64,000 nucleotides of DNA from Acidihalobacter ferrooxydans (GTDB lineage: Bacteria; Pseudomonadota; Gammaproteobacteria; DSM-5130; Acidihalobacteraceae): the NCBI RefSeq assembly GCF_001975725.1, contig NZ_CP019434.1:806001-870000 (forward strand). Reading direction: 5' to 3'. The notes beneath the pieces are model-generated. The model did not search any database and was not told the DNA's origin. It was given only the letters and a program-made list of their open reading frames with translations. A program made the translations under genes and the position numbers. This document shows, piece after piece, positions 1 through 64,000 of the stretch. Position 1 is the stretch's first letter, and each line of letters starts with the position of its first letter.

Positions 1-12
1 ACAGGCTCCTAG
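1..12. repeat. Tail of a family A element
   Basis: The first 12 bases (ACAGGCTCCTAG) are identical to the right terminus of the complete family A element ending at 23856, including the CTAG flank. The rest of this copy lies outside the window. Confidence 0.6.
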
Positions 13-31
13 CCCCCGCGCGTGCGCGTCC

Positions 32-1291
32 TCAGGCCGGTTTTTCCCCATTGATCCAGGCGTTGTCGGGATAGCCCCAGCGTTCCCAGGTGCCGACCAC
101 GCCTTTGTCGGCCACGATGATCCGATCCACCCACTTGACGGATTTGTAGCCATACATCGGCGGCACGATAAGCCTCAGCGGATAGCCGCCCTTGCGCGGC
201 AAGGGCACGTCGTCGATCCGGTAGGCGAGCAAGACACCGGGGAGGCGCGCCTGATCGATGCTGAGCTGATCGACATAGACGCCGTCCGCAGAGTGGAAAA
301 TCAGATGCGTGCCCGTGGCATGTGCGCCCGCCAGTTTAAGCAATGTCTCCGGTCGCACGCCGGTCCACACGACATTCGGCACGCTCCAGCCGGTGACGCA
401 CTGAAAGGTGCGCTGTTCGCGCACCGCATCCATCGCTTCGAGTTGCGCCAGTGTCAGTTCCAGCGGATGGTCGACGAGCCCGTCGATGCGCAGTCTGAAC
501 GCTGTCGGGTCGATATCGGGATAGCGATTGGTGTAGGTGTAATAGGCCGGGAAGAGCGGCGCGCGACTGGCGCCGTTCGCCGCAGCCGTTGCGTTCGCGC
601 CGCCGGCACCCGGTGCAGCGTCAGCCAGTGATGCAGCACTCTCGCGCAGACGCATGCCGCCAAGCACGCTGAGCGTTCCGGCCGATAGCGCGCCGAGCCC
701 CAGCGCGCCCCGCAATCCGGCGCGGCGGTTGTAGTCGAAGCGGGCATTGAGCGGATGTTGCCGTTGAAAGGAGAACAGCCGCATCAGAACATGCAGGGCA
801 ATCCAGCCGAGCCAGATGTACGAGGCTACGCCATGTATGCCGAACGCGACCGCATCCCAACTGGCCGGGAACCGGCCCGGTAGCCACAGGGCGAAGCCGG
901 TCAGCATGACCAATGCGGTGAGCAGACCGGTAATCAGCCAGTCGATGCGTCGGGCGGCGCGTGGCGGTTTGGCGAAGACGGCCAGCGCAGCGGCCAGCAG
1001 CAGCACTGAAAACGCGATGCCCAGCCAGACATGCACCGTTTCGATGGGGCGTAGCCAGGCAATCAGCGGGCCATGCCAGAGCGGATAGTACAGCGCTACG
1101 CCGGTCACCATCAGCACTGGGAATCCCAGAATGAAAAAGCCATGGACAAGTGCATAGGCGCGTGGCCAGCGCCCGTGGCGCAGTACCGTGCCCAGCGCCG
1201 GCCAGCGGCGCAGCAAGGGCCCGCGCGCAAACAGCAGCAGGCCGGCAGCGAGGATCGGGATCAGTGCGAAAAGCCAGATGGGTGAGGGCAT
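32..1291 (-). CDS. Cytochrome b561-like / sulfite-oxidase-type molybdopterin fusion oxidoreductase
   Basis: This 419-residue protein joins two modules. Residues about 1-215 are a membrane domain with five or six hydrophobic segments (roughly 5-22, 48-70, 86-106, 117-137, 147-170, 195-212). His50, His87, His153 and His167 in them are plausible heme b ligands, as in cytochrome b561/Ni-hydrogenase b subunits. After an Ala/Gly-rich linker (about 218-245), residues 250-415 are an oxidoreductase molybdopterin-binding domain. It has the FQCVTGW motif, in which Cys298 would ligate molybdenum, and the basic-Gly stretch PRKGGYPLRLIVPP. Fusion would let electrons from the Moco centre pass directly to the membrane quinone pool; that role and the substrate are inferred. 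YedY/MsrP-YedZ is the two-gene analogue. The gene reads leftward, with its stop near the window edge. Confidence 0.8.
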   Translation of the reverse strand: MPSPIWLFALIPILAAGLLLFARGPLLRRWPALGTVLRHGRWPRAYALVHGFFILGFPVLMVTGVALYYPLWHGPLIAWLRPIETVHVWLGIAFSVLLLAAALAVFAKPPRAARRIDWLITGLLTALVMLTGFALWLPGRFPASWDAVAFGIHGVASYIWLGWIALHVLMRLFSFQRQHPLNARFDYNRRAGLRGALGLGALSAGTLSVLGGMRLRESAASLADAAPGAGGANATAAANGASRAPLFPAYYTYTNRYPDIDPTAFRLRIDGLVDHPLELTLAQLEAMDAVREQRTFQCVTGWSVPNVVWTGVRPETLLKLAGAHATGTHLIFHSADGVYVDQLSIDQARLPGVLLAYRIDDVPLPRKGGYPLRLIVPPMYGYKSVKWVDRIIVADKGVVGTWERWGYPDNAWINGEKPA

Positions 1292-2149
1292 GGTTGCCTC
1301 CGGTCGTTAGGGTGCCAATGCATCGATGACAAGGCAAACGAGTCTGCCGGGAAAGGCCCGCGACACGACGCCGCACGGCGGCCATGCGCGCAGGTTCTGC
1401 CAACCTGATGCCGGGTCGGCAGGCTCAGCGTCCCGCAACGCGTTGCCTGCGCACATTTCATTTCTGTGTCGATTCATTTTGTTTCGATCCATTGTTGAGT
1501 TCAGATTATCCATTGGGAAAAGCGTTCTTGTTTGATCTTTGAATTCACAGTGTGCTTCTTCGCTCTGGCATGGCGCAACGATGCCGCTCGCTGAAGAAAA
1601 TTCCCTGTAAGTTCATTTGTCTGTGCAATCATTACCGTGTCTGACGGCGGATCCGGGTTGAAGTCCAATAGTGCTGCAAGCAGTTCTTGCTCCTGTACTC
1701 AGTCGTGCGTTGGGGGCATGTGCTTACGCCAAGGCCACACGAACGATCAATCCCCAACGCGTTGCCGCAAGCGTCACGGTCGGTCAGGCGTCAGCAGTCT
1801 GCCGGACTTGGAGCGGCGACGAATCGAGTGGGGGCCATGCGCTGGCTCAGCGTCGCAGTCGATTCTGCTCAGGCCCGACTGGCACCTGGACGGTGTTGAT
1901 CACCTTGGCGCCCTTGTCTGACCGGCCCGGCGCGGTTACCGATACGAGTGAGCGTTCTCATCCGCGCAGGGTTCACTGTTTGATTATTCGCGCCGCACGT
2001 GCAAATGGTTTCGCCTCCTCTATATCGATGCACAATCCACTGGGCAGGGATCGCCGTCTGACGTGTGCGTCGGGTTTTGGCGACATTTGAGGACTTGTCC
2101 TGACGTGGTCGAGAATGCCTCCATGGTCAATTCGACACGGGAGCAAAAA
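1292..2149. other. 858-bp intergenic region upstream of opgG
   Basis: This gap separates two divergent genes. Its centre holds a family B element in reverse orientation (about 1500-1661). The remainder shows no open frame with convincing protein character. A frame at about 1671-2090 has no signal peptide, ribosome site or recognisable domain. Promoters for both flanking genes should be here, but I cannot place them confidently. Confidence 0.5.
1500..1661 (-). repeat. Family B MITE-like element, copy B1
   Basis: Read on the minus strand it starts CTTCAACCCGGATCC, then TGATTGCACAGAC, then CAGGGAATTTTCTTCAGCG, GAGCGGCATCGTTGCGCC and GAGCGAAGAAGCACAC. The same blocks occur in the same order at 43324-43485 and in the other B copies. 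There is no coding capacity. The right end is less conserved, so the lower boundary is approximate. Confidence 0.65.
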
Positions 2150-3697
2150 ATGTTGCCGCACAAAGCCTTGAGAATAATGATCGGCCTGGCATTGGTGCTC
2201 GGAGCAGCGTCGCCGGCCCTGGCTGTCGCCGCGGGATTCGGCTTCGATCAGGTGGTGGCGAAGGCCAAAGCGTTAGCCAAACAGCCCTATCAGGCGCCGC
2301 ATGCCGTGCCGAAATTTCTGCGCGAACTGAATTATTCGACGTATCAGCAGATTCGCTTCAAGCCCAAGCGGGCGTTGTGGCGCCCGAGCGGGTCCGATTT
2401 TCAGGTGATGCTGGTGCCTCCGGGGCTGTTCTATAAGCATGCGGTCAAGATCAATGTGGTCGATGCCCAGGGCGTGCATGCACTTGCGTTCGATAAATCG
2501 GATTTCGACTATCCAAGCAAGGCGCTGGCAAAAAAAATCCCGGCCAATCTGGGCTATGCCGGATTCAAGCTCACGTATCCACTCGATGGGACCGGCATCG
2601 CGAACCAGTTTCTGGTGTTCGCCGGCGCGAGCTATTTCCGCGGAGTGGGCAAGGGCAATACATTCGGTCTTTCCGAACGCGGCATTGCGGTCGATACCGG
2701 GTTGCCCATCGGGGAGCAGTTTCCGAATTTCACCGAATACTGGCTGGTGCGTCCGCGCCCCGATGCCAAGGCGATGACGCTTTATGCGCTGCTCGATGGC
2801 AAGAGCGTGACGGGCGCCTACCGTTTCATCATCCGGCCGGGCGCGCCTACCCGCATTCAGGTCAAGGTCGAGCTTTTCACGCGTCATTCGATTGCGCAGC
2901 TTGGCATTGCGCCGCTGACCAGTATGTTCTTCTACGGCGCCAACACGCCCCGCCCCGCCGGCGAATGGCGCCCGCAAGTGCATGATTCGGACGGTTTGTT
3001 GATTCACAACGGCACCGGGGAGTGGCTCTGGCGGCCACTGATCAACCCGCGCGCGCTGAAACTCGATTATTTCGACACGAACAATGTGCGCGGGTTCGGT
3101 CTGCTGCAACGTGTGACTGCTTTCGGTCAATACGAGGACGCCTATGCGCTCTATCAATCCAGGCCGAGCGCCTGGGTTACGCCGGACGGAAACTGGGGCA
3201 AGGGGCATGTGGTGCTGGTCGAGATTCCGACGCCGAACGAAACCAATGACAACATCGTGGCGTTCTGGATGCCCGGTCACGCGGTGAAAGGGGGTGAACA
3301 CCTCAAATTCGCTTACGGGATTGCGATAGGCGGACCCCGCGTGCCGCACGAGCCGATGGCGCACACGGTGCAGACCTTCGTCGGCAACGGCGACATTATC
3401 GGGGGCGGTGACGTGAAGGGCGCCTATCGCTTCGTGGTCGATTTCAGCGGCGGATCACTCGGGAAACTCCCCGTCGATGCGAAGGTCAAGGGCATTGTGA
3501 CCGGCCTCGATGGCACGGATGTACTCGAACACACCGTGCAGTACCTGCCGCAGACGAAACAGTGGCGGCTGTCGATTCTGGCCAGGCCGGCGTCGGGTAA
3601 GCCGACAGCTCTACGCGCCTTTTTGCATCAGGGTAAAAATACTTTGAGCGAAACATGGACTTATAGCCTGCCGTCAAAAAACAAAATCGGCGGGTAA
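2150..3697 (+). CDS. opgG: Periplasmic glucan biosynthesis protein OpgG (MdoG)
   Basis: A 515-residue secreted protein of the OpgG/MdoG family, needed for branching and release of osmoregulated periplasmic glucans. The ATG at 2150 is chosen because it opens a clean Sec signal peptide (MLPHKALRIMIGLALVLGAA, cleavage near ALA) behind GGGAG; upstream in-frame ATGs would add a polar tail. Family blocks include FGFDQVVAKAKALAKQPY at the mature N terminus, the FDKSDFDYP and GYAGFKLTYPLD segments, and PRPAGEWRPQVHDSDGL. The C-terminal half forms the family Ig-like fold. It heads a rightward cluster with opgH, but two small genes lie between them, unlike the direct opgGH arrangement of enteric bacteria. 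Confidence 0.93.
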   Translation: MLPHKALRIMIGLALVLGAASPALAVAAGFGFDQVVAKAKALAKQPYQAPHAVPKFLRELNYSTYQQIRFKPKRALWRPSGSDFQVMLVPPGLFYKHAVKINVVDAQGVHALAFDKSDFDYPSKALAKKIPANLGYAGFKLTYPLDGTGIANQFLVFAGASYFRGVGKGNTFGLSERGIAVDTGLPIGEQFPNFTEYWLVRPRPDAKAMTLYALLDGKSVTGAYRFIIRPGAPTRIQVKVELFTRHSIAQLGIAPLTSMFFYGANTPRPAGEWRPQVHDSDGLLIHNGTGEWLWRPLINPRALKLDYFDTNNVRGFGLLQRVTAFGQYEDAYALYQSRPSAWVTPDGNWGKGHVVLVEIPTPNETNDNIVAFWMPGHAVKGGEHLKFAYGIAIGGPRVPHEPMAHTVQTFVGNGDIIGGGDVKGAYRFVVDFSGGSLGKLPVDAKVKGIVTGLDGTDVLEHTVQYLPQTKQWRLSILARPASGKPTALRAFLHQGKNTLSETWTYSLPSKNKIGG

Positions 3698-3766
3698 TAC
3701 CTATCGGGAGGAGAGTAGGAGCGAAGCACGGCAGTTACCTCAATCCAAGCGTAAGGAGATGGACCT

Positions 3767-4273
3767 ATGAACGAGCAAACCCATGTTGAATTGACCCTCC
3801 CGTCCTGGGCGGCGGAGATGGCCTCAGATCTGTTGAGCGGTATCGGCATGCGACGCATGCCGCAAGGCGAGCTGTGCGTGTTCAGGTGCCGGGCGGACCG
3901 CTACGCCAATCTGCGCATATCCGAGCAGCTGATCGAACGCAAGCTGCCGTTCGATGTCCGTGCGCGGCGTGCCGACGACGGGCGGTGCAGCAGTCGGGTC
4001 AGGCGCGTGCGCTTTGATCTGGACGGCGCGATGCTCAGCGATGTCGAGGATGTGCCAGCCGAGTTGGAAAACGTCTATCTGGGGCTCGTCGACGCAGTAC
4101 ATACAGTCGGCGAAAACGCTGGAGTTGACGCATTCCTGCAGGAAGCGCGCAGTCGGCGCACGGCCGAGCCGTTGCGCGAAGTCGCACCGATGCCCGAGCA
4201 GATCGCCGCGATGCGCGAGGCCGAGGAGCTGAATGCACGCAACGCGCATCTGCGGTGGCCGCACCTGAGCTGA
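3767..4273 (+). CDS. Small unknown protein in the opg operon
   Basis: A 168-residue protein I do not recognise. The start at 3767 has an excellent ribosome site (AAGGAGATGG) and lies 69 bp after opgG on the same strand. There is no signal peptide or membrane segment, so it should be cytoplasmic. It is charged and Arg/Glu-rich, with a likely alpha/beta N-terminal part (residues 1-110) and a helical acidic C terminus (125-165, MPEQIAAMREAEELNARNA). Codon use matches its neighbours. Its position between opgG and opgH suggests a role tied to glucan synthesis, for example modulating the synthase, but that is inference only. Confidence 0.75.
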   Translation: MNEQTHVELTLPSWAAEMASDLLSGIGMRRMPQGELCVFRCRADRYANLRISEQLIERKLPFDVRARRADDGRCSSRVRRVRFDLDGAMLSDVEDVPAELENVYLGLVDAVHTVGENAGVDAFLQEARSRRTAEPLREVAPMPEQIAAMREAEELNARNAHLRWPHLS

Positions 4274-4282
4274 TGCGCAGGC

Positions 4283-4308
4283 GGCTGGCCCCGCGGCCGG
4301 GGCCAGCC
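4283..4308 (+). terminator. Strong GC hairpin between the two small opg genes
   Basis: GGCTGGCCCC (4283-4292) pairs perfectly with GGGGCCAGCC (4299-4308), and one more G-C pair extends the stem inward to a 4-nt loop. It lies just after the stop of the 168-residue gene and about 20 nt before the next ribosome site. It lacks an immediate T-run, so partial termination or mRNA 3'-end stabilisation is as likely as full termination. Confidence 0.5.
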
Positions 4309-4338
4309 GTCACTCAATAATTTCTAAGGAGAGTGACG

Positions 4339-4569
4339 ATGCGACACGAGCAACTTACGCGAATCACAGTACGCAGTCTGGCCTACGCCCGGTTGTGCGC
4401 CGACGGAACGGAACGCGACGCAAGCGGTGTGCTTACGCGCCTTGCCGAGACGCTTGACGCCAATCCCGACACGGCCATGCAGTGTGTGCTCGATGAGTTC
4501 GGCGGCAAAGTTTCGGTGCAGTGCGCCAGTGTGCCGTCAATTGTGCGCGGGAGTATGCGTCATGACTGA
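4339..4569 (+). CDS. Small unknown protein translationally coupled to opgH
   Basis: A 76-residue protein without a recognised domain. The ATG at 4339 has AAGGAG six bases upstream; a GTG at 4333 is in frame but too close to that site. It is predicted soluble and mostly helical (VLTRLAETLDANPDTAMQCV), with Cys residues near positions 17, 48 and 59. Its last eight bases overlap the opgH start (ATGACTGA), implying translational coupling and matched production with the glucosyltransferase. Function unknown; a small regulator or partner of OpgH is a reasonable guess from position alone. Confidence 0.7.
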   Translation: MRHEQLTRITVRSLAYARLCADGTERDASGVLTRLAETLDANPDTAMQCVLDEFGGKVSVQCASVPSIVRGSMRHD

Positions 4570-6712
4570 TCGATTGCTCGACAGCCATGCGCTTGGCGAC
4601 GTTCCAGGGGATTCGCGCAGCACACGGCACTGGCGGCTGACCGCCTGGTGGCGACGCGGGCTGTTTACCGTGCTGGTGGCGGCCCAGACCGCAGTCGGCG
4701 CGCGGGCGATGATCGGCATTTTGCCGTACCGCGGTCATGGTGTACTGGAGCTCTCTTTGTTGGTGATCTACACCGTGTTGTTTGCCTGGATTTCCGCCGG
4801 CATGTGGATGGCCGTGTTCGGGTTCGTGGTGCGCGCGCTCGGCGGCGACCGGCACGCGCTGTTACGGCGCCATGCGCAGACGCTGAACTACGCGCCACTG
4901 GCGCCGACCGCCGTGGTGATGCCGATTTATCACGAAGACGTGGAGCGTTCGCTGCGCGGGTTGCGCGCGACCTACCGTTCACTGGAGCGTACCGGCCAAC
5001 TGCATTTCTTTGAATTTTTCATTCTCTCCGATAGCCGCGATCCCGAGCGCTGGCTGGCTGAACAGGAAGCCTGGCAGGCGCTGTGCCGTGAACTCGGTGC
5101 CCAGGGCCGGCTGCACTATCGCCGACGGCGCGTGAACCTCAAGGCCAAGCCGGGGAATATCAGTGATTTTCTGCGTCGCTGGGGACGGCGTTTCCGGTAT
5201 TTCGTGGTGCTCGATGCCGACAGCCTGATGCGTGGCGATACGCTCGTGCGCATGGTGCAGCTGATGGAGCGTGAACCGCGCTGCGGCATCCTGCAGACCG
5301 CGCCGGAGCTGGTCAACGCACACTCGCCCTACGCCCGCCTGCAACAATTCTCGAATCATGTCTATGGCCCCGTGTTCAGCGCCGGCCTGGCGGCGCTGCA
5401 ACTCGGCGAGGCCGTGTACTGGGGGCACAACGCGATCATCCGCACCGCGCCCTTCATGCGCCACTGCGCGCTGCCCCGGATGCGCGGCATCGGTCTGTTT
5501 CGCGGCCCGGTGCTGAGCCATGACTTCGTCGAGGCGGCCTATATGGCGCGGGCCGGTTACGAGGTCTGGCTGGAACCCGAGCTTGGCGGCAGCTATGAAG
5601 AGTCACCGCCGTCGCTGGATGATGAACTCGCGCGCGACCGCCGCTGGGCCAAGGGCAACCTGCAACACCTGCGCCTGCTGATGGGAGGTCGTGGACTGCA
5701 CCTTGCGCATCGTCTGGCGTTTCTGAACGGCATTCTGTCCTACGCGGCCGCGCCCCTCTGGCTCGCTTTTCTGGTGCTGAGCACGCTTGAGGTCGCGCAC
5801 TTTACCCTGTGGCCCATTGATTACTTCCCCGGCATGCACAGCCTGTTCCCGGTGTGGCCGCGCTGGAACCCCGGCTGGGCCGTGCTGCTGTCGAGCAGCA
5901 CCGCCGTGATTCTGCTGTTGCCAAAAGTGCTGGCCGTGCTCGACACCGCATTGCACCGCACACGCCGGCGCGCCTATGGCGGCGTGTTCCGGCTGGTTGC
6001 CGGCGCATTGCTGGAAACGCTGACCTCGGCCATGCTCGCCCCGGTGCGGATGCTGGCGCACAGCCGGTATGTGATTGCCGCGCTGCTGGCGATCCGCGTG
6101 CGCTGGGCGGGCCAGAACCGCAGTCTGGAATTGGCCTGGGGCGCGGCGCTGCTCAAGCACGCGCCGGCGGCGGTGCTGGCGTTCGCCTGGGCCGGGTTCG
6201 GTTACTGGCTCAAACCGATGTTTTTCTACTGGTCCATGCCGGTGGTCGTGCCCTTGTTGCTCGCCGCGCCCACGTCCGTGCTGCTGTCGCGCTTCGGCCT
6301 TGGCGAGCGCCTGCGGCGCGCCGGCCTGTGGGTGATCCCGCAGGAATCGAGCGCGCGTGAACCCATGCTCGCTGAACTCGACGGCAAGCCGCTGCTGGCG
6401 TCGTCGATGCTGGGCTGCGGCCTGTTCGAGATGAGCGTGCTGCATCCACAGCGCAACGCTCTGGCTGCGCGGCTTGCGCGCAGCGACCGTGGCGCGCGGC
6501 GGGTGCGTTTGCAAGCGCTGCGCGAGCGCTGCCTCGAACAGGGGCCGGATGCGCTGCGTGCCGACGAATTGCAGTTGCTGGCCGGCAGTCGCGAGTCCAT
6601 GCGCTGGCTGCATCGCAGCGCCTGGGCGGCTGCGCCGGACAATCCATGGGGCGCGCGTGTCGAGGCCCTGTCGCTCGCGCTCTGCTCGCCCTCGACGTCG
6701 CCGCATGCCTGA
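4562..6712 (+). CDS. opgH: Glucans biosynthesis glucosyltransferase OpgH (MdoH)
   Basis: A 716-residue inner-membrane family 2 glycosyltransferase that builds the beta-1,2-linked glucan backbone from UDP-glucose. The ATG at 4562 overlaps the preceding stop. Two N-terminal membrane segments (about 31-50 and 63-90) precede the cytosolic GT2 domain. That domain has PTAVVMPIYHEDV, the metal-binding aspartates in VVLDADSLM, and the acceptor/product motifs HDFVEAAYMARAGYEVW and RDRRWAKGNLQH (an RRW motif like the QxxRW of processive GT2 enzymes). Several C-terminal membrane segments follow. It is shorter at both ends than the enteric OpgH of about 850 residues. The stop overlaps the next start by eight bases. 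Confidence 0.95.
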   Translation: MTDRLLDSHALGDVPGDSRSTRHWRLTAWWRRGLFTVLVAAQTAVGARAMIGILPYRGHGVLELSLLVIYTVLFAWISAGMWMAVFGFVVRALGGDRHALLRRHAQTLNYAPLAPTAVVMPIYHEDVERSLRGLRATYRSLERTGQLHFFEFFILSDSRDPERWLAEQEAWQALCRELGAQGRLHYRRRRVNLKAKPGNISDFLRRWGRRFRYFVVLDADSLMRGDTLVRMVQLMEREPRCGILQTAPELVNAHSPYARLQQFSNHVYGPVFSAGLAALQLGEAVYWGHNAIIRTAPFMRHCALPRMRGIGLFRGPVLSHDFVEAAYMARAGYEVWLEPELGGSYEESPPSLDDELARDRRWAKGNLQHLRLLMGGRGLHLAHRLAFLNGILSYAAAPLWLAFLVLSTLEVAHFTLWPIDYFPGMHSLFPVWPRWNPGWAVLLSSSTAVILLLPKVLAVLDTALHRTRRRAYGGVFRLVAGALLETLTSAMLAPVRMLAHSRYVIAALLAIRVRWAGQNRSLELAWGAALLKHAPAAVLAFAWAGFGYWLKPMFFYWSMPVVVPLLLAAPTSVLLSRFGLGERLRRAGLWVIPQESSAREPMLAELDGKPLLASSMLGCGLFEMSVLHPQRNALAARLARSDRGARRVRLQALRERCLEQGPDALRADELQLLAGSRESMRWLHRSAWAAAPDNPWGARVEALSLALCSPSTSPHA

Positions 6713-7490
6713 ATGGATTCGCCGGGGCGCCCCCGCTGTGGCGGGGGCGCTGTTGTGGTGGGTTGCAGGTGCCGCGCAGGCCGAGGCTCCATTCCCGCCG
6801 TTCCTGATCACCTCGACCCCGTCGCTGTTCGATCTCGGCGCGCTGGAACCGAAGCCGCGCCTGAAAGGCAGCCTCAGCCTGGGCGGCGTGCTCACCAGCG
6901 GTGCCGGCAACACGAGTAGCGGCAATGGCAAGCTGGAACTGCGCTACCGCTACTTGCGCTGGTGCAACCGCGCGACGCTCTCTGCGCTCTATGCCGCGCA
7001 AAACGGCGTGGCTACCGCCCGCCGCTATGCCGCGTCCGACACGCTGCGTTACGGCCTCTCTGCGCGACGGTTTTTGTTTGCCAACGTGGCCGGATTGCAG
7101 GACCGCTTTGCCGGCTACGACTACCAGTTCGCGCAGACGGCTGGCTACGGCCTGCGCGTGATTGCGGATGGGCCGCAGCGGCTTGATGTCGAACTGGGTG
7201 CAGGGCTTGTGCAGACGCAGGAAGTGGATGGCGCGCCGTATCAGGGCGCAGTGGCGCGCCTCGCCGCGCAGTATCGCTTCAAGCTGAACAAGCGCACCCG
7301 GTTTTCGCAAACACTGGAGACGCTGGCCGACCGCAATGTCTACATCCAGGCCGTTAGTGCGCTGAGTGTTGCGGTATACGGCAACTTGGGGTTGCAACTC
7401 AGTTACACCGTCACTAGCAACACACGTACACCGCCCGGTGTGCCAAAGACATCGACCATCAGCGCAGTCACGATGCTGTATGCATTCTGA
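6705..7490 (+). CDS. DUF481-like outer-membrane beta-barrel protein
   Basis: A 261-residue exported protein starting inside the opgH stop (ATGCCTGA overlap). Residues 1-26 form a signal peptide ending GAAQA. The mature part has alternating hydrophobic/polar strands typical of small barrels (GSLSLGGVLTSGAGNTSSGN, GKLELRYRYLR, LDVELGAGLVQTQEV) and ends in Phe, as outer-membrane proteins do. This matches the DUF481/YdiY-type family (putative salt-induced outer-membrane protein). Coupling to opgH suggests it is made together with periplasmic glucans, perhaps as part of envelope adaptation to osmolarity. Confidence 0.7.
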   Translation: MPEWIRRGAPAVAGALLWWVAGAAQAEAPFPPFLITSTPSLFDLGALEPKPRLKGSLSLGGVLTSGAGNTSSGNGKLELRYRYLRWCNRATLSALYAAQNGVATARRYAASDTLRYGLSARRFLFANVAGLQDRFAGYDYQFAQTAGYGLRVIADGPQRLDVELGAGLVQTQEVDGAPYQGAVARLAAQYRFKLNKRTRFSQTLETLADRNVYIQAVSALSVAVYGNLGLQLSYTVTSNTRTPPGVPKTSTISAVTMLYAF

Positions 7491-7495
7491 TTTCC

Positions 7496-7550
7496 AGGAG
7501 CCTGTCGGACTTGGAAAAAATCGGCTGCGGCGATGGATTGATGGGGCCGC
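7496..7550 (+). repeat. Truncated family A element, copy A2
   Basis: Matches the left end of the complete element at 23688-23856: GGAGCCTGTCGGACTTGGA, then ATCGGCTGCGGCGATGG and ATGGGG. The right half is missing or too decayed to see. It lies just after the beta-barrel gene. Confidence 0.65.
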
Positions 7551-7619
7551 TTGAACGCCAGTCTACGGCGGCCCGAATCCTGCGGACCTGTCTTGCCTCC
7601 GGGCGCCGCGCATACCCTT

Positions 7620-8813
7620 TCATTGCACTGCCGCGAGCGCGGCTGCGACGGTTTGCAGGTTGCCCGTATTGAGTCCGGAAACACATAGGCGCCCGCTGGC
7701 GAGCAGGTACAGTGCGTGTTCCTCCCGCAGCCGGTCGACCTGCGCTGTGCTGAGGCCGGTGTAGCTGAACATGCCGCGCTGACGCAGCAGGTGGCTGAAA
7801 TCGTGGTTGGGCAGGCTGTCGGCGAGCAGACCGACGAGCCCTTCGCGCATCTCGAGTATGCGCCGGCGCATGGCCGCGACCTCGTCCATCCAGTCGGCCT
7901 TGAGCGCGGCATTGCCGAGCACGTGGGCGACCAGTTGCGCGCCATAGTTCGGCGGGCTGGAATAGATACAGCGCACGGCGAGCTTGAGTTGCCCGAATAC
8001 CCGCTCCGCCGTGGCTTCATCGTCGCACACCACGCTGAGGCCTCCGACGCGTTCGCCGTATAGCGAAAAAGTCTTGGAGAACGAATTGGCGACGAGAAAG
8101 CGCAAGCCCCGCGCGGCCATCGCGCGAATCGCATAGGCGTCATCCGCCATGCCGTCGCCGAATCCCTGGTAGGCGATGTCGAGGAAGGCGATCAGTTCGC
8201 GCGCTTCGACGATGTCGATGATCCGATCCCATTGCGCGGGGGTGAGATCCGCGCCGGTCGGGTTGTGGCAGCAGGGGTGCAGCAGCACGATGCTGTGCGC
8301 GGGCAGGTTGGCGAAGGCTTCGCACATTGCATCGAACCGCACGCTGTTCGTTTGCGGTTCATAGTAAGGGTAGGCGTGTACCGGGAAGCCCGCGCCGGAA
8401 AATATGCCGACATGATTTTCCCAGGTCGGGTCGCTGACCCAGACTTGCGCATCCGGAAAATGGCGCTTGAGAAAATCGGCACCCACCTTGAGCGCGCCGG
8501 AGCCGCCGACCGTTTGCACGGTGGCGACGCGTCCGGCCTGCAACGCTGGGCTGTCCTGCCCGAACAGCAGGTGCTGGGTGCCGGCGCGGAATGCGGCCAG
8601 CCCTTCCATCGGCAGGTAGAGCGAGGCTGCGGCGAACTGCGCGGCAAGCGCTTCCTGCGCGGCGGCGATAGCGCGCAGGCGCGGCACGCTGCCGCTGTCG
8701 TCGTAATAGTAGCCGATGGAGAGGTTGATCTTTTGTGGCCGTTCGTCCTTGAGGTAACGCGCGACCAACGTGAGGATGGGGTCGCCGGCATAGGCTTTGA
8801 CGTGCTCGAACAT
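7620..8813 (-). CDS. tyrB: Aromatic amino acid aminotransferase (class I)
   Basis: A 397-residue, PLP-dependent class I aminotransferase of the aspartate/aromatic (TyrB/AspC) group. It transfers the amino group between aromatic amino acids or aspartate and 2-oxoglutarate. Length is normal. Visible family features: [24 protein letters not shown] at the start (only part quoted here as landmark), [13 protein letters not shown] with substrate-carboxylate Asn184, [10 protein letters not shown], and the PLP lysine Lys247 in [15 protein letters not shown]. The double Cys before HNPTG and the SLYGERVG loop favour TyrB over AspC. It lies downstream of ettA on the same strand, separated by a hairpin and about 120 bp, so it is probably an independent unit. 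Confidence 0.88.
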
Positions 8814-8880
8814 GGGTGTGTATCCGTCGTGTGTGCGGCTGTCGATCAGGTTCCCCTAGCTGGACGAACCCGATTGATTG

Positions 8881-8905
8881 AATCCGGGGGCATTGACCCC
8901 GGATT
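8881..8905 (-). terminator. Stem-loop downstream of ettA
   Basis: AATCCGGGG (8881-8889) pairs perfectly with CCCCGGATT (8897-8905) around a 7-nt loop. It lies about 30 bases beyond the ettA stop. There is no clear U-tract on the minus strand, so intrinsic termination may be weak. Confidence 0.4.
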
Positions 8906-8936
8906 GCCGCGTGCAGGGCAATACATGCTGATGGGC

Positions 8937-10604
<1,668 letters not shown>

Positions 10605-10679
10605 GTTTTGCCGATACGCTGAGTGGGTGATGCGCACATTATCAGGGTTCGGTCGAGGGCTTGCCAGCCGGCGCGGTAC

Positions 10680-11141
10680 TCAGCGGCTGAACCACTCCCT
10701 GCGGGCACGGGAGATGAATGCCGGCCACGCGCCGTAAGGCTCCCAGACGTCGGCGATCAGTGCGTCGGCCTGCGCGCGCGGCCAGCCGCGGTCGCGTTCC
10801 AGCCAGAGCGTGGCGAAGGCGGTGGCGCGGTAGTTCATCGCGCAGTGCAGGAACAGCCGGTCGGCGGCTTCGGCTGCGGTTGCGAAGGCGTCGAGGTCGG
10901 CGAGTTGCGGGGCGTCGAAGTCCACCGGGATGTGTCTGTAATGCAGGCCAAGTGCGGCGGCGAGTCCGGCTTCGTCCGGCAGGCAGTAGGCGGGGTCGAG
11001 CAGGGCGAGGTTGACGACGTGCGTGTAGCCTGCGGCGGCGACCGCGCGCAGTTCGTCCTCGCTTGGCTGGCCGCCGAGCAACAGGTCGGGGCCGATGTGG
11101 CGAACATTGAGGATGGATTCGATGGCGGAGGTGGTGTGCAT
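10680..11141 (-). CDS. Tyrosine/dual-specificity phosphatase-like protein
   Basis: A 153-residue cytoplasmic protein resembling the small phosphatases annotated as beta-lactamase hydrolase-like or DUF442-type. The N-terminal strand pattern (NVRHIGPDLLLGGQPSEDEL, AAGYTHVVNLAL) is that of cysteine phosphatases. The active-site loop reads FLHCAMNYRAT, so the Arg is five, not six, residues after the Cys. This shortened form occurs in this subgroup and may mean weak or non-peptide phosphatase activity. Substrate unknown. It faces YrhK divergently with a short gap. Confidence 0.65.
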   Translation of the reverse strand: MHTTSAIESILNVRHIGPDLLLGGQPSEDELRAVAAAGYTHVVNLALLDPAYCLPDEAGLAAALGLHYRHIPVDFDAPQLADLDAFATAAEAADRLFLHCAMNYRATAFATLWLERDRGWPRAQADALIADVWEPYGAWPAFISRARREWFSR

Positions 11142-11239
11142 GCCGGTACGAAACGATTAGTCAAACCTGTAGTCTGACGCACTGCGTGCATTGCCGAAAG
11201 CTGCAATGCGACTATCGATGAGTACACAGGAGGACAGGA

Positions 11240-11527
11240 ATGCCCGAGACACGCTCCGGCCCGGATCGAACAAACGACATCAGGCTCACGTTGGGGAAAG
11301 ATCAACTGGTGATCAGTCGCCGCTACGAAACCATCAGTATTCTGAACGATTTTCTGGTCGCGTTGTGGTTTCTGATCGGCAGCGTGATGTTTCTGCTGCC
11401 GGCATGGGTCACGACCGGGACACTGCTGTTCGTGCTCGGCAGTGCGCAATTGCTGATCCGGCCGTGCATCCGGCTGGCGCACCATATCCATCTGCGCCGG
11501 ATCGCCCCATCCGGATGGGGCATGTGA
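11240..11527 (+). CDS. YrhK-like small membrane protein
   Basis: A 95-residue protein with the YrhK-domain pattern: a short polar N terminus, then VISRRYETISILNDFLVALW followed by FLIGSVMFLLP and a second hydrophobic stretch, TLLFVLGSAQLLIRP. The two membrane helices are at about residues 37-54 and 57-75. ACAGGAGGACAGG is a strong ribosome site for the ATG at 11240. The family has no established function. It ends four bases from the convergent DUF389 gene. The palindrome GCCCCATCCGGATGGGGC (11504-11521) overlaps its last codons and may help terminate transcription. Confidence 0.75.
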   Translation: MPETRSGPDRTNDIRLTLGKDQLVISRRYETISILNDFLVALWFLIGSVMFLLPAWVTTGTLLFVLGSAQLLIRPCIRLAHHIHLRRIAPSGWGM

Positions 11528-11531
11528 GGCT

Positions 11532-12515
11532 TCAGTGCGGAAGCGTGTTGCGCAGATAAATGGCCAGCAGTAACACTGCCAGCGTGACCACCCACATGAC
11601 CAGATAAATCGTGGTGGCGCGTCTGGCGCGTTCCTTGTCCGTCCAGACGCGCGGACGGATATTCTTGAGCAGAAACACGATTTTGCTGGCCAGGTTGACG
11701 CAGACCACGTTGACCGCCAGCAGCAGGCCGGCGCCGGTGGCGAGGCCGAAATTCTGCGCGCCGAGGAACAGCCCGAGCGCGGCGGCCGGCGGCAGCAGTG
11801 CGACGGCGACCATCACGCCGACCAGCACGCTGGACAGCCCGGTGGTCAGCGAGAGCGCCGCCGCCGCGCCAGAGGCGAGCGCGAGGATGGCCGAGTCGAA
11901 GCCGGGCGAGGTGCGGCTGAGCAGTTCGTGGCTGTGCAGTGGGTAGGGCCAGAACGCACCGACCATGGCCGAGAGCACAACGGCCAGCGCGATACCGGCG
12001 AGCAGCGTTGTGACGGCCTTGCGCATCAGCGCCAGATCGCCAAGCGCGGTGCTCAGGCCGAAGGCGAGGTTAGGGCCGAGCAGCGGCGCGATGACCATGG
12101 CGCCGATGATCGCGCTGATATTGTTTTCGATCATGCCAATGGCGGCGACCACGGTCGATAGCACCACCAGCACGAGGTAGTTGGTGCCGAGCCTGGAGTT
12201 TTTTTCGACCTCGCTGTAAAGCGCCTCGCGGGCGGCGGTCGCGTTGTCTTCCTCCGCGCTTTCCGCCTCCGGCGCGCGCGGCAGGGCCGTTTCGACGGCC
12301 AGGACGAGGATGCGCGCCTCAGGCTGTACGCCGAGTACGCTCTGGAGCAGGTCGAGCGCGCGCTGGACTTTGTCGTCGCTGACCAGCAGTCGCATGAGCA
12401 ACTGGTCATCGCCGGTCTGCGGGAAGGCGCGGTAATCGTGCGCCTTGACCGTGTCTGCCACGGCGGCGACGGTGTCATGGCTCGACGCGGAGGCGATGAC
12501 TTCAATCAGTTTCAT
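11532..12515 (-). CDS. DUF389 / TIGR00341-type inner-membrane protein
   Basis: A 327-residue membrane protein. Residues 1-80 form a small ACT-like alpha/beta domain (MKLIEVIASASS, LLMRLLVSDDKVQRALDLLQ). An acidic linker (about 82-97) is followed by six or seven membrane segments beginning at NYLVLVVLSTVVAAIGM. Family landmarks are ENNISAIIGAMVIAPLLGPN, SPGFDSAILALASGAAAALS and LPPAAALGL. The function of the family is unknown. The C terminus (KNIRPRVWTDKERARRATTI) is typical. It runs convergently with the YrhK gene and is upstream of the GST pseudogene on the same strand. Confidence 0.85.
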   Translation of the reverse strand: MKLIEVIASASSHDTVAAVADTVKAHDYRAFPQTGDDQLLMRLLVSDDKVQRALDLLQSVLGVQPEARILVLAVETALPRAPEAESAEEDNATAAREALYSEVEKNSRLGTNYLVLVVLSTVVAAIGMIENNISAIIGAMVIAPLLGPNLAFGLSTALGDLALMRKAVTTLLAGIALAVVLSAMVGAFWPYPLHSHELLSRTSPGFDSAILALASGAAAALSLTTGLSSVLVGVMVAVALLPPAAALGLFLGAQNFGLATGAGLLLAVNVVCVNLASKIVFLLKNIRPRVWTDKERARRATTIYLVMWVVTLAVLLLAIYLRNTLPH

Positions 12516-12567
12516 GCTGCGGTTCCGAAGCGTGTGCGGGCGTTGGCGATTCTGTCCGGCGGTTCTG

Positions 12568-12605
12568 CCGGATGCAAGATGAATCGGCGCGGGCAGGGTG
12601 TCTGC
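12568..12605 (+). repeat. Direct repeat unit D1, left of the broken GST gene
   Basis: CCGGATGCA... followed by TCGGCGCGGGCAGGGTGT recurs at 13623-13654 in the same orientation. The 18-base core is identical and a 5-base gap separates the two halves. The pair brackets the GST pseudogene. Confidence 0.5.
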
Positions 12606-12634
12606 GGCGACGTGTCGTTGCGGGCGCCGGCGCT

Positions 12635-13350
12635 TTATTTCGCAGGGCAGGCTGCCAGCCAGGTTTCCAACGCTTCGTACTGTGGCAGGCGCCAGCGTTC
12701 ATTGCGCGCGGCAGCATACCAGGCATCCATCGCGGGCAGACTGCGCAGCGCGTCCACGTAGCGTGCCGCCTCGGGTGGTAGCGGTACGCTGTAGGTGAGG
12801 AAACGTGCCGCGACCGGGGCGAAGAAAGCGTCGGCGATCGTGAAGTGGCCGAACAGCCACGGCTTGCCCTGCCCGTAGGCCGTGTGGCACGCGTGCCAGA
12901 GTGCGATGATCTGCGCGATGTCGGCTTCGGCGGCGTGGCTGACATGGCGCCAGGAAAACTCACCGCGCAAGTTCATCGGCAGATGGCGGCGAAGGCAGGT
13001 GAAATCGGCATGCATCTGTGCGCAGACAGCGCGGGCTACGGCGCGAGCTTGCGGGTCTGAGGGCCAGCCACGGCCGCCGAGATAGCGTTCGGAGACATAT
13101 TCGCAAATCGCCAGGGAGTCCCACACCCGCAAATTGCCGTCGATGAGCACGGGAACCCGTCCAGAGGAGAGGGCGAAAGCTCCTTGAGCTTGACCGCGGT
13201 AAACGGGTGAGCGAGCGCGATGAGGTGCTCCTTGAACGGCAGTTGGTGCTGGCGCAGGAACAGCCAGGCGCGAAGCGACCATGAAGCGTAGTTTTTGTTG
13301 CCAATGACAAGGGTCAAGGCTGAGGCAGGTGCTCTGGATGTGTCGGACAT
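12635..13350 (-). pseudogene. Glutathione S-transferase, frameshifted by a 5-bp tandem duplication
   Basis: The N-terminal thioredoxin-fold part starts at ATG 13350 (MSDTSRAPASALTLVIGNKN, then ASWSLRAWLFLRQH) and runs to KELSPS. The remainder is in another frame: GRVPVLIDGNLRVWDSLAI, YVSERYLGG, then a helical C-terminal domain ending AACPAK. At the junction AGAGG is present twice in tandem (13163-13172). Removing one copy restores ELSPSGRVPVL, the normal continuation of this GST group (YfcF/Stringent-starvation-like soluble GSTs). So the gene looks recently inactivated, unless the duplication is a sequencing error. Both halves are otherwise intact, with no further stops. Confidence 0.8.
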
Positions 13351-13368
13351 GGACGTGTTCTCCCCCTT

Positions 13369-13522
13369 GGAAGCCTGTCGGACTGGGTAAGGGTTGCCGT
13401 GGCGATGGGATAATGGGCCTACGCCCCGTCTTTTTGTATTGCGAACCGCCATTCTCAAAAGACCGGTAAACCGGTCTCCATTCCCCACCGCTCGCGGCAT
13501 GATCCGCCAGGTCCGACAGACT
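13369..13522 (+). repeat. Diverged full-length family A element, copy A3
   Basis: Starts GGAAGCCTGTCGGACT, keeps GATGGGATAATGGGCC, TCTCAAAAGACCGG and TCTCCATTCCCCACC in order, and ends GGTCCGACAGACT. About 154 bp, so both ends and the full length are retained despite many substitutions. It sits just upstream of the GST start. Confidence 0.75.
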
Positions 13523-13622
13523 GCTATGAAGACGGGCGTTTGCCGGTCATGTGTCTTCGACTACTGTGTAAGGTTATAGCTTCAGTAGGGAAAAGTGTCG
13601 ACGGGCGCTTCCATGGTGCAAC

Positions 13623-13654
13623 CCGGATGCAGTCGGCGCGGGCAGGGTGTTTGC
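13623..13654 (+). repeat. Direct repeat unit D2
   Basis: Second occurrence of the CCGGATGCA / TCGGCGCGGGCAGGGTGT sequence described at 12568-12605, here without the internal five bases. Confidence 0.5.
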
Positions 13655-13753
13655 CGCGCTGTCGGTGGGATGCCGTACCCGGATGCAGGTGCGCGATTGT
13701 ATTCGTTATGCCACGGATGCGGGTGTCGATGCCGTCACTTCGGCGATGACAGG

Positions 13754-13794
13754 CACACGTCAGGGACGCCATCGCATAGCCTCCCTGACGTGTG
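13754..13794 (-). terminator. Perfect 13-bp stem-loop downstream of the MHS transporter
   Basis: CACACGTCAGGGA (13754-13766) and TCCCTGACGTGTG (13782-13794) are perfect inverted repeats around a 15-nt loop. It lies about 60 bases past the transporter stop. No U-tract follows on the minus strand, so it may be a Rho-assisted terminator, an mRNA stabiliser or a dimeric protein site. Confidence 0.45.
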
Positions 13795-13851
13795 GCTCAT
13801 GCCCGGAATCAAAGCGGGTCGGGCATTTCAAGTGCTGCGGCGCCCGGTCGA

Positions 13852-15183
13852 TCAGCCGCGCCTGGCGGTATGTTCCTGTGTGGCTTCGAGATCGATGTGT
13901 GTTGTATCAGGCGTCATCAGGATGGCGATGATCGCCAGCACGGCGTACACCATGACCATTATGCCGATATAGATGTAGGCCTGTTTGACTCCGGTTGCCT
14001 GCAGGATCACGCCTGCGAGGATTGGAATCAGTCCGCCGCCATAGACCTGCGAAATCTGGTATGCGGCGCTTGCGCCGGATGCGCGGTACTGCGTGGGGAA
14101 GTTCTCTGTATAAAACGCAGGGATGGCGCCGTAGCCGAAGCCAAACACGAAACCGAAACCGATGATCTCGGCGATGGTCGCCAGCAGGAAGCTGTGTGTG
14201 TTGATCAGATAGAAGTACGGAATGGCGAAAACCAGAAACACGACGGCGGCAATCAACAGAATGGTGCGCCGGTTGATGACATCCGCGAGGTAGGCGCCAA
14301 TGATCATGAATACGAACATCGATGCGGCGGCGATCAGGCCGATGATCTCTGCTTGCATGCCGGTGAAGCCGACCGTTTTCATGTAGCCGGTGCCAAACAC
14401 GAAGGCGAGGAAGAACGCACCGCCGAACATCGCGTTGACCAGCGAAGTGCGCAAAATGCGCAGCGGCAGTTCGCGCCATACCTGTGTAGCGGGCATTTTG
14501 AGCACAGTGTGTTTGGCCTTGAAGTTATCGAACACGAAACTGTCCTGCGTGCGCAGGCGGATAACGATACCGACAATCGCCACCAGAAAGCCCACGAAGA
14601 AAAAGATCCTCCAGCCCCAGGCGATGAATTCGGCAGGCGTCATCAGTGATTTCACCAAAATCACCGAACCAAAACCGAGCAGCAGGCCGATCGGGATGGC
14701 AAAGCCCACCCAGGCGCCCCAGAATGCGCGATGTTTCGACTTCGCCGCCTGCTCGATTACCCAGGTCGAGGCTGTGCCGAATTCCGCGCCGAAGCTGATG
14801 CCCTGCAGAAGTCGGAACACAAGCAGCAGTATGGGCGCGATGATGCCGATACTGTCGTAGGTTGGCGTCAGACCGATGCACAGCGTGCTCACGCCCATCA
14901 GTACCAACGAATAGACCATCGCATCGCGGCGCCCGTAACGGTCGGCCAGGTGGCCGAACAGGTAGGCGCCGATGGGCCGGATCATGATGCCCAGACCGTA
15001 CACGCCAATTGCTGCGGCAACGGCGGTCAGCGCAGGCAGTTTAAAGAAGATGCCGCCCCACACGGTCGCCGCGATCACGCCGGTGACCAGGAAGTCGTAT
15101 TGCTCGATGACCGAGCCGATGATTGACGCACCGGCGACGCGGTAGATGCTCCCCTGTGTGGGTACGTTCAGAGATGTGTTCAT
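13852..15183 (-). CDS. MFS transporter, metabolite:H+ symporter (MHS) family
   Basis: A 443-residue, 12-segment inner-membrane transporter. The MHS subfamily is indicated by IGSVIEQYDFLVTGVIAATV at the first helix, the loop 2-3 motif GHLADRYGRRDA, and FRLLQGISFGAEFGTAS in helix 4. FWGAWVGFAIPIG and the late FGFGYGAIPAFYTENFPTQY also fit. Relatives move small organic acids, proline/betaine or dicarboxylates with protons; the substrate cannot be read from sequence. The start is supported by CAGGAGCGACC just upstream. It is preceded by an unusually AT-rich stretch (15190-15240) that probably holds its promoter. Confidence 0.87.
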   Translation of the reverse strand: MNTSLNVPTQGSIYRVAGASIIGSVIEQYDFLVTGVIAATVWGGIFFKLPALTAVAAAIGVYGLGIMIRPIGAYLFGHLADRYGRRDAMVYSLVLMGVSTLCIGLTPTYDSIGIIAPILLLVFRLLQGISFGAEFGTASTWVIEQAAKSKHRAFWGAWVGFAIPIGLLLGFGSVILVKSLMTPAEFIAWGWRIFFFVGFLVAIVGIVIRLRTQDSFVFDNFKAKHTVLKMPATQVWRELPLRILRTSLVNAMFGGAFFLAFVFGTGYMKTVGFTGMQAEIIGLIAAASMFVFMIIGAYLADVINRRTILLIAAVVFLVFAIPYFYLINTHSFLLATIAEIIGFGFVFGFGYGAIPAFYTENFPTQYRASGASAAYQISQVYGGGLIPILAGVILQATGVKQAYIYIGIMVMVYAVLAIIAILMTPDTTHIDLEATQEHTARRG

Positions 15184-15240
15184 GGTCGCTCCTGAAAATA
15201 ATTAAATAATTGATTAATAATGTTTTTTTTGATCATTTCC
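15184..15240 (-). promoter_or_regulatory. AT-rich promoter region of the MHS transporter
   Basis: On the minus strand the DNA directly upstream of the start reads as several TTAATT/TATTAAT blocks after a run of eight A residues, in sharp contrast to the GC-rich surroundings. TATTAAT and TTTAATT are candidate -10 hexamers. No specific operator is recognised. Confidence 0.4.
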
Positions 15241-15412
15241 ATCTGCTTGGAGCGCGTTGAATCCATAAAGTTTCAAGTCGATTGAAAATTCAGCGGTCGC
15301 GTTGTTCGGGCGGGGTGGCATAGCTACGAAACACGGCAGAAACGCCTTGTTTCGGCATCGTGCCAGGGAGGCGAAGCGGACAGTCGCGAAGCGGGGCTGT
15401 TGCTCGGACGGG

Positions 15413-16474
15413 TTACTGCGATCCGGACCTGTGCCGGCGCAGCACGCGAAACACCACGGGAGCGGCGAAGGTGATCAGAATGATGCGGAAAAGGTTGTGT
15501 GCGATCACGAAGGCCGGATTGATTTCGAGCGCAATCGCGATGATCGATATGGCGGACAGGCCGCCTGGCGTCAGTCCGAGAAACAAGGCATCGAACGGTA
15601 AGCCGGTCAAACGCTCCAGGGCCCAGGCAAGCAAGGCGGACAGAATCAGCAGCCATACCGCCGCGAGCACCGACAATAGCGCATGGCGCAGCAGGTCGCG
15701 CAGCGAAATGCCCGCAAACCCCGCTCCGATGCCGGTGCCGATCACCACCTGTGCAACAGCGAACAGCGGTGCCGGCACCGGCGCAAAATGCACACCGCCG
15801 ATGCGCGCCACTGCCATGACCAGCAGCGGCCCCAGCATTGCGGCGGCCGGCAGGCGCAGGAGCCGCCCCAGCGCCCAACCCGCAGCGCCCACCATGATCA
15901 ATAGCGACCACTGCGTCAGGGTGGGCGAACGGCTGGCCACCGCGGCGCTGTGCTGGGTGTTGATGCCGAACAATGCGTGAGACCCCAGCACCACAATAAA
16001 CACAACGAACACCACGCGAATCGCGTGCGTCAAGGCGATTTTCTGCTCATTTCCACCCAGCTGCGCGCCGACGACGACCATGGCCATCAAGCCGCCCGGC
16101 GCTGATGCAAAGTAGGCGGTGGTCGGATCGAAGCCGGCAAATCGCCGGAACAGCGCGTACAGGCTCGCCGTGGCAATGACGACGTAGAGCGCGACGCCGG
16201 TCATCGATACAGGCCAGTGCGCAATGTGCTTCAGGATGCCGGGGTGGATGCTGGAGGCGAGCATGAGGCCGATGACGACCAGGGCGCCGTTGCGCAGCCA
16301 GCGCGGTAGTGCGGTTTCCAGGCCCCACACGGCGGCCACGGAGGCGCCTGCGATCGCGCCGAGCATCCACGGCAACGGCAGACCCGCCAAGGCGAGCATG
16401 TATCCGCCGAGCACGCCCGCAGCGAGGGTCAGGAGTGATTTAAAGCCCGTGTGAAGGCGATTGAATCGCGGCAT
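15413..16474 (-). CDS. AbrB-family inner-membrane protein
   Basis: A 353-residue protein from the ATG at 16474; an upstream in-frame start would add an Arg-rich tail overlapping glgX. The sequence shows two repeats of the AbrB duplication domain (about 15-170 and 185-345), each ending in a Gly-rich FxSAPGGLMAM or FLGLTPGGLSAISIIA motif. About ten membrane segments are present. Despite the old regulator label, the E. coli AbrB relative is a membrane protein, possibly a transporter. It follows glgX on the same strand, so the two may be co-transcribed. Substrate unknown. Confidence 0.8.
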   Translation of the reverse strand: MPRFNRLHTGFKSLLTLAAGVLGGYMLALAGLPLPWMLGAIAGASVAAVWGLETALPRWLRNGALVVIGLMLASSIHPGILKHIAHWPVSMTGVALYVVIATASLYALFRRFAGFDPTTAYFASAPGGLMAMVVVGAQLGGNEQKIALTHAIRVVFVVFIVVLGSHALFGINTQHSAAVASRSPTLTQWSLLIMVGAAGWALGRLLRLPAAAMLGPLLVMAVARIGGVHFAPVPAPLFAVAQVVIGTGIGAGFAGISLRDLLRHALLSVLAAVWLLILSALLAWALERLTGLPFDALFLGLTPGGLSAISIIAIALEINPAFVIAHNLFRIILITFAAPVVFRVLRRHRSGSQ

Positions 16475-16497
16475 GGAGCAGCGCCTGACGGCTTTTG

Positions 16498-18582
16498 TTA
16501 GTTCGTGGGGCGCGCGAGCAGGACGACGCAACTGCGCGCCGCGCAGGCGGCGTGCTGCGGGTCGTTCAGCGGCACTTCGTCGCCGCTGGCGCGCAGATCG
16601 TCAGGGCTGTCGCATCCGGTGTCGACAGCCCGATGCCAGGCGCTGCCCGCGGGCGCGTCGGGCAGGGCGAAAGTGGTGGCGTCGGGTGCGGCGTTGAACA
16701 GCAGGCATAGCGGCGGCTCGGCGGCGATCGCTACACCCAGTTGTCGGGCTGTGGGGGTGTCCCAGTCCGGCGGCGTGCCGTGTGGCGCGAAGAAGGTGAT
16801 GTCGTCGTCTTCGTACCAACTGTCGCGGCTGAGCACGGGATGTGCGCGGCGCAGGGCGATCAGGCCGCGCACGAATCGATGCAGCCCGGCATGGCGCTTC
16901 AGCAGGGTCCAGTCGAACCAGCTGATGGCGTTGTCCTGGCACCAGCCGTTGTTGTTGCCGCCCTGGGTGCGGCGGAACTCGTCGCCGCCGAGCAGCATGG
17001 GTGTGCCGCGCGACACGAACAGGGTGAGCAGCAGGTTTTTGATGTGGCGCAGACGCAGCGCGTCGATGGCGGGGTCGTCGCTGGGACCTTCGATGCCGTA
17101 GTTGAGGCTGTGGTTCTGGTTCTCGCCGTCGCGCCCGTCCTCGCCGTTGTCGAGGTTGTGTTTGTCTGCGTAGCTGACCAGATCGTTGAGCGTGAAGCCA
17201 TCGTGCGCCGTGATGAAGTTGATGCTGCATTGCGGCCCTTTGCCGGCTGCCCGGTAGAGATCGGAGCTGCCGCACAGACGGGTGGCGAAGGCCCCGAGCA
17301 GACCGGCGTCGCCGCGCCAGAAGCGGCGGATGTCGTCGCGGTAGCGGCCGTTCCATTCGGTCCAGCGCGGCGTACCGAAGTGCCCGACCTGGTAGGCGCC
17401 GGCGGCGTCCCAGGCTTCGGCGATGAGTTTGGTGTCGCGCAGCACGGGGTCTTCGGCCAGGCGCGTGAGCAACGGGGTGTGGTCGTGCACGGCGCCGCTG
17501 GCATCGCGTGCGAACACGGAGGCGAGGTCGAACCGGAAGCCGTCGACGCGCAGTTCGCCGACCCAGTAGCGCAGCGAGTCCAGAATGAGGTCGGCGACTG
17601 CCGGATGGCCGGCGTTGAGCGCGTTGCCGGTGCCGGCGTAATTGCGGTAGCGGGCGGGGTCGTCGTCAAGGTGGTAGTAGACGGCGTTGTCGAGGCCGCG
17701 CAGGTGCAGGGTGGGGCCGAACCCGTCGCTTTCGGCGCTGTGGTTGAACACCACGTCGAGGATGACTTCGAGGCCGGCGCGGTGACAGGCTTCGACCAGT
17801 TCGCGGAATTCGGCGATCTGGCCTGCGGCATCGTCGGCGGTGGCGTAGCTGGCCTTGGGCGCGAACCAGGAAACGGGATCGTAGCCCCAGTAGTTGTGCA
17901 GGCGCTCGCCGGTGCGCGGGTTGCGCGCCGAGGTACCCAGGTGGTTGAACTCGAAGACCGGCAGGAGTTCGATGGCGGTGATGCCGAGGTCGGCGAGATA
18001 GGGCAGTTTTTCGATCAGGCCACGATAGGTGCCGGGATGCGCCACGCCGGCCGACGGGTGCACGGTGAAGCCGCGCACGTGGGTTTCGTAAATGACGGTT
18101 TCAGTCCACGCACGGCGCGGGAACGGTGCGGGCACGGCGGCGTGTGCAGCGGGGGCGACGACCACGGCCTTGGCCATGCGGCCGGCGTCGTCGACCGGGT
18201 TGGCGCTGCCGTCGTCCCGGTGGCCGAGGTTGTCGCTGAAATTCCAGTCGGGCGGGGCGGCGACGGCGCGGGCGTAGGGGTCGAGCAGCAGCCTATGCGG
18301 GTTGAAGCGCTGCCCTTCGCCGGGGCGGAAGAGGCCGTCGGCGCGGTAGCCATAGAGCTGGCCGGGCCGCACGCCGTCCACCCGGATGTGCCAGATGTCG
18401 CCGGTGCGGTTGCTTTGCGGGTCGAGCGCAAAGCGTTGGTTCGGTGCGGCGGCGTCGGGGGTCGCATAGAACTCCAGCGTGACGCGCTCGGCGCGGCTGC
18501 TGAAGATGGCGAAGTTGACGCCGTCGTTCTCGAAGTGGGCGCCGAGTGGTTGCGGTGAGCCGACCTGTGTGGTGTGGGGCAT
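16498..18582 (-). CDS. glgX: Glycogen debranching enzyme GlgX
   Basis: A 694-residue cytoplasmic GH13 isoamylase-type enzyme that hydrolyses alpha-1,6 branches of phosphorylase-trimmed glycogen. Domain order is normal: an N-terminal CBM48 (about 10-115, LGAHFENDGVNFAIFSSRAE), the catalytic barrel (155-570) and a C-terminal beta domain. Catalytic residues are visible as Asp352 in GFRFDLASVF, Glu389 in IAEAWD and Asp461 in TAHDGFTL. The DVVFNH motif is at 276-281 and GGDEFRRTQGGNNNGWCQD carries the family signature. No other glycogen genes (glgA, B, C, P) are nearby, so it stands apart from the usual cluster. Confidence 0.95.
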   Translation of the reverse strand: MPHTTQVGSPQPLGAHFENDGVNFAIFSSRAERVTLEFYATPDAAAPNQRFALDPQSNRTGDIWHIRVDGVRPGQLYGYRADGLFRPGEGQRFNPHRLLLDPYARAVAAPPDWNFSDNLGHRDDGSANPVDDAGRMAKAVVVAPAAHAAVPAPFPRRAWTETVIYETHVRGFTVHPSAGVAHPGTYRGLIEKLPYLADLGITAIELLPVFEFNHLGTSARNPRTGERLHNYWGYDPVSWFAPKASYATADDAAGQIAEFRELVEACHRAGLEVILDVVFNHSAESDGFGPTLHLRGLDNAVYYHLDDDPARYRNYAGTGNALNAGHPAVADLILDSLRYWVGELRVDGFRFDLASVFARDASGAVHDHTPLLTRLAEDPVLRDTKLIAEAWDAAGAYQVGHFGTPRWTEWNGRYRDDIRRFWRGDAGLLGAFATRLCGSSDLYRAAGKGPQCSINFITAHDGFTLNDLVSYADKHNLDNGEDGRDGENQNHSLNYGIEGPSDDPAIDALRLRHIKNLLLTLFVSRGTPMLLGGDEFRRTQGGNNNGWCQDNAISWFDWTLLKRHAGLHRFVRGLIALRRAHPVLSRDSWYEDDDITFFAPHGTPPDWDTPTARQLGVAIAAEPPLCLLFNAAPDATTFALPDAPAGSAWHRAVDTGCDSPDDLRASGDEVPLNDPQHAACAARSCVVLLARPTN

Positions 18583-18613
18583 GGGCGCCTGCCTGGGTCA
18601 GGTGGGGGTGCGT

Positions 18614-18760
18614 GGAGCCTGTCGGATCGGGAGGAAATCGACTGCGGCGAAGGGATCATGGCGCCATTTTCGCGCTCTTTGCCATCGAATAGAAACACTG
18701 TTTTCTCGAATTTCTCGAAGGGCCGGGGAAATGCGCCACCCTTGCCGCACCGGTCTCGTG
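18614..18760 (+). repeat. Degraded family A element, copy A4
   Basis: Begins GGAGCCTGTCGGATCGGGA and retains AAATCGACTGCGGCGAAGGG, CCATTTTCGCGCTCTTT, CATCGAATAGAAACACTG and an AATTTCTCGAAGGGCC segment aligned with the A5 copy. The right end has decayed, so the end coordinate is approximate. It lies between glgX and eno. Confidence 0.6.
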
Positions 18761-18790
18761 ACGCGTCCCCCGGAGCCGACGGACGCGCGA

Positions 18791-20089
18791 TCAGAAACGC
18801 ACCGGCCTCACGTAGGCCGATTTGCCGGCGAAGCGGGCGGCGGTGCCGAGCGCTTCCTCGATGCGCATGAGTTGATTGTATTTTTCCACGCGCTCGCCGC
18901 GCGCGGGCGCGCCGGTTTTGAGATGTCCGGTGTCCAGCGCCACGGTCAGGTCGGCGATGAAGCTGTCGACGGTTTCGCCGGAGCGGTGCGAGACGAAGGC
19001 GCCCCAGCCGTGGTGCATGGCTAGACGGGTGGCGGCGATGGTTTCGGTCAGCGTGCCGATCTGGTTGAGCTTGATGAGTACCGCGTTGGCGATGTCTTGC
19101 TCGATGCCCTTGGCGATGATGGCCGGATTGGTGCAGAAGACGTCGTCGCCGACCAGTTCGATGGTGTCGCCAAGGGCGTGATTGAGGCGCTTCCAGCCGG
19201 GCCAGTCTTCTTCGGCCATACCGTCTTCGAGCAGCGCGATGGGATAGGCGTCGACCAGACGTTCGTAGTAGTCGACCATCTCGCCGGCTTCGAGGCGCCG
19301 GTTTTCGGTGCGCAGGTTGTAGAAGCCCTCATCCTCGAAAAATTCGCTGGAGGCCGGATCGATGGCGATGCCGACATCGGTGCCGGGGCGCAGCCCGGCC
19401 CTGGCAATGGCCTGCACGATCAGCTCCAGTGGCTCCTCGTTGGATTTGACGTGTGGGGCGAAGCCGCCTTCGTCGCCGATGCCGACCGACAGCCCCTTTT
19501 TCTCCAGCAGGCCGAGCAGGGCGTGATAGACCTCCGCGCCCCATTCGACCGCTTCGCGCAGACTGGAAGCGCCGTAGGGCGCGATCATGAACTCCTGAAA
19601 GTCCGCACCCTGCCAGTGGGCATGCACGCCGCCGTTGAGAATATTCATGTGCGGCACCGGCAGGCGCGTGGCGCCGGGCCCGCCGAGATAGCGGTACAGC
19701 GGCAGATCGCTGGCCATGGCGGCGGCGCGGGCGACGGCGAGCGATACGCCGAGCATGGCGTTGGCGCCGAGTACGGCTTTGTTGTCGGTGCCATCCATGG
19801 CGATGAGGGTCTCGTCGATGGCGGCCTGTTCGCGGGCGTCGATGGTGATCAGGTCCGGGGCGATGGTGTCGTTGATGTGGGCGACGGCCTTGCGCACGCC
19901 CTTGCCGCCGAAGCGTTTGGCGTCGCCGTCGCGCAGCTCCACGGCTTCGCGCGCGCCGGTGGAGGCGCCGGAAGGCACCGCGGCGCGGGCCATGATGCCG
20001 CAGGCCAGCGTGCAGTCGACTTCGACGGTGGGGTTGCCGCGCGAGTCGAGAATTTCGCGGGCTTCCAGGTCGGTGATGGTTGCGTCCAT
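18791..20089 (-). CDS. eno: Enolase
   Basis: A 432-residue cytoplasmic enolase interconverting 2-phosphoglycerate and phosphoenolpyruvate. Expected active-site residues are present: the SGAST loop (40-44), His156, Glu166 in FQEFMI, Glu207 in GDEGGF, Mg ligands Asp244, Glu288 and Asp315, and Lys340 and Lys391. Some stretches differ from the usual proteobacterial enzyme (GGVHAHWQGADFQEFMI, LVGDDVFCTN), so this may be a divergent or second enolase. It lies 33 bp downstream of pyk on the same strand, giving a unit that controls both sides of phosphoenolpyruvate. A canonical eno next to pyrG is not in this window. Confidence 0.95.
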   Translation of the reverse strand: MDATITDLEAREILDSRGNPTVEVDCTLACGIMARAAVPSGASTGAREAVELRDGDAKRFGGKGVRKAVAHINDTIAPDLITIDAREQAAIDETLIAMDGTDNKAVLGANAMLGVSLAVARAAAMASDLPLYRYLGGPGATRLPVPHMNILNGGVHAHWQGADFQEFMIAPYGASSLREAVEWGAEVYHALLGLLEKKGLSVGIGDEGGFAPHVKSNEEPLELIVQAIARAGLRPGTDVGIAIDPASSEFFEDEGFYNLRTENRRLEAGEMVDYYERLVDAYPIALLEDGMAEEDWPGWKRLNHALGDTIELVGDDVFCTNPAIIAKGIEQDIANAVLIKLNQIGTLTETIAATRLAMHHGWGAFVSHRSGETVDSFIADLTVALDTGHLKTGAPARGERVEKYNQLMRIEEALGTAARFAGKSAYVRPVRF

Positions 20090-20122
20090 GTCGGTTTGTA
20101 CTCCTGGGTGAGTGTTGTCGAG

Positions 20123-21562
20123 TTAGCGCCGGCCGATGCCGGGCAGGATTTCCACACGGTTGGTCGTGCCGGGATGGCCGCGCGACGTGCCGAGGGTAAA
20201 TATCAGAGGGTCGCCGACGAGGCTGTTCTCGCGCATCCAGTGATAGGCGATGTCGCGCCAGTCGCGCGCGTCTTCGGCGGTGTGTACGGGGTGTACGCCG
20301 TAGCTGAACAGCAGGCGCCGGCAGGTGGCGTCGTGGCGCGAGAGGGCGATGGTCCAGGTCGGCAGATGGAAGCGGGCGATACGCCGCGCGGTGGCGCCGG
20401 TTTCGGTCGGGGTGAAGACGTATGCGGCGCGCAGATGGCCGACGGCGGTGACGACGTTGAGCGAGATGGTGTCTTCGATGCTGTGGCGGGCGTTGCGGCG
20501 GTCGTCGAGCACGGGTGCGCGGGCGTGCTCGCCGCGCGCGGCCTCGGCCTGGCGTGCGATGCGCCCGAGCATCTTCACCGCCTCGACGGGATAGGTGCCG
20601 ATGGCCGATTCCTCGGAGAGCATCACCGCGTCGGTGCCGTCGAGTACGGCATTGGCTACGTCGGTCGCTTCGGCGCGCGTCGGGCGGCTGTGATCGACCA
20701 TGGATTCGAGCATCTGGGTGGCGGTGATGACCGGCTTGCAGCGTGCGTTGGCCTTGCGGATCAGGCGTTTCTGCACCAGCGCGATGGCTTCGATCGGGGT
20801 TTCCACGCCAAGATCGCCGCGCGCCACCATGCAGCCGTCGGCAGCGGCGAGGATTTCGTCGAAATGAGTCAGTGCGTCGGCGCGTTCGATCTTGGCAATC
20901 AGCAGCGGCGCGGCGCCCAGCGCTACGGCCTCGCGGCGGACGCGCTCGATGTCTGCCGCGTTTTCGACAAAGGAAATGCTGACGGCGTCGACCTGCTGTT
21001 CGCAGGCGAAGGCGAGCAGGCTCTGATCGCGTTCGGTGAAGGCCGGCAGGCGGATGTGCATGTGCGGGATGTTGAGCCCCTTGTGAGAGCGCAGCTCACC
21101 GCCGACGGTGACGCGGCAGCGCACTTCGGGGCCGGCGATTTCAAGCACCTTGAGTTGAATGAAGCCGTCGTTGAGAAAGATCGATTCGCCGGCGCGCACG
21201 GCCTGCGGCAGTTCGGCGAAATCGGGTACGCTGACGCGCTCGACGGTGCCGGGAACGTCTTCGGTGGTGAGCGTGAAGCGCTGGCCGTGGTGCAGGCGCA
21301 GCGGGTCGGGCGAGAGCGTGCCGATGCGCAGTTTGGGGCCGGGCAGGTCGGCGAGGATGGCGACGTCGCGCCCGGCCTGCGCGGCGGCTTCGCGCACGCG
21401 GGCGATGGTGGCAGTGTGGCTGTGCGGGTCGCCGTGCGCGAGGTTGATACGGGCCACGTTCATGCCGGCGCGGATCATGCGTGCCAAGACGGCCGGCTTG
21501 GCCGATGCCGGGCCGATGGTGCAGACGATCTTGGTTTTGTGCGATGCGAGGGTGGCGGGCAT
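20123..21562 (-). CDS. pyk: Pyruvate kinase
   Basis: A 479-residue pyruvate kinase converting PEP and ADP to pyruvate and ATP. It has TKIVCTIGPAS at the N terminus, ARINLAHGDPHSH, the catalytic lysine region LIAKIERADAL, the MVARGDLGVE metal site and TQMLESM. The signature MLSEESAIGTYPVEAV is also clear. The C-terminal allosteric domain is present. In the N-terminal motif RxNxSHG the Ser is replaced by Ala (INLAHGD), as in some PykA-type enzymes. It is upstream of and close to eno, and downstream of the FAD oxidoreductase by about 120 bp, all leftward. Confidence 0.95.
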   Translation of the reverse strand: MPATLASHKTKIVCTIGPASAKPAVLARMIRAGMNVARINLAHGDPHSHTATIARVREAAAQAGRDVAILADLPGPKLRIGTLSPDPLRLHHGQRFTLTTEDVPGTVERVSVPDFAELPQAVRAGESIFLNDGFIQLKVLEIAGPEVRCRVTVGGELRSHKGLNIPHMHIRLPAFTERDQSLLAFACEQQVDAVSISFVENAADIERVRREAVALGAAPLLIAKIERADALTHFDEILAAADGCMVARGDLGVETPIEAIALVQKRLIRKANARCKPVITATQMLESMVDHSRPTRAEATDVANAVLDGTDAVMLSEESAIGTYPVEAVKMLGRIARQAEAARGEHARAPVLDDRRNARHSIEDTISLNVVTAVGHLRAAYVFTPTETGATARRIARFHLPTWTIALSRHDATCRRLLFSYGVHPVHTAEDARDWRDIAYHWMRENSLVGDPLIFTLGTSRGHPGTTNRVEILPGIGRR

Positions 21563-21681
21563 GTCAGGGTCTCAACGGCAATGAAGCGGCGCAGGGGGTG
21601 CGCCGGAGGCGAAGCCGCGCCGCGCAGCGATACGCCCGGCGCGGCAACGAAGAGGGTGCCACCAGAGAGGCATGAGCATGC

Positions 21682-23061
21682 TCATCCGGGGGTTTGCGCG
21701 CAGCGGGTGCGTGTGCGCAAGGCTTCGCCACAGGCGGCGACGATCGGGTGCACCGGCGCGGTCAGGCGTGGCTGGCTGCCGAACTGAAAGCTGGCCAGAT
21801 CGGTGGCGGTGGCGTGCAGCTGGATCGCCACGCCAATGATGTTGATCAGTTCGCCGGTCGTCGGTCCGCCGATGATTTGCCCACCCAGCAGGCGCTCGCT
21901 GTTGGCGTCGAAGATCAAGCGGCAGTAGACCTCGTGGGTGCCGGGCATGGTGGCTGGATGATGATCGGGCAGGCGCGCGGCGCCGGTGAACACTTCGAAA
22001 CCGATCTGGCGGGCGCTGGCCTCGGTCAGTCCGGCGACGCCGAAGGCGAGGTCGCCGACCTGGCTGGCGTAGACGGCGATGGTGCCGGCGTTGGCGCGCG
22101 GCAGGCGCAGGGCGTAGAGGTTCATGCCGGCGATGCGGCCCTCGGCGGCGGCCTGCGAGGCGAGCAGGGCGTGGCTGGCCTGGCGGGTGAAGTAGTCCTG
22201 CTTGTGCGCGCAGTCGCCGACGGCGAACACGTCGAGCCGCTGGCGGGTACGCTGAAAGCCGTCCACCCAGATGCCGCCGGAGCGGGCGAGGGTCAGATCG
22301 GTGGACCTGGCCAGATCGACATTCGGGCGCGCGCCGATGGCGATGAGCACCGCGTCGGTTTCGATCAGCCGACCATCGCCGAGGCGTACACCCTCGACCT
22401 TTTTCCCGCTGGGGTCGGCCGCGATCTGTTTGACGGTGACGCTGGTGTGAACGAAAACGCCGTTATCGCGCAGCTTTTGTTCGACGATGGAGCAGGCGTC
22501 GCTATCGAAGGATGCGGCGAGCAGCTGGGACTGCATCTCGACGATGTGCACCTCGATGTCGCGCTTGCGCAGTTCGTCGCTGAACTCGACCCCGATGAAG
22601 CCGCCGCCGATCACCACCAGCCGTTTCAGGTCGGGCAGAGTTTCGGTGAGCAGTTCGTCGAGGTAGTCGTATTCCTTGATGACGGTGAACACGCCGTCGA
22701 GTTCGCGGCCGGGGATCGGCGGTACGAACGGCGTCGAACCGGTGGCCAGGACCAGTCGCTCCCAGGCGAGCTGGCGGCCGGATTCGAGCGTGGCCAGGTG
22801 TTCGTCGAGATCGAGCGAAGCGACTTTGTCGACGATCAGCGTGCCGCCGGCGGCGAGGAAGGGCGCGCGACCGGCGAGGTCTTCCTCGGTGCCGCCCAGG
22901 GTGCCGAAGATGTACGGGATGCCGCAGGGCACCAGGGCGTCTTCCTCGGGGCGAATCACTGTGATGCGCTTATCCGGCCAGAACTGCGCTGCGGTAATGC
23001 CGGTCATCATGCCGGCGGGACCGCCGCCGATGATGAGTACGTCCGTGCGTTCGATAGTCAT
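21682..23061 (-). CDS. FAD-dependent NAD(P)H oxidoreductase (NADH oxidase / CoA-disulfide reductase type)
   Basis: A 459-residue flavoprotein of the pyridine nucleotide-disulfide oxidoreductase class. It has two Rossmann motifs: the FAD site DVLIIGGGPAGMMTG at the N terminus and the NAD(P)H site LVVIGGGFIGVEF near 165. The FAD ribityl motif is VFAVGDCAH. The single Cys in VPCGIPYIFG aligns with the redox Cys of NADH oxidases and CoA-disulfide reductases, so it may reduce O2 or a low-molecular-weight disulfide. Its ATG overlaps the stop of the UspA-like gene (ATGA), implying translational coupling. It sits upstream of pyk and eno. Confidence 0.8.
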   Translation of the reverse strand: MTIERTDVLIIGGGPAGMMTGITAAQFWPDKRITVIRPEEDALVPCGIPYIFGTLGGTEEDLAGRAPFLAAGGTLIVDKVASLDLDEHLATLESGRQLAWERLVLATGSTPFVPPIPGRELDGVFTVIKEYDYLDELLTETLPDLKRLVVIGGGFIGVEFSDELRKRDIEVHIVEMQSQLLAASFDSDACSIVEQKLRDNGVFVHTSVTVKQIAADPSGKKVEGVRLGDGRLIETDAVLIAIGARPNVDLARSTDLTLARSGGIWVDGFQRTRQRLDVFAVGDCAHKQDYFTRQASHALLASQAAAEGRIAGMNLYALRLPRANAGTIAVYASQVGDLAFGVAGLTEASARQIGFEVFTGAARLPDHHPATMPGTHEVYCRLIFDANSERLLGGQIIGGPTTGELINIIGVAIQLHATATDLASFQFGSQPRLTAPVHPIVAACGEALRTRTRCAQTPG

Positions 23062-23357
23062 CTGTGTGCTCCGGAAACCGACCGTGGGGCGACGGTCAGG
23101 AGGTGGATTGGGTGCCTGGTACGCTCAGGATCGACAGTCTGGCAGCCGTAAGCAGCATTGAGCATTGCCCGGTCGACGCGGCCCTCGGTGGATTCGATCG
23201 GTGCGGGTTCGGCGCCGACGGGGTGACCGGGCGTTGCGGCGACGAGGATCGGCGGCAGGAGGCGTGCGCCCTGCTCGCGGGCCAGCCGTACAGCGTGTTC
23301 GGGAACGGCAGCAGACATCGCGCTGCCGCCGGTTGGTATCAGTATGCGTTGAGACAT
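23058..23357 (-). CDS. Truncated UspA-like universal stress protein
   Basis: The first 33 residues (MSQRILIPTGGSAMSAAVPE, HAVRLAREQGARLL) match the start of a universal stress protein, where ILIPTDGS is usual. Gly replaces the conserved Asp. The remaining 66 residues do not follow the family, the nucleotide-binding G2xG9xGS motif is missing, and the protein is 99 residues against about 145. I read it as a decayed or rearranged usp gene whose reading frame still reaches the next start (ATGA overlap). If translated it could mainly serve to couple translation of the oxidoreductase. An ANR/FNR-like site lies about 150 bp upstream. Confidence 0.45.
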   Translation of the reverse strand: MSQRILIPTGGSAMSAAVPEHAVRLAREQGARLLPPILVAATPGHPVGAEPAPIESTEGRVDRAMLNAAYGCQTVDPERTRHPIHLLTVAPRSVSGAHR

Positions 23358-23687
23358 GTGTGCTGGCATTGCCCTTGGCGACAGATCGCCGAACGATGCG
23401 TGGGCCGGGGCGGTGAGGACTTGGGCCTGCGCGGGAAATCATGAACGTCCACACGACTATTTGACCGCTTATCCGCCGGGGGTTCCAGGCAAATGCGGAA
23501 GGAGTTGACGCAGATCAACGAATTCCGGCCATTGCTTCGCGTTTCGCACGCTGATCGGTACTTGCCGGAGCGACATCGCATGGGTTGTCTCGCGAATATG
23601 CGAAGGTGTCTGGGGCACGTACGACGCACCGTCCTACCGCTGTGTCGTACGTGTGTGCGAGCTGAACGGCGGCAGCAAATTCTGATC
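23358..23687. other. Intergenic region with the ANR-like site
   Basis: About 330 bp between the UspA-like start and element A5. Apart from the FNR/ANR-like site at 23505-23518 and a short inverted pair GTACGAC...GTCGTAC (around 23619-23650), I see no gene. Confidence 0.4.
23505..23518 (-). promoter_or_regulatory. Candidate ANR/FNR binding site
   Basis: TTGACGCAGATCAA has the spacing and half-sites of the FNR/ANR consensus TTGAT-N4-ATCAA with a single mismatch. It lies about 150 bp upstream of the UspA-like gene that begins a leftward run of four genes (usp-like, FAD oxidoreductase, pyk, eno). UspA and fermentative-energy genes are common ANR targets, so control by oxygen limitation is plausible but unproven. 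Confidence 0.55.
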
Positions 23688-23856
23688 CTAGGAGCCTGTC
23701 GGACTTGGAAAGAATCGGCTGCGACGATGGGATAATGGGTCCATTTCCACGCTCTTTTTCGTCGAATAGAACCACTATTGTCCTCAAAAGACCGTGAAAC
23801 TGGCCTCCATTCCCCACTCGCCTCGCTTCGATCCTCCAAGTCCGACAGGCTCCTAG
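23688..23856 (+). repeat. Complete family A MITE-like element, copy A5
   Basis: 169 bp bounded by perfect 22-bp inverted repeats (23688-23709 and 23835-23856), each including an outer CTAG. The inner part carries CTGCGACGATGGGATAATGG, TCCACGCTCTTTTTCGTCG, and CTCAAAAGACCGTGAAACTG. It has no credible coding potential. The inverted copy at 39842-40008 is about 97 percent identical by eye. CTAG on both sides could be a 4-bp target duplication, as seen with some IS5-group elements. Confidence 0.85.
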
Positions 23857-23909
23857 GGCTCGCATTGCCCCGCCAGCGAGCCTCCTGCCGGCAGCGCCTC
23901 GTCAGGCGT

Positions 23910-24287
23910 TTATTCGGTCTTGCCACTCAGCATTTTGTCGATCTGGGCTTCGGCCTCGAGCCAGTACACGGCATTGCGGCTGTTGTCGAAACCATTCTGT
24001 TCGGCGATGTAATAAGCCGCCTCTTCAATCATCTTGTAGCGCTGTTCGGCGCTGATGACGGGGGCCTTCTTGGCAGTCGGCGCTTTTTTGGTGCCAGTGC
24101 TGGGTTTGGTGGTCGCTTTTGGTGCGGGTTTTTTCGCGGCCTTGGCCGTGGCGGTTTTGGCGGCAGGCTTTGCGGTAGCCGTGGCGGCCGATTTCTTTGC
24201 CGCCGGCTTCGCGGTCTTCGTGGCTGTGGCCTTTTTGGTGGTGGTTTTGGCGGTTTTGGGTTTGGATACTTCCGGGATGTCGCTCAT
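23910..24287 (-). CDS. Lys/Ala-rich histone H1-like protein with C-terminal DUF2934 domain
   Basis: A 125-residue basic protein. Residues about 8-80 are low-complexity AAKK/TAKPAAK repeats like the tails of histone H1-like or AlgP/HctB DNA-binding proteins. Residues about 82-125 (ISAEQRYKMIEEAAYYIAEQ, then NGFDNSRNAVYWLEAEAQID) form a DUF2934 domain, a short helical module of unknown function. The second of two adjacent ATGs (24287) has better spacing from GGAGG. A nucleoid-associated or regulatory role is inferred from the basic tail. Confidence 0.8.
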   Translation of the reverse strand: MSDIPEVSKPKTAKTTTKKATATKTAKPAAKKSAATATAKPAAKTATAKAAKKPAPKATTKPSTGTKKAPTAKKAPVISAEQRYKMIEEAAYYIAEQNGFDNSRNAVYWLEAEAQIDKMLSGKTE

Positions 24288-24645
24288 CATGGCCTCCAAG
24301 GGTGCGCGCAGGGTTGTGAGCAATAACTGATTTTAGCTTGTTGCCTATGCAATCGATATGCCCGAATTCGCATGGGGTTATGCGATAGATGTGCAGTTGA
24401 GACCCGCGCACGGGCAGCAAGTTCAGTCGGCGCAACTCTCGTAGGAGATGCTACCACCCGAGTGTGACAGGATGTGTGACACAGGTTACCCCGTAGCGGT
24501 TCAATTGCCCGTGCATGCCTGTGGTGTTTGATGTGCGCGAGGTGGCTGACGGTCGGGCCGGGTTCGGAACAGGTGATGTTCAGCGGCTGTTCAGGCCGGG
24601 AAACGACAATGCGCAGGTCATGATGAATCTTGCGAGGAGTTGAGT
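24288..24645. other. Intergenic region between the histone-like and SIMPL genes
   Basis: About 358 bp separating divergent genes. It should contain both promoters. I see no gene, repeat-family copy or convincing operator here. Confidence 0.4.
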
Positions 24646-25377
24646 ATGAAACGGACAAAGAAAAACCGGCTGGCGACGGTGGTCATGCTGTCCGCGGCGT
24701 TACCGCTGTTGTTCGCCGCAGGCGTGGCCGAGGCGGCGCCCGCGCAGGCATCGGCTCAGAAACAACAGACCGTGGTGAGTTTCGCCGTGACGACAAGCAC
24801 GGCGGTTCCGAATACGCGGCTGGTGGTGTTGCTGCAGGCGGTGGCGCAGGCGTCGGGTGACGCGCAGGTGTTACCAGGCCTGGCGAAGCAGTTGAATCGG
24901 CGGATGAATACGGCGCTGCAACTGATCGAAAAAACGCCCGGCGTCGTAGCGCAGACGCGCGGGATGCGCAGTGCGCCGGTCTACGTGCATGGCAAGCAGA
25001 CGGGATGGCGCCTGACCGGGCAGATCGAGGCGTCGGGCGATGCGGCGCTGATGCCGCAACTGACGGGGCGTCTGCAGGCGGCGGGTTTGAGCGTGGAGAG
25101 TGTGCAGGCACGACCTTCCGCGCACGCCATGGCGCAGGCGCGAACGCAGCAGACGGTCGCCGCCATCGATGCGCTCAAGCATCGCGCCGCGACGGTCGCC
25201 CGGGCGCTGGGGTGTTCGAGCTGGTCGTTCGCGCAGATCAATCTGGACGATCAGACTCCGCGCCCGCCGGTGGGGCTGATGCGCATGGCGGTGGCCGCGA
25301 CCGATAAGGCGGCGCTGGCGCCGGGACGCAGCACGGTGACGGTGCGCGCCGCGGCGAAGCTGCGCTGCGTCCCGTGA
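24646..25377 (+). CDS. Exported SIMPL-domain (DUF541) protein
   Basis: A 243-residue secreted protein. The ATG at 24646 has GAGGAG upstream and opens a signal peptide (LATVVMLSAALPLLFAAGVA, cleavage near AEA). The mature region has the SIMPL/DUF541 layout: repeated beta-alpha units (VVSFAVTTSTAVPNTRLVVL, GWRLTGQIEASGD) and a final beta segment (RSTVTVRAAAKLRCV). Bacterial homologues are periplasmic proteins of uncertain role, some linked to oxidative or envelope stress. Two Cys residues near the C terminus (GCSSW and LRCVP) could form a disulfide. It is convergent with the DMT transporter. Confidence 0.7.
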   Translation: MKRTKKNRLATVVMLSAALPLLFAAGVAEAAPAQASAQKQQTVVSFAVTTSTAVPNTRLVVLLQAVAQASGDAQVLPGLAKQLNRRMNTALQLIEKTPGVVAQTRGMRSAPVYVHGKQTGWRLTGQIEASGDAALMPQLTGRLQAAGLSVESVQARPSAHAMAQARTQQTVAAIDALKHRAATVARALGCSSWSFAQINLDDQTPRPPVGLMRMAVAATDKAALAPGRSTVTVRAAAKLRCVP

Positions 25378-25425
25378 GGCGTGGCGCAAGCCGGCGTGAA
25401 GCAGTCCGGTTTCGGCGCGGCGCTT

Positions 25426-26358
25426 CTATCGCGGGGCGGTTGTGCTGACATCGCGCTGCCGCGCGGCGGATCGCCGGTGCCCGGCATAGCTCAGATACAG
25501 CGCCAGACTGCCGACGACGATGACGCCGCCGAGCATCATCGCGTCGGTGGGACGTTGACCGGTTCCCAGCCAGACCCACAGCGGACCGAGCACGGTTTCC
25601 ACCAGCATCATCAGGTTCACGTTTACGGCGGAGGTGTGCCGTGAGGCGACTGCCAGCGCGAAAAACGATACGGGCAGGACGACGAGGCCGGTCAGGGCAA
25701 TGGCAGGAATGTTGCCGTGCAGGGTGGCTCCGGGGCCGACGACAGCCAGAGTGATAAGGCCGGCCAGAGTGGAGCCGTAGCCGATCACCAGCGAGATGGG
25801 CAGTTCGGGGTTGCGCCGCAGGGTGGTGAAATTGAGTGCCAGGCAGAATGCGACGGCGAGGCCGAGCACCGCGCCGAGCAGGGCACTGGTGGCGTTCGCC
25901 GTGGCCGGGGCTGCGGCGTCGGGGGCGACGCGGCCGAACACGGCGACGCCGATGCCGGTGAGTACGGCGAGCGTCGCCAGCCAAGTAGACCAGTGCGTGT
26001 GTTCACGCAGCAGGACGAACGCGAGCAGCGCGGCGAAGACCGGGGCGGCCGCCACGCTGAACAGTACGACCGCAACCGGCGCCGCGGCAATCGCGAGGCT
26101 GAACAGAATGGTGCCGAAACATTCACACAGAATCACGGTCAAGCCGGCGGGAGAACGCAGACTGCGCAGGTCCGCGCGCCACTGCCGACGCCGCATGACA
26201 ACCCAGACGCCGATGAATACCGCGCCCATCAGCAGTCCGCGCCAGACCGTCATTTCCAGTCCGCTCATGGCGGACCAGCGCATCAGCAGGGTGTCGGGCG
26301 TGATCGCAAGTGCACCGAACAGCGCCAGAAACAAACCGAATGCAGGGTGACGGGTCAT
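25426..26358 (-). CDS. EamA-family (DMT superfamily) transporter
   Basis: A 310-residue inner-membrane protein with ten hydrophobic segments arranged as two EamA repeats of five. The ATG at 26358 begins MTRHPAFGLFLALFGALAI, directly entering the first helix; upstream in-frame codons fall in a family B element and are rejected. Landmarks are MSGLEMTVWRGLLMG in repeat one, and SAVNVNLMMLVETVLGPLWV with GGVIVVGSLALYLS in repeat two. Relatives export amino acids or metabolites, but the substrate is unknown. Confidence 0.82.
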   Translation of the reverse strand: MTRHPAFGLFLALFGALAITPDTLLMRWSAMSGLEMTVWRGLLMGAVFIGVWVVMRRRQWRADLRSLRSPAGLTVILCECFGTILFSLAIAAAPVAVVLFSVAAAPVFAALLAFVLLREHTHWSTWLATLAVLTGIGVAVFGRVAPDAAAPATANATSALLGAVLGLAVAFCLALNFTTLRRNPELPISLVIGYGSTLAGLITLAVVGPGATLHGNIPAIALTGLVVLPVSFFALAVASRHTSAVNVNLMMLVETVLGPLWVWLGTGQRPTDAMMLGGVIVVGSLALYLSYAGHRRSAARQRDVSTTAPR

Positions 26359-26769
26359 GTGTGGGTGGCTCCAGGAATTTGCCGGCTTGATTTGCCGGAT
26401 GGGTGTTGCGGATTTCAATGCGGGGCTTGCATGAGGCAAGGTGATGATTGCGCAGCGACGTGGACTCATTGGGGTTTTTCTTCAGCGAGCGGCCGCGTGG
26501 CATCATGCCCGAAAAAAATTGAGTTGATTCAATGGTCAGGCAAGGGTGTCTCTCCTGATGGATTGTCCGGGTCAAAGGAGTCGCCGTGCGGAGCGCGGGG
26601 CAGCGTTTCATTATCCCACCGCAACGGCGGATTCGGGCATAACGTGGGGCGAAGCAAGGTGCGGCAGCCGTTGCACGGCTACGGTCGAAGGGGCTTGAAA
26701 CCGATGCGATGCGGCGCGTGGTGCGTATGCCGCTGAACTGCCCGTGGCCGCGCTGCTGGCCGAATTGCC
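26359..26769. other. Intergenic region containing family B copy B2
   Basis: About 411 bp between the DMT transporter and mmsA. The family B element at 26407-26575 occupies its centre. The rest (26576-26769) shows no gene or recognisable signal. Confidence 0.45.
26407..26575 (+). repeat. Family B MITE-like element, copy B2
   Basis: Starts near TGCGGATTTCAATG and shares GGTGATGATTGCGCAGCG, TGGACTCATTGGGG, TTCTTCAGCGAGCGG and GCATCATGCCCGA with the other copies. It ends TGATGGATTGTCCGGGTCAA, matching the GGGTTAA-type right end of B5. About 169 bp with no coding capacity. Confidence 0.7.
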
Positions 26770-28275
26770 TCAGTCCATCGTTGGCATGACGAAATCCGCG
26801 GCGCTGCGAATGCCGGTGGGCCAGCGTGTGGTGATGGTCTTGAGCCTGGTGTAGAAGCGCACGCCCTCGGGGCCGTGCATGTGGTGGTCGCCGAACAGCG
26901 AGTGCTTCCAGCCGCCGAAGCTGTGGAAGGCCATCGGCACCGGGATCGGCACGTTGATGCCGACCATGCCGACTTCGATGGCGTGCGCGAATTCGCGCGC
27001 GGCGTCACCGTCGCGCGTGAAGATGGCGGTGCCGTTGCCGAATTCGTGGGCGTTGATCAGCTCAACCGCTTCGGCGTAGCTCCTGGCGCGCAGCAGGCAG
27101 AGCACGGGGCCGAAGATTTCCTCGCGGTAGATGCTCATGCCCGCGGTGACATGGTCGAACAGCGTCGCGCCCAGGTAGTAGCCGCCGGCGTAGCGGTCAT
27201 CCTCGATGCGCAATGTGCGCCCGTCAACGACCAGTTCAGCGCCTTCCTGCACGCCGGCTGCGATATAAGCGCCGACTTTTTCCAGATGCTGCGCGCTGAT
27301 CAGCGGACCCATGTCCGCATCAGCGGACATGCCGGGGCCGACTTTCAGTGTGGCAATGCTCCTGACCAGACGTTTGCGCAACGCGTCGGCCACCTCGTCG
27401 CCGATGGCGACGGCCACGGAGATGGCCATGCAGCGTTCTCCGGCCGAGCCGTAGGCGGCGCCCATCAGCGCGCCGGCGGCCTGGTCGAGGTCGGCGTCGG
27501 GCATCACGACCATATGGTTCTTCGCCCCGCCGAGAGCCTGGACGCGTTTGCCGTGCGCGGTGCCGGTGGCGTAGATGTAGCGGGCGATGGGCGTCGAGCC
27601 GACAAAACTGACGGCCTTGATATCCGGGTGTTCGAGGATGGCGTCGACCGCTTCCTTGTCGCCCTGCACCACATTGAACACGCCGTCCGGTAAACCCGCT
27701 TCCCCGAGCAGTTCAGCGAGCAGCAGCGAGGGCGACGGGTCGCGCTCGGAGGGCTTGAGGATGAAGCAGTTGCCGCAGGCGAGGGCGACCGGAAACATCC
27801 ACATCGGCACCATGACGGGGAAATTGAACGGGGTGATGCCGGCGACCACGCCCAGCGGCTGGCGTAGCGAGTGGCTGTCGACGCGGGTGCCGACGTTCTC
27901 GGTCACTTCGCCCTTGAGCAGGTGCGGAATGCCGCAGGCGAATTCGACGACCTCGATACCGCGGGTGAGCTCGCCGAGGGCGTCGGCGTGGGTCTTGCCG
28001 TGCTCACGGGTGATGAGCCTGGCGATGCGGTCGGCGTTCTGTTCCAGCAGTTCGCGGAATTTGAACAGGATGCGCGCGCGGCGCAGCGGCGTGGTGTGCG
28101 ACCACGCCGGAAACGCAGCGCGGGCATGGGCCACGGCTGCGTCTATTTCCGCGCGGTCGGCCAGTGGTACGCGTGCGATGAGGGCGCCGGTGGCCGGTTC
28201 GTGGACGCTGCTGAAGCGCCCGGTGGTGCCGGCGACCGCTTGCCCGCCGATGAAGTGGTGCAGGGACGTGCTCAT
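26770..28275 (-). CDS. mmsA: Methylmalonate-semialdehyde dehydrogenase (CoA-acylating)
   Basis: A 501-residue aldehyde dehydrogenase of the MmsA type. It converts methylmalonate or malonate semialdehyde plus CoA and NAD to propionyl- or acetyl-CoA in valine, beta-alanine and inositol catabolism. The nucleophile is Cys282 in [10 protein letters not shown] and the oxyanion Asn is at 151 in [10 protein letters not shown]. The usual catalytic Glu region reads [10 protein letters not shown], lacking the Glu, which is the hallmark of this CoA-dependent subclass. The C-terminal [19 protein letters not shown] also fits. No other valine or inositol genes are adjacent; it appears monocistronic. Confidence 0.93.
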
Positions 28276-28501
28276 TGTGAATCCTTGGCGGTGTGTCTGT
28301 GTGACTGTAGTTGATGCGATCGGGTTTGTGCGCCTCGGTCGCTGTCAGCGCGCGCCCGCATGAACCCCGGATGGTTTCCTGGGCGCGGCGGCCCTTGTCT
28401 CATCTTCGAATGTACAGCGGCTTTTCCGGGCATCGTGCAGGTCTGCCGCGCACTCGGAAAATCCCCTGCAAATCCTGTTTTCAGCGCACCCATAACCCCG
28501 C

Positions 28502-28840
28502 CTAATGGATCATCTGGGTTATCCAGAGTGTGGCCATGCCGGCTGCGATCGTGAACAGCACGTTTCGGGTCAACAGGGCGATGACTGCGGCGAGTACGCC
28601 GGCGATCAGGCGCAGGTTGTGCACGGAAAAATCGATGCTGCCCTCGGGGCGCAGCAGCGCGGGAAGGACAAGCGCGGCAAGCACGGCGGCGGGAATGAAG
28701 CGCAGCGCTCGATGCACGATCTGCGGGAACTGGATGCGTCCCCAGAGGTGGATGAACGACAAACGCAGGGCGAAGGTGCCGAGGCCGATCAGCAGAATCA
28801 ACAGCCAGAAGCCCCAGCCGGAAACCGGCGCGCGCGTCAT
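28502..28840 (-). CDS. azlD: Branched-chain amino acid exporter small subunit AzlD
   Basis: A 112-residue inner-membrane protein with four hydrophobic segments (about 9-26, 44-62, 73-89, 93-110). FALRLSFIHLWGR and HRALRFIPAAVLAALVLPAL are typical of AzlD, the small partner of AzlC in branched-chain amino acid efflux. The ATG at 28840 overlaps the azlC stop by four bases, so the pair is translationally coupled. It ends the leftward azlCD unit. Confidence 0.88.
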   Translation of the reverse strand: MTRAPVSGWGFWLLILLIGLGTFALRLSFIHLWGRIQFPQIVHRALRFIPAAVLAALVLPALLRPEGSIDFSVHNLRLIAGVLAAVIALLTRNVLFTIAAGMATLWITQMIH

Positions 28841-29553
28841 GTGCGCTGTCCTTGCTTGCGCTGTTGCAGGCTTTCGGCAATCAGGCCTGCCGCTACGCCG
28901 CCGACTGCGGCCAGCATAAGCCCCAGATTGAAGGGCAGATCTGCGGCGGCGACGGCCAGTGCGCCGCCGACCAATGCCGCGAGCAGCGTCGGGCTGTCGC
29001 GCAGGCCCGGCACCAGCAGCGCCATGAAGGTCAGCGGGATGGCAAAATCCAGCGACCAGCTGGCCGGAATGGCCGCGCCGAGCAGGATGCCGGCGGCGGT
29101 GGCCGGCTGCCAGACGAGCCACAGCGTGCTGGCCACGCCGAGATAGAACCAGTGCTTGTGCGTCTGCGCATCCGCCTGGTCGCCGAGATAGCGATTGATG
29201 CTCATGACGTAGGCCTGATCGGTGAGCAGGTAAGCCAGCGGCCAGCGCCAGCGTTTCGGCAGGTGCTGAAAGTGCGGTGCGAGCGAGGCGCTGTACATGG
29301 CGAAGCGCAGATTGATGACCAGTGCCGTGAAGACGATGACCACGGGCAGCGCGCCCTGCGCGAGCAGTTGGATGGCGGCGAGTTGCGAAGCGCCAGCGAA
29401 GATGAAGAACGACATCCCCATGGCCTCGGTCGGGCTGAGCCCGGCCTTGATTGCGGTCACGCCGCAGATCATGCCAAAGGGGATAACGCCGGTAACGATC
29501 GGCGCAACGGCGAGCAGTCCGTTGTTGAATGCCTGACGACGGGTGAGGGACAT
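28837..29553 (-). CDS. azlC: Branched-chain amino acid exporter large subunit AzlC
   Basis: A 238-residue membrane protein with the AzlC/YgaZ pattern: an opening FNNGLLAVAPIVTGVIPFGM, GMSFFIFAGASQLAAIQLLA in the second segment and the LTDQAYVMSINRY loop. With AzlD it forms a branched-chain amino acid exporter. It lies between mmsA and an Lrp-family regulator on the same strand. AzlCD are often under Lrp-type control, so the neighbouring regulator may act on it as well as on alanine dehydrogenase. Confidence 0.92.
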   Translation of the reverse strand: MSLTRRQAFNNGLLAVAPIVTGVIPFGMICGVTAIKAGLSPTEAMGMSFFIFAGASQLAAIQLLAQGALPVVIVFTALVINLRFAMYSASLAPHFQHLPKRWRWPLAYLLTDQAYVMSINRYLGDQADAQTHKHWFYLGVASTLWLVWQPATAAGILLGAAIPASWSLDFAIPLTFMALLVPGLRDSPTLLAALVGGALAVAAADLPFNLGLMLAAVGGVAAGLIAESLQQRKQGQRT

Positions 29554-29660
29554 GGAATGGATCGAACGCAGCCTGTGAATCGCTTAGTGTCGCTCAAGAG
29601 GCTGCGACGACGCAAGGGTGAGATGGTTGGGTGAAATAATGGCCAGATGTCGGGGCGATC

Positions 29661-30131
29661 TCAAATCGGCAAGGTCGGGCTGCTGTACACCCGTCGCAAG
29701 GCCAGATGCGATTGCGTACCCGCCACGCCGGGCAGACGCAGCAGGCTGCCGACGTAGATGCGTTCGAAGTCCTTGGCATCGGTGTAGACAACCTTGAGCA
29801 TGTAATCCGCTTCACCCGCCATCAGATAGCACTCCATGACTTCCGGGATTTCGTGTACGGCTTCTTCGAATGCCCGAAAAATGTCCGGGTTCTGGCGTTC
29901 CATGCGCATGAAGATGATGGCGGTGCCATCCTGATGCAACACGTCGCGGCTGAGCAGTGCGGCATAGCGTTCGATGACGCCGCTGTCTTCCAGTTGGCGA
30001 ACCCGGCGCAGGCAGGCGGAAGGCGAGAGGTTGACCTTCTCGGCCAGATCCGCGTTGGTCAGCCGACCGTTTTCCTGCAGCAGACGGAGAATACGGCGGT
30101 CGCGGGCGTCCATCTCGGGTGCGGGTTGCAT
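29661..30131 (-). CDS. Lrp/AsnC-family transcriptional regulator
   Basis: A 156-residue regulator. Residues about 8-60 form the winged helix-turn-helix (DARDRRILRLLQENGRLTNA, then LAEKVNLSPSACLRRVRQLE). Residues 68-150 form the RAM/ACT effector domain, with the conserved segment VMECYLMAGEADYMLKVV. It is divergent from alanine dehydrogenase, a standard arrangement for Lrp-type activators of ald that respond to alanine or other amino acids. It is also just upstream of azlCD on the same strand, 107 bp away, so it may coordinate amino acid catabolism and export. Confidence 0.92.
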   Translation of the reverse strand: MQPAPEMDARDRRILRLLQENGRLTNADLAEKVNLSPSACLRRVRQLEDSGVIERYAALLSRDVLHQDGTAIIFMRMERQNPDIFRAFEEAVHEIPEVMECYLMAGEADYMLKVVYTDAKDFERIYVGSLLRLPGVAGTQSHLALRRVYSSPTLPI

Positions 30132-30227
30132 GAAATTTCTTTATTGATTCGGATTCTGGTGGAATATTTCATTATATATGAGTTTTTGCCTCAAATTCGC
30201 AACAAAAATTACTCCGGGACGGATCAT

Positions 30228-30360
30228 AATTCAATCAGAATTGCCTGTTAGGCGAGGCGATGATTGCGCAGAGATTTAGATTCAGTGGGAATCTTTTTCA
30301 GCGACCGGCAGCGTTGCGCTATGCCTGAGCGAAGGCGCAATCTGTGGATGCAAAGCGCAA
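30228..30360 (+). repeat. Family B MITE-like element, copy B3
   Basis: Contains GGCGATGATTGCGCAGAG, TTAGATTCAGTGGGAA, TTTTTCAGCGACCGGCAGCG, TTGCGCTATGCCTGAGCG, and CAATCTGTGGATGCAAAGC in the family order. The right end appears lost next to the A6 mini-element. Confidence 0.7.
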
Positions 30361-30391
30361 GCATGGGCGCTTCGGCCAATGGAATAGCCAT

Positions 30392-30450
30392 GAGCCTGTC
30401 GGACCTGGAACGCATCGCCTTGCTGCGATATTCCAGGCTCGACAGGCTCT
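30392..30450 (+). repeat. Miniature family A element, copy A6
   Basis: Only the two ends of family A remain: GAGCCTGTCGGACCTGGAA (30392-30410) and TTCCAGGCTCGACAGGCTC (30431-30449), 20 bp apart. They form a near-perfect 19-bp stem with three mismatches. It looks like an internal deletion derivative, and as RNA it would fold into a strong hairpin just upstream of ald. Confidence 0.75.
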
Positions 30451-30501
30451 GAGGTTCGCATAGACTTTCTGATTCAGTGGTTTTTCATGGGAGCGCAAAT
30501 T

Positions 30502-31614
30502 ATGTTGATCGGTGTACCGAAAGAAACGAAAAATCATGAATACCGGGTCGGCATGACGCCGGCGAGCGTGCGCGAAGTCGTGGCGCATGGTCACCAGGTG
30601 CTTGTCGAGACAGGTGCGGGCGCGGGTATCGGCGCGGACGATGCGGCCTATCGCGCGGCCGGCGCAGAGGTGTGCGCGGCGGCGGCCGAGGTGTTCGAAC
30701 GCGCCGAAATGATCGTCAAGGTCAAGGAGCCGCAGGCTCCGGAGCGGACCATGCTGCGTGAGGGGCAGTTGCTGTTCACGTACCTGCATCTCGCGCCGGA
30801 CCCGGCGCAGACCGCCGATTTGCTGGCGAGCGGTGCAACATGCATTGCCTACGAAACGGTCACCTCGCCGCGTGGTGGTCTGCCATTGTTGGCGCCGATG
30901 TCGAAAGTGGCGGGGCGGATGGCCGTGCAGGCCGGTGCCACCGCGCTCGAAAAAGCCCATGGCGGGCGCGGTATGCTGCTCGGCGGCGTGCCGGGTGTGG
31001 AGCCGGCCAAGGTGGTCGTCATCGGCGGCGGGGTGGTCGGGCGCAACGCGGCGGAGATGGCCGTGGGCCTGCGCGCGGACGTGGTCGTGCTGGATAAGTC
31101 CGAGGCGGTGCTGGAGCATCTCGACGGCTTGTTCCAGGGCGGCGCGAAAACCGTGTATTCGACCCGCGACAGTCTGGATCGCCATGTGCTGGAGGCCGAT
31201 CTGGTGATCGGTGGCGTGCTGATTCCGGGCGCGGCAGCGCCGAAACTGGTGACGCGCGAGATGGTCGCGGCGATGAAGCCGGGGTCGGTTATCGTCGACG
31301 TGGCGATCGATCAGGGTGGCTGCACCGAAACGTCGCACGCGACGACGCACGCCGATCCGACTTACGTGGTGGACGATGTGGTGCATTACTGCGTGGCGAA
31401 TATGCCGGGCGGCGTGCCGCTGACTTCGACCTACGCGCTGAACAACGCGACCTTGCCCTATATTCTGACCCTGGCCGACAAGGGTTGGCGGCAGGCGCTC
31501 AAAGACGACGCGCATCTGCTGCGGGGCCTGAACGCGCATGCGGGACAACTGACCAATGCCGAGGTGGGCGCTGCGTTGAAACTGGACTTCACTGATCCGG
31601 CGCAGGTGATCTGA
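30502..31614 (+). CDS. ald: Alanine dehydrogenase
   Basis: A 370-residue NAD-dependent alanine dehydrogenase, reversibly converting L-alanine to pyruvate and ammonia. The start at 30502 gives [20 protein letters not shown], the normal N terminus, with GGGAG eight bases upstream; an ATG five codons earlier is in frame but would overlap that site. Landmarks: pyruvate-binding Arg15, [17 protein letters not shown] with catalytic His, the NAD fold [17 protein letters not shown], and [19 protein letters not shown]. Length equals the family norm. It is divergent from the Lrp-type regulator that probably controls it. Confidence 0.96.
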
Positions 31615-31750
31615 GCGTTCGATGACGGCATCGTGGCCAGGGAAGGCCGCGATGTTTTGATGGCGGGTCGACGCACCGCGACTCCGTCTGGGAGCCAACC
31701 GGCGCTCAACAGTGTGGCGCCTGCACGAACGCGGGTCGGCATTGCATGGT

Positions 31751-32236
31751 TCAGCGCGCCGTCAGACGCCGGGTCTGAATATCCCGCAACAGACCGGCTG
31801 CGGCTTCCTCCACCAGATCAAGCACGCGCTCGAAGCCGGCCGTTCCTCCGTAATAGGGGTCGGGCACTTCTTCTGCGCCGAGTCCATGCGCATAGCGCAG
31901 GAACAGCTCCGGCGCTGTGCCGCCGCTCGCGGATGCGTACTCCTGCAAGGCGGCAAGATTGGTCCGGTCCATCGCCAACACGTAATCGAACCGTTGGAAG
32001 TCCTCGTCGGTGACGCGTCGCGCCCGCTGGGCACGGAGGTCGTAGCCGCGCCGTCGCGCGGCTTCCTGCATCCGCGCATCCGGCGCTTCGCCCACGTGAT
32101 AGGCGTGGGTGCCGGCGGAATCCGCCTCGATAAGATCCTGTAGCCCCTGCTCGCTGACCAGGCGTTCGAACACGCCCTGCGCCGCGGGGGAGCGGCAGAT
32201 GTTGCCCATGCACACAAACAGCACTTTGACTTTCAT
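31751..32236 (-). CDS. Low-molecular-weight protein-tyrosine phosphatase
   Basis: A 161-residue cytoplasmic phosphatase. The P-loop VCMGNICRSP (CX5R, residues about 8-17) and the late general-acid motif DPYYGG (Asp-Pro-Tyr) are both present. DYVLAMDRTNL is also conserved. The ATG at 32236 is preferred over one seven codons upstream because AAAGGGATT lies at the right distance. No tyrosine kinase or exopolysaccharide genes are adjacent, so it is more like the stand-alone YfkJ/housekeeping type than a Wzb. Confidence 0.92.
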   Translation of the reverse strand: MKVKVLFVCMGNICRSPAAQGVFERLVSEQGLQDLIEADSAGTHAYHVGEAPDARMQEAARRRGYDLRAQRARRVTDEDFQRFDYVLAMDRTNLAALQEYASASGGTAPELFLRYAHGLGAEEVPDPYYGGTAGFERVLDLVEEAAAGLLRDIQTRRLTAR

Positions 32237-32293
32237 CGTGCGGTCAATCCCTTTCAATCAACATGAACATATCAGCATGAATAAACATGCGGA

Positions 32294-34822
32294 CTATTTT
32301 ACTCCCCCTGATAGCAGGCCGTTGGAGTATTGCTGCAAGAACGGCTGCGGCGACGGCGCCGATGTCGTCACCGAGGCTGGAATCGTCGTTGTGGTCGACG
32401 GGGCTAACGTACTGCCGGACGCCAGTGGCGACTGGGCTGGGGGCAGGAATCCGCTCAGGAAATCGAAGACCTGACCGCCGCTGTCGCTCAAGGTTCCGGT
32501 TTTCGGGTTTACCGAGGCCTGCACGATGCCGGGCGGACGAAAGAACGGCAGGCTGGGGACGCCGACCAGTGCGGCATGCATATAGTGAATCCAGATCGGC
32601 AGCGCTTCGCGCGCCCCGGCCGCCCACTTCACCATCGGTTTATTGTTATCTTGGCCGACCCAGACCGTGGTGACCACATGGCGGCCGTAGCCGACGAACC
32701 AGGCGTTTTTCTGGTCATTGGTGGTCCCTGTCTTGCCGGCCAGATGGTGCCCGAGCGAGCGGGCGGCGACGCCGGTGCCCTCGCTGATCACCCGTTGCAT
32801 CATGGTGGTCAGCAGGTAAGCCACGCCACTGGTGATGACATGCGGGGGCGGGTTGTCGACCACGCACAGGGCGCAGCCTTTCAAGGACAGGCTTTGCCCC
32901 TTGTCGTTGACGACCTTGGTCACGAAATACGGATGCGGCAGGAAGCCGCCATTGGAAAACACCGCATAGCCGCGGGTCATTTGCAGCGGCGTCACGTCCG
33001 CCGCGCCGAGCACCAGCGAGGGTACCGGCGGCAACTGCGATTTCGGGAACCCGAAGTGCGTTGCATACCGGATCGCGTAGGGAATGCCGACATGCATCAG
33101 GATGCGCACGCTGGGCACGTTCTTGGAGTCGGCCAGATCTTTCCATACCGGGATCGGCTGTTTGGTGAACGTCATGTCGTAGTTGGTCGGCTTGTATACC
33201 TTGCCGTTGGGCAGCTTGATGCTCAGCGGTGTGTTGGGAATCAGCGAAACCTGGGTGAGGTAATCGGTCTTGCCGGATGCCAGCAGTTCCGGGCCGTCGA
33301 GTGCGGCGGCATACACGAACGGTTTGAATGCAGAACCCGGCTGGCGATAGGCGTAGAGCGCGCGGTCGTAATGACTGAGCGCATAGGAGAATCCGCCCAC
33401 CAGGGCATCGATCGCGCCGGTGGAATTGTTCATGCTGACCAGGGCGCCCTGCACCTTGGGCACTTGCGCGAGTTGCCAGGGCCGCGCGCCTTGCGGCGTT
33501 TTCCATAACGCGGTGTGCCACGCAACCGTACTGGGCGGTTTGCCCGGATCGACGTAACGACGCATCCAGATGAGGTCGCCACGCTTGAGCGGCCAATGTG
33601 GCCCGCCGGCCTGCTGCGCCCAGCTCAGACCTTTGCCCTGCAAGGTGACGGTCTGCGTGTTTTCCATGTCCACCTTGACGGCATTTGGCTTGACCGACAG
33701 GACGATGCCCCAGCGCAGGTTGATCGGGTTGGTGTTCGGTAATTGCGGCGGACGTGCGCCGGCCAGGGCCTGTTTGAGCTGCTGCGCGTTGAGATGGGCA
33801 ATCGGGCCGCGGTATTGCTGCGGGTCCAGACTGTCCTGTCCCATCGCATAGTTTTCCAGACCTATGGCCACCGAGCGGTCAGCGGCTTTCTGCAAGCGGG
33901 CATTGATGGTGGTATAGACCTTGAGCCCCTCGCGGAAGGTGCGCCCGGCACCAAAGCGCGATACCAGCCACTTGGTGATCCACTTGGCCACATAGGGCGC
34001 GGTGTTGTTGCCCTGGGTGTGGTAGGTCGCCGTCAGCGGCGCGGCGGCGGCGCGCGCGGCCTCGGTGCTGTTGATGTAGCCATCGACGAGCATGCGTTTG
34101 ATGACGTAATCGCGCCGCCAGCGCGCCAGCTTCGGGTGTGTCAGGGGGTTGTAGTAATTCGGCGCGGCCGGCATCGCGGCGAGCATCGCCATTTGAGGCA
34201 GAGTCAGCTGATCGGCTGCAACGCCATAGTACACGCGCGCCGCGGCGCCGACGCCGTAAGCCCCGTAACCGAAATAGATTTTGTTGAGGTAGAGGGTAAG
34301 AATTTCGCGTCGGTTGAGGTGCATGGCCAGTTTGTAAGCGAGCAGAATTTCGCGCACCTTGCGGGTGATCGTCTTTTTGGGCGAAAGGTAGAAATTGCGC
34401 GCCACCTGCTCGGTGATGGTGCTCGCGCCCTGCGCCGGGGCCAGGTGGGTGAGATCGACCCAGGCTGCGCGCAGGATCGATGGATAGTCGACCGGGAAAT
34501 ACAGCGGATTGTGGCTCCAGAAGTATTTGTTTTCGGCGGCTACGAACGCATTGCCGAGTTGCAGCGGCGTGTTGTTCAGCGTAACCCGGTCGTGCAGTTC
34601 GGGGCCGACCGTGGCGAGCAGATTGCCGTTCTTGTCGTAAATCCGCAGCGGCACGGACGGCGTCCAGTGGCGCAGTGCAGTCACCGATGGCAGAGAGCGC
34701 CACTGCAGATACAGCCAGCCGCCAACGCCGCCGGCGAAGATCAATCCGGCGAGCAGCACACCGAGAAAAATCCTGCCCCAGCGGCGCGGCTTGCGTTTGG
34801 CCTTCGCGGCCTTCCGTGTCAT
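32294..34822 (-). CDS. Class A penicillin-binding protein (PBP1-type, transglycosylase/transpeptidase)
   Basis: An 842-residue inner-membrane enzyme that polymerises and cross-links peptidoglycan. After a basic tail and one membrane helix (about 17-38) comes the GT51 domain, with catalytic Glu97 in AAENKYFWSHN and GASTITEQVARN (the usual TITQQ reads TITEQ). An OB-like insert (about 360-430) precedes the transpeptidase domain, with Ser497/Lys500 in QPGSAFKPF, SKN at 566-568 and KTGT at 697-700. The C terminus is Ser/Thr/Pro-rich. The ATG at 34822 has GGAG eight bases upstream. Overall order is closest to PBP1A (MrcA/PonA), but no pilMNOPQ cluster is next to it. Confidence 0.9.
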   Translation of the reverse strand: MTRKAAKAKRKPRRWGRIFLGVLLAGLIFAGGVGGWLYLQWRSLPSVTALRHWTPSVPLRIYDKNGNLLATVGPELHDRVTLNNTPLQLGNAFVAAENKYFWSHNPLYFPVDYPSILRAAWVDLTHLAPAQGASTITEQVARNFYLSPKKTITRKVREILLAYKLAMHLNRREILTLYLNKIYFGYGAYGVGAAARVYYGVAADQLTLPQMAMLAAMPAAPNYYNPLTHPKLARWRRDYVIKRMLVDGYINSTEAARAAAAPLTATYHTQGNNTAPYVAKWITKWLVSRFGAGRTFREGLKVYTTINARLQKAADRSVAIGLENYAMGQDSLDPQQYRGPIAHLNAQQLKQALAGARPPQLPNTNPINLRWGIVLSVKPNAVKVDMENTQTVTLQGKGLSWAQQAGGPHWPLKRGDLIWMRRYVDPGKPPSTVAWHTALWKTPQGARPWQLAQVPKVQGALVSMNNSTGAIDALVGGFSYALSHYDRALYAYRQPGSAFKPFVYAAALDGPELLASGKTDYLTQVSLIPNTPLSIKLPNGKVYKPTNYDMTFTKQPIPVWKDLADSKNVPSVRILMHVGIPYAIRYATHFGFPKSQLPPVPSLVLGAADVTPLQMTRGYAVFSNGGFLPHPYFVTKVVNDKGQSLSLKGCALCVVDNPPPHVITSGVAYLLTTMMQRVISEGTGVAARSLGHHLAGKTGTTNDQKNAWFVGYGRHVVTTVWVGQDNNKPMVKWAAGAREALPIWIHYMHAALVGVPSLPFFRPPGIVQASVNPKTGTLSDSGGQVFDFLSGFLPPAQSPLASGSTLAPSTTTTIPASVTTSAPSPQPFLQQYSNGLLSGGVK

Positions 34823-35156
34823 AAAACCCACTCCATTTGTATGCCTGTGCGCGTGGTCTCAGCGCAGCGGCCTCGATACATCAGGACTTCGACCCATGAA
34901 TGCCGCTGCGGTTCAACCCGGATGATCCGTCAGGTGCGTGATCATGCCAGATGAGGTGGCTGGCAGGAATGGCCCGACGCTCAGGGCCGCGGTCAGTGAC
35001 GTGATCAGTGGGGCTCGGGTGGCCCCGGAAAAGGTCTCGACACTGCGCGTGTCATCCATGTACTGCCGTATTTTTGGCGGTTGCCTTTTTAATGCGGAAC
35101 TGAAAACCCATACACACTGTCTCACAGCGCACACATCAGTTAAGTGGAGTGACAGG
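34823..35156. other. Divergent intergenic region between PBP and coiled-coil genes
   Basis: About 334 bp. A short family B left-end remnant lies at 34911-34945. The part nearest the coiled-coil gene (35060-35140) is relatively AT-rich (GTATTTTTGGC, TTTTTAATGC) and probably its promoter. I see no gene. Confidence 0.4.
34911..34945 (+). repeat. Remnant of a family B left end
   Basis: TTCAACCCGGATGATCCG followed by TCAGGTGCGTGATCA resembles the left end seen at 43324 and at 1661 (minus strand). The rest of the element is absent. Confidence 0.35.
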
Positions 35157-35546
35157 ATGGAATACCAGGACGCGCAACAGCAGATTACTCAGATTCAACA
35201 GCAGGCGCAGGACGTAAAAGACCGTTTGCAGCAGTTCGCGCAGAAGCTCTCGACCAGCGTGGGCGATCAGAATGTGGCGCGCGAGCTGGCGATGGATCTG
35301 CGCGAGATCGCGCTGGGTGTCCAGCAGCAGCAACAGCAGACGCAGTTTGTGCTCCAGCAGATGGGACAGCATATTCAGCAACTCGAACAGGCCGTCGAGC
35401 AGCATCCGCCGGCGATGCAGTATGCGCAGCCGCGCGGTTGGGGCGCGGGTAGCGGCTTTCTGGGCAATCTGACGGCGGGGTTGGGGCTGGGCGCCGGTAT
35501 CGGCGTGGGCGAGGATGTCGCCAACGATTTGTTCAATTTGTTCTGA
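35157..35546 (+). CDS. Gln-rich coiled-coil protein with Gly-rich C terminus
   Basis: A 129-residue protein I do not recognise. The ATG at 35157 follows AGTGGAGTGACAGG. Residues 1-85 are continuous heptad-like helix very rich in Gln (QQQITQIQQQAQDVKDRLQQ, VQQQQQQTQFVLQQMGQHIQ), predicting an oligomeric coiled coil. Residues about 95-120 are Gly-rich and hydrophobic (GNLTAGLGLGAGIGVGEDVA), like glycine-zipper membrane-active segments. No signal peptide is seen. This layout resembles small DUF-type proteins with Gly-rich tails that insert in membranes. Its stop lies within an 18-bp tandem duplication and it runs convergent with lpxH. Confidence 0.65.
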   Translation: MEYQDAQQQITQIQQQAQDVKDRLQQFAQKLSTSVGDQNVARELAMDLREIALGVQQQQQQTQFVLQQMGQHIQQLEQAVEQHPPAMQYAQPRGWGAGSGFLGNLTAGLGLGAGIGVGEDVANDLFNLF

Positions 35547-35573
35547 GCGATTATCTTGTTCTGAGCGATTATC
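35538..35573. repeat. 18-bp tandem duplication at convergent gene ends
   Basis: TTGTTCTGAGCGATTATC occurs twice back to back (35538-35555 and 35556-35573), without mismatch. The first copy contains the coiled-coil gene stop and the second contains the lpxH stop (minus strand). Confidence 0.95.
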
Positions 35574-36300
35574 GGCGGATGTCGAGCGTTTCCAGTACAT
35601 GGCCGCGCGGCGTGACGCTGAGCACGCTGCCCTGGGTATACCAGTCGCCGAGCACGATGCGCTCGGCGGGCTGGCCGTCGATAGCGAGGGTGTGCGACGC
35701 CGGGCGGTGCGTATGTCCGTGGATGAGCCGGTGCACGCCATGACTGCGCAGCGCGTCGCACACGGCATCCGCATTCACGTCCATGATGTCCATTGCCTTG
35801 GTGCTTGTGGCCTCGCGGCTTTGGCGGCGCAGGGCTTCGGCCTGTACGCGCCGTTGCGCGACGGGCAGGGCGAGAAAACCGGCCTGGAATGCGGGGTCGC
35901 GTAGCTGTTTGCGCAGTTGCATATAGGTCACGTCGTCCGTGCACAGCGTGTCGCCGTGCATGAGCAGCGTCGGCACACCGTAGAGATCGATCGACGCCGG
36001 GTCGTCGAGCAGCGTGCAGCCGGTCGCGGCGGCAAAGCCTTCACCCACGAGAAAATCGCGATTTCCGGCCATGAAGTACGCGGACACGCCGCCGTCCGTC
36101 AACCGGCGCAGCGCATCGATCACGGGTTCCAGGCCAGGGCGCACGTCGTCGTCGCCGATCCAGTATTCGAAGAGGTCGCCGAGGATGTATAAACCCTCGG
36201 CCTGCGCCGCACGTTCGGTCATGAATCGCGTCAGGAGATCGATTACCTCCGGACGCGACGGGTCGAGATGCAGATCGGAGATGAAGAGGGTTTCAGCCAC
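35569..36300 (-). CDS. lpxH: UDP-2,3-diacylglucosamine hydrolase LpxH
   Basis: A 243-residue metallophosphoesterase. It cleaves UDP-2,3-diacylglucosamine to lipid X and UMP at the inner membrane surface in lipid A synthesis. All calcineurin-like motifs are visible: [34 protein letters not shown] and HGHTHRP. Length is normal (E. coli 240). It follows ppiB on the same strand with an 8-bp overlap, the usual ppiB-lpxH order in gammaproteobacteria. Confidence 0.96.
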
Positions 36301-36808
36301 GTCGCTTGGCGCTGACGATATGGACCGGTTCGACCGGCACGTCCTGATGTCCGCCGCGGTTGCCGGTCTTCACGCCCTCGATGGTCCGCACCACGTCCAT
36401 GCCGTCGGTCACGCGGCCGAACACGCAGTAGCCCCAGCCGGACTGCGTCTTGGCCTGGAAGTTCAGGAAGTCGTTGTCCTTCACATTGATGAAAAACTGC
36501 GACGTTGCCGAGTCGGGCACGGCGGTGCGTGCCATGGCGATGGTGCCGACTTCGTTTTTCAGACCGTTGTCGGCCTCGTTCCTGATCGGCGCCTTGCCGG
36601 CCTTCTGGTGCATGTCTTCGCTCAGACCGCCGCCCTGGATCATGAAGTTGGGAATCACGCGGTGGAAAATGGTGTCATCGAAGAAGCCGTCATCGACGTA
36701 GGCGAGAAAATTCTCGACCGTCACCGGCGCTTTTTCGGGGAAGAGCTCCAGCACGATGGTGCCGTGGCTGGTTGTCAGTTCAACGGTGGGGTTGGCGTTG
36801 TCAGTCAT
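36293..36808 (-). CDS. ppiB: Peptidyl-prolyl cis-trans isomerase B (cyclophilin)
   Basis: A 171-residue cytoplasmic cyclophilin accelerating proline isomerisation. The start at ATG 36808 gives [20 protein letters not shown]; upstream in-frame codons run into the divergent gltX. Active-site features: the catalytic Arg in [26 protein letters not shown], and the late [15 protein letters not shown]. There is no signal peptide, so this is the cytosolic PpiB type. It overlaps lpxH by eight bases and is divergent from gltX. Confidence 0.95.
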
Positions 36809-36980
36809 TGGAACAGATTCCTGGTCGGCTGTCGGAAGGGTCGCATGATACGGACAATGCAGTACGCGGGAAAGGCGCCGGTCAGCCGGCCTGCCGGCGG
36901 GCGAGGCGGCGCACAGGCTGGCTGACCAGCGCGCGCGAAGCCGGTTTGTTTGGCGCGGGCTTTCGGCTACCATCCTCGCC

Positions 36981-38390
36981 ATGTCCAAAGCTATCGTCAA
37001 GACGCGTTTCGCACCCAGCCCGACCGGGCAACTGCATCTCGGTAATCTGCGCACTGCGCTGTTTTCCGCCTTGCATGCCTGGAGCGTGGGCGGGAATTTT
37101 CTGCTGCGTATCGAAGATACCGATGCCGAGCGTTCGCAAGCCGCGTACACGCAAGCCTTGCAGGCGGATCTGCATTGGCTGGGCCTGCACTGGCAGGAGG
37201 GGCCGGAAGTCGGCGGGCCGGCCGGGCCGTATCTCCAGTCCGAGCGTGCGGCGGTGTACGCCGGCTATTACCGGCAATTGCGCGCGGGCGGGCAGGCTTA
37301 TCCCTGCTTTTGTACGCAGGAGCAACTGGCCGCTACGCGTGCTGCCCAACGCGCATCCGGGCGGCCACCGCGCTATCCGGGCACTTGCGCGCACGTGAGC
37401 GCGGACGAGGCCGCAGCGCGGGTTAGCGCGGGCGAGCCACATACCTTGCGGTTCCGCGTGCCTGCGGGCGAGCTGATCGAGTTCGACGACCTGGTGCGCG
37501 GGCCGCAAGCGTTTCGCAGCGACGATATCGGCGATTTCGTGATTCGCCGTACCGACGGCACGCCGGCCTTTTTCTTCTGCAACGCCGTCGATGATGCGCT
37601 GATGGGCGTGACGCATGTGTGGCGCGGCGAGGACCACATCAGCAATACCCCCCGGCAACTGCTGATTCTGCGTGCCCTGGGCCTGCGCGAACCGCGTTAC
37701 GGTCATATGGCGCTGATCGTCGGTGACGACGGCGCGCCGCTCTCCAAGCGCCACGGAGCCATGAGCCTCGACGGGTTGCGCGAGTTGGGCTATCTGCCGT
37801 TGGCGATCACCAATTATCTCGCCCGTCTGGGGCATAGCTATGCCGAGGACGGTCTGCTCGACATGCAGGCGCTGGCGGCCGGATTCGATCCCGCGCGGTT
37901 GGGCAAGGCGGCAGCACGCTTCGACCGGACGCAGCTCGATCACTGGCAGCGTCTCGCCCTGGCCGCGACCGCCGACGCCGATCTGGCGCATTGGGCCGGT
38001 GCGGCCTGCGCGGCGGTACCCGAAGCGCGCCGCGGCGAGTTTCTCGCGGCGGTGCGGGACAACGTGTTGCTGCCCGAAGATGTCCGGTTCTGGGCGCAGG
38101 CGCTGTTTGCCGAGCCGGCGTTCGAGCCTGCTGCGCAGAGTGAACTGGCGGCGGCGCCGGTGGCCCTGTTTGAAGCCGCATTACAGTGCTTGCCGGCCCA
38201 TGACGGGGATTTCCGGGGCTGGACCAAGGCGGTGGGAGCGGCGGCGGGCGTGAAGGGGCGTGCGCTGTTCATGCCGCTGCGCGCCGCGTTGACCGGGCAT
38301 ACGCACGGCCCGGAAATGGCGCGCGTTTTTCCGCTGCTGGGGCAGCAGCGGGTGGCGCAGCGCCTGCGCGCGGCGCTGGCAAGGATCTGA
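36981..38390 (+). CDS. gltX: Glutamyl-tRNA synthetase
   Basis: A 469-residue class I synthetase charging tRNA-Glu. The HIGH-type motif is [16 protein letters not shown] near residue 10. The KMSKS-type motif is [10 protein letters not shown], the form found in many proteobacterial GluRS enzymes. [15 protein letters not shown] is also conserved. The C-terminal anticodon-binding domain is present, so it is full GltX and not the short GluQ. It lies two bases before cysS. Having gltX and cysS adjacent and probably co-transcribed is a known arrangement in some lineages. Confidence 0.95.
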
Positions 38391-38391
38391 C

Positions 38392-39771
38392 ATGCTGAAA
38401 ATCTACAATACCCTGCATCGCGAAAAAGAAGTGTTCGAGCCGATCGAAGCCGGCCGGGTGCGCATGTACGTCTGCGGCATGACGGTCTACGACTTCTGCC
38501 ACGTCGGGCATGGCCGCATGTTGGTGGTGTTCGACACCGTGGTGCGCTATCTGCGCTGGTTGGGTTACGACGTGACCTATGTGCGCAACATCACCGACAT
38601 CGACGACAAGATCATCCGGCGCGCGCACGAGAACGGCGAGTCGATCGATGCGCTGACCGCGCGCTTCATCCAGGCGATGCACGAAGACCTCGACGCCCTC
38701 GGCGTGCAGGCGCCGGACCTCGAACCGCGTGCGACGCAGTCCATCGGCGAGATACTCGAATTGATCGGTACGCTGCTCGACAAGGGCTACGCGTACGGCG
38801 CCGATAATGGCGATGTGTATTACGACGTGTCGCGTTTCGACGGCTATGGTCGGCTCTCGGGCAAGCACCTCGATGATCTGCGCGCGGGTGCGCGGGTGGA
38901 CATCGTCGAAGCCAAGGACGATCCGCTGGATTTCGTGCTCTGGAAGGCGGCCAAGCCGGGCGAACCGGCCTGGGATGCGCCGTGGGGCGCGGGGCGCCCA
39001 GGCTGGCACATCGAGTGCTCGGCGATGTCGATCAAGGCGCTGGGCCCACAGTTCGATATTCACGGCGGCGGTCTCGACTTGCAGTTCCCGCACCATGAGA
39101 ACGAAATCGCGCAGAGCGAGGCGGCGACCTGCACGCACTTTGTCAATTACTGGATGCACAACGGGTTCGTGCGCGTGAACGAGGAAAAGATGTCCAAGTC
39201 CCTGGGCAACTTTTTCACCTTGCGCGAGGTGTTCGCGCGCTATCGCCCGGAAGTGGTGCGCTATTTTATTCTGGCCAGCCATTACCGCAGCCCGCTGAAC
39301 TACGCCGACGAGCAGCTTGATGCCGCAGAGCAGGCGCTGGATCGTCTGTACACCGCGCTGCGCGGTCTGGCGGATGCCGCGCCGTGCGGAGGCGAGTGGG
39401 AGGCGCGCTTCAAAGCGGCGATGGATGATGATTTCAACACGCCTGAAGCCATGGCCGTGTTGTTCGAACTGGCGCGCGAGGTGAACCGCGCGCGGGAGGC
39501 AGCGCCGGCTCTGGCGGCGGAACGGGGCGCTGAACTGCGCCGTCTGGCCGGCGTGCTGGGCCTGTTGCAGGCCGAGCCGGAGACCTGGCTGCGCGGTGCG
39601 GCGGAGGCGGACGGCATCGATGCCGCAGAGGTCGAACGACTGATTCAGGCACGAGCGCAGGCTCGCCAGCGGCGCGATTTTGCCGCCGCCGATCGCCTGC
39701 GCGATACGTTGTTGGAGGCCGGAATCGTGCTCGAAGACAGCGCGCAGGGCACGACCTGGCGACGCGGGTGA
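38392..39771 (+). CDS. cysS: Cysteinyl-tRNA synthetase
   Basis: A 459-residue class I synthetase charging tRNA-Cys. The HIGH motif reads CHVGHGR (with [11 protein letters not shown]), and KMSKS is [12 protein letters not shown]. The zinc ligands are the Cys in VCGMTVYD and the Cys/His in WHIECSAM and [10 protein letters not shown]. The C-terminal [19 protein letters not shown], part of the anticodon-binding end, is intact. Its start is one base after the gltX stop, so the two form an operon. Confidence 0.97.
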
Positions 39772-39841
39772 TCGTGCCCTGCGGCATCTTTGTTGGCAGC
39801 GTTTGTTAAATATGGCCGAAGCACCCGGCTCGCGAAGCGCT

Positions 39842-40008
39842 GGGAGCCTGTCGGACTTGGAGGATCGTAGCGAGGCGAGCGGGGAATGGAGGCCAGTTTC
39901 ACGGTCTTTTGAGGACAATAGTGGTTCTATTCGACGAAAAAGAGCGTGGAAATGGACCCATTATCCCATCGCCGCAGCCGATTCTTTCCAAGTTCGACAG
40001 GCTCCTAG
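39842..40008 (-). repeat. Complete family A MITE-like element, copy A7 (inverted)
   Basis: Inverted relative to A5 (23688-23856) and differing at only about five positions over 165 bp. Ends are GGAGCCTGTCGGACTTGGA on the left and TCCAAGTTCGACAGGCTCC on the right, then CTAG. The left flank reads GCTG where CTAG would be expected. It lies between cysS and fumC, about 40 bp upstream of the fumC start. Confidence 0.85.
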
Positions 40009-40050
40009 ACCCTTCTATACTTTCTTGCACAACCTTCAAGGACACCGATC

Positions 40051-41457
40051 ATGAGCAACGCAATCGAGGGTGTGGATACGCAGGCCGGACAGGGCGATCG
40101 CATCGAACACGACAGCATGGGTGAGTTGCGGGTGCCGGCCGCGGCGCTCTGGGGCGCTCAGACGCAGCGCGCGGTGGAGAATTTCCCGGTCAGCGGCATG
40201 CCGATGCCACGCGGTTTCATCCGCGCGCTCGGTCTGGTGAAGGCCGCCTGCGCGGTGGCCAATCTCGAACTCGGCACACTGGATGGCGAACGGGCCGAGG
40301 CGATTCGCCAGGCGGCGCTGGCTGTGGCCGAGGGTCGGTACGATGCGCACTTTCCGATCGACGTGTTCCAGACCGGCTCCGGCACCAGCAGCAACATGAA
40401 TGCCAACGAGGTGATCGCGCATCTGGCGAGCGCGGCCTGCGGCAAAGCGGTGCACCCCAATGACCACGTCAATTACGGGCAGAGTTCCAACGATGTCGTC
40501 CCGACCGCGCTGCATGTCGGTGCAGCCTTGCTGATCGAGGAGAGTCTGCTGCCGGCGCTTCAGCACCTGGAGGCGGCGATCCTGGCCCGCGCCGACGAGC
40601 TCAAGGGCCACACCAAGACCGGTCGCACACATTTGATGGATGCGATGCCGGTGCGCCTCGATCAGGAACTCGGTGGTTGGGCGGCGCAGGTGCGCAACGC
40701 GCAGCGGCGGATCGCGCAGGCCGCAGAGGGCTTGCATGCGCTGGCGCTGGGCGGTACGGCCGTCGGCACCGGCGTCAATGCCGTGCCCGGCGCCGCCGAG
40801 GCAGCAATCGCCTGGCTGGCCGATGAAACCGGTGTGGCATTTCGCCCCAATGACAACCGCTTCGAGGCATTGAGTTCGCAGGATGCGGCGGTGGCGGCGA
40901 GCGGCGCGCTGAAGTCGCTGGCTACCGCGCTGATGAAAATCGCCAACGATCTGCGCTGGATGAACTCCGGGCCGCTGGCCGGCCTGGGTGAAATCAGTCT
41001 GCAGTCATTGCAGCCGGGCAGCAGCATCATGCCGGGCAAGGTGAACCCGGTGATTCCCGAGGCGGTGTGCCAGGTCGCGGCGCAGATGATCGGTAACGAT
41101 GCGGCAATCACCATTGGCGGGCAGGCGGGCAATTTTCAGCTCAACGTGATGCTGCCGCTGATCACGCACAATCTTTTGCAGAGCATTGAATTGGCCGCGA
41201 ACGTGTCGCGTTTGCTGGCCGATCGGGCGATTGCGGGCTTTACGGTGAACGCGCCGCGCCTGAGCGCTGCACTGGATCGCAACCCGATTCTGGTCACTGC
41301 GCTTAATGCCAGAATTGGCTACGAGCGCGGCGCGGCGATAGCCAAGCGCGCGTATGCCGAGGGTCGCCCGGTGCTCGACGTGGCCTGCGAAATGACCGAT
41401 CTCGAGCGGGAAGAACTGGCCGCACTGCTCGATCCGCGACAACTGACCGGCTCCTGA
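40051..41457 (+). CDS. fumC: Fumarate hydratase class II
   Basis: A 468-residue iron-independent fumarase of the citric acid cycle. The class signature GSSIMPGKVNPVIPE is present near residue 325. Earlier landmarks are FQTGSGTSSNMNANEV, NYGQSSNDVVPTA and GRTHLMDAMPVRLDQE with catalytic His. Length is typical. The ATG at 40051 has CAAGGACACCG upstream. Family A copies flank it on both sides (A7 and A8). FumC is the oxygen-stable form, sensible for an aerobe also encoding a bo3 oxidase. Confidence 0.96.
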   Translation: MSNAIEGVDTQAGQGDRIEHDSMGELRVPAAALWGAQTQRAVENFPVSGMPMPRGFIRALGLVKAACAVANLELGTLDGERAEAIRQAALAVAEGRYDAHFPIDVFQTGSGTSSNMNANEVIAHLASAACGKAVHPNDHVNYGQSSNDVVPTALHVGAALLIEESLLPALQHLEAAILARADELKGHTKTGRTHLMDAMPVRLDQELGGWAAQVRNAQRRIAQAAEGLHALALGGTAVGTGVNAVPGAAEAAIAWLADETGVAFRPNDNRFEALSSQDAAVAASGALKSLATALMKIANDLRWMNSGPLAGLGEISLQSLQPGSSIMPGKVNPVIPEAVCQVAAQMIGNDAAITIGGQAGNFQLNVMLPLITHNLLQSIELAANVSRLLADRAIAGFTVNAPRLSAALDRNPILVTALNARIGYERGAAIAKRAYAEGRPVLDVACEMTDLEREELAALLDPRQLTGS

Positions 41458-41468
41458 GAACATCGCCT

Positions 41469-41765
41469 GGAGCCTGCCGGACTTGGAAAAAATCGGCTGC
41501 GGCGATGGGATGATGGGGGCCATTGTCCTTAACCCGAATGTTTCACAAGTTCCCGCCGCTCTCGCGGGTCTCTTGATTCCACAAGGGATATTTCCTCAGT
41601 CGGCCGTAATCACCTATACGGCGCTCCCTCTGGAATCCCCTTGTGAAAACAGTATCCGGCGCGATACCAGCACTCGTTATGAAACATTCGGGTTAAAAAG
41701 ACCGGGCGCCGGCCTCCATCGCTCAGGCGCCTCGCCACGATCCTTCAAGTCCGACCGGCTCCTGG
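41469..41765 (+). repeat. Family A element A8, interrupted by another element
   Basis: Left part (41469-41528) matches A5 through GATGGGATGATGGGGGCC and CATTGTCC. The right part resumes at 41697 with AAAGACCGG, GCCTCCATCGC, GATCCTTCAAGTCCGACCGG. Together they make one family A copy split by the inserted element. The terminal ends are GGAGCCTGCCGGACTTGGA and TCAAGTCCGACCGGCTCC. Confidence 0.85.
41529..41696. mobile_element. 168-bp TTAACCCG-ended element nested in family A copy A8
   Basis: Bounded by perfect 17-bp inverted repeats, TTAACCCGAATGTTTCA (41529-41545) and TGAAACATTCGGGTTAA (41680-41696). It interrupts A8 within the stretch that reads ATTGTCCTCAAAAGACCG in A5. TTAA at both ends may be a target duplication, suggesting a TTAA-specific transposase (IS1380-type or similar; inferred). 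Read backwards, its first 67 bases match 54721-54783 (right half of B6). It has no open frame of note. Confidence 0.8.
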
Positions 41766-42063
41766 TACGCGTTGAACTTATCCGTTTGCGCGGCGTCTAT
41801 ATAAGCAATGCTGAATCAATCGGGAGACGCAATCAGAGGGCGAACGCGCGAATGCGCCGAGTGCTCCGCCGACCGGATCAATCGCCAGCAGCATCTCTTG
41901 GCGGTGGCCCGCTGCCGCTCGCTTCTAACGCGTGTCTGCGTATCCTCATCAAATTATTAACAGGCTGTTACTGTCTTAATCGTATCGTGCGTTGCATGTG
42001 CGGCGCACGTAAGCCCGAGCCGTATGCACGGCTGGACCTTCAATCAGGACGCATGCTGAAGCG

Positions 42064-43326
42064 ATGAATCAATCTGCCGATCGTAATGTACGCAACGCAC
42101 TGAAAAAACGCTTTTCGCTCGGGTATATGGCGCGTCTGCGCATGTTGCAGAGCCGGGTGTACCGGGCCTTGCGTATGAATATCTGGTTTCCGCATGCGCC
42201 GATCGCGGTGCTCGTGGGGCTGGCCGGATTGGCTGAACTGCTGCCCGCGCTCGGTTCCCTGACGCGGCTGGTTTCCTTCGTCGCGGTGCCGGCCAAGGAT
42301 CTCAAGGGCTTTTCGCAGGGCTTCGATACCCTGGCGATCCACGGCGTGTCACTGGAGTTGATCGGCGGGTTGCTGGTGCTGCTCTCGCTGGGTCTGCTAT
42401 GGCGTTCGCGGCTGGCCTGGGTGCTGACCTTGCTGATGACCGCGGCGACGGTCGGCCTGCAATTCGTCCCCCATACGACACCGCATATCAGCATCATCGC
42501 TTACAACGGCGCCTTGCTGGTGCTGCTGTATCTGACGCGAGACAGCTTCCAGCGCGCCAGCCTGGCTACGAGCACACTGTTCGCGCTGCTCGGCGTGTTG
42601 CTGACCGTGGGTTACGGCGTGCTCGGCAGTTACACGCTCGGCGCCGGGTTTTCACCGGCAATCACCAATGTCACGGATGCGCTGTATTTCACCGTGGTCA
42701 CCTTGTCGACGGTCGGCTACGGCGATATTACGCCGCACTCGACGGACGCGCGGTTCTTCACCATGTCGCTGATCGTGCTCGGCCTGGCGGTATTCGCCAG
42801 CGCGCTGACCGCCATCGCCGGTCCGTTAATCAATCAGCGCATGATCAATCTGCTTCAACCCAGGAAAAAACCGATGAAACGCAAGGATCACATCATCGTG
42901 GTAGGCGACAACTCGCTGGCACGTAACGCCATCAAGGCGCTGAGCCAGCGCGGGATTCCCGTCACGGCTGTCTGGGAGCAGCGGCCGCCCGAAGGCATGG
43001 AGGTGCCGGAGGATCTGGTGATCGGCGATGGCGGCGACAGCGACGTGTTGCGCAATGCCGACGTGACTCAGGCGCGCGCGGTACTGGCGCTCACCGAGGA
43101 CGATTCCGAGAACGCTTTCGTCGCGCTGGCCGCCAGGGATGCCAACGAACATGTGCGCACCGTGGTGGCGATCAGCGATGCGAACAACATGAGCCGGGTG
43201 CGCCACGTGCGCCCCGACGTGGTGCTGGCCCTGCCGGTGATCGGTGGCGAACTGCTGGCGATGGCCTTGAGCGGCGAAGAAATCAAGACCGACGAATTGT
43301 TGGAGCAGTTGTTGCAACTGGCTTGA
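42064..43326 (+). CDS. Voltage-gated-type potassium channel (Kch-like) with TrkA-N domain
   Basis: A 420-residue inner-membrane K+ channel. About six membrane segments (43-63, 95-113, 118-135, 145-160, 167-190, 233-253) enclose a pore loop with the selectivity filter TVGYGD at 216-221. After a basic linker (LLQPRKKPMKRKD) comes an RCK/TrkA-N regulatory domain from about 274 (HIIVVGDNSLARNAIKALSQ). Its nucleotide-binding turn reads GDNSLA, not GxGxxG, so NAD binding may be altered, as in E. coli Kch (417 residues), its closest match in layout. Confidence 0.9.
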   Translation: MNQSADRNVRNALKKRFSLGYMARLRMLQSRVYRALRMNIWFPHAPIAVLVGLAGLAELLPALGSLTRLVSFVAVPAKDLKGFSQGFDTLAIHGVSLELIGGLLVLLSLGLLWRSRLAWVLTLLMTAATVGLQFVPHTTPHISIIAYNGALLVLLYLTRDSFQRASLATSTLFALLGVLLTVGYGVLGSYTLGAGFSPAITNVTDALYFTVVTLSTVGYGDITPHSTDARFFTMSLIVLGLAVFASALTAIAGPLINQRMINLLQPRKKPMKRKDHIIVVGDNSLARNAIKALSQRGIPVTAVWEQRPPEGMEVPEDLVIGDGGDSDVLRNADVTQARAVLALTEDDSENAFVALAARDANEHVRTVVAISDANNMSRVRHVRPDVVLALPVIGGELLAMALSGEEIKTDELLEQLLQLA

Positions 43327-43485
43327 ACCCGGATATTCCATGCGCCGAGGTGCTGATTGCGCCACGATCTGGACTCACAGGGAAAATTCTTCAGCGAGCG
43401 GCATCGTTGCGCGATGCCCGAGCGAAGAAACACGCTGTGATTTCAGGATCAAGCAAAAGTGCATCTCCGAGTGGATGATAAGTAG
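43324..43485 (+). repeat. Family B MITE-like element, copy B4
   Basis: Begins TGAACCCGGATATTCCATG immediately at the channel gene stop. It contains GGTGCTGATTGCGCCACG, GGACTCACAGGGAAAATTC, TTCAGCGAGCGGCATCG, TTGCGCGATGCCCGAGCG and TTTCAGGATCAAGCAAAAG. It is the best-preserved left half in the window; the right end is weak. Confidence 0.75.
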
Positions 43486-43596
43486 CCCCCACGGGGCCCG
43501 TTCCCAGGAAGAGGACGACCTGCCGGCCTTGGCCGGTTTCGTTCAGTTGCCGTGTTGCGGCAGCTGCGACGTGTCTTAACCCAATGGAGAACCCTT

Positions 43597-44961
43597 ATGA
43601 CTCCCGACTCTACGGTGCCCGATTCCGCAACGCATCCCGCCCATCACGATCGCCTGCGCGTGTGGCGAACGGCGCTGGCCGCGCCGGGCCGCTATATCCG
43701 CCCCTGGTACGGCGCTTACCTGTTGCTGGGGATCGTGACCGCCGGCATGGTGCCGGTGTTGCTGCCACTGATGATGGTGGCGATTTCGCACCAACTGTCG
43801 AGCGTTGCCTATGTCATGGGCGTGTTCGATCTTGGTCTGCTGACATCGCCGCTCTGGGGCATGTTCGCCGAACGCCTGAAGCTGTATCGGAGTTTGTTCT
43901 TTTTATCCTTCATCATCGCGGCGGCCGCCATCGGCGTGTTTCCGCTGCTGCATACCATGATCGGCTGGATGATCGCCGCCTTCGTGCTCGGGGCAGGGTC
44001 CGCCGGCGCGGGAACCCTGGCATCGCTGTTCATCGTGGATTTTGCGCCGCAGAACGAATGGGAGCCGCGCATCGGTCTGTTACAGAGCTTCAACGGCGCA
44101 GGGCAGGTGGTCGGTCTGCTGCTGGCCGCCATTTTCGCCCATGGCCAGTTTGACGATGGCTTGTGGCTGGCGGCTGTACTGCTGATTCCGGCGCTGATGC
44201 TCGGTGGTATCGGGTTGCCGATACAGCGCAAAGCGCGCGCCGCTGACCAGCATCCGCACCGCATGCTGGATGTGCGTGCGCTGGCCGCATTCCCGCACGT
44301 CAATCTGCCCGCCGGTATCGGTTTCCACATGAATCATTTCAATCTGCGCGGCCTGCGGCACCTGCCCGATGTCATCGGCACGCCGTTCGGCCGGTTTATC
44401 CTGTCGTGGTTTATGCTCGCGCTGGGGGTATCGGGATTTTTCACCTATTTTCCCCTGATGCTGGAACACGGTTATGGCGTCAATACGCATTTGACCTCGT
44501 CGATTTACGCGGTCGGCGCCGCAATCGGCATCACGCTGTTCGTGCTCGCCAGCCGTCTGGCCACGCGCTTCGGCTCCGGCAAGGTGTATCAGTTCGGTCT
44601 CTGGCTGCGGCTGGCCGGTTTCGTGCTGCTGCTCCTGCCGTACTTCATGCCGGTTCTGCCGCGGCTGACGCTGGCTATTGTCGGCTTTTTCCTCATCGTC
44701 ATTGCCTGGCCTCTGCTCAGCGTTGCCGGCACCGGGCTGGCGGCGCGCCTGGCTACTTTCAGCGAGGGTGCGGCGATGGGGCTGTTCAACGCTTCGCTGG
44801 CGCTGGCCACCGTGATCGGCGCGTTTGCCAGTGGCCCGATCATCGCTGCGCTCGGCTATCGGGGGCTGGCCTGGATGGGGGTCATCGGCCTGGGATTGTC
44901 GATCGTGACCGGGTTGGGCCTGGGGCGTCGGCAAGCGGACGCACCGCAACCGGCGGCGTGA
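43597..44961 (+). CDS. MFS transporter
   Basis: A 454-residue, 12-segment major facilitator. The ATG at 43597 follows CCAATGGAGAACCC. The sequence shows LLLGIVTAGMVPVLLPLMM in helix 1, GVFDLGLLTSPLWGMFAERL as the loop 2-3 region, SAGAGTLASLFIVDFAP in helix 5, and an ending GLGLGRRQADAPQ. There is an unusual inter-half loop (about 205-255, with NLPAGIGFHMNHFNLRGLRH). Resembles drug/sugar-efflux-like MFS members. Substrate unknown; neighbours give no hint. Confidence 0.78.
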   Translation: MTPDSTVPDSATHPAHHDRLRVWRTALAAPGRYIRPWYGAYLLLGIVTAGMVPVLLPLMMVAISHQLSSVAYVMGVFDLGLLTSPLWGMFAERLKLYRSLFFLSFIIAAAAIGVFPLLHTMIGWMIAAFVLGAGSAGAGTLASLFIVDFAPQNEWEPRIGLLQSFNGAGQVVGLLLAAIFAHGQFDDGLWLAAVLLIPALMLGGIGLPIQRKARAADQHPHRMLDVRALAAFPHVNLPAGIGFHMNHFNLRGLRHLPDVIGTPFGRFILSWFMLALGVSGFFTYFPLMLEHGYGVNTHLTSSIYAVGAAIGITLFVLASRLATRFGSGKVYQFGLWLRLAGFVLLLLPYFMPVLPRLTLAIVGFFLIVIAWPLLSVAGTGLAARLATFSEGAAMGLFNASLALATVIGAFASGPIIAALGYRGLAWMGVIGLGLSIVTGLGLGRRQADAPQPAA

Positions 44962-45188
44962 TACGTGTCTCGTGCTACGATGCGGCCATTGTCCGCATCG
45001 TAGCCATGCCGGTCGGACAGTCCCGTCGGACCGGCGTCCGGCTGGTACCCGCGCCGGGCACATCGGGTGCGAATCGAGGCGGGGCGCAAGAGATCTGTCT
45101 GCCCTGATGGCGTGATGCGGCGCACCAGACAGCACCGGCATCGCGCGGTACACGGCGCACAGATCTTAGAAAATCGAAGGGAGCCTGC

Positions 45189-46328
45189 ATGAATACACGT
45201 AATCCGCTGACCACTCTCGCGGCTGTCACCCGGCGTCTGCACAGCAATCGCACCTCCAGAGCGGGTCTGCCGCCGGGTACGTTGCTCGATGAAGCACCGG
45301 ACATCCCGGCGCATACCCGGCTGATCCATTATGGCGAACAGGGCGCCATTCAGGAGGAGGCGGACGCCACCCTGGAACGGTTCAAAAATGTCTGTGCCAT
45401 AACGGACAGCGCCGTCAGCTGGATGCACGTGCAGGGTCAGCCGGATAGGGCGTTTCTGGAAGAATTGGGGATGCGTTTCGATGTTCATCCCCTGGCGCTG
45501 GAGGACATTCAGTCGCGCGAGCAGCGCCCGAAACTGGACGATTACGACGAGCATTTGTTCGTGGTGCTCAACGTCCCGCGTTGGCAGGACGATGATGTGG
45601 TGCTCGAACAGTTCAGTCTGTTGCTGGGCGAGGGCTACGTCATCAGCATTCATGATTCCCCGAACGACATCAGTCAGGTGGTGCGCGAGCGTCTGGCGCG
45701 AGGGCGTTCGCGTCTGCGCGAGCATGGCGCTGACTATCTCATGTATGCGCTGATGGATTTGGTGGTCGATCAGGCATTTCCGGTGTTGGAGAGCTTCGGC
45801 GAGAATATCGAACAGCTCGAAGCGAATCTGATCGTCGAGCCGCGCCGCGAGATGCTCAACACGATCCAGACCGGCAAGCGGACCCTGATCCGGATGCGCC
45901 GGCAACTGTGGCCGACACGCGAGGTGATTTCACGTCTCGCGCGCGACGTGCATGATGAACCCCTCATGGACGATGGCTTGCGACCGTATCTGGGCGATCT
46001 GTACGACCACACGGTGCAACTGATGGAGTTGATGGACACCTATCGCGATGTGGTCTCGGGCCTGATGGATATATATCTGTCGAGCGTCAATAACCGTTTG
46101 AGCGACATCATGCGCACGCTCACGGTGATCTCTGTAGTTTTCATTCCGTTGACTTTCATTACGGGGCTGTACGGCATGAATTTCGCGGCATTCGTGACCA
46201 ACCCCTGGACGCAGCCACTGTTGCGCTGGAAGTATGGTTACCCGTTCGTGTGGTTTGTGATGCTCATGATCGTGGTTGGAATGCTCGGGTTCTTCAAGCG
46301 CCGTGGCTGGATCATGCAGAAGCAATAA
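45189..46328 (+). CDS. corA: CorA-family magnesium/cobalt transporter
   Basis: A 379-residue divalent-cation channel. The long cytosolic domain (1-310) ends in the stalk helix with HTVQLMELMDTYRDVVSGLM. Two C-terminal membrane helices follow, with the pore motif YGMNF at about 328-332 and the basic tail FKRRGWIMQKQ. The AFVTNPW loop after GMN replaces the usual MPEL. The ATG at 45189 has GAAGGGAGCC upstream. Monocistronic, with the hairpin repeats just downstream. Confidence 0.93.
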   Translation: MNTRNPLTTLAAVTRRLHSNRTSRAGLPPGTLLDEAPDIPAHTRLIHYGEQGAIQEEADATLERFKNVCAITDSAVSWMHVQGQPDRAFLEELGMRFDVHPLALEDIQSREQRPKLDDYDEHLFVVLNVPRWQDDDVVLEQFSLLLGEGYVISIHDSPNDISQVVRERLARGRSRLREHGADYLMYALMDLVVDQAFPVLESFGENIEQLEANLIVEPRREMLNTIQTGKRTLIRMRRQLWPTREVISRLARDVHDEPLMDDGLRPYLGDLYDHTVQLMELMDTYRDVVSGLMDIYLSSVNNRLSDIMRTLTVISVVFIPLTFITGLYGMNFAAFVTNPWTQPLLRWKYGYPFVWFVMLMIVVGMLGFFKRRGWIMQKQ

Positions 46329-46378
46329 CGGCCACTGCACCGCCCTGCACGTCCCGAGTCCCCAGAGTTCGGGATTAC

Positions 46379-46470
46379 GTAGGGTGGATAAGCGCAGCGC
46401 ATCCACCGATCCCAGGTTACGGCACCGCACCGACCGCTGTGGTGGATGCGCTATCGCTTATCCACCCTAC
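46379..46470. repeat. Family C hairpin repeat, complete inverted pair
   Basis: GTAGGGTGGATAAGCGCAGC... (46379-46407) is matched by its reverse complement at 46441-46470 with two mismatches, around a 33-bp centre. As RNA it would form a long hairpin. GTAGGGTGGA-type repeats of this kind are widespread in gammaproteobacterial genomes. Here it directly follows corA and may act as its terminator. Confidence 0.85.
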
Positions 46471-46565
46471 ACGGGCCCAGGCGGTTCGGTGTTGACTCGC
46501 CGTCTGGCTGGTGGTTGATGCGCGGCTCCGTTTTGCACGACTCGGCTCCGAGACTCCAAGAATCC

Positions 46566-46628
46566 GTAGGGTGGATAAGCGCAGCGCATCCACCGATCCC
46601 AAGCTGCGGCGTTGCACCGACCGCCGTA
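46566..46628. repeat. Family C repeat, half copy
   Basis: Repeats the left arm and centre of the 46379 unit (GTAGGGTGGATAAGCG, then GCATCCACCGATCCCA, then TTGCACCGACCGC). The right arm is lost, ending GCCGTACCGGCTGCG. The preceding bases (GACTCCAAGAATCC) also resemble those before the first copy. Confidence 0.8.
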
Positions 46629-46685
46629 CCGGCTGCGTTCAGCATCGCCCGGGTCTGGTGCGCCGGGTGCGCCGGCAATGGCGGG

Positions 46686-47645
46686 TCACAACAGACCGCT
46701 CATGGCGAGCAGGTGATCGGCGATGAGCGCGGCGTAGAGCACGAACAGGTAGGTGATGGAGTGGCCGAAGACACGCCGTGCGTACTGGTCCATTTTGCGA
46801 TCGACCGGCATGCGGCGCAGTTTCACGGCCAGGCTCAGATACCACAGACCGCTGGCGAGGGCGACGGCGCCATAGAGCAGGCCGGTTTCGCCGAACAGCG
46901 TCGGCAGGACGCTGACCAGCACGGTGGCGAAGGCATACTTGACGATCTCCAGCCGGGTGCGCTCCACGCCGTGGGTGACGGGCAGCATCGGGATGCGCGC
47001 CTTGGCGTAATCCTCGCGGTGATAGAGCGCGAGCGGCCAGAAGTGCGCGGGCGTCCAGGTAAAGATCAACAGCACCAATAGCACCGGCAGCGGCGCGATG
47101 GGGGCGCCGACGGCAGTCCAGCCGATCAGCGGGGGCAGGGCGCCGGCGATGCCGCCCCAGACGATGTTCCAGGGCGTGCCGGGTTTGAGATACAGGGTAT
47201 AGACCACACCGTAGCCGACGGTGCCGAGCAGGGTCAGCAGGAGCGTGGTCGGATTGGTCCAGATGCTGAGGATCACGACCGCGGCGCTGAACAGCGCGGC
47301 GGCGTAGAGCATGGCGCCGATGCGGGTGATGCGGCCGTTGGCGAGGGGGCGCAGATGCGTGCGGCGCATATGCTGATCGATAACGGGCTCGACCAGCTGA
47401 TTGAGCACGCCCCCGGCGCCGCCGGCCAGAGCGATGCCGGCGAGGCCGGCGAGGGCGCCGGGCCAGTGCCGCCAGAAGTCGGGCGCGAGCAGCTCGCCGA
47501 CGATGGCGGTGAACACGAGCAGGGAGACGACCTTGGCCTTGGCCAGGGTGAGGAGGTCCTTGAGAAGGCTCGGGGCGGCGACCGGCGGGGCGGTGCCGAG
47601 CAGTTCCTGCGCCGGGCCTTTGCGCCCGATTTCAAGTGGGTTCAT
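46686..47645 (-). CDS. cyoE: Protoheme IX farnesyltransferase (heme O synthase)
   Basis: A 319-residue UbiA-family inner-membrane prenyltransferase making heme O for the bo3 oxidase. It has about nine membrane segments. The first Asp-rich/prenyl-binding loop is NQLVEPVIDQHMRRTHLRPL, and the second conserved loop is HREDYAKARIPMLPVTHG. LKPGTPWNIVWGGIAGALPP is also family-typical. It is the last gene of the leftward cyoABCDE run, 15 bases after cyoD. Confidence 0.95.
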   Translation of the reverse strand: MNPLEIGRKGPAQELLGTAPPVAAPSLLKDLLTLAKAKVVSLLVFTAIVGELLAPDFWRHWPGALAGLAGIALAGGAGGVLNQLVEPVIDQHMRRTHLRPLANGRITRIGAMLYAAALFSAAVVILSIWTNPTTLLLTLLGTVGYGVVYTLYLKPGTPWNIVWGGIAGALPPLIGWTAVGAPIAPLPVLLVLLIFTWTPAHFWPLALYHREDYAKARIPMLPVTHGVERTRLEIVKYAFATVLVSVLPTLFGETGLLYGAVALASGLWYLSLAVKLRRMPVDRKMDQYARRVFGHSITYLFVLYAALIADHLLAMSGLL

Positions 47646-47660
47646 GTGCGCTGCTCCGCG

Positions 47661-48008
47661 TCACATGCCGCCAAGCATGGTGCGATGCGCCAGCGTGAAG
47701 AACATGATGACCGTCAGCCCGATGGTGATGACCAGCAACGGCAGGGTGAGTACGAGCGAGACCGTGTACCAGATCTGGCCTTCCGAGAGGTTGAGCTTGA
47801 AGAATGCGTACATCTGCGCGATCAGCACGCAAAGAGCGATGGCCGGAAGCAGAACCAGGAGCACGGAATCGCTCAGCACGTGCTTGTCGATCAGACCGAC
47901 ACAGACGGCCATGGCGAGGTACTCGAACAGGAAGACCAGCAGATAGCCGGGGCCGCTGGCCAGTTGTACTTCCGGGTGTTCGAGCGGGTTGGTGTGCGGA
48001 TGCGACAT
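47661..48008 (-). CDS. cyoD: Cytochrome o ubiquinol oxidase subunit IV
   Basis: A 115-residue subunit IV with three membrane helices (about 22-42, 49-70, 82-104). The KLNLSEGQIWYTVSL segment between helices two and three is typical. AGGAGGAATACC precedes the ATG. It aids assembly of CuB into subunit I in the E. coli enzyme. It lies between cyoC and cyoE as expected. Confidence 0.9.
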   Translation of the reverse strand: MSHPHTNPLEHPEVQLASGPGYLLVFLFEYLAMAVCVGLIDKHVLSDSVLLVLLPAIALCVLIAQMYAFFKLNLSEGQIWYTVSLVLTLPLLVITIGLTVIMFFTLAHRTMLGGM

Positions 48009-48046
48009 GGTATTCCTCCTGACTGGATTGAGTGCGTTGACGCGAT

Positions 48047-48694
48047 TCAAAGGGTGGCTATCGAGGTCGAGCCCATGAGGTAGACCAGGGTGAATACGCA
48101 GACCCAGATCACTGCCTGAAAGAGCCAGAATATTTTGAGGTTGAGCAGCCGATAGACCACGTTTTCGGTGAATCCTTCGCGGGCGACCTGCACGAGCATC
48201 GTCAGCATCCAGAGCAGGCCGAACATCACATGCACGCCGTGGGTCAGCACGATGACCCAGAAGTCGGACAGAAAGCCGCTTTTTTGCGGAATGGCGCCCA
48301 TGTGGGCAAGACCGCTGAACTCGTGCCACTCCATGCCGAGGAAGGCCAGGCCAAGCAGAAAGGCGATGCCGAGGCCGAGCAGAACGCCGCTGCGGCTGGC
48401 CTTTTTCAGCGCCACCATGGCGTAACCGTAGGCCAGTACACTGGCGAAGATCAGGCCGCTGGACCACAGCGCGAGGTTGGGATCGATGACCTGGCCGGGC
48501 TGAAAGCTGCCGGCGGAATGCATGCCGTCGGCATAGATTCCGCAGGTGGCGAACAGCGCGGCGAAGATCATCAGGTCGCTCATCATGTAGAGCCAGAAAC
48601 CGAGGGTACGGGTGCCGATGACATCGTGCGGGTGATCCTCGTATTGCCACATGGCGTCATCGTTCTGAACGGCGGGGTTGTGATGCGTGCTCAT
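48047..48694 (-). CDS. cyoC: Cytochrome o ubiquinol oxidase subunit III
   Basis: A 215-residue subunit III of the haem-copper oxidase family with five membrane helices. Landmarks are TRTLGFWLYMMSDLMIFAAL at helix 1, EWHEFSGL in the loop, SGFLSDFWVIVLTHGVHVMF, and the ending LNLKIFWLFQAVIWVCVFTL with VYLMGS. The number of helices (five, not seven) matches quinol oxidases. It follows cyoB by about 85 bp. Confidence 0.95.
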   Translation of the reverse strand: MSTHHNPAVQNDDAMWQYEDHPHDVIGTRTLGFWLYMMSDLMIFAALFATCGIYADGMHSAGSFQPGQVIDPNLALWSSGLIFASVLAYGYAMVALKKASRSGVLLGLGIAFLLGLAFLGMEWHEFSGLAHMGAIPQKSGFLSDFWVIVLTHGVHVMFGLLWMLTMLVQVAREGFTENVVYRLLNLKIFWLFQAVIWVCVFTLVYLMGSTSIATL

Positions 48695-48780
48695 GGTGTA
48701 TGAACTCCTGAAAAATGCATGGCGTGCGTGATGTGTCGCAAGTCAGGCGAGCCCGTTCATGGCCGGACTCGCCTGCCGCG

Positions 48781-50901
48781 TCAGTCGTTGTGGCGTCCTG
48801 CCGCCGGAGCGCCTGAGTCGGGCGGCAGCGCGCCGCCGCCGATGCCCAGTGATTCCGGCGTTTCGTCTTCCAGCGGATGCGGATGACGCCGCGCGTCGCG
48901 TTCGAGCTGCTCGACCTCCGCCGCGGGGATGATGTAGTCCGTATCCTTGGCGAAGGAGCGAATGATGATCAGCGCGACGATGGCGGCGAAGCTGGCGGCG
49001 GCCAGCCAGTAAATGCGCCAGATCATGGCGAACCCGCAGACCAGCGCGAAGCCACTGATGATGAGCGGCACGCCGGTGTTTTTCGGCATGTGAATGTCGG
49101 TATAGCGTTCGGGCTGCTGGTGGAGGGTGCCTTTTTCGCGCCGCCAGGCGACTTCGTCCACCGCATGAATGATCGGCGTGACGGCGAAGTTGTAGAACGG
49201 CACCGGCGTGTTGGTGAGCCATTCCAGGCTGCGCGAAGTCTCCCAGGCGTCGGCTTCGGTGACGGCGTACTTGGCGCGATCACGGAAACTGATGTAGAGC
49301 ATGCCGAGAAACACGAACACGGACACAAGGTAGAAGCCGATGCCGCAGACCTCGATCAACAGCAGCGGCCACCAGGACGGATGCGAGATGTAGTCCAGCC
49401 GGCGCGTCATGCCCATCAGGCCGAGGGTGTACATCGGCAGGAACACCAGCGCGGTGCCGGTCGAGAACAGCCAGAAGAACAGTCTGCCGAGGCGATCGTC
49501 GAGCTTGAAGCCGAATACCTTGGGCCACCAGAACACGATGGCGCCGAAGGACGCGAAGGTGATGACCATGAACATGGTATGGAAGTGAGCGATGACGAAC
49601 ACACTGTTGTGCACGATGTAGTTGATCGCCGGGATCGACAGCATCATGCCGGTCATGCCGCCGATGATCAGCAGCAAGACCGATGCGATGGCCCAGAGCA
49701 TCGGCACTTCCAGCCGGATTCGCCCGCGATACATGGTGAACAGCCAGTTGAAGACCTTCACGCCGGTGGGGATGCCGACCAGCATGGTGGCGATGCTGTA
49801 GAAGGCCAGCACGTTGGGTCCGGCGCCCATGGTGAAGAAGTGATGCAGCCAGACCAGCCAGGATACGCCCGCGATACTGAACGAGGCGAGCACCATGGTG
49901 ATATAGCCGAACAGGGGTTTGTCCGAAAAGGTCGGAATGATTTCCGAAATAAAGCCGAAGGCCGGCAGCACCACGAAATACACTTCCGGGTGACCCCAGA
50001 TCCAGAAGATGTTGGTGTACATCATCAGATCGCCGCCCAGGCCTGCCGTAAAGAAATGCGTGCCGAGGTAGCGGTCGAGCGTCAGCAGGCTGAGCGCCAC
50101 GCCGAGCACCGGAAATGAGGTCAGACCGATGATGCTGGTGGCCATCGAAGTCCAGGTGAAAATCGGCAGGCGGAACCAGCTCATGCCGGGCGCGCGCATC
50201 TTGATGATGGTGGCGATGATGTTGACCGCGGCCAGCGTGGTGCCGACGCTGCCTATCTGGATGGCCCATATCCAGTAATCGACGCCAACACCGGGACTGT
50301 AGGCGAGTTCGGTCAATGGCGCGAGCCCGACCCAGCCCGCGTGCGAGAAATCGCCGACGAACAGAGCGATCATCACCAATGCCGCGGATGCGGCGGTCAG
50401 CCACAGACCCAATGCGTTCAGATACGGGTACGCCATATCGCGCGCGCCGATCTGCAGCGGCATGATCAGGTTCATCAGGCCGACCAGGATCGGTGTCACC
50501 GCCAGCAGGATCATGATCATGCCGTGCGCCGTCCAGACCTGGTCGAGATGGAACGGCGGCAGATAGCCGTGCAGCGCCCCGAGCACGCCGGGCGAATGCG
50601 GTCCGACGGCGACGGCCTGCTGGGTGCGGATCATCATGGCATCGAAAAATCCGCGAAATAGCATGACCAGGCCGATGAGGATGTACAGCACGCCGATTTT
50701 CTTGTGATCGACAGTGGTCAGCCATTCGCGCCACAGCCAGCCCCAGCGGCCGAGTATCGTGATGGTGGTCAGTGCTGCGGTGCCGCCGACCACGACCAGC
50801 ATCAGCGCAAAGAAAATAATGGGATTGTTGTAATGCGGGATGAGCAGCAGGCCGAGACGTCCGGCCAGATCATTCCAAGGGCCTTGAAGATTGACTAGCA
50901 T
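48781..50901 (-). CDS. cyoB: Cytochrome o ubiquinol oxidase subunit I
   Basis: A 706-residue catalytic subunit reducing O2 with electrons from quinol and pumping protons. Ligand motifs: heme b His in WTAHGMIMILLA, CuB His and cross-linked Tyr in WGHPEVYFVVLP, CuB His pair in WLHHFFTMG, and the two haem His in VIAHFHTMFMV. D-channel residues (LQIGARDMAYPYLN) and the K-channel Lys (PTGVKVFNW) are present, indicating proton pumping. In two places it departs from E. coli CyoB (HHMFT reads HHFFT, HFHN reads HFHT). It starts 17 bp after cyoA. The hydrophilic C-terminal tail is Asp/Glu/Pro-rich. Confidence 0.97.
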   Translation of the reverse strand: MLVNLQGPWNDLAGRLGLLLIPHYNNPIIFFALMLVVVGGTAALTTITILGRWGWLWREWLTTVDHKKIGVLYILIGLVMLFRGFFDAMMIRTQQAVAVGPHSPGVLGALHGYLPPFHLDQVWTAHGMIMILLAVTPILVGLMNLIMPLQIGARDMAYPYLNALGLWLTAASAALVMIALFVGDFSHAGWVGLAPLTELAYSPGVGVDYWIWAIQIGSVGTTLAAVNIIATIIKMRAPGMSWFRLPIFTWTSMATSIIGLTSFPVLGVALSLLTLDRYLGTHFFTAGLGGDLMMYTNIFWIWGHPEVYFVVLPAFGFISEIIPTFSDKPLFGYITMVLASFSIAGVSWLVWLHHFFTMGAGPNVLAFYSIATMLVGIPTGVKVFNWLFTMYRGRIRLEVPMLWAIASVLLLIIGGMTGMMLSIPAINYIVHNSVFVIAHFHTMFMVITFASFGAIVFWWPKVFGFKLDDRLGRLFFWLFSTGTALVFLPMYTLGLMGMTRRLDYISHPSWWPLLLIEVCGIGFYLVSVFVFLGMLYISFRDRAKYAVTEADAWETSRSLEWLTNTPVPFYNFAVTPIIHAVDEVAWRREKGTLHQQPERYTDIHMPKNTGVPLIISGFALVCGFAMIWRIYWLAAASFAAIVALIIIRSFAKDTDYIIPAAEVEQLERDARRHPHPLEDETPESLGIGGGALPPDSGAPAAGRHND

Positions 50902-50917
50902 GGTGAACGCTCCTGGA

Positions 50918-51877
50918 TCAGTTCGAATGTTGGCGGAAAATGTCCGAGTGCATGTTCTCCGTCATCGACATCGGCGTGACGTAATGCAGCTTTTGCGCGC
51001 GGACTGCGTTGACGACCTTGGCGAACAGCCCGGGTTGAACATTGGCGTAGTAGTCGATCTTGTCGGCGACGTTGACCGTGGGTTTGGCAAACTGCTTAAA
51101 CGTAGCGTAATCAAGCCTGCCGCCATTTTTCTGACCGATTTTTTTCACCCACTGCGCGAATTGCTGCGGCGGTACCGCCTTTAACTTGAAGTCCATCCAG
51201 GAGAAACCGGGGCCGCTGAAGGCGGCTGAAAAACCGTGATAGGAGCCGGGATAGCTCACTTCCAGCGCCTGCTTGGTACGCATGCCCGGCATGGCGTAAA
51301 TCTGCCCGACGATTTGTGGAATGAAGAAGCTGTTGACCACCGAGGTGGAAGTCAGCCGGAAGTGAACCTTGGTGCCGGTCGGGACGACCAGTTCATTCGC
51401 CACCGCGATGTGCTGCTTCGGGTAGATGAACATCCACTGCCAGTCCGTGGTGATCACGTCCACTTCGAGCGGTGCGTCATGTGCGGCAGCCAAATCCGAG
51501 GCGCCGTTGACGGCCCCAGGATTATAGGGGTTGACCTGATGAATGCCCTCCCAGGAGAAGTAGGACAGCGCGCCTACGATGACGAGAGGGATGCCCCAGA
51601 CGACGAGCTCAAGCGTGTTGGAATGCGACCATTTGGGCTTGTAGGTGGCATTGCGCGAGGCGCGGTAACGCCATACCACCCAGATCAGCAAAAAGGTCGT
51701 CGGCACGATGACGATGGCCATGAATGAGACATCGAGAATCATGTAATGCAGTTCGGCTTTCGCGACCGCGCCTTTTGGATCGAGTAACCAGAAATTGTGG
51801 CCACTGCATCCTCCAAGCAGTAACAGAGGCAGGAAGGCCAGATAGCGTAAATAACTGGGAAAGGATTTTCGTTCCAT
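50918..51877 (-). CDS. cyoA: Cytochrome o ubiquinol oxidase subunit II
   Basis: A 319-residue lipoprotein subunit. A signal peptide ends in the lipobox LLLGGC (Cys24). Two membrane helices follow (about 47-70 and 90-110, LELVVWGIPLVIVGALSYFS), then a periplasmic cupredoxin fold (130-240). The CuA ligands of cytochrome c oxidases are missing: the loop reads GSYHGFSAAFSGPGFSWMDF with no Cys. It is thus a quinol, not cytochrome c, oxidase. The TDWQWMFIYPKQ segment is conserved. First gene of the operon. Confidence 0.96.
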   Translation of the reverse strand: MERKSFPSYLRYLAFLPLLLLGGCSGHNFWLLDPKGAVAKAELHYMILDVSFMAIVIVPTTFLLIWVVWRYRASRNATYKPKWSHSNTLELVVWGIPLVIVGALSYFSWEGIHQVNPYNPGAVNGASDLAAAHDAPLEVDVITTDWQWMFIYPKQHIAVANELVVPTGTKVHFRLTSTSVVNSFFIPQIVGQIYAMPGMRTKQALEVSYPGSYHGFSAAFSGPGFSWMDFKLKAVPPQQFAQWVKKIGQKNGGRLDYATFKQFAKPTVNVADKIDYYANVQPGLFAKVVNAVRAQKLHYVTPMSMTENMHSDIFRQHSN

Positions 51878-52571
51878 GGTCGCCGCGTCTCCCGAAGGTG
51901 AAAATAGTGCGCACTACGTATTCGTATGTGCCGTTACCGTACAGATTTTAAGAATTCGTTCAGATCGACTCCGCTTGAAAAGCAGGTGTTTGAACCAGCT
52001 TTAAGCGCCTGTGAACAGGTAAGAATGTGTTTGTTATGAAAAGTTTCGTAAAAAGTTATTGTGCAAGGATAAGAGTTCTAAATTTAAATTAATATTAATA
52101 TTATTAATTAATAATATACTGACCGGTTTATGGCTCGTCTCCACGTGCCTCGGCCAGTGTGACGTAGGCGTGTTTTAGCTTGGGGTTTGAAGCCGGCAAT
52201 GCATCCCGGACGATTCCTCTGATGAAGCGAGGATTGCGCAAAATTATGGGTCTGCGAGGAATTTTTCGAGCGAACTGTATTGTTGCGTTATGTTCGAAAG
52301 AAGAAGCTATCTGTGGATTCAAGGAGCAAACAAGGGCGCATTTACTGATGAACGTTATGGGTTAATCAGGGGGCTTGTCTGATCCTTTATTCCACCGATT
52401 ATTTTCTGAGACAGGTGCTTGTCGGGCGAGGCAAGAAGCGTTTCCGGGGGACTAATGGAGCCATATCCCGCTGTGCCGTCGTATGGGTCGCTTATCTTTA
52501 TCGCTGCTGCTCTTGTAAATCCGGCAGGCTCCCGGACGGGCATGAGGGGGCAGAATGAGCGTGTCTGTTCA
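51878..52571. other. Intergenic region upstream of cyoA, with AT-rich tract and element B5
   Basis: About 694 bp. From 51930 to 52130 the DNA is strikingly AT-rich for this chromosome, with a run of ATTAAT/TTAATA blocks at about 52082-52120 that can form a hairpin. It probably holds the cyo promoter and operators. A family B element (52200-52365) follows. From 52366 to 52571 I see no gene. Confidence 0.5.
52200..52365 (+). repeat. Family B MITE-like element, copy B5
   Basis: Left end GCATCCCGGACGATTCC, then GAAGCGAGGATTGCGCA, GGGTCTGCGAGGAATTTTTC, TTGTTGCGTTATGTTCGAA and ATCTGTGGATTCAAGGAGC. It ends TGATGAACGTTATGGGTTAA, keeping the TTAA terminus. It is the copy with the best-preserved right half. 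Confidence 0.75.
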
Positions 52572-54575
52572 TCAGTCGCGACGTTCGCTCTGCAGGCCAC
52601 GCAGTTCATCGAGCGGAATGTGGCAGAGGATCGTGTGGCCATGACCTGTGGCGCGCGACGGTGGCGCCTGGTCCGTGCACACGGCGCGACTGTGTGGGCA
52701 GCGAGTGTGGAAGGCGCAGCCGGCGGGCCTGTTGGCGGCACCGGGATTTTGCCCGCGCAGACGTGGCGCAGCGGGGCGGTCGTCACCGTGCAGCCGCGGC
52801 GCGGCGGCGAGCAACGCTTCGGTGTACGGGTGATAGGGCGGGGCGAAGACCTGCGCGGTCGGGCCGACCTCGACCAGTTCACCGAGGTACATCACGCCGA
52901 TGCGGTGAGCGAGGTGATAGACCACGGCGAGGTCGTGGGTGATGAACAGGTAGGACACGCCGTGTTCGCGCTGGAGTTCGGCGAGCAGGTTGAGGATGGT
53001 GGCCTGCACGGAGACATCGAGCGCGGAGGTGGGTTCGTCGAGAATGACCAGCTCCGGCTGGCCGGCGAAGGCGCGGGCGATGGCGACGCGCTGACGCTGT
53101 CCACCGGACAGCGCGGCCGGTCGGCGGCGGGCGACGGCGTCCGGTAGGCTGGTATCAAGCAGCAAGGCCTGCAACCGCGCGGCAGTGTCGGCGTTTTTGC
53201 CGAGGACTTTGATCGCACGCTTGAGAATGCTGCCGACGCGGTGGCTCGGGTTGAGCGTCCCGTCCGGCGACTGGAACACCATCTGCAGCGCACGGCGTTG
53301 GGTTCGCGTGCGCCGTGCGGCGAGGTTGGCGAGCGTGTCGCCAGCCAGACTCAGTGCGCCGGCGTCGGGGCGCAGCAGGCCAGCAAGCAGCTTGGCGAGC
53401 GTGGTCTTGCCGCTGCCGGATTCGCCCACCAGGCCGAAGGTCTCGCCACTGGCGAGTTCGAGGTTGATCTCGCGCAGCACGGTGGTGTCGCCATAGGCGA
53501 GACGCAGGCCGTGCGCCTGCAGCAGCGTTGGGCGGCGCTCTGGTGCCGTGACGTCGACGGTGTTGGCCGCTTGCGCGGCGCGCGGTTCAGGCACCGTGTC
53601 GGCATGCAGGCAGAGGCTCAATTGTGCCTCGCCGGTGACCACGAAGGGGGGGCGGCGCACGGCACAATCGGCCTGCGCCAGCGTGCAGCGTTCGCGGAAG
53701 CGGCAGCCCTGAATAGCCGTGCCGGGTTCCGGGAGCAGGCCGGGAATGTGCGCCAGCGGTACGCGGCCAGCCAGCGCCGGGCCGGTGGTGTCGGGGATGC
53801 AGGCCAGCAGGGCGGCAGTGTAGGGGTGGCGCGGACGCAGGAACACGCCGTCGGCCGGGCCTTCTTCGACCAGCTCGCCGGCGTACATGACGCCGATACG
53901 GTCGCAGACCTGACGCACCACGCCGAGGTTGTGGCTGATGAACAGCAGCGCGGCGCTGAATTCGCGGCGCAGCGCGGCGAACAGGTCGAGAATTTCGGCC
54001 TGTACGGTGGCGTCGAGCGCGGTGGTCGGCTCATCGAGGATGAGCAGATCGGGGTCGGTGGCGAGCGCCATGGCGATCACCACGCGCTGCTGCATGCCGC
54101 CGGAGAGTTCGTGCGGGTAGAGCATGGCGACCTGCGCCGGGTCTGCGATTTGCAGGCGCCCGAGCATGTCGATGGCCGCCGTGTGTGCGTCGCGCCGGTC
54201 AAGCGTGCGGTGCGTGGTGTACATCTCGGCAATCTGCCGGCCGATGCGCAGCGCGGGGTTCAGCGCACTGCCGGGGTGTTGGTAGACCATGCCGATGCGG
54301 TTGCCGCGCAGTTGGCGCAATTGTTCCGCGCTCAGGGCGAGCAGATCCTGACCGTCGAACGTGATGCGGCCGGATTCAATCCGTCCGTTGCGCGGCAGGT
54401 AGCGCAACAGCGCCATCGCGGCGGTGCTTTTCCCGCAGCCGGATTCGCCCACCAGGCCATAGGCGGCGCCGGGGGCGATCCTGAGGGTGAGGTCGCTGAC
54501 CGCGCGATGCCAGTGCTTGGCGCGACGGTAGGCGATGGAGAGTGAGTCGATCGCGATCAGGGGTGGCTCGCTCAT
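52572..54575 (-). CDS. Peptide-type ABC transporter, fused double ATP-binding protein
   Basis: A 667-residue protein with two complete ATPase domains, as in YejF or a DppD-DppF fusion. Domain one (about 1-255): GLVGESGCGKST, LSGGMQQRV, LLILDEPT. Domain two (about 345-600): GLVGESGSGKTT, LSGGQRQRV, LVILDEPT. Each ends with the oligopeptide-family tail: HPYTAALLACIP plus CRFRERCTLAQADC, and HPYTEALLAAAP plus CAFHTRCPHSRAVC, whose Cys clusters can bind a metal or cluster. It would energise uptake of peptides, nickel or similar. No permease or binding-protein gene is adjacent, so its partners must be elsewhere. Confidence 0.9.
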   Translation of the reverse strand: MSEPPLIAIDSLSIAYRRAKHWHRAVSDLTLRIAPGAAYGLVGESGCGKSTAAMALLRYLPRNGRIESGRITFDGQDLLALSAEQLRQLRGNRIGMVYQHPGSALNPALRIGRQIAEMYTTHRTLDRRDAHTAAIDMLGRLQIADPAQVAMLYPHELSGGMQQRVVIAMALATDPDLLILDEPTTALDATVQAEILDLFAALRREFSAALLFISHNLGVVRQVCDRIGVMYAGELVEEGPADGVFLRPRHPYTAALLACIPDTTGPALAGRVPLAHIPGLLPEPGTAIQGCRFRERCTLAQADCAVRRPPFVVTGEAQLSLCLHADTVPEPRAAQAANTVDVTAPERRPTLLQAHGLRLAYGDTTVLREINLELASGETFGLVGESGSGKTTLAKLLAGLLRPDAGALSLAGDTLANLAARRTRTQRRALQMVFQSPDGTLNPSHRVGSILKRAIKVLGKNADTAARLQALLLDTSLPDAVARRRPAALSGGQRQRVAIARAFAGQPELVILDEPTSALDVSVQATILNLLAELQREHGVSYLFITHDLAVVYHLAHRIGVMYLGELVEVGPTAQVFAPPYHPYTEALLAAAPRLHGDDRPAAPRLRGQNPGAANRPAGCAFHTRCPHSRAVCTDQAPPSRATGHGHTILCHIPLDELRGLQSERRD

Positions 54576-54622
54576 GCGTGCTGCTCAGGTCGGGAGTGGG
54601 CTTTGCTCATGCGACATGGTTC

Positions 54623-54783
54623 ATTCCGGATATGCCATTAGACGATGTGATGAGTGCGCAGAAATCTGGATTCACGGGGAGGTTCTGAGCGGCGGCATAT
54701 CGGCGATGATGGTCGACGGATGAAATAGCTCTTGTGGAATCAGGAGGCCCGCGAGATCGGCGGTGGCCGTGAAAGATTCGGGC
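54623..54783 (+). repeat. Family B MITE-like element, copy B6 (links B to the nested element)
   Basis: The left half (ATTCCGGATATGCC, GTGATGAGTGCGCAGAA, TCTGGATTCACGGGGAG) is family B. The right half (54721-54783: GAAATAGCTCTTGTGGAATC, AGGAGGCCCGCGAGATCGG, GTGAAAGATTCGGG) matches the reverse complement of the first 67 bases of the element at 41529-41696. So the two are parts of one larger element family. Confidence 0.7.
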
Positions 54784-54823
54784 CGCGTGCAGGAACCGCT
54801 CTTCCGGAATGATACCGAGATGA

Positions 54824-56179
54824 TCAAGTGGCGTCTTCGGTGGCTTCTACGCGGCACAGCAGTGTGCCGCGCGCAAGGCGGACTTCAAGCGCCTGCTCGA
54901 TGTGTACGTCTGCGGCATCGCGTACGGGCGTCAGGCTGCCGGGTTGCAGCGCCAGCGCATAACCGCGCTCCAGCGTCGCCAGCGGGCTGACGGCGGACAG
55001 CGTTCGGCTCAGCCCGGCGAGGCGGCCGCGCGCAGTTTCCAACTGGTCGGACATGGCGCGGCGCAGCGCATGACGGGCCAGCGCGAGGCGCTTGCTGCGC
55101 GCGTCCAGCGTGCGGGCCGGCGACTGGGCGAGCAGCCGGGTGCGCAGCGTTTGCAGGCGGTCGGCGGCGCGGTGCTGGCGTTGCGCGGCCGCGCGTCGCA
55201 TCCGCGCGTCGAGTTCGTCGATGCGTTGCGCATATTGCTGTAATTGCCGCACGGGGTGCCGGCGTGCGAGTCTGCCGTGCAGCGAATCGAGATGGCGCGC
55301 TTGCTGCGCGACATGGCGTTGCAGGCTGCCGCGCAAGGCTTCGGCCAGCCGATCCAGGCGGTGGAGTATCTGCTGTGCATCCGGGCTGACGAGTTCGGCG
55401 GCGGCGGACGGCGTGGGCGCGCGCAGGTCGGCCACGAAATCCGCAATGGTGAAGTCTGTTTCATGGCCCACGCCGCTGACGACCGGCAATTCTGAGGCAG
55501 CGATGGCGCGGGCCACGCGCTCCTCGTTGAATGCCCAGAGGTCTTCCAGCGAGCCGCCGCCGCGCACCAGCAACAGCACGTCGCAGCGCGCTTCCTGATT
55601 CGCGCGGGCCAGCGCGGCGACAATGCCTGGCGCGGCATCGACGCCCTGTACGCTGACTGGGTAAACGTAAACCGGCAGCGCCGGGAAGCGTCGCCGCAGC
55701 ACGCTGATGACGTCGCGCAAGGCGGCGCCGCTGGGCGAGGTGATGACCCCGAGCGCCTGCGGATAGGCGGGCAGGGCGCGTTTGCGTTGTGCGTCGAACA
55801 GGCCGGCCGCGGCGAGTTTGCGCTTCAGTTCGTCGAAGGCGCGGCGCAATGCGCCCTCGCCGGCCTCTTCCATGTGCTCGACAATGAACTGATAGCTGCC
55901 GCGCGCTTCATACAGGCTCAACCGGCCGCGCACCAGAACCTGCAGACCGGGTTGCGGCGCGAAGCCCAGGTGCTGATTGCGGTTGCGGAACATCGCTGCG
56001 CTCAGTTGCGCATGCGTGTCCTTGAGGGTGAAGTAGAGGTGGCCCGATGCCGGGCGTGAGACGTTGAACAGCTCGGCTTCGACCCACAGCAGTGGAAAAT
56101 GGGCTTCGAGCAGGCCGCGTGCTTCGAGATTCAGCCGGCTGACCGTGTATATTTCGCGTTGCTGCGTGATGTCGTCCAT
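54824..56179 (-). CDS. xseA: Exodeoxyribonuclease VII large subunit
   Basis: A 451-residue large subunit of exonuclease VII, which degrades single-stranded DNA from both ends. The N-terminal OB fold (about 10-105) has [20 protein letters not shown] and the [10 protein letters not shown] strand. The catalytic core includes [34 protein letters not shown] and [21 protein letters not shown] long coiled-coil region (265-400, Arg/Gln/Leu-rich) is typical. The C terminus ends in [12 protein letters not shown] and later [19 protein letters not shown]. The small subunit is not nearby. It is divergent from guaB, a common gammaproteobacterial order. Confidence 0.95.
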
Positions 56180-56348
56180 GACTGGGTGTGCCTCGGTTTT
56201 CGGCGGCGATGCGACTGTCGGAGGTGCGCCCCGGTGGCTGAGTCAGGGGTTGGCGAACGGGGTTTGATCTATGGAGTTGATCAATGGAGTTTACCGCAGC
56301 GGCGCACAAATCTATAATTGACGGTTTTATTTCTCACGGGGTACTGAC

Positions 56349-57806
56349 ATGCGAATCGTCCAGGAAGCGCTCACTTTTGATGACGTGCTCTTGCTGCCTG
56401 CACACAGCCGCATTCTGCCGCGTGATGCCTCGTTGCGCACGCGCCTGACACGCGAAATTATTCTGAATATCCCGCTGCTGTCGGCGGCGATGGACACGGT
56501 CACCGAAGCCCGGTTGGCTATCGCCATGGCGCAGGAAGGCGGTATCGGCATCATTCACAAGAACATGACGGCCGAGCAGCAGGCGCAGCAGGTGCGCATG
56601 GTGAAGAAGTTCGAAAGCGGCGTGATCACCCAGCCGATCACCGTTGGCCCGGACACCAGTATCCGCGAGGTGCTGGACATCACCCGGGCGAACAATATCT
56701 CCGGCGTGCCGGTGGTCAAGGGCGAGCGTCTGGTCGGCATCGTCACCAGCCGCGACATGCGCTTCCAGGACAATCCGGATGCCCAGGTGGACACGATCAT
56801 GACGCCCGAGGACCGGCTGGTCACGGTTCGCGAGGGCGCCGAGCGCGAGGAGGTGCGCCGGTTGCTGCACAAGCACCGCATTGAAAAAGTGCTGGTGGTC
56901 AACGATGCCTTCCAACTGCGCGGGATGATTACGGTGAAGGATATCCAGAAGTCCAGCGATTTCCCGAACGCCTGCAAGGATGAGCACGGCCGCTTGCGCG
57001 TCGGCGCGGCCGTCGGCACCGGTAGCGGCACGGAAGAACGCGTGGCGGCGCTGGTCGAGGCGGGGGCGGATGTGTTGATTGTCGACACCGCGCACGGCCA
57101 TTCCGAGGGCGTGCTGGAGCGCGTGCGCTGGGTCAAGCAGCAGTATCCGGACATGCAGGTCATCGGCGGCAATATCGCCACCGGCGAGGCGGCCAGAGCG
57201 CTGGCCGATGCGGGCGCCGACGGGGTCAAGGTCGGCATTGGGCCGGGGTCGATCTGCACCACGCGCATCGTCGCCGGGGTTGGCGTGCCGCAGATTACCG
57301 CCATCGACAATGTCTGCACCGCGCTGCAAGGCACGGGTATTCCGCTGATTGCCGACGGCGGCATCCGATTCTCGGGCGATCTGGCCAAGGCGATTGTCGC
57401 CGGCGCGCACAGCGTGATGGTCGGCAGCATGTTCGCCGGTACCGAGGAAGCGCCGGGCGAGGTCGAGTTGTATCAGGGGCGTTCGTACAAGTCCTACCGC
57501 GGGATGGGGTCGCTCGGCGCGATGCAGCAGGGTTCCTCGGATCGCTATTTTCAGGACACCTCCGCAGTCGAGAAACTGGTGCCGGAAGGCATCGAGGGCC
57601 GCGTGCCCTACAAGGGCTCGATCAGTGCGATCATTCACCAGTTGCTGGGTGGCCTGCGCTCCAGCATGGGTTATGTCGGCGCGGCCGACATCGAAACCAT
57701 GCGCACCCGGCCAGGCTTTGTGCGGGTCACCTCGGCCGGTATGCGCGAGAGCCATGTGCACGATGTAGCCATCACCAAGGAAGCGCCGAACTACCGCGTC
57801 GACTGA
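56349..57806 (+). CDS. guaB: IMP dehydrogenase
   Basis: A 485-residue enzyme oxidising IMP to XMP, the committed step of guanine nucleotide synthesis. The barrel begins [17 protein letters not shown]. Two CBS domains (about 90-205) are inserted as usual, with [16 protein letters not shown] and [14 protein letters not shown]. The catalytic Cys is in [18 protein letters not shown] and the mobile flap in [10 protein letters not shown]. Length and order match E. coli GuaB (488). It is followed by guaA after a strong hairpin, the standard guaBA operon, and is divergent from xseA. Confidence 0.97.
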
Positions 57807-57831
57807 GCGAGGCGGGCATCGGTTCGACCCT

Positions 57832-57863
57832 TCGGCCGCGTTTCCCCCGGGAAGCGCGGCCGA
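57832..57863 (+). terminator. Hairpin in the guaB-guaA spacer
   Basis: TCGGCCGCG (57832-57840) pairs perfectly with CGCGGCCGA (57855-57863) around a 14-nt loop; TGTTTCTCC follows. It lies between the guaB stop and guaA start, so it may terminate partially or set the guaB:guaA ratio. Confidence 0.45.
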
Positions 57864-57896
57864 TGTTTCTCCATCACTTCAGTGAGAGGCGAGACC

Positions 57897-59474
57897 ATGA
57901 GCGAGAACATCCATTCCGACAAGATACTCATCCTCGATTTCGGCTCGCAGTTCACCCAGCTGATCGCCCGACGGGTGCGCGAAGTCGGCGTCTACAGCGA
58001 AATTCATCCGTGGGACATGAGCGAGGACGCGCTGCGCGCGTTTGCGCCGGCCGGCATCATTCTGTCCGGCGGACCCGAATCGACGATTGGCGACGATGCG
58101 CCGGTCGCGCCGCCACTGATCTACGAACTCGGCGTGCCGGTGCTCGGTATCTGCTACGGCATGCAGACCATGGCCGCGCAGTTGGGCGGCGAAGTCGAAA
58201 CCAGCGATCACCGCGAGTTCGGCTATGCGCAGGTGCGCGCGCGCGGCCACACCGCGCTGTTGCGCGATATCGAGGACCACGCCACGCCGGAAGGCTACGG
58301 TCTGCTCGACGTGTGGATGTCGCACGGCGACCGCGTCTGTACGCTGCCGCCCGGCTTCAACCTCATGGCCAGCACCGACAGCGCGCCGCTGGCCGGCATG
58401 GCCGACGAGCAGCGTCGTTTCTACGGTGTACAGTTCCACCCGGAAGTGACGCACACCCGCCAGGGCACACGCATCCTGAGCCGCTTCGTGCTCGACCTGT
58501 GCGGCTGCCGCGCGCTATGGAATGCCGACAGCATCATCGAGGACAGCATTGCCCGCGTGCGTGAAAAAGTCGGCCGTGACCGCGTTGTGCTGGGGCTGTC
58601 CGGTGGCGTGGACTCCTCCGTGGTCGCCGCGCTGCTGCATCAGGCGATCGGCGACCAGCTTACTTGCGTCTTCGTCGATCATGGTCTGCTGCGCCTCGGT
58701 GAGAGCGATCAGGTGATGCAAACCTTCGCCCGGCATATGGGCGTGAAGGTGATCCGCGTCGATGCGCAGGAGCGCTTTATGTCCGCCTTGCAAGGCGAGG
58801 CCGATCCCGAAGCCAAGCGCAAGATCATCGGTCGACTGTTTATCGAAATTTTCGACGAAGAAGCGGGCAGGATCACCGACGCGCGCTGGCTGGCGCAGGG
58901 CACGATCTACCCCGACGTGATCGAGTCCGCCGGCAGCAAGACCGGCAAGGCGCATGTGATCAAGTCGCACCACAACGTCGGCGGTCTGCCGGAAGACATG
59001 AAGCTCGGTCTGGTCGAGCCGCTGCGCGAGTTGTTCAAGGACGAAGTGCGCAAGATCGGACTGGAACTCGGCCTGCCGAGCGAGATGGTCTACCGCCATC
59101 CGTTCCCCGGTCCTGGGTTGGGCGTGCGCATCCTCGGCGAAGTGAAACAGCTCTATGCCGATCTGCTGCGGCGCGCGGATGCCATCTTTATCGAGGAACT
59201 ACGCCGCCACGAACTGTATGACAAAGTCTCGCAGGCCTTCGCCGTTTTCCTGCCGGTCAAGGCTGTCGGCGTAATGGGTGACGGGCGCAAATACGACTAT
59301 GTAGTCGCGTTGCGCGCGGTCGAAACCATCGACTTCATGACCGCCCGCTGGGCGCATCTACCCTACGAGTTCCTCGATCTGGTATCGCGGCGCATCGTCA
59401 ACGAGATCGACGGCATCACCCGCGTCGTCTATGACGTGACCGGTAAGCCGCCGGGCACCATCGAGTGGGAGTGA
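57897..59474 (+). CDS. guaA: GMP synthase (glutamine-hydrolysing)
   Basis: A 525-residue GMP synthase, exactly the E. coli length, aminating XMP to GMP with glutamine and ATP. The N-terminal class I amidotransferase has the nucleophile Cys in [13 protein letters not shown] and its His/Glu in FHPEVTHT. The PP-loop ATPase motif is [19 protein letters not shown]. The dimerisation domain (from about 400) has [12 protein letters not shown] and the C-terminal GTIEWE. The ATG at 57897 is preceded by GAGAGGCGAGACC; an earlier in-frame ATG at 57882 is less likely. Confidence 0.97.
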
Positions 59475-59568
59475 CTGGTACGGGCAGGGATTGTGCAAAC
59501 GGGCAGTACCATGCGCAGTAGAACTTCAACGGGACCGTAGGCGTGGGTTGTCGGTCTTGCATGAGCGG

Positions 59569-59970
59569 CTAGTTCTTTGGGAGTTGGTCGTCGATATCGA
59601 CGATGCGGCGGTCGTAGTAGAAGTGCGCGTTCGATACCAACTCCTCCGGTAGTTCGCCATTGTTGCATTTACGGATCAACAGCTGCGATACCAGTCGCCA
59701 GTCCATTGCATTCGTGTTGAAGAGCGTCTCACCGCAGTGCTTGCAGAATACGCGGGTCATCTTCAGCGTTGGATACTTGTACTCGACCGTATCCTCAGCA
59801 CCCGAAGTGATGCGGATGTTATCTGCGTCCCAGGCAACAATCGAGTGATAGGGCACATCGAGTAGGGCGCGGCAGTCTTCGCAGTGACAGAACGCATGCA
59901 CCTTCGGCGTACCGCTCATCTCGAGCTCGACGGCGCCGCAGTCACAGTGCACGTTGTACTTTTTGCTCAT
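59569..59970 (-). CDS. GFA/CENP-V-domain zinc protein
   Basis: A 133-residue protein of the GFA (glutathione-dependent formaldehyde-activating enzyme-like) fold. The zinc ligands are clear: Cys in [17 protein letters not shown] and [12 protein letters not shown]. The family is small and of uncertain chemistry, often linked to aldehyde or thiol adduct handling. Its start lies 29 bases inside the 3' end of mdaB, so translation is coupled. It is the second gene of the leftward mdaB-GFA unit controlled, presumably, by the divergent HxlR regulator. Confidence 0.78.
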
Positions 59971-60568
59971 CGCGGTCGACTCCCGAAAGATGTTTGTTGA
60001 GGTGTGCTTCGAAGCGTGTCAGGTCGTTGTCGATGTCCGGCTTCTTCATGACATCGTGGCAGGCGAACGTCTCGAGCGGCTGCATACCGAAGAAGCGGAA
60101 GTTCATGTGCATCGGGAACAGCAGATCGTCCACGGACTTACCCTGGAACAGGTACTGCCCGGTATCGCCGAACGCATCTTTGGGGGCATTGAAAGTCAAC
60201 GAAAGCATGTACTTTGTCTCTGTCAGTGTTCCACCTGCCCCGTACTGTTTCGTGGGGCCATCGTGACTGCGGCCATCTCCCTTACACAGGGTGCCGTCCA
60301 TCCCGGCCGTGTAGACGACGTCCATGTACTTCTTGAAAGACCAGGGTACGCCCATCCAGTTGACCGGCATTTGCAGGATGATGACGTTGGCCCACCGGTG
60401 TTTTTCCAGTTCGGCCGCGATGTCGTAGTCGTCACGCATCGTTGTGGTCTTGAGCGCGTGCCCCTTGGCCGAAAGGATCTGCGCCGCCGTATCCGCGAGC
60501 GTCTGATTGAGCCTGCCCTCGGAGAACGGGTAGTACTCGTGGGCGTTGATGATCAGGATGTTTGACAT
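59942..60568 (-). CDS. mdaB: MdaB-like NAD(P)H:quinone oxidoreductase
   Basis: A 208-residue flavodoxin-fold protein. [20 protein letters not shown] is the nucleotide-binding opening. [20 protein letters not shown] is the FAD/FMN isoalloxazine region, typical of MdaB (modulator of drug activity) and NQO-type quinone reductases. [17 protein letters not shown] also fits. It would reduce quinones by two electrons, avoiding semiquinone radicals. AAAGGGAACC lies upstream of the ATG at 60568. It is divergent from the HxlR gene, an arrangement like YodB-type quinone-sensing operons. Confidence 0.88.
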
Positions 60569-60604
60569 CGGTGTGGTTCCCTTTGGTGAAAACGTGAGGG
60601 AATC

Positions 60605-60650
60605 GTGGTATCGTAAGAAACCAATGTCAACCAGTATACTTTTAGTAACC
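60605..60650. promoter_or_regulatory. Divergent mdaB-hxlR promoter/operator region
   Basis: The 82-bp gap between mdaB and hxlR is AT-rich. A perfect -35-like TTGACA lies on the minus strand (60625-60630) for mdaB. The palindrome AGTATACT (60633-60640) overlaps a -10-like TATACT for hxlR, very near its ATG. Such palindromes are plausible HxlR operators, which would couple repression of both genes. Confidence 0.45.
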
Positions 60651-61016
60651 ATGAAGACAGCCAAAGCACATGTCGAACAGAGACCGGATGGGAAAAAGGT
60701 GGTCATCAACGCATGCTCGGAACCCTGTCCGATCGAGCGCGGCATGCGGATCATCGGTGGTAAGTGGAAGGGCTCGATTTTGTGGCATTTGCAGGATGGC
60801 CCAGTCCGCTTCAACGATCTTGCCCGTCAGCTCGGCGGTGCGAGCAAGAAGATGGTCACGCAGCGCCTTAACGAAATGGAGGACATCGGACTGGTCAAGC
60901 GAAAGGTCCTCAGCACCCGACCGATTGCAGTTGCCTACAAGATCACCGAGTTCGGTCGATCGTCGCTGACCGTATTGGAGCAGCTGAAAGATTGGGCGGA
61001 AGAAAACGGTCTGTGA
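60651..61016 (+). CDS. HxlR-family transcriptional regulator
   Basis: A 121-residue winged-helix regulator from ATG 60651 ([18 protein letters not shown]). The HxlR domain has [35 protein letters not shown], and [20 protein letters not shown]. Two Cys residues sit just before it ([12 protein letters not shown]). The second aligns with the redox/electrophile-sensing Cys of YodB and other HxlR sensors. With mdaB divergent, it probably represses quinone-detoxification genes until thiol modification. Confidence 0.9.
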
Positions 61017-61031
61017 TCGCGGAATCTCGGA

Positions 61032-61157
61032 ATGCGCCAGGACGCAGATATTGCCACCGCGAAAGCTAACTGGCGCGATTTTAAGCGCCGCAAACTGCTA
61101 GTAGTCAAAGCCCGGAAGGTGATCTGGCGTACTGTCTATGAAGTGCTCAATCGGTAA
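61032..61157 (+). CDS. Possible 41-residue orphan peptide
   Basis: A short frame with ATG at 61032 and TAA at 61155. The product (MRQDADIATAKANWRDFKRR, then KLLVVKARKVIWRTVYEVLN) is basic and helical. It has no ribosome site I trust and no recognised domain. It may be the remnant end of a transposon or phage gene, lying between the HxlR gene and the IS30 element. Low confidence that it is translated. Confidence 0.2.
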   Translation: MRQDADIATAKANWRDFKRRKLLVVKARKVIWRTVYEVLNR

Positions 61158-61211
61158 TTTTTTGCTTTTTTTGAAGGATTTTCTGAGTATGGTATTTTTC
61201 ATATGGCCCGC

Positions 61212-62274
61212 TCAAGAATGAAGTGCAACACCTTTGGTCCAAAGGGATTGGAGGTGGAAGATGGGCAGCAGGTACAAACAGTTGAGCATGGATGAGAGGA
61301 ACCGGTTGCAGAGGGGCTTGAACCAAGGGATGAGTCTGCGCGCTTTGGCGCGAGCGTTAGGCCGTCACGTCAGCACCCTGAGCCGGGAGTGCCGCCGAGG
61401 GTGGATCGGCAGTAGCTATGATGCGGTCCAGGGACGGGAGGCGGCGCGGATCAGGAGACGGCGGGGCACACGCAAGCTGCTTGCAGGGAGCCCTCTGGCC
61501 GACCTTGTAGCGTGGCAGATAATCCAGCACGCTTGGTCACCCGAGCAGATTGCCGGAAGGTTGCGTATGGAGCACCCGGAAGAGGCCCGCCAGCGGGTTG
61601 CCCACGAGACGATCTATCAGTTCATCTACGCGCACCCGGCGGGTGCGCTCAAGAGGCTCCTGGTGGAGTCCTTGCGCCAAGGCCACCAGAAGCGCCGTCC
61701 CCGTCGCCGGGGCCAGGACCGCCGCGGTAGCCTGCGCAACATGCGCTCTATCCGTGAGCGGCCAGAAGAAGCGCAGGCTCGGGAGATTCCCGGTCACTGG
61801 GAGGCAGACCTCATCAAAGGGGCCTACAATGGGAGTGCCATTGGCACCCTGGTGGACCGCAGCACCCGGTTCACCCTCCTGGCCAGAGTGGACGACTCCT
61901 CGGCAGAGGCGGTGCTGGACGGTTTCACAAGACGCCTACGCACGCTGCCCAAGGCGCTGCGAAAGACCCTGACCTACGACCAGGGCAAGGAGATGGCGCG
62001 GCACGAAGAACTGGAGAAGCGAACTCACCTGCGGGTGTATTTTGCCGACCCGCATAGCCCCTGGCAGCGACCGACCAATGAAAATACCCATGGCCTGCTG
62101 CGCCAGTACTTCCCGAAGGGTACGGACTTGTCGCTCTACTCTCAGCAGTACTTGACCAAGGTGGCAGAGGAACTCAATAATCGACCCAGAAAAACTCTGG
62201 GATTTCGCACGCCTGCCGAAGTGATGGCAGAGAAAATCAGCGCGTTAAACCGCAGTGTTGCGCTTCAAAATTGA
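61212..62274 (+). mobile_element. IS30-family insertion sequence
   Basis: An apparently intact element of about 1.06 kb. The ends are imperfect inverted repeats, TCAAGAATGAAGTGCAACAC on the left (61212-61231) and, read inward from the right, TCAATTTTGAAGCGCAACAC (62274 down to 62255), 16 of 20 matching. The transposase fills the interior. Target duplications are not clear, so the exact ends may be off by a few bases. Confidence 0.8.
61261..62274 (+). CDS. IS30-family transposase
   Basis: A 337-residue DDE transposase. The N-terminal region (1-60) has the IS30 helix-turn-helix (SLRALARALGRHVSTLSREC). The catalytic core has its three acidic residues in HWEADLIKG, TYDQGKEMARHE and PTNENTHGLLRQYFPKGTDL. 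The ATG at 61261 has GGAGGTGGAAG ahead of it. The frame is unbroken, so the element may be active. The stop overlaps the right inverted repeat, a frequent feature of compact IS30 elements. Confidence 0.93.
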   Translation: MGSRYKQLSMDERNRLQRGLNQGMSLRALARALGRHVSTLSRECRRGWIGSSYDAVQGREAARIRRRRGTRKLLAGSPLADLVAWQIIQHAWSPEQIAGRLRMEHPEEARQRVAHETIYQFIYAHPAGALKRLLVESLRQGHQKRRPRRRGQDRRGSLRNMRSIRERPEEAQAREIPGHWEADLIKGAYNGSAIGTLVDRSTRFTLLARVDDSSAEAVLDGFTRRLRTLPKALRKTLTYDQGKEMARHEELEKRTHLRVYFADPHSPWQRPTNENTHGLLRQYFPKGTDLSLYSQQYLTKVAEELNNRPRKTLGFRTPAEVMAEKISALNRSVALQN

Positions 62275-62312
62275 AACCGCCTATTAAATATAAAAACGAT
62301 GATTGATCATAG

Positions 62313-62804
<492 letters not shown>

Positions 62805-62819
62805 TCGCTCGGCGCGTAG

Positions 62820-64000
62820 CTACAGACTCGGCGGCAGAAATTGCAGTGAACTTGGCAACGGCTGTTTTAGTGACTGGCCGTCCCGGTGTTTCTTCAGCCA
62901 CATGAGAATGTCGTAATAGCTGCGGATGTTTTGCACGTAGGTGACAGCCTCACGCCCGCGTGCGTAGCCATTCCTTGTCAGGCTGTACCATTTACGCTGG
63001 GTCAGCAACGGGAGTATGTCCTTGATCGCGGTCCAGCTATTCTGATTTTTGCCCAGTTTTCTGGCGATCGCCATCGCGTCGAGTATGTGCCCGAAACCGA
63101 CGTTGTACGAGGCCAGAGCGAACCACATACGATCCGGTTCCTTCACGCTCTGAGGGATCCAGCCCAGCACTTCGTCCAGATAGGCTGCCCCGCCCATCAC
63201 GCTTTCTTCCGGGTCCACAAGGTTCTTGACGCCAAGATGCGCGGCGGTGGGAGGGGTCAGCATCATCAGTCCGCGCACGCCGGTCGGCGATACCGCATTC
63301 GGATTCCAATGCGATTCCTGATAGCTCTGGGCGGCCAGCAGGCGCCAGTTGATGTGATATTTTTTCCCGGCCGCCTTGAATAGGGGAATCCATTTCGGTA
63401 GACGCGTCTCGACATATTTCATGAAAGTAAAGGTACCGACGTAGTCGTAATTACGCACATGCCCGTAATAACGCTCCGTGATCCTGTGCAGCGTCCCGTC
63501 CTTCTTGATCTTGGCAAAAAATTTTACTGTCGCATCGTAGAGGCTGTTATCTCCATTTTTTCGCATCGCCCAGGCCAGTTTCTGTGGCTTACCGAGGTTG
63601 AAGGCGGCAACAAGCTGCGGATAGTACCGGCGGTTGAGCATAAAGTCGTTCGAGTCGTCGATGGTGTAATCGATCTGGCCCTTGTAGACGCGGTAGAGCA
63701 GTTCTTCGGCGCTCGTGTTCAGCGAGGTTCGCCAGCTCAGGCCGGGGTACTTTTTTTTCAGTGCCTGAAGGCGTGCGGAGAAACTGCTGTTTGCCAGCAC
63801 CGTGATGGTTTTTCCGATCAGATCCTTGACGCTTCGTGGCCGGCGGCGGCCAGAAAGGTATATAACCTGTTGCGTAATCGTCTGATAAGTCGGTCCGAAT
63901 CTCACAGCCTGCTCGCGCTGCGGGGTTTTGGCGATGCCTGCGGCGGCCAGTTCCACACGACCATATTCCACCATTGACAAGATGTTGCTCCCGTTGTGCG
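62820..64000 (-). CDS. mltF: Membrane-bound lytic murein transglycosylase F (partial, N terminus beyond the window)
   Basis: The 3' part of a leftward gene that continues past the window edge; the visible frame is open to base 64000. Visible residues begin inside a periplasmic solute-binding (SBP_bac_3-like) domain (VELAAAGIAKTPQREQAVRF, TVLANSSFSARLQAL). The lytic transglycosylase domain follows, with catalytic Glu in AAQSYQESHWNPNA, then GVRGLMMLTPPTAAHLGV and the late FALASYNVGFGHILDA. MltF cleaves the MurNAc-GlcNAc bond. It is convergent with tadA; guaBA-tadA-mltF is a common gammaproteobacterial order. Confidence 0.92.
   Translation of the reverse strand, partial: HNGSNILSMVEYGRVELAAAGIAKTPQREQAVRFGPTYQTITQQVIYLSGRRRPRSVKDLIGKTITVLANSSFSARLQALKKKYPGLSWRTSLNTSAEELLYRVYKGQIDYTIDDSNDFMLNRRYYPQLVAAFNLGKPQKLAWAMRKNGDNSLYDATVKFFAKIKKDGTLHRITERYYGHVRNYDYVGTFTFMKYVETRLPKWIPLFKAAGKKYHINWRLLAAQSYQESHWNPNAVSPTGVRGLMMLTPPTAAHLGVKNLVDPEESVMGGAAYLDEVLGWIPQSVKEPDRMWFALASYNVGFGHILDAMAIARKLGKNQNSWTAIKDILPLLTQRKWYSLTRNGYARGREAVTYVQNIRSYYDILMWLKKHRDGQSLKQPLPSSLQFLPPSL

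Follow-up and report, generated by a model that had tools for sequence, protein, structure and literature searches.

The insertion sequences of the IS1380 family (DDE_Tnp_1_4, PF13701; NCBIfam NF033539) have ends of the kind CCCGRATRTTTCA and make 4-bp target duplications of the CTAG/CTAA type. The repeat described here, named family B, resembles them in both respects and differs from them in being gene-less and 160 bp long, in having an interior unrelated to the insertion sequence copies compared and in carrying an exact version of the end which is present on no insertion sequence of this genome. The second group of related systems is that of the bacterial miniature inverted-repeat elements (MITEs), examples of which are MITEAba12, the Coxiella QMITEs and Chunjie (PMC10969869). 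Like these, B is short and gene-less, has inverted ends and target duplications, is present in many copies including internal deletion variants, and takes part in nesting; unlike bacterial MITEs in general, its ends and its target belong to IS1380. The IS1380 family is not mentioned in a review on MITEs (PMC10969869), a full-text search of the papers available for an IS1380 MITE found no description, and the exact end of B used as a search string returned unrelated matches only. The third system is piggyBac, which shares its TTAA target with the B copy analysed here and differs from B as a whole, whose target is YTAR; IS1380 transposases are used as outgroup in work on piggyBac (PMC10813416).

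The DNA analysed, hereafter the window, is a stretch of 64,000 nucleotides of Acidihalobacter ferrooxydans (NZ_CP019434.1, positions 806,001 to 870,000). The B element of interest lies on its plus strand at 41533-41692 and is a quasi-palindrome over its whole length. The left terminal inverted repeat, CCCGAATGTTTCA, is at 41533-41545 and the right one, which is CCCGAATGTTTCA on the minus strand (TGAAACATTCGGG as right end), at 41680-41692; outside them the target duplication TTAA is found at 41529-41532 and at 41693-41696. Both the ends and the duplication are observed directly. An earlier note on this DNA had described a 168-bp segment with perfect 17-bp inverted ends. These ends are real (41529-41545 and 41680-41696; none of 100 shuffled versions of the window had two such matches), but both counts include the duplicated palindromic tetranucleotide. 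In B copies elsewhere the 13-bp CCCGAATGTTTCA is constant, and outside it stand TTAG, TTGA, TTCA, CTAA and others, equal on both sides of each copy. Since these outer four bases vary, TTAA is a 4-bp target duplication and the element proper measures 160 bp; as TTAA reads the same on both strands, it extended the inverted repeat from its true 13 bp to an apparent 17 bp. No open reading frame of 100 amino acids or more is contained in the element, which is thus short, gene-less and bounded by perfect 13-bp ends, as is typical of a MITE. As membership of the IS1380 family goes with encoding a DDE transposase, the 160-bp B element is at most a dependent of that family and not itself a member.

The element is inserted in a copy of a second repeat, family A, which is likewise quasi-palindromic and MITE-like and differs from B in its ends (GAGCCTGTCGGACTTGGA) and its target (CTAG/CYRG). 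Family A elements are about 95 or 158-161 bp long and have CTAG-like flanks of 4 bp. IS1182 (PF13751) was considered as their source and rejected, PF13751 being absent from the genome. The interrupted copy, A8, has its left part at 41469-41528 and its right part at 41697-41763, both on the plus strand. Alignment with the uninterrupted copies A5 (23690-23862, plus strand) and A7 (39836-40008, minus strand) confirmed the earlier reading that A8 breaks off at ATTGTCC and that family A sequence restarts past the B segment. At the insertion point A5 and A7 read ATTGTCC-TCAA-AAGACC (in fuller form ...CACTATTGTCC-TCAA-AAGACCG...), and A8 reads ...GGCCATTGTCC-TTAA-[B]-TTAA-AAAGACC.... About thirty other A junctions read in the genome are uninterrupted, and all have TCAA. 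Because uninterrupted copies carry TCAA and not TTAA, A5 and A7, which had been taken as the empty site, show where B entered but not the exact bases before insertion; either the TCAA of A8 became TTAA by a C-to-T change that preceded the arrival of B, or A8 derives from a variant which had TTAA already. Compared with A5 and A7, the left part of A8 also lacks about 35 internal bp immediately 5' of the B segment; this deletion has ATT on either side. After TTAA, A8 has one extra A. The loss of these 35 bp is an event separate from the insertion of B.

The compound insertion of A8 and B is intergenic, between a fumarase-like open reading frame (by sequence; 40051-41457, plus strand) upstream and a potassium-channel-like one (42064-43326, plus strand, with a TVGYGD motif in its translation) downstream. 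In a congener (G001) the fumarase-like gene (fumC) and the channel-like gene are syntenic, and the gap between them, about 135 bp versus about 650 bp, contains neither A nor B. This directly observed empty orthologous site suggests that both insertions most likely arose in this lineage.

The copy number of B was determined in three ways. The 17-mer end had 89+92 matches in the genome with up to three mismatches, against 0 for the reversed pattern, and BLAST found 40 well-preserved copies. With a covariance model made from an alignment of 39 copies 137 matches were obtained, a few of which are the same copy on both strands; 150 of 1187 candidates were scored, so that the resulting count of at least about 130 copies, at unrelated sites in 3.45 Mb, is a lower bound. 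One of these, a diverged element on the minus strand at 54625-54782 (G000:860625-860782; 70.7 bits), is the second B element of the window. Single exact ends found in the genome (G000) belong mostly to B copies which are truncated, short (53-64 bp) or interrupted, and none of them, examined as a possible end of a larger autonomous element, had a partner at insertion sequence length with a transposase. Two very short variants of about 53-64 bp retain complete ends, L028 at 1505-1561 (G000:2883024 on) and L010 at 1505-1568 (G000:3129934 on), and one of the two has a TGAA duplication. In the 274 gammaproteobacterial genomes sampled, B-type elements (E <= 1e-5) were present in 27, belonging to 22 of 221 genera, and several genomes carried at least 10 copies. 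Target duplications are equally a direct observation: 19 of the 90 B copies read with their flanks have exact 4-bp duplications, against a mean of 2.9 and a largest value of 10 in 2000 shuffles. Column counts on both sides give YTAR as the target consensus.

The earlier note had proposed to search the genome for the 17-bp ends flanking a transposase. None was found between B's own ends in this genome, and the likely source is instead the group of IS1380 genes with matching or near-matching ends. The genome has two genes of this family, one intact (Pfam PF13701, 1e-161; NCBIfam transpos_IS1380, 1e-120) and one frame-broken, each bounded by CCCGGATATTTCA-type ends and, beyond these, by CTAG. The intact copy (L061) is flanked by CTAG-CCCGGATATTTCA and TGAAATATCCGGG-CTAG (in fuller form CTAG-CCCGGATATTTCACAAA...ATGAAATATCCGGG-CTAG); its end, the nearest of an intact resident IS1380 to that of B, matches it at 11 of 13 positions. 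IS1380 relatives with CCCGAATATTTCA or CCCGGATATTTCA ends occur in other genomes; such an end was present, with at most two mismatches, at 14 of 30 IS1380 loci, compared to 0 for the reversed control. The exact B end is carried by IS1380 loci of two relatives, at one end each: L133 in genome G002 and L258 in genome G267, the latter with at least 10 B copies. Both loci end in CCCGAATGTTTCATAA beside CTAG, the stretch identical to B being TTATGAAACATTCGGG-CTAG; the other end of L133 is degenerate and L258 is truncated by the end of its contig. Among the IS1380 loci compared, no copy with CCCGAATGTTTCA exactly at both ends was seen. In the IS1380 of an Endozoicomonas sp. Mp262 plasmid (L288) both ends are CCCGGATATTTCATAAA and the duplication is CTAA, so that IS1380 duplications (CTAG at L061, CTAA at L288) agree in length and kind with the 4-bp YTAR duplications of B. 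B copies of other genera have variants of the end, the left and right end of a copy agreeing with each other (CCCGGATTTCTCA, CCCGCATTTCTCA and others). The IS1380 locus L273 ends in CCCGAATTTCTCA, a pattern to be expected of B subfamilies which each follow an IS1380 of their own. As a separate observation, three regions of G002 (L133, L141 and L145) are identical over the whole 3987 bp compared and contain a frame-broken IS1380 gene beside another apparent transposase-type gene, which may reflect a recent duplication.

These similarities, together with the copy number and duplications of B and the empty site in the congener, make it probable that B is a non-autonomous MITE for which an IS1380-family DDE transposase acted in trans, and that it is nested in an older MITE. 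The main competing explanation, which we consider rather improbable, is that B is the MITE of another transposase family sharing CCCGAAT...TCA-type ends and 4-bp YTAR targets. It would account for the several B-rich genomes without an IS1380 gene: of 25 genomes with B elements, 17 gave no PF13701 match (E <= 1e-3); most of them are drafts, and they include G013, G081, G207 and G275, each with at least nine B copies, so that a matching transposase is not present wherever the MITE is abundant. In draft genomes copies of insertion sequences are often lost. It would also fit the interior of B, for which no similarity to the insertion sequences compared was detected beyond the terminal 16-19 bp; B is therefore not simply one of these sequences with its middle deleted. 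The IS1380 ends, however, match over 13 to 17 bp at many independent loci with CTAG or CTAA duplications, and a transposase of another family with these ends was not met in the families searched (IS1380/PF13701 and PF13751).

The B element folds on itself over its full length (-60.6 kcal/mol, z -6.0), and copies from other genera, in which the inner sequence is different, likewise form whole-length folds. When the hairpin of one copy (L035) was imposed on the alignment, 87% of cells paired, as compared to 35-46% when it was slid, and 18 pairs were changed on both sides versus 9.5 in shuffles, a comparison in which the shuffles ignore relatedness and the structure is taken from a member. With no structure given, RNAalifold found weak consensus pairs only in the mixed alignment, and Rfam had no match around the locus, which speaks neither for nor against a structured RNA. 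The comparison with the imposed hairpin is moderate evidence for a conservation of the hairpin across B copies. It is possible, though unlikely, that B is a single old lineage constrained in length (158-162 bp), with elements forming whole-length hairpins in many gammaproteobacterial genera, ends tracking the end variants of several IS1380 subclades and a hairpin under selection. The fold, and the pairs kept through some double changes, could further suggest an inherited variant of A8 or a structured RNA or REP-like repeat rather than a mobile insertion; this is very unlikely, as B copies lie at unrelated sites each with its own duplication, no other A copy read holds B at the position it has in A8 and the site in the congener is empty. 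The same evidence upholds what had been claimed from the first reading, that the segment is a discrete unit which was inserted independently.

The exact duplications were TTAA in five copies, TTGA in four, TTAG in three, CTAA in two and TCAA, TGAA, CTGA, TTCA and CTAT in one each. An element restricted to TTAA, as eukaryotic piggyBac is, or the TTAA-targeting enzyme which had been suggested for the two ends of this copy, would agree with TTAA being the commonest duplication, but is refuted as a rule by the other tetranucleotides in 14 of the 19 and by the YTAR consensus, and hardly merits further consideration.

For the IS1380-dependent MITE, the following course of events can be proposed. A family A MITE would have landed first, past the 3' end of the fumarase-like gene, and a stretch of about 35 bp would have been deleted from it. 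An IS1380-family transposase, recognising ends of the kind CCCGRATRTTTCA, would insert B at a YTAR tetranucleotide and leave the 4-bp duplication which the copies show; in this case B would have entered T(T/C)AA inside A8, duplicating TTAA. We infer an IS1380 transposase as the mobiliser, in which case the parent with exactly matching ends may have been lost from the genome, or the resident IS1380, with two of 13 end bases different, may have served.

The order of events proposed from the first reading, A before the nested element, holds at A8 and is not a general one. Family A sequence lies within 400 bp of 23 of the 90 B copies; many abut and some share the CTAG, as in the case of the B copy at 2314902-2315060, which is followed by CTAG-GAGCCT. 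In three instances, L197 (G000:3179010), L221 (G000:915288) and L241 (G000:3283323), an A element is inserted in B near B position 141; B reads CACTAG there, and its CTAG seems to be a site at which A has landed more than once. The B copies at 3200844 and 2754888 occupy positions in A other than that in A8. Targets for either family are thus present in the other, and the relative age that holds at A8 does not apply to the two families at large.

Further repeats were noted in passing. The frame-broken IS1380 (L062, 1034-2767; G000 ~3194256-3195989) is immediately followed by a family A element, with a CTAG common to both. A third repeat family, C, is present in the window at 26414-26512, 30230-30328, 43323-43421 and 1540-1663 (minus strand); the copy at 43323 starts with TTGAACCCGGATATTCCATGCGCCGAG, and one C copy interrupts B at G000:3344457. 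An IS1380 transposase of genome G025 (L134) has ends CCCAGATAATCCATTAGACGA which resemble the start of C, so that C may be another IS1380-type MITE. A pair of tandem repeats containing GTAGGGTGGATAAGCGCAGCGCATCCACC, at 46361-46450 and 46548-46637, is 80% identical and 187 bp apart.

Family B is a new MITE family of a known kind; the earlier reading is usefully corrected as to its boundary, its YTAR target and its likely mobiliser. Mutual nesting, with each MITE carrying the 4-bp target of the other, is a simple account of the repeat clusters of this genome. If the hairpin were indeed under selection, it could serve, for example, folding-dependent transposition or a role in transcripts. In other respects B is ordinary mobile-DNA biology. 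With its copies in a single genome and its relatives in 22 genera it is a well-sampled IS1380-type MITE, whose copies directly reveal YTAR, and not TTAA, as the target rule of the IS1380 lineage; this rule bears on the relation of the IS1380 group to the TTAA-specific piggyBac transposons.
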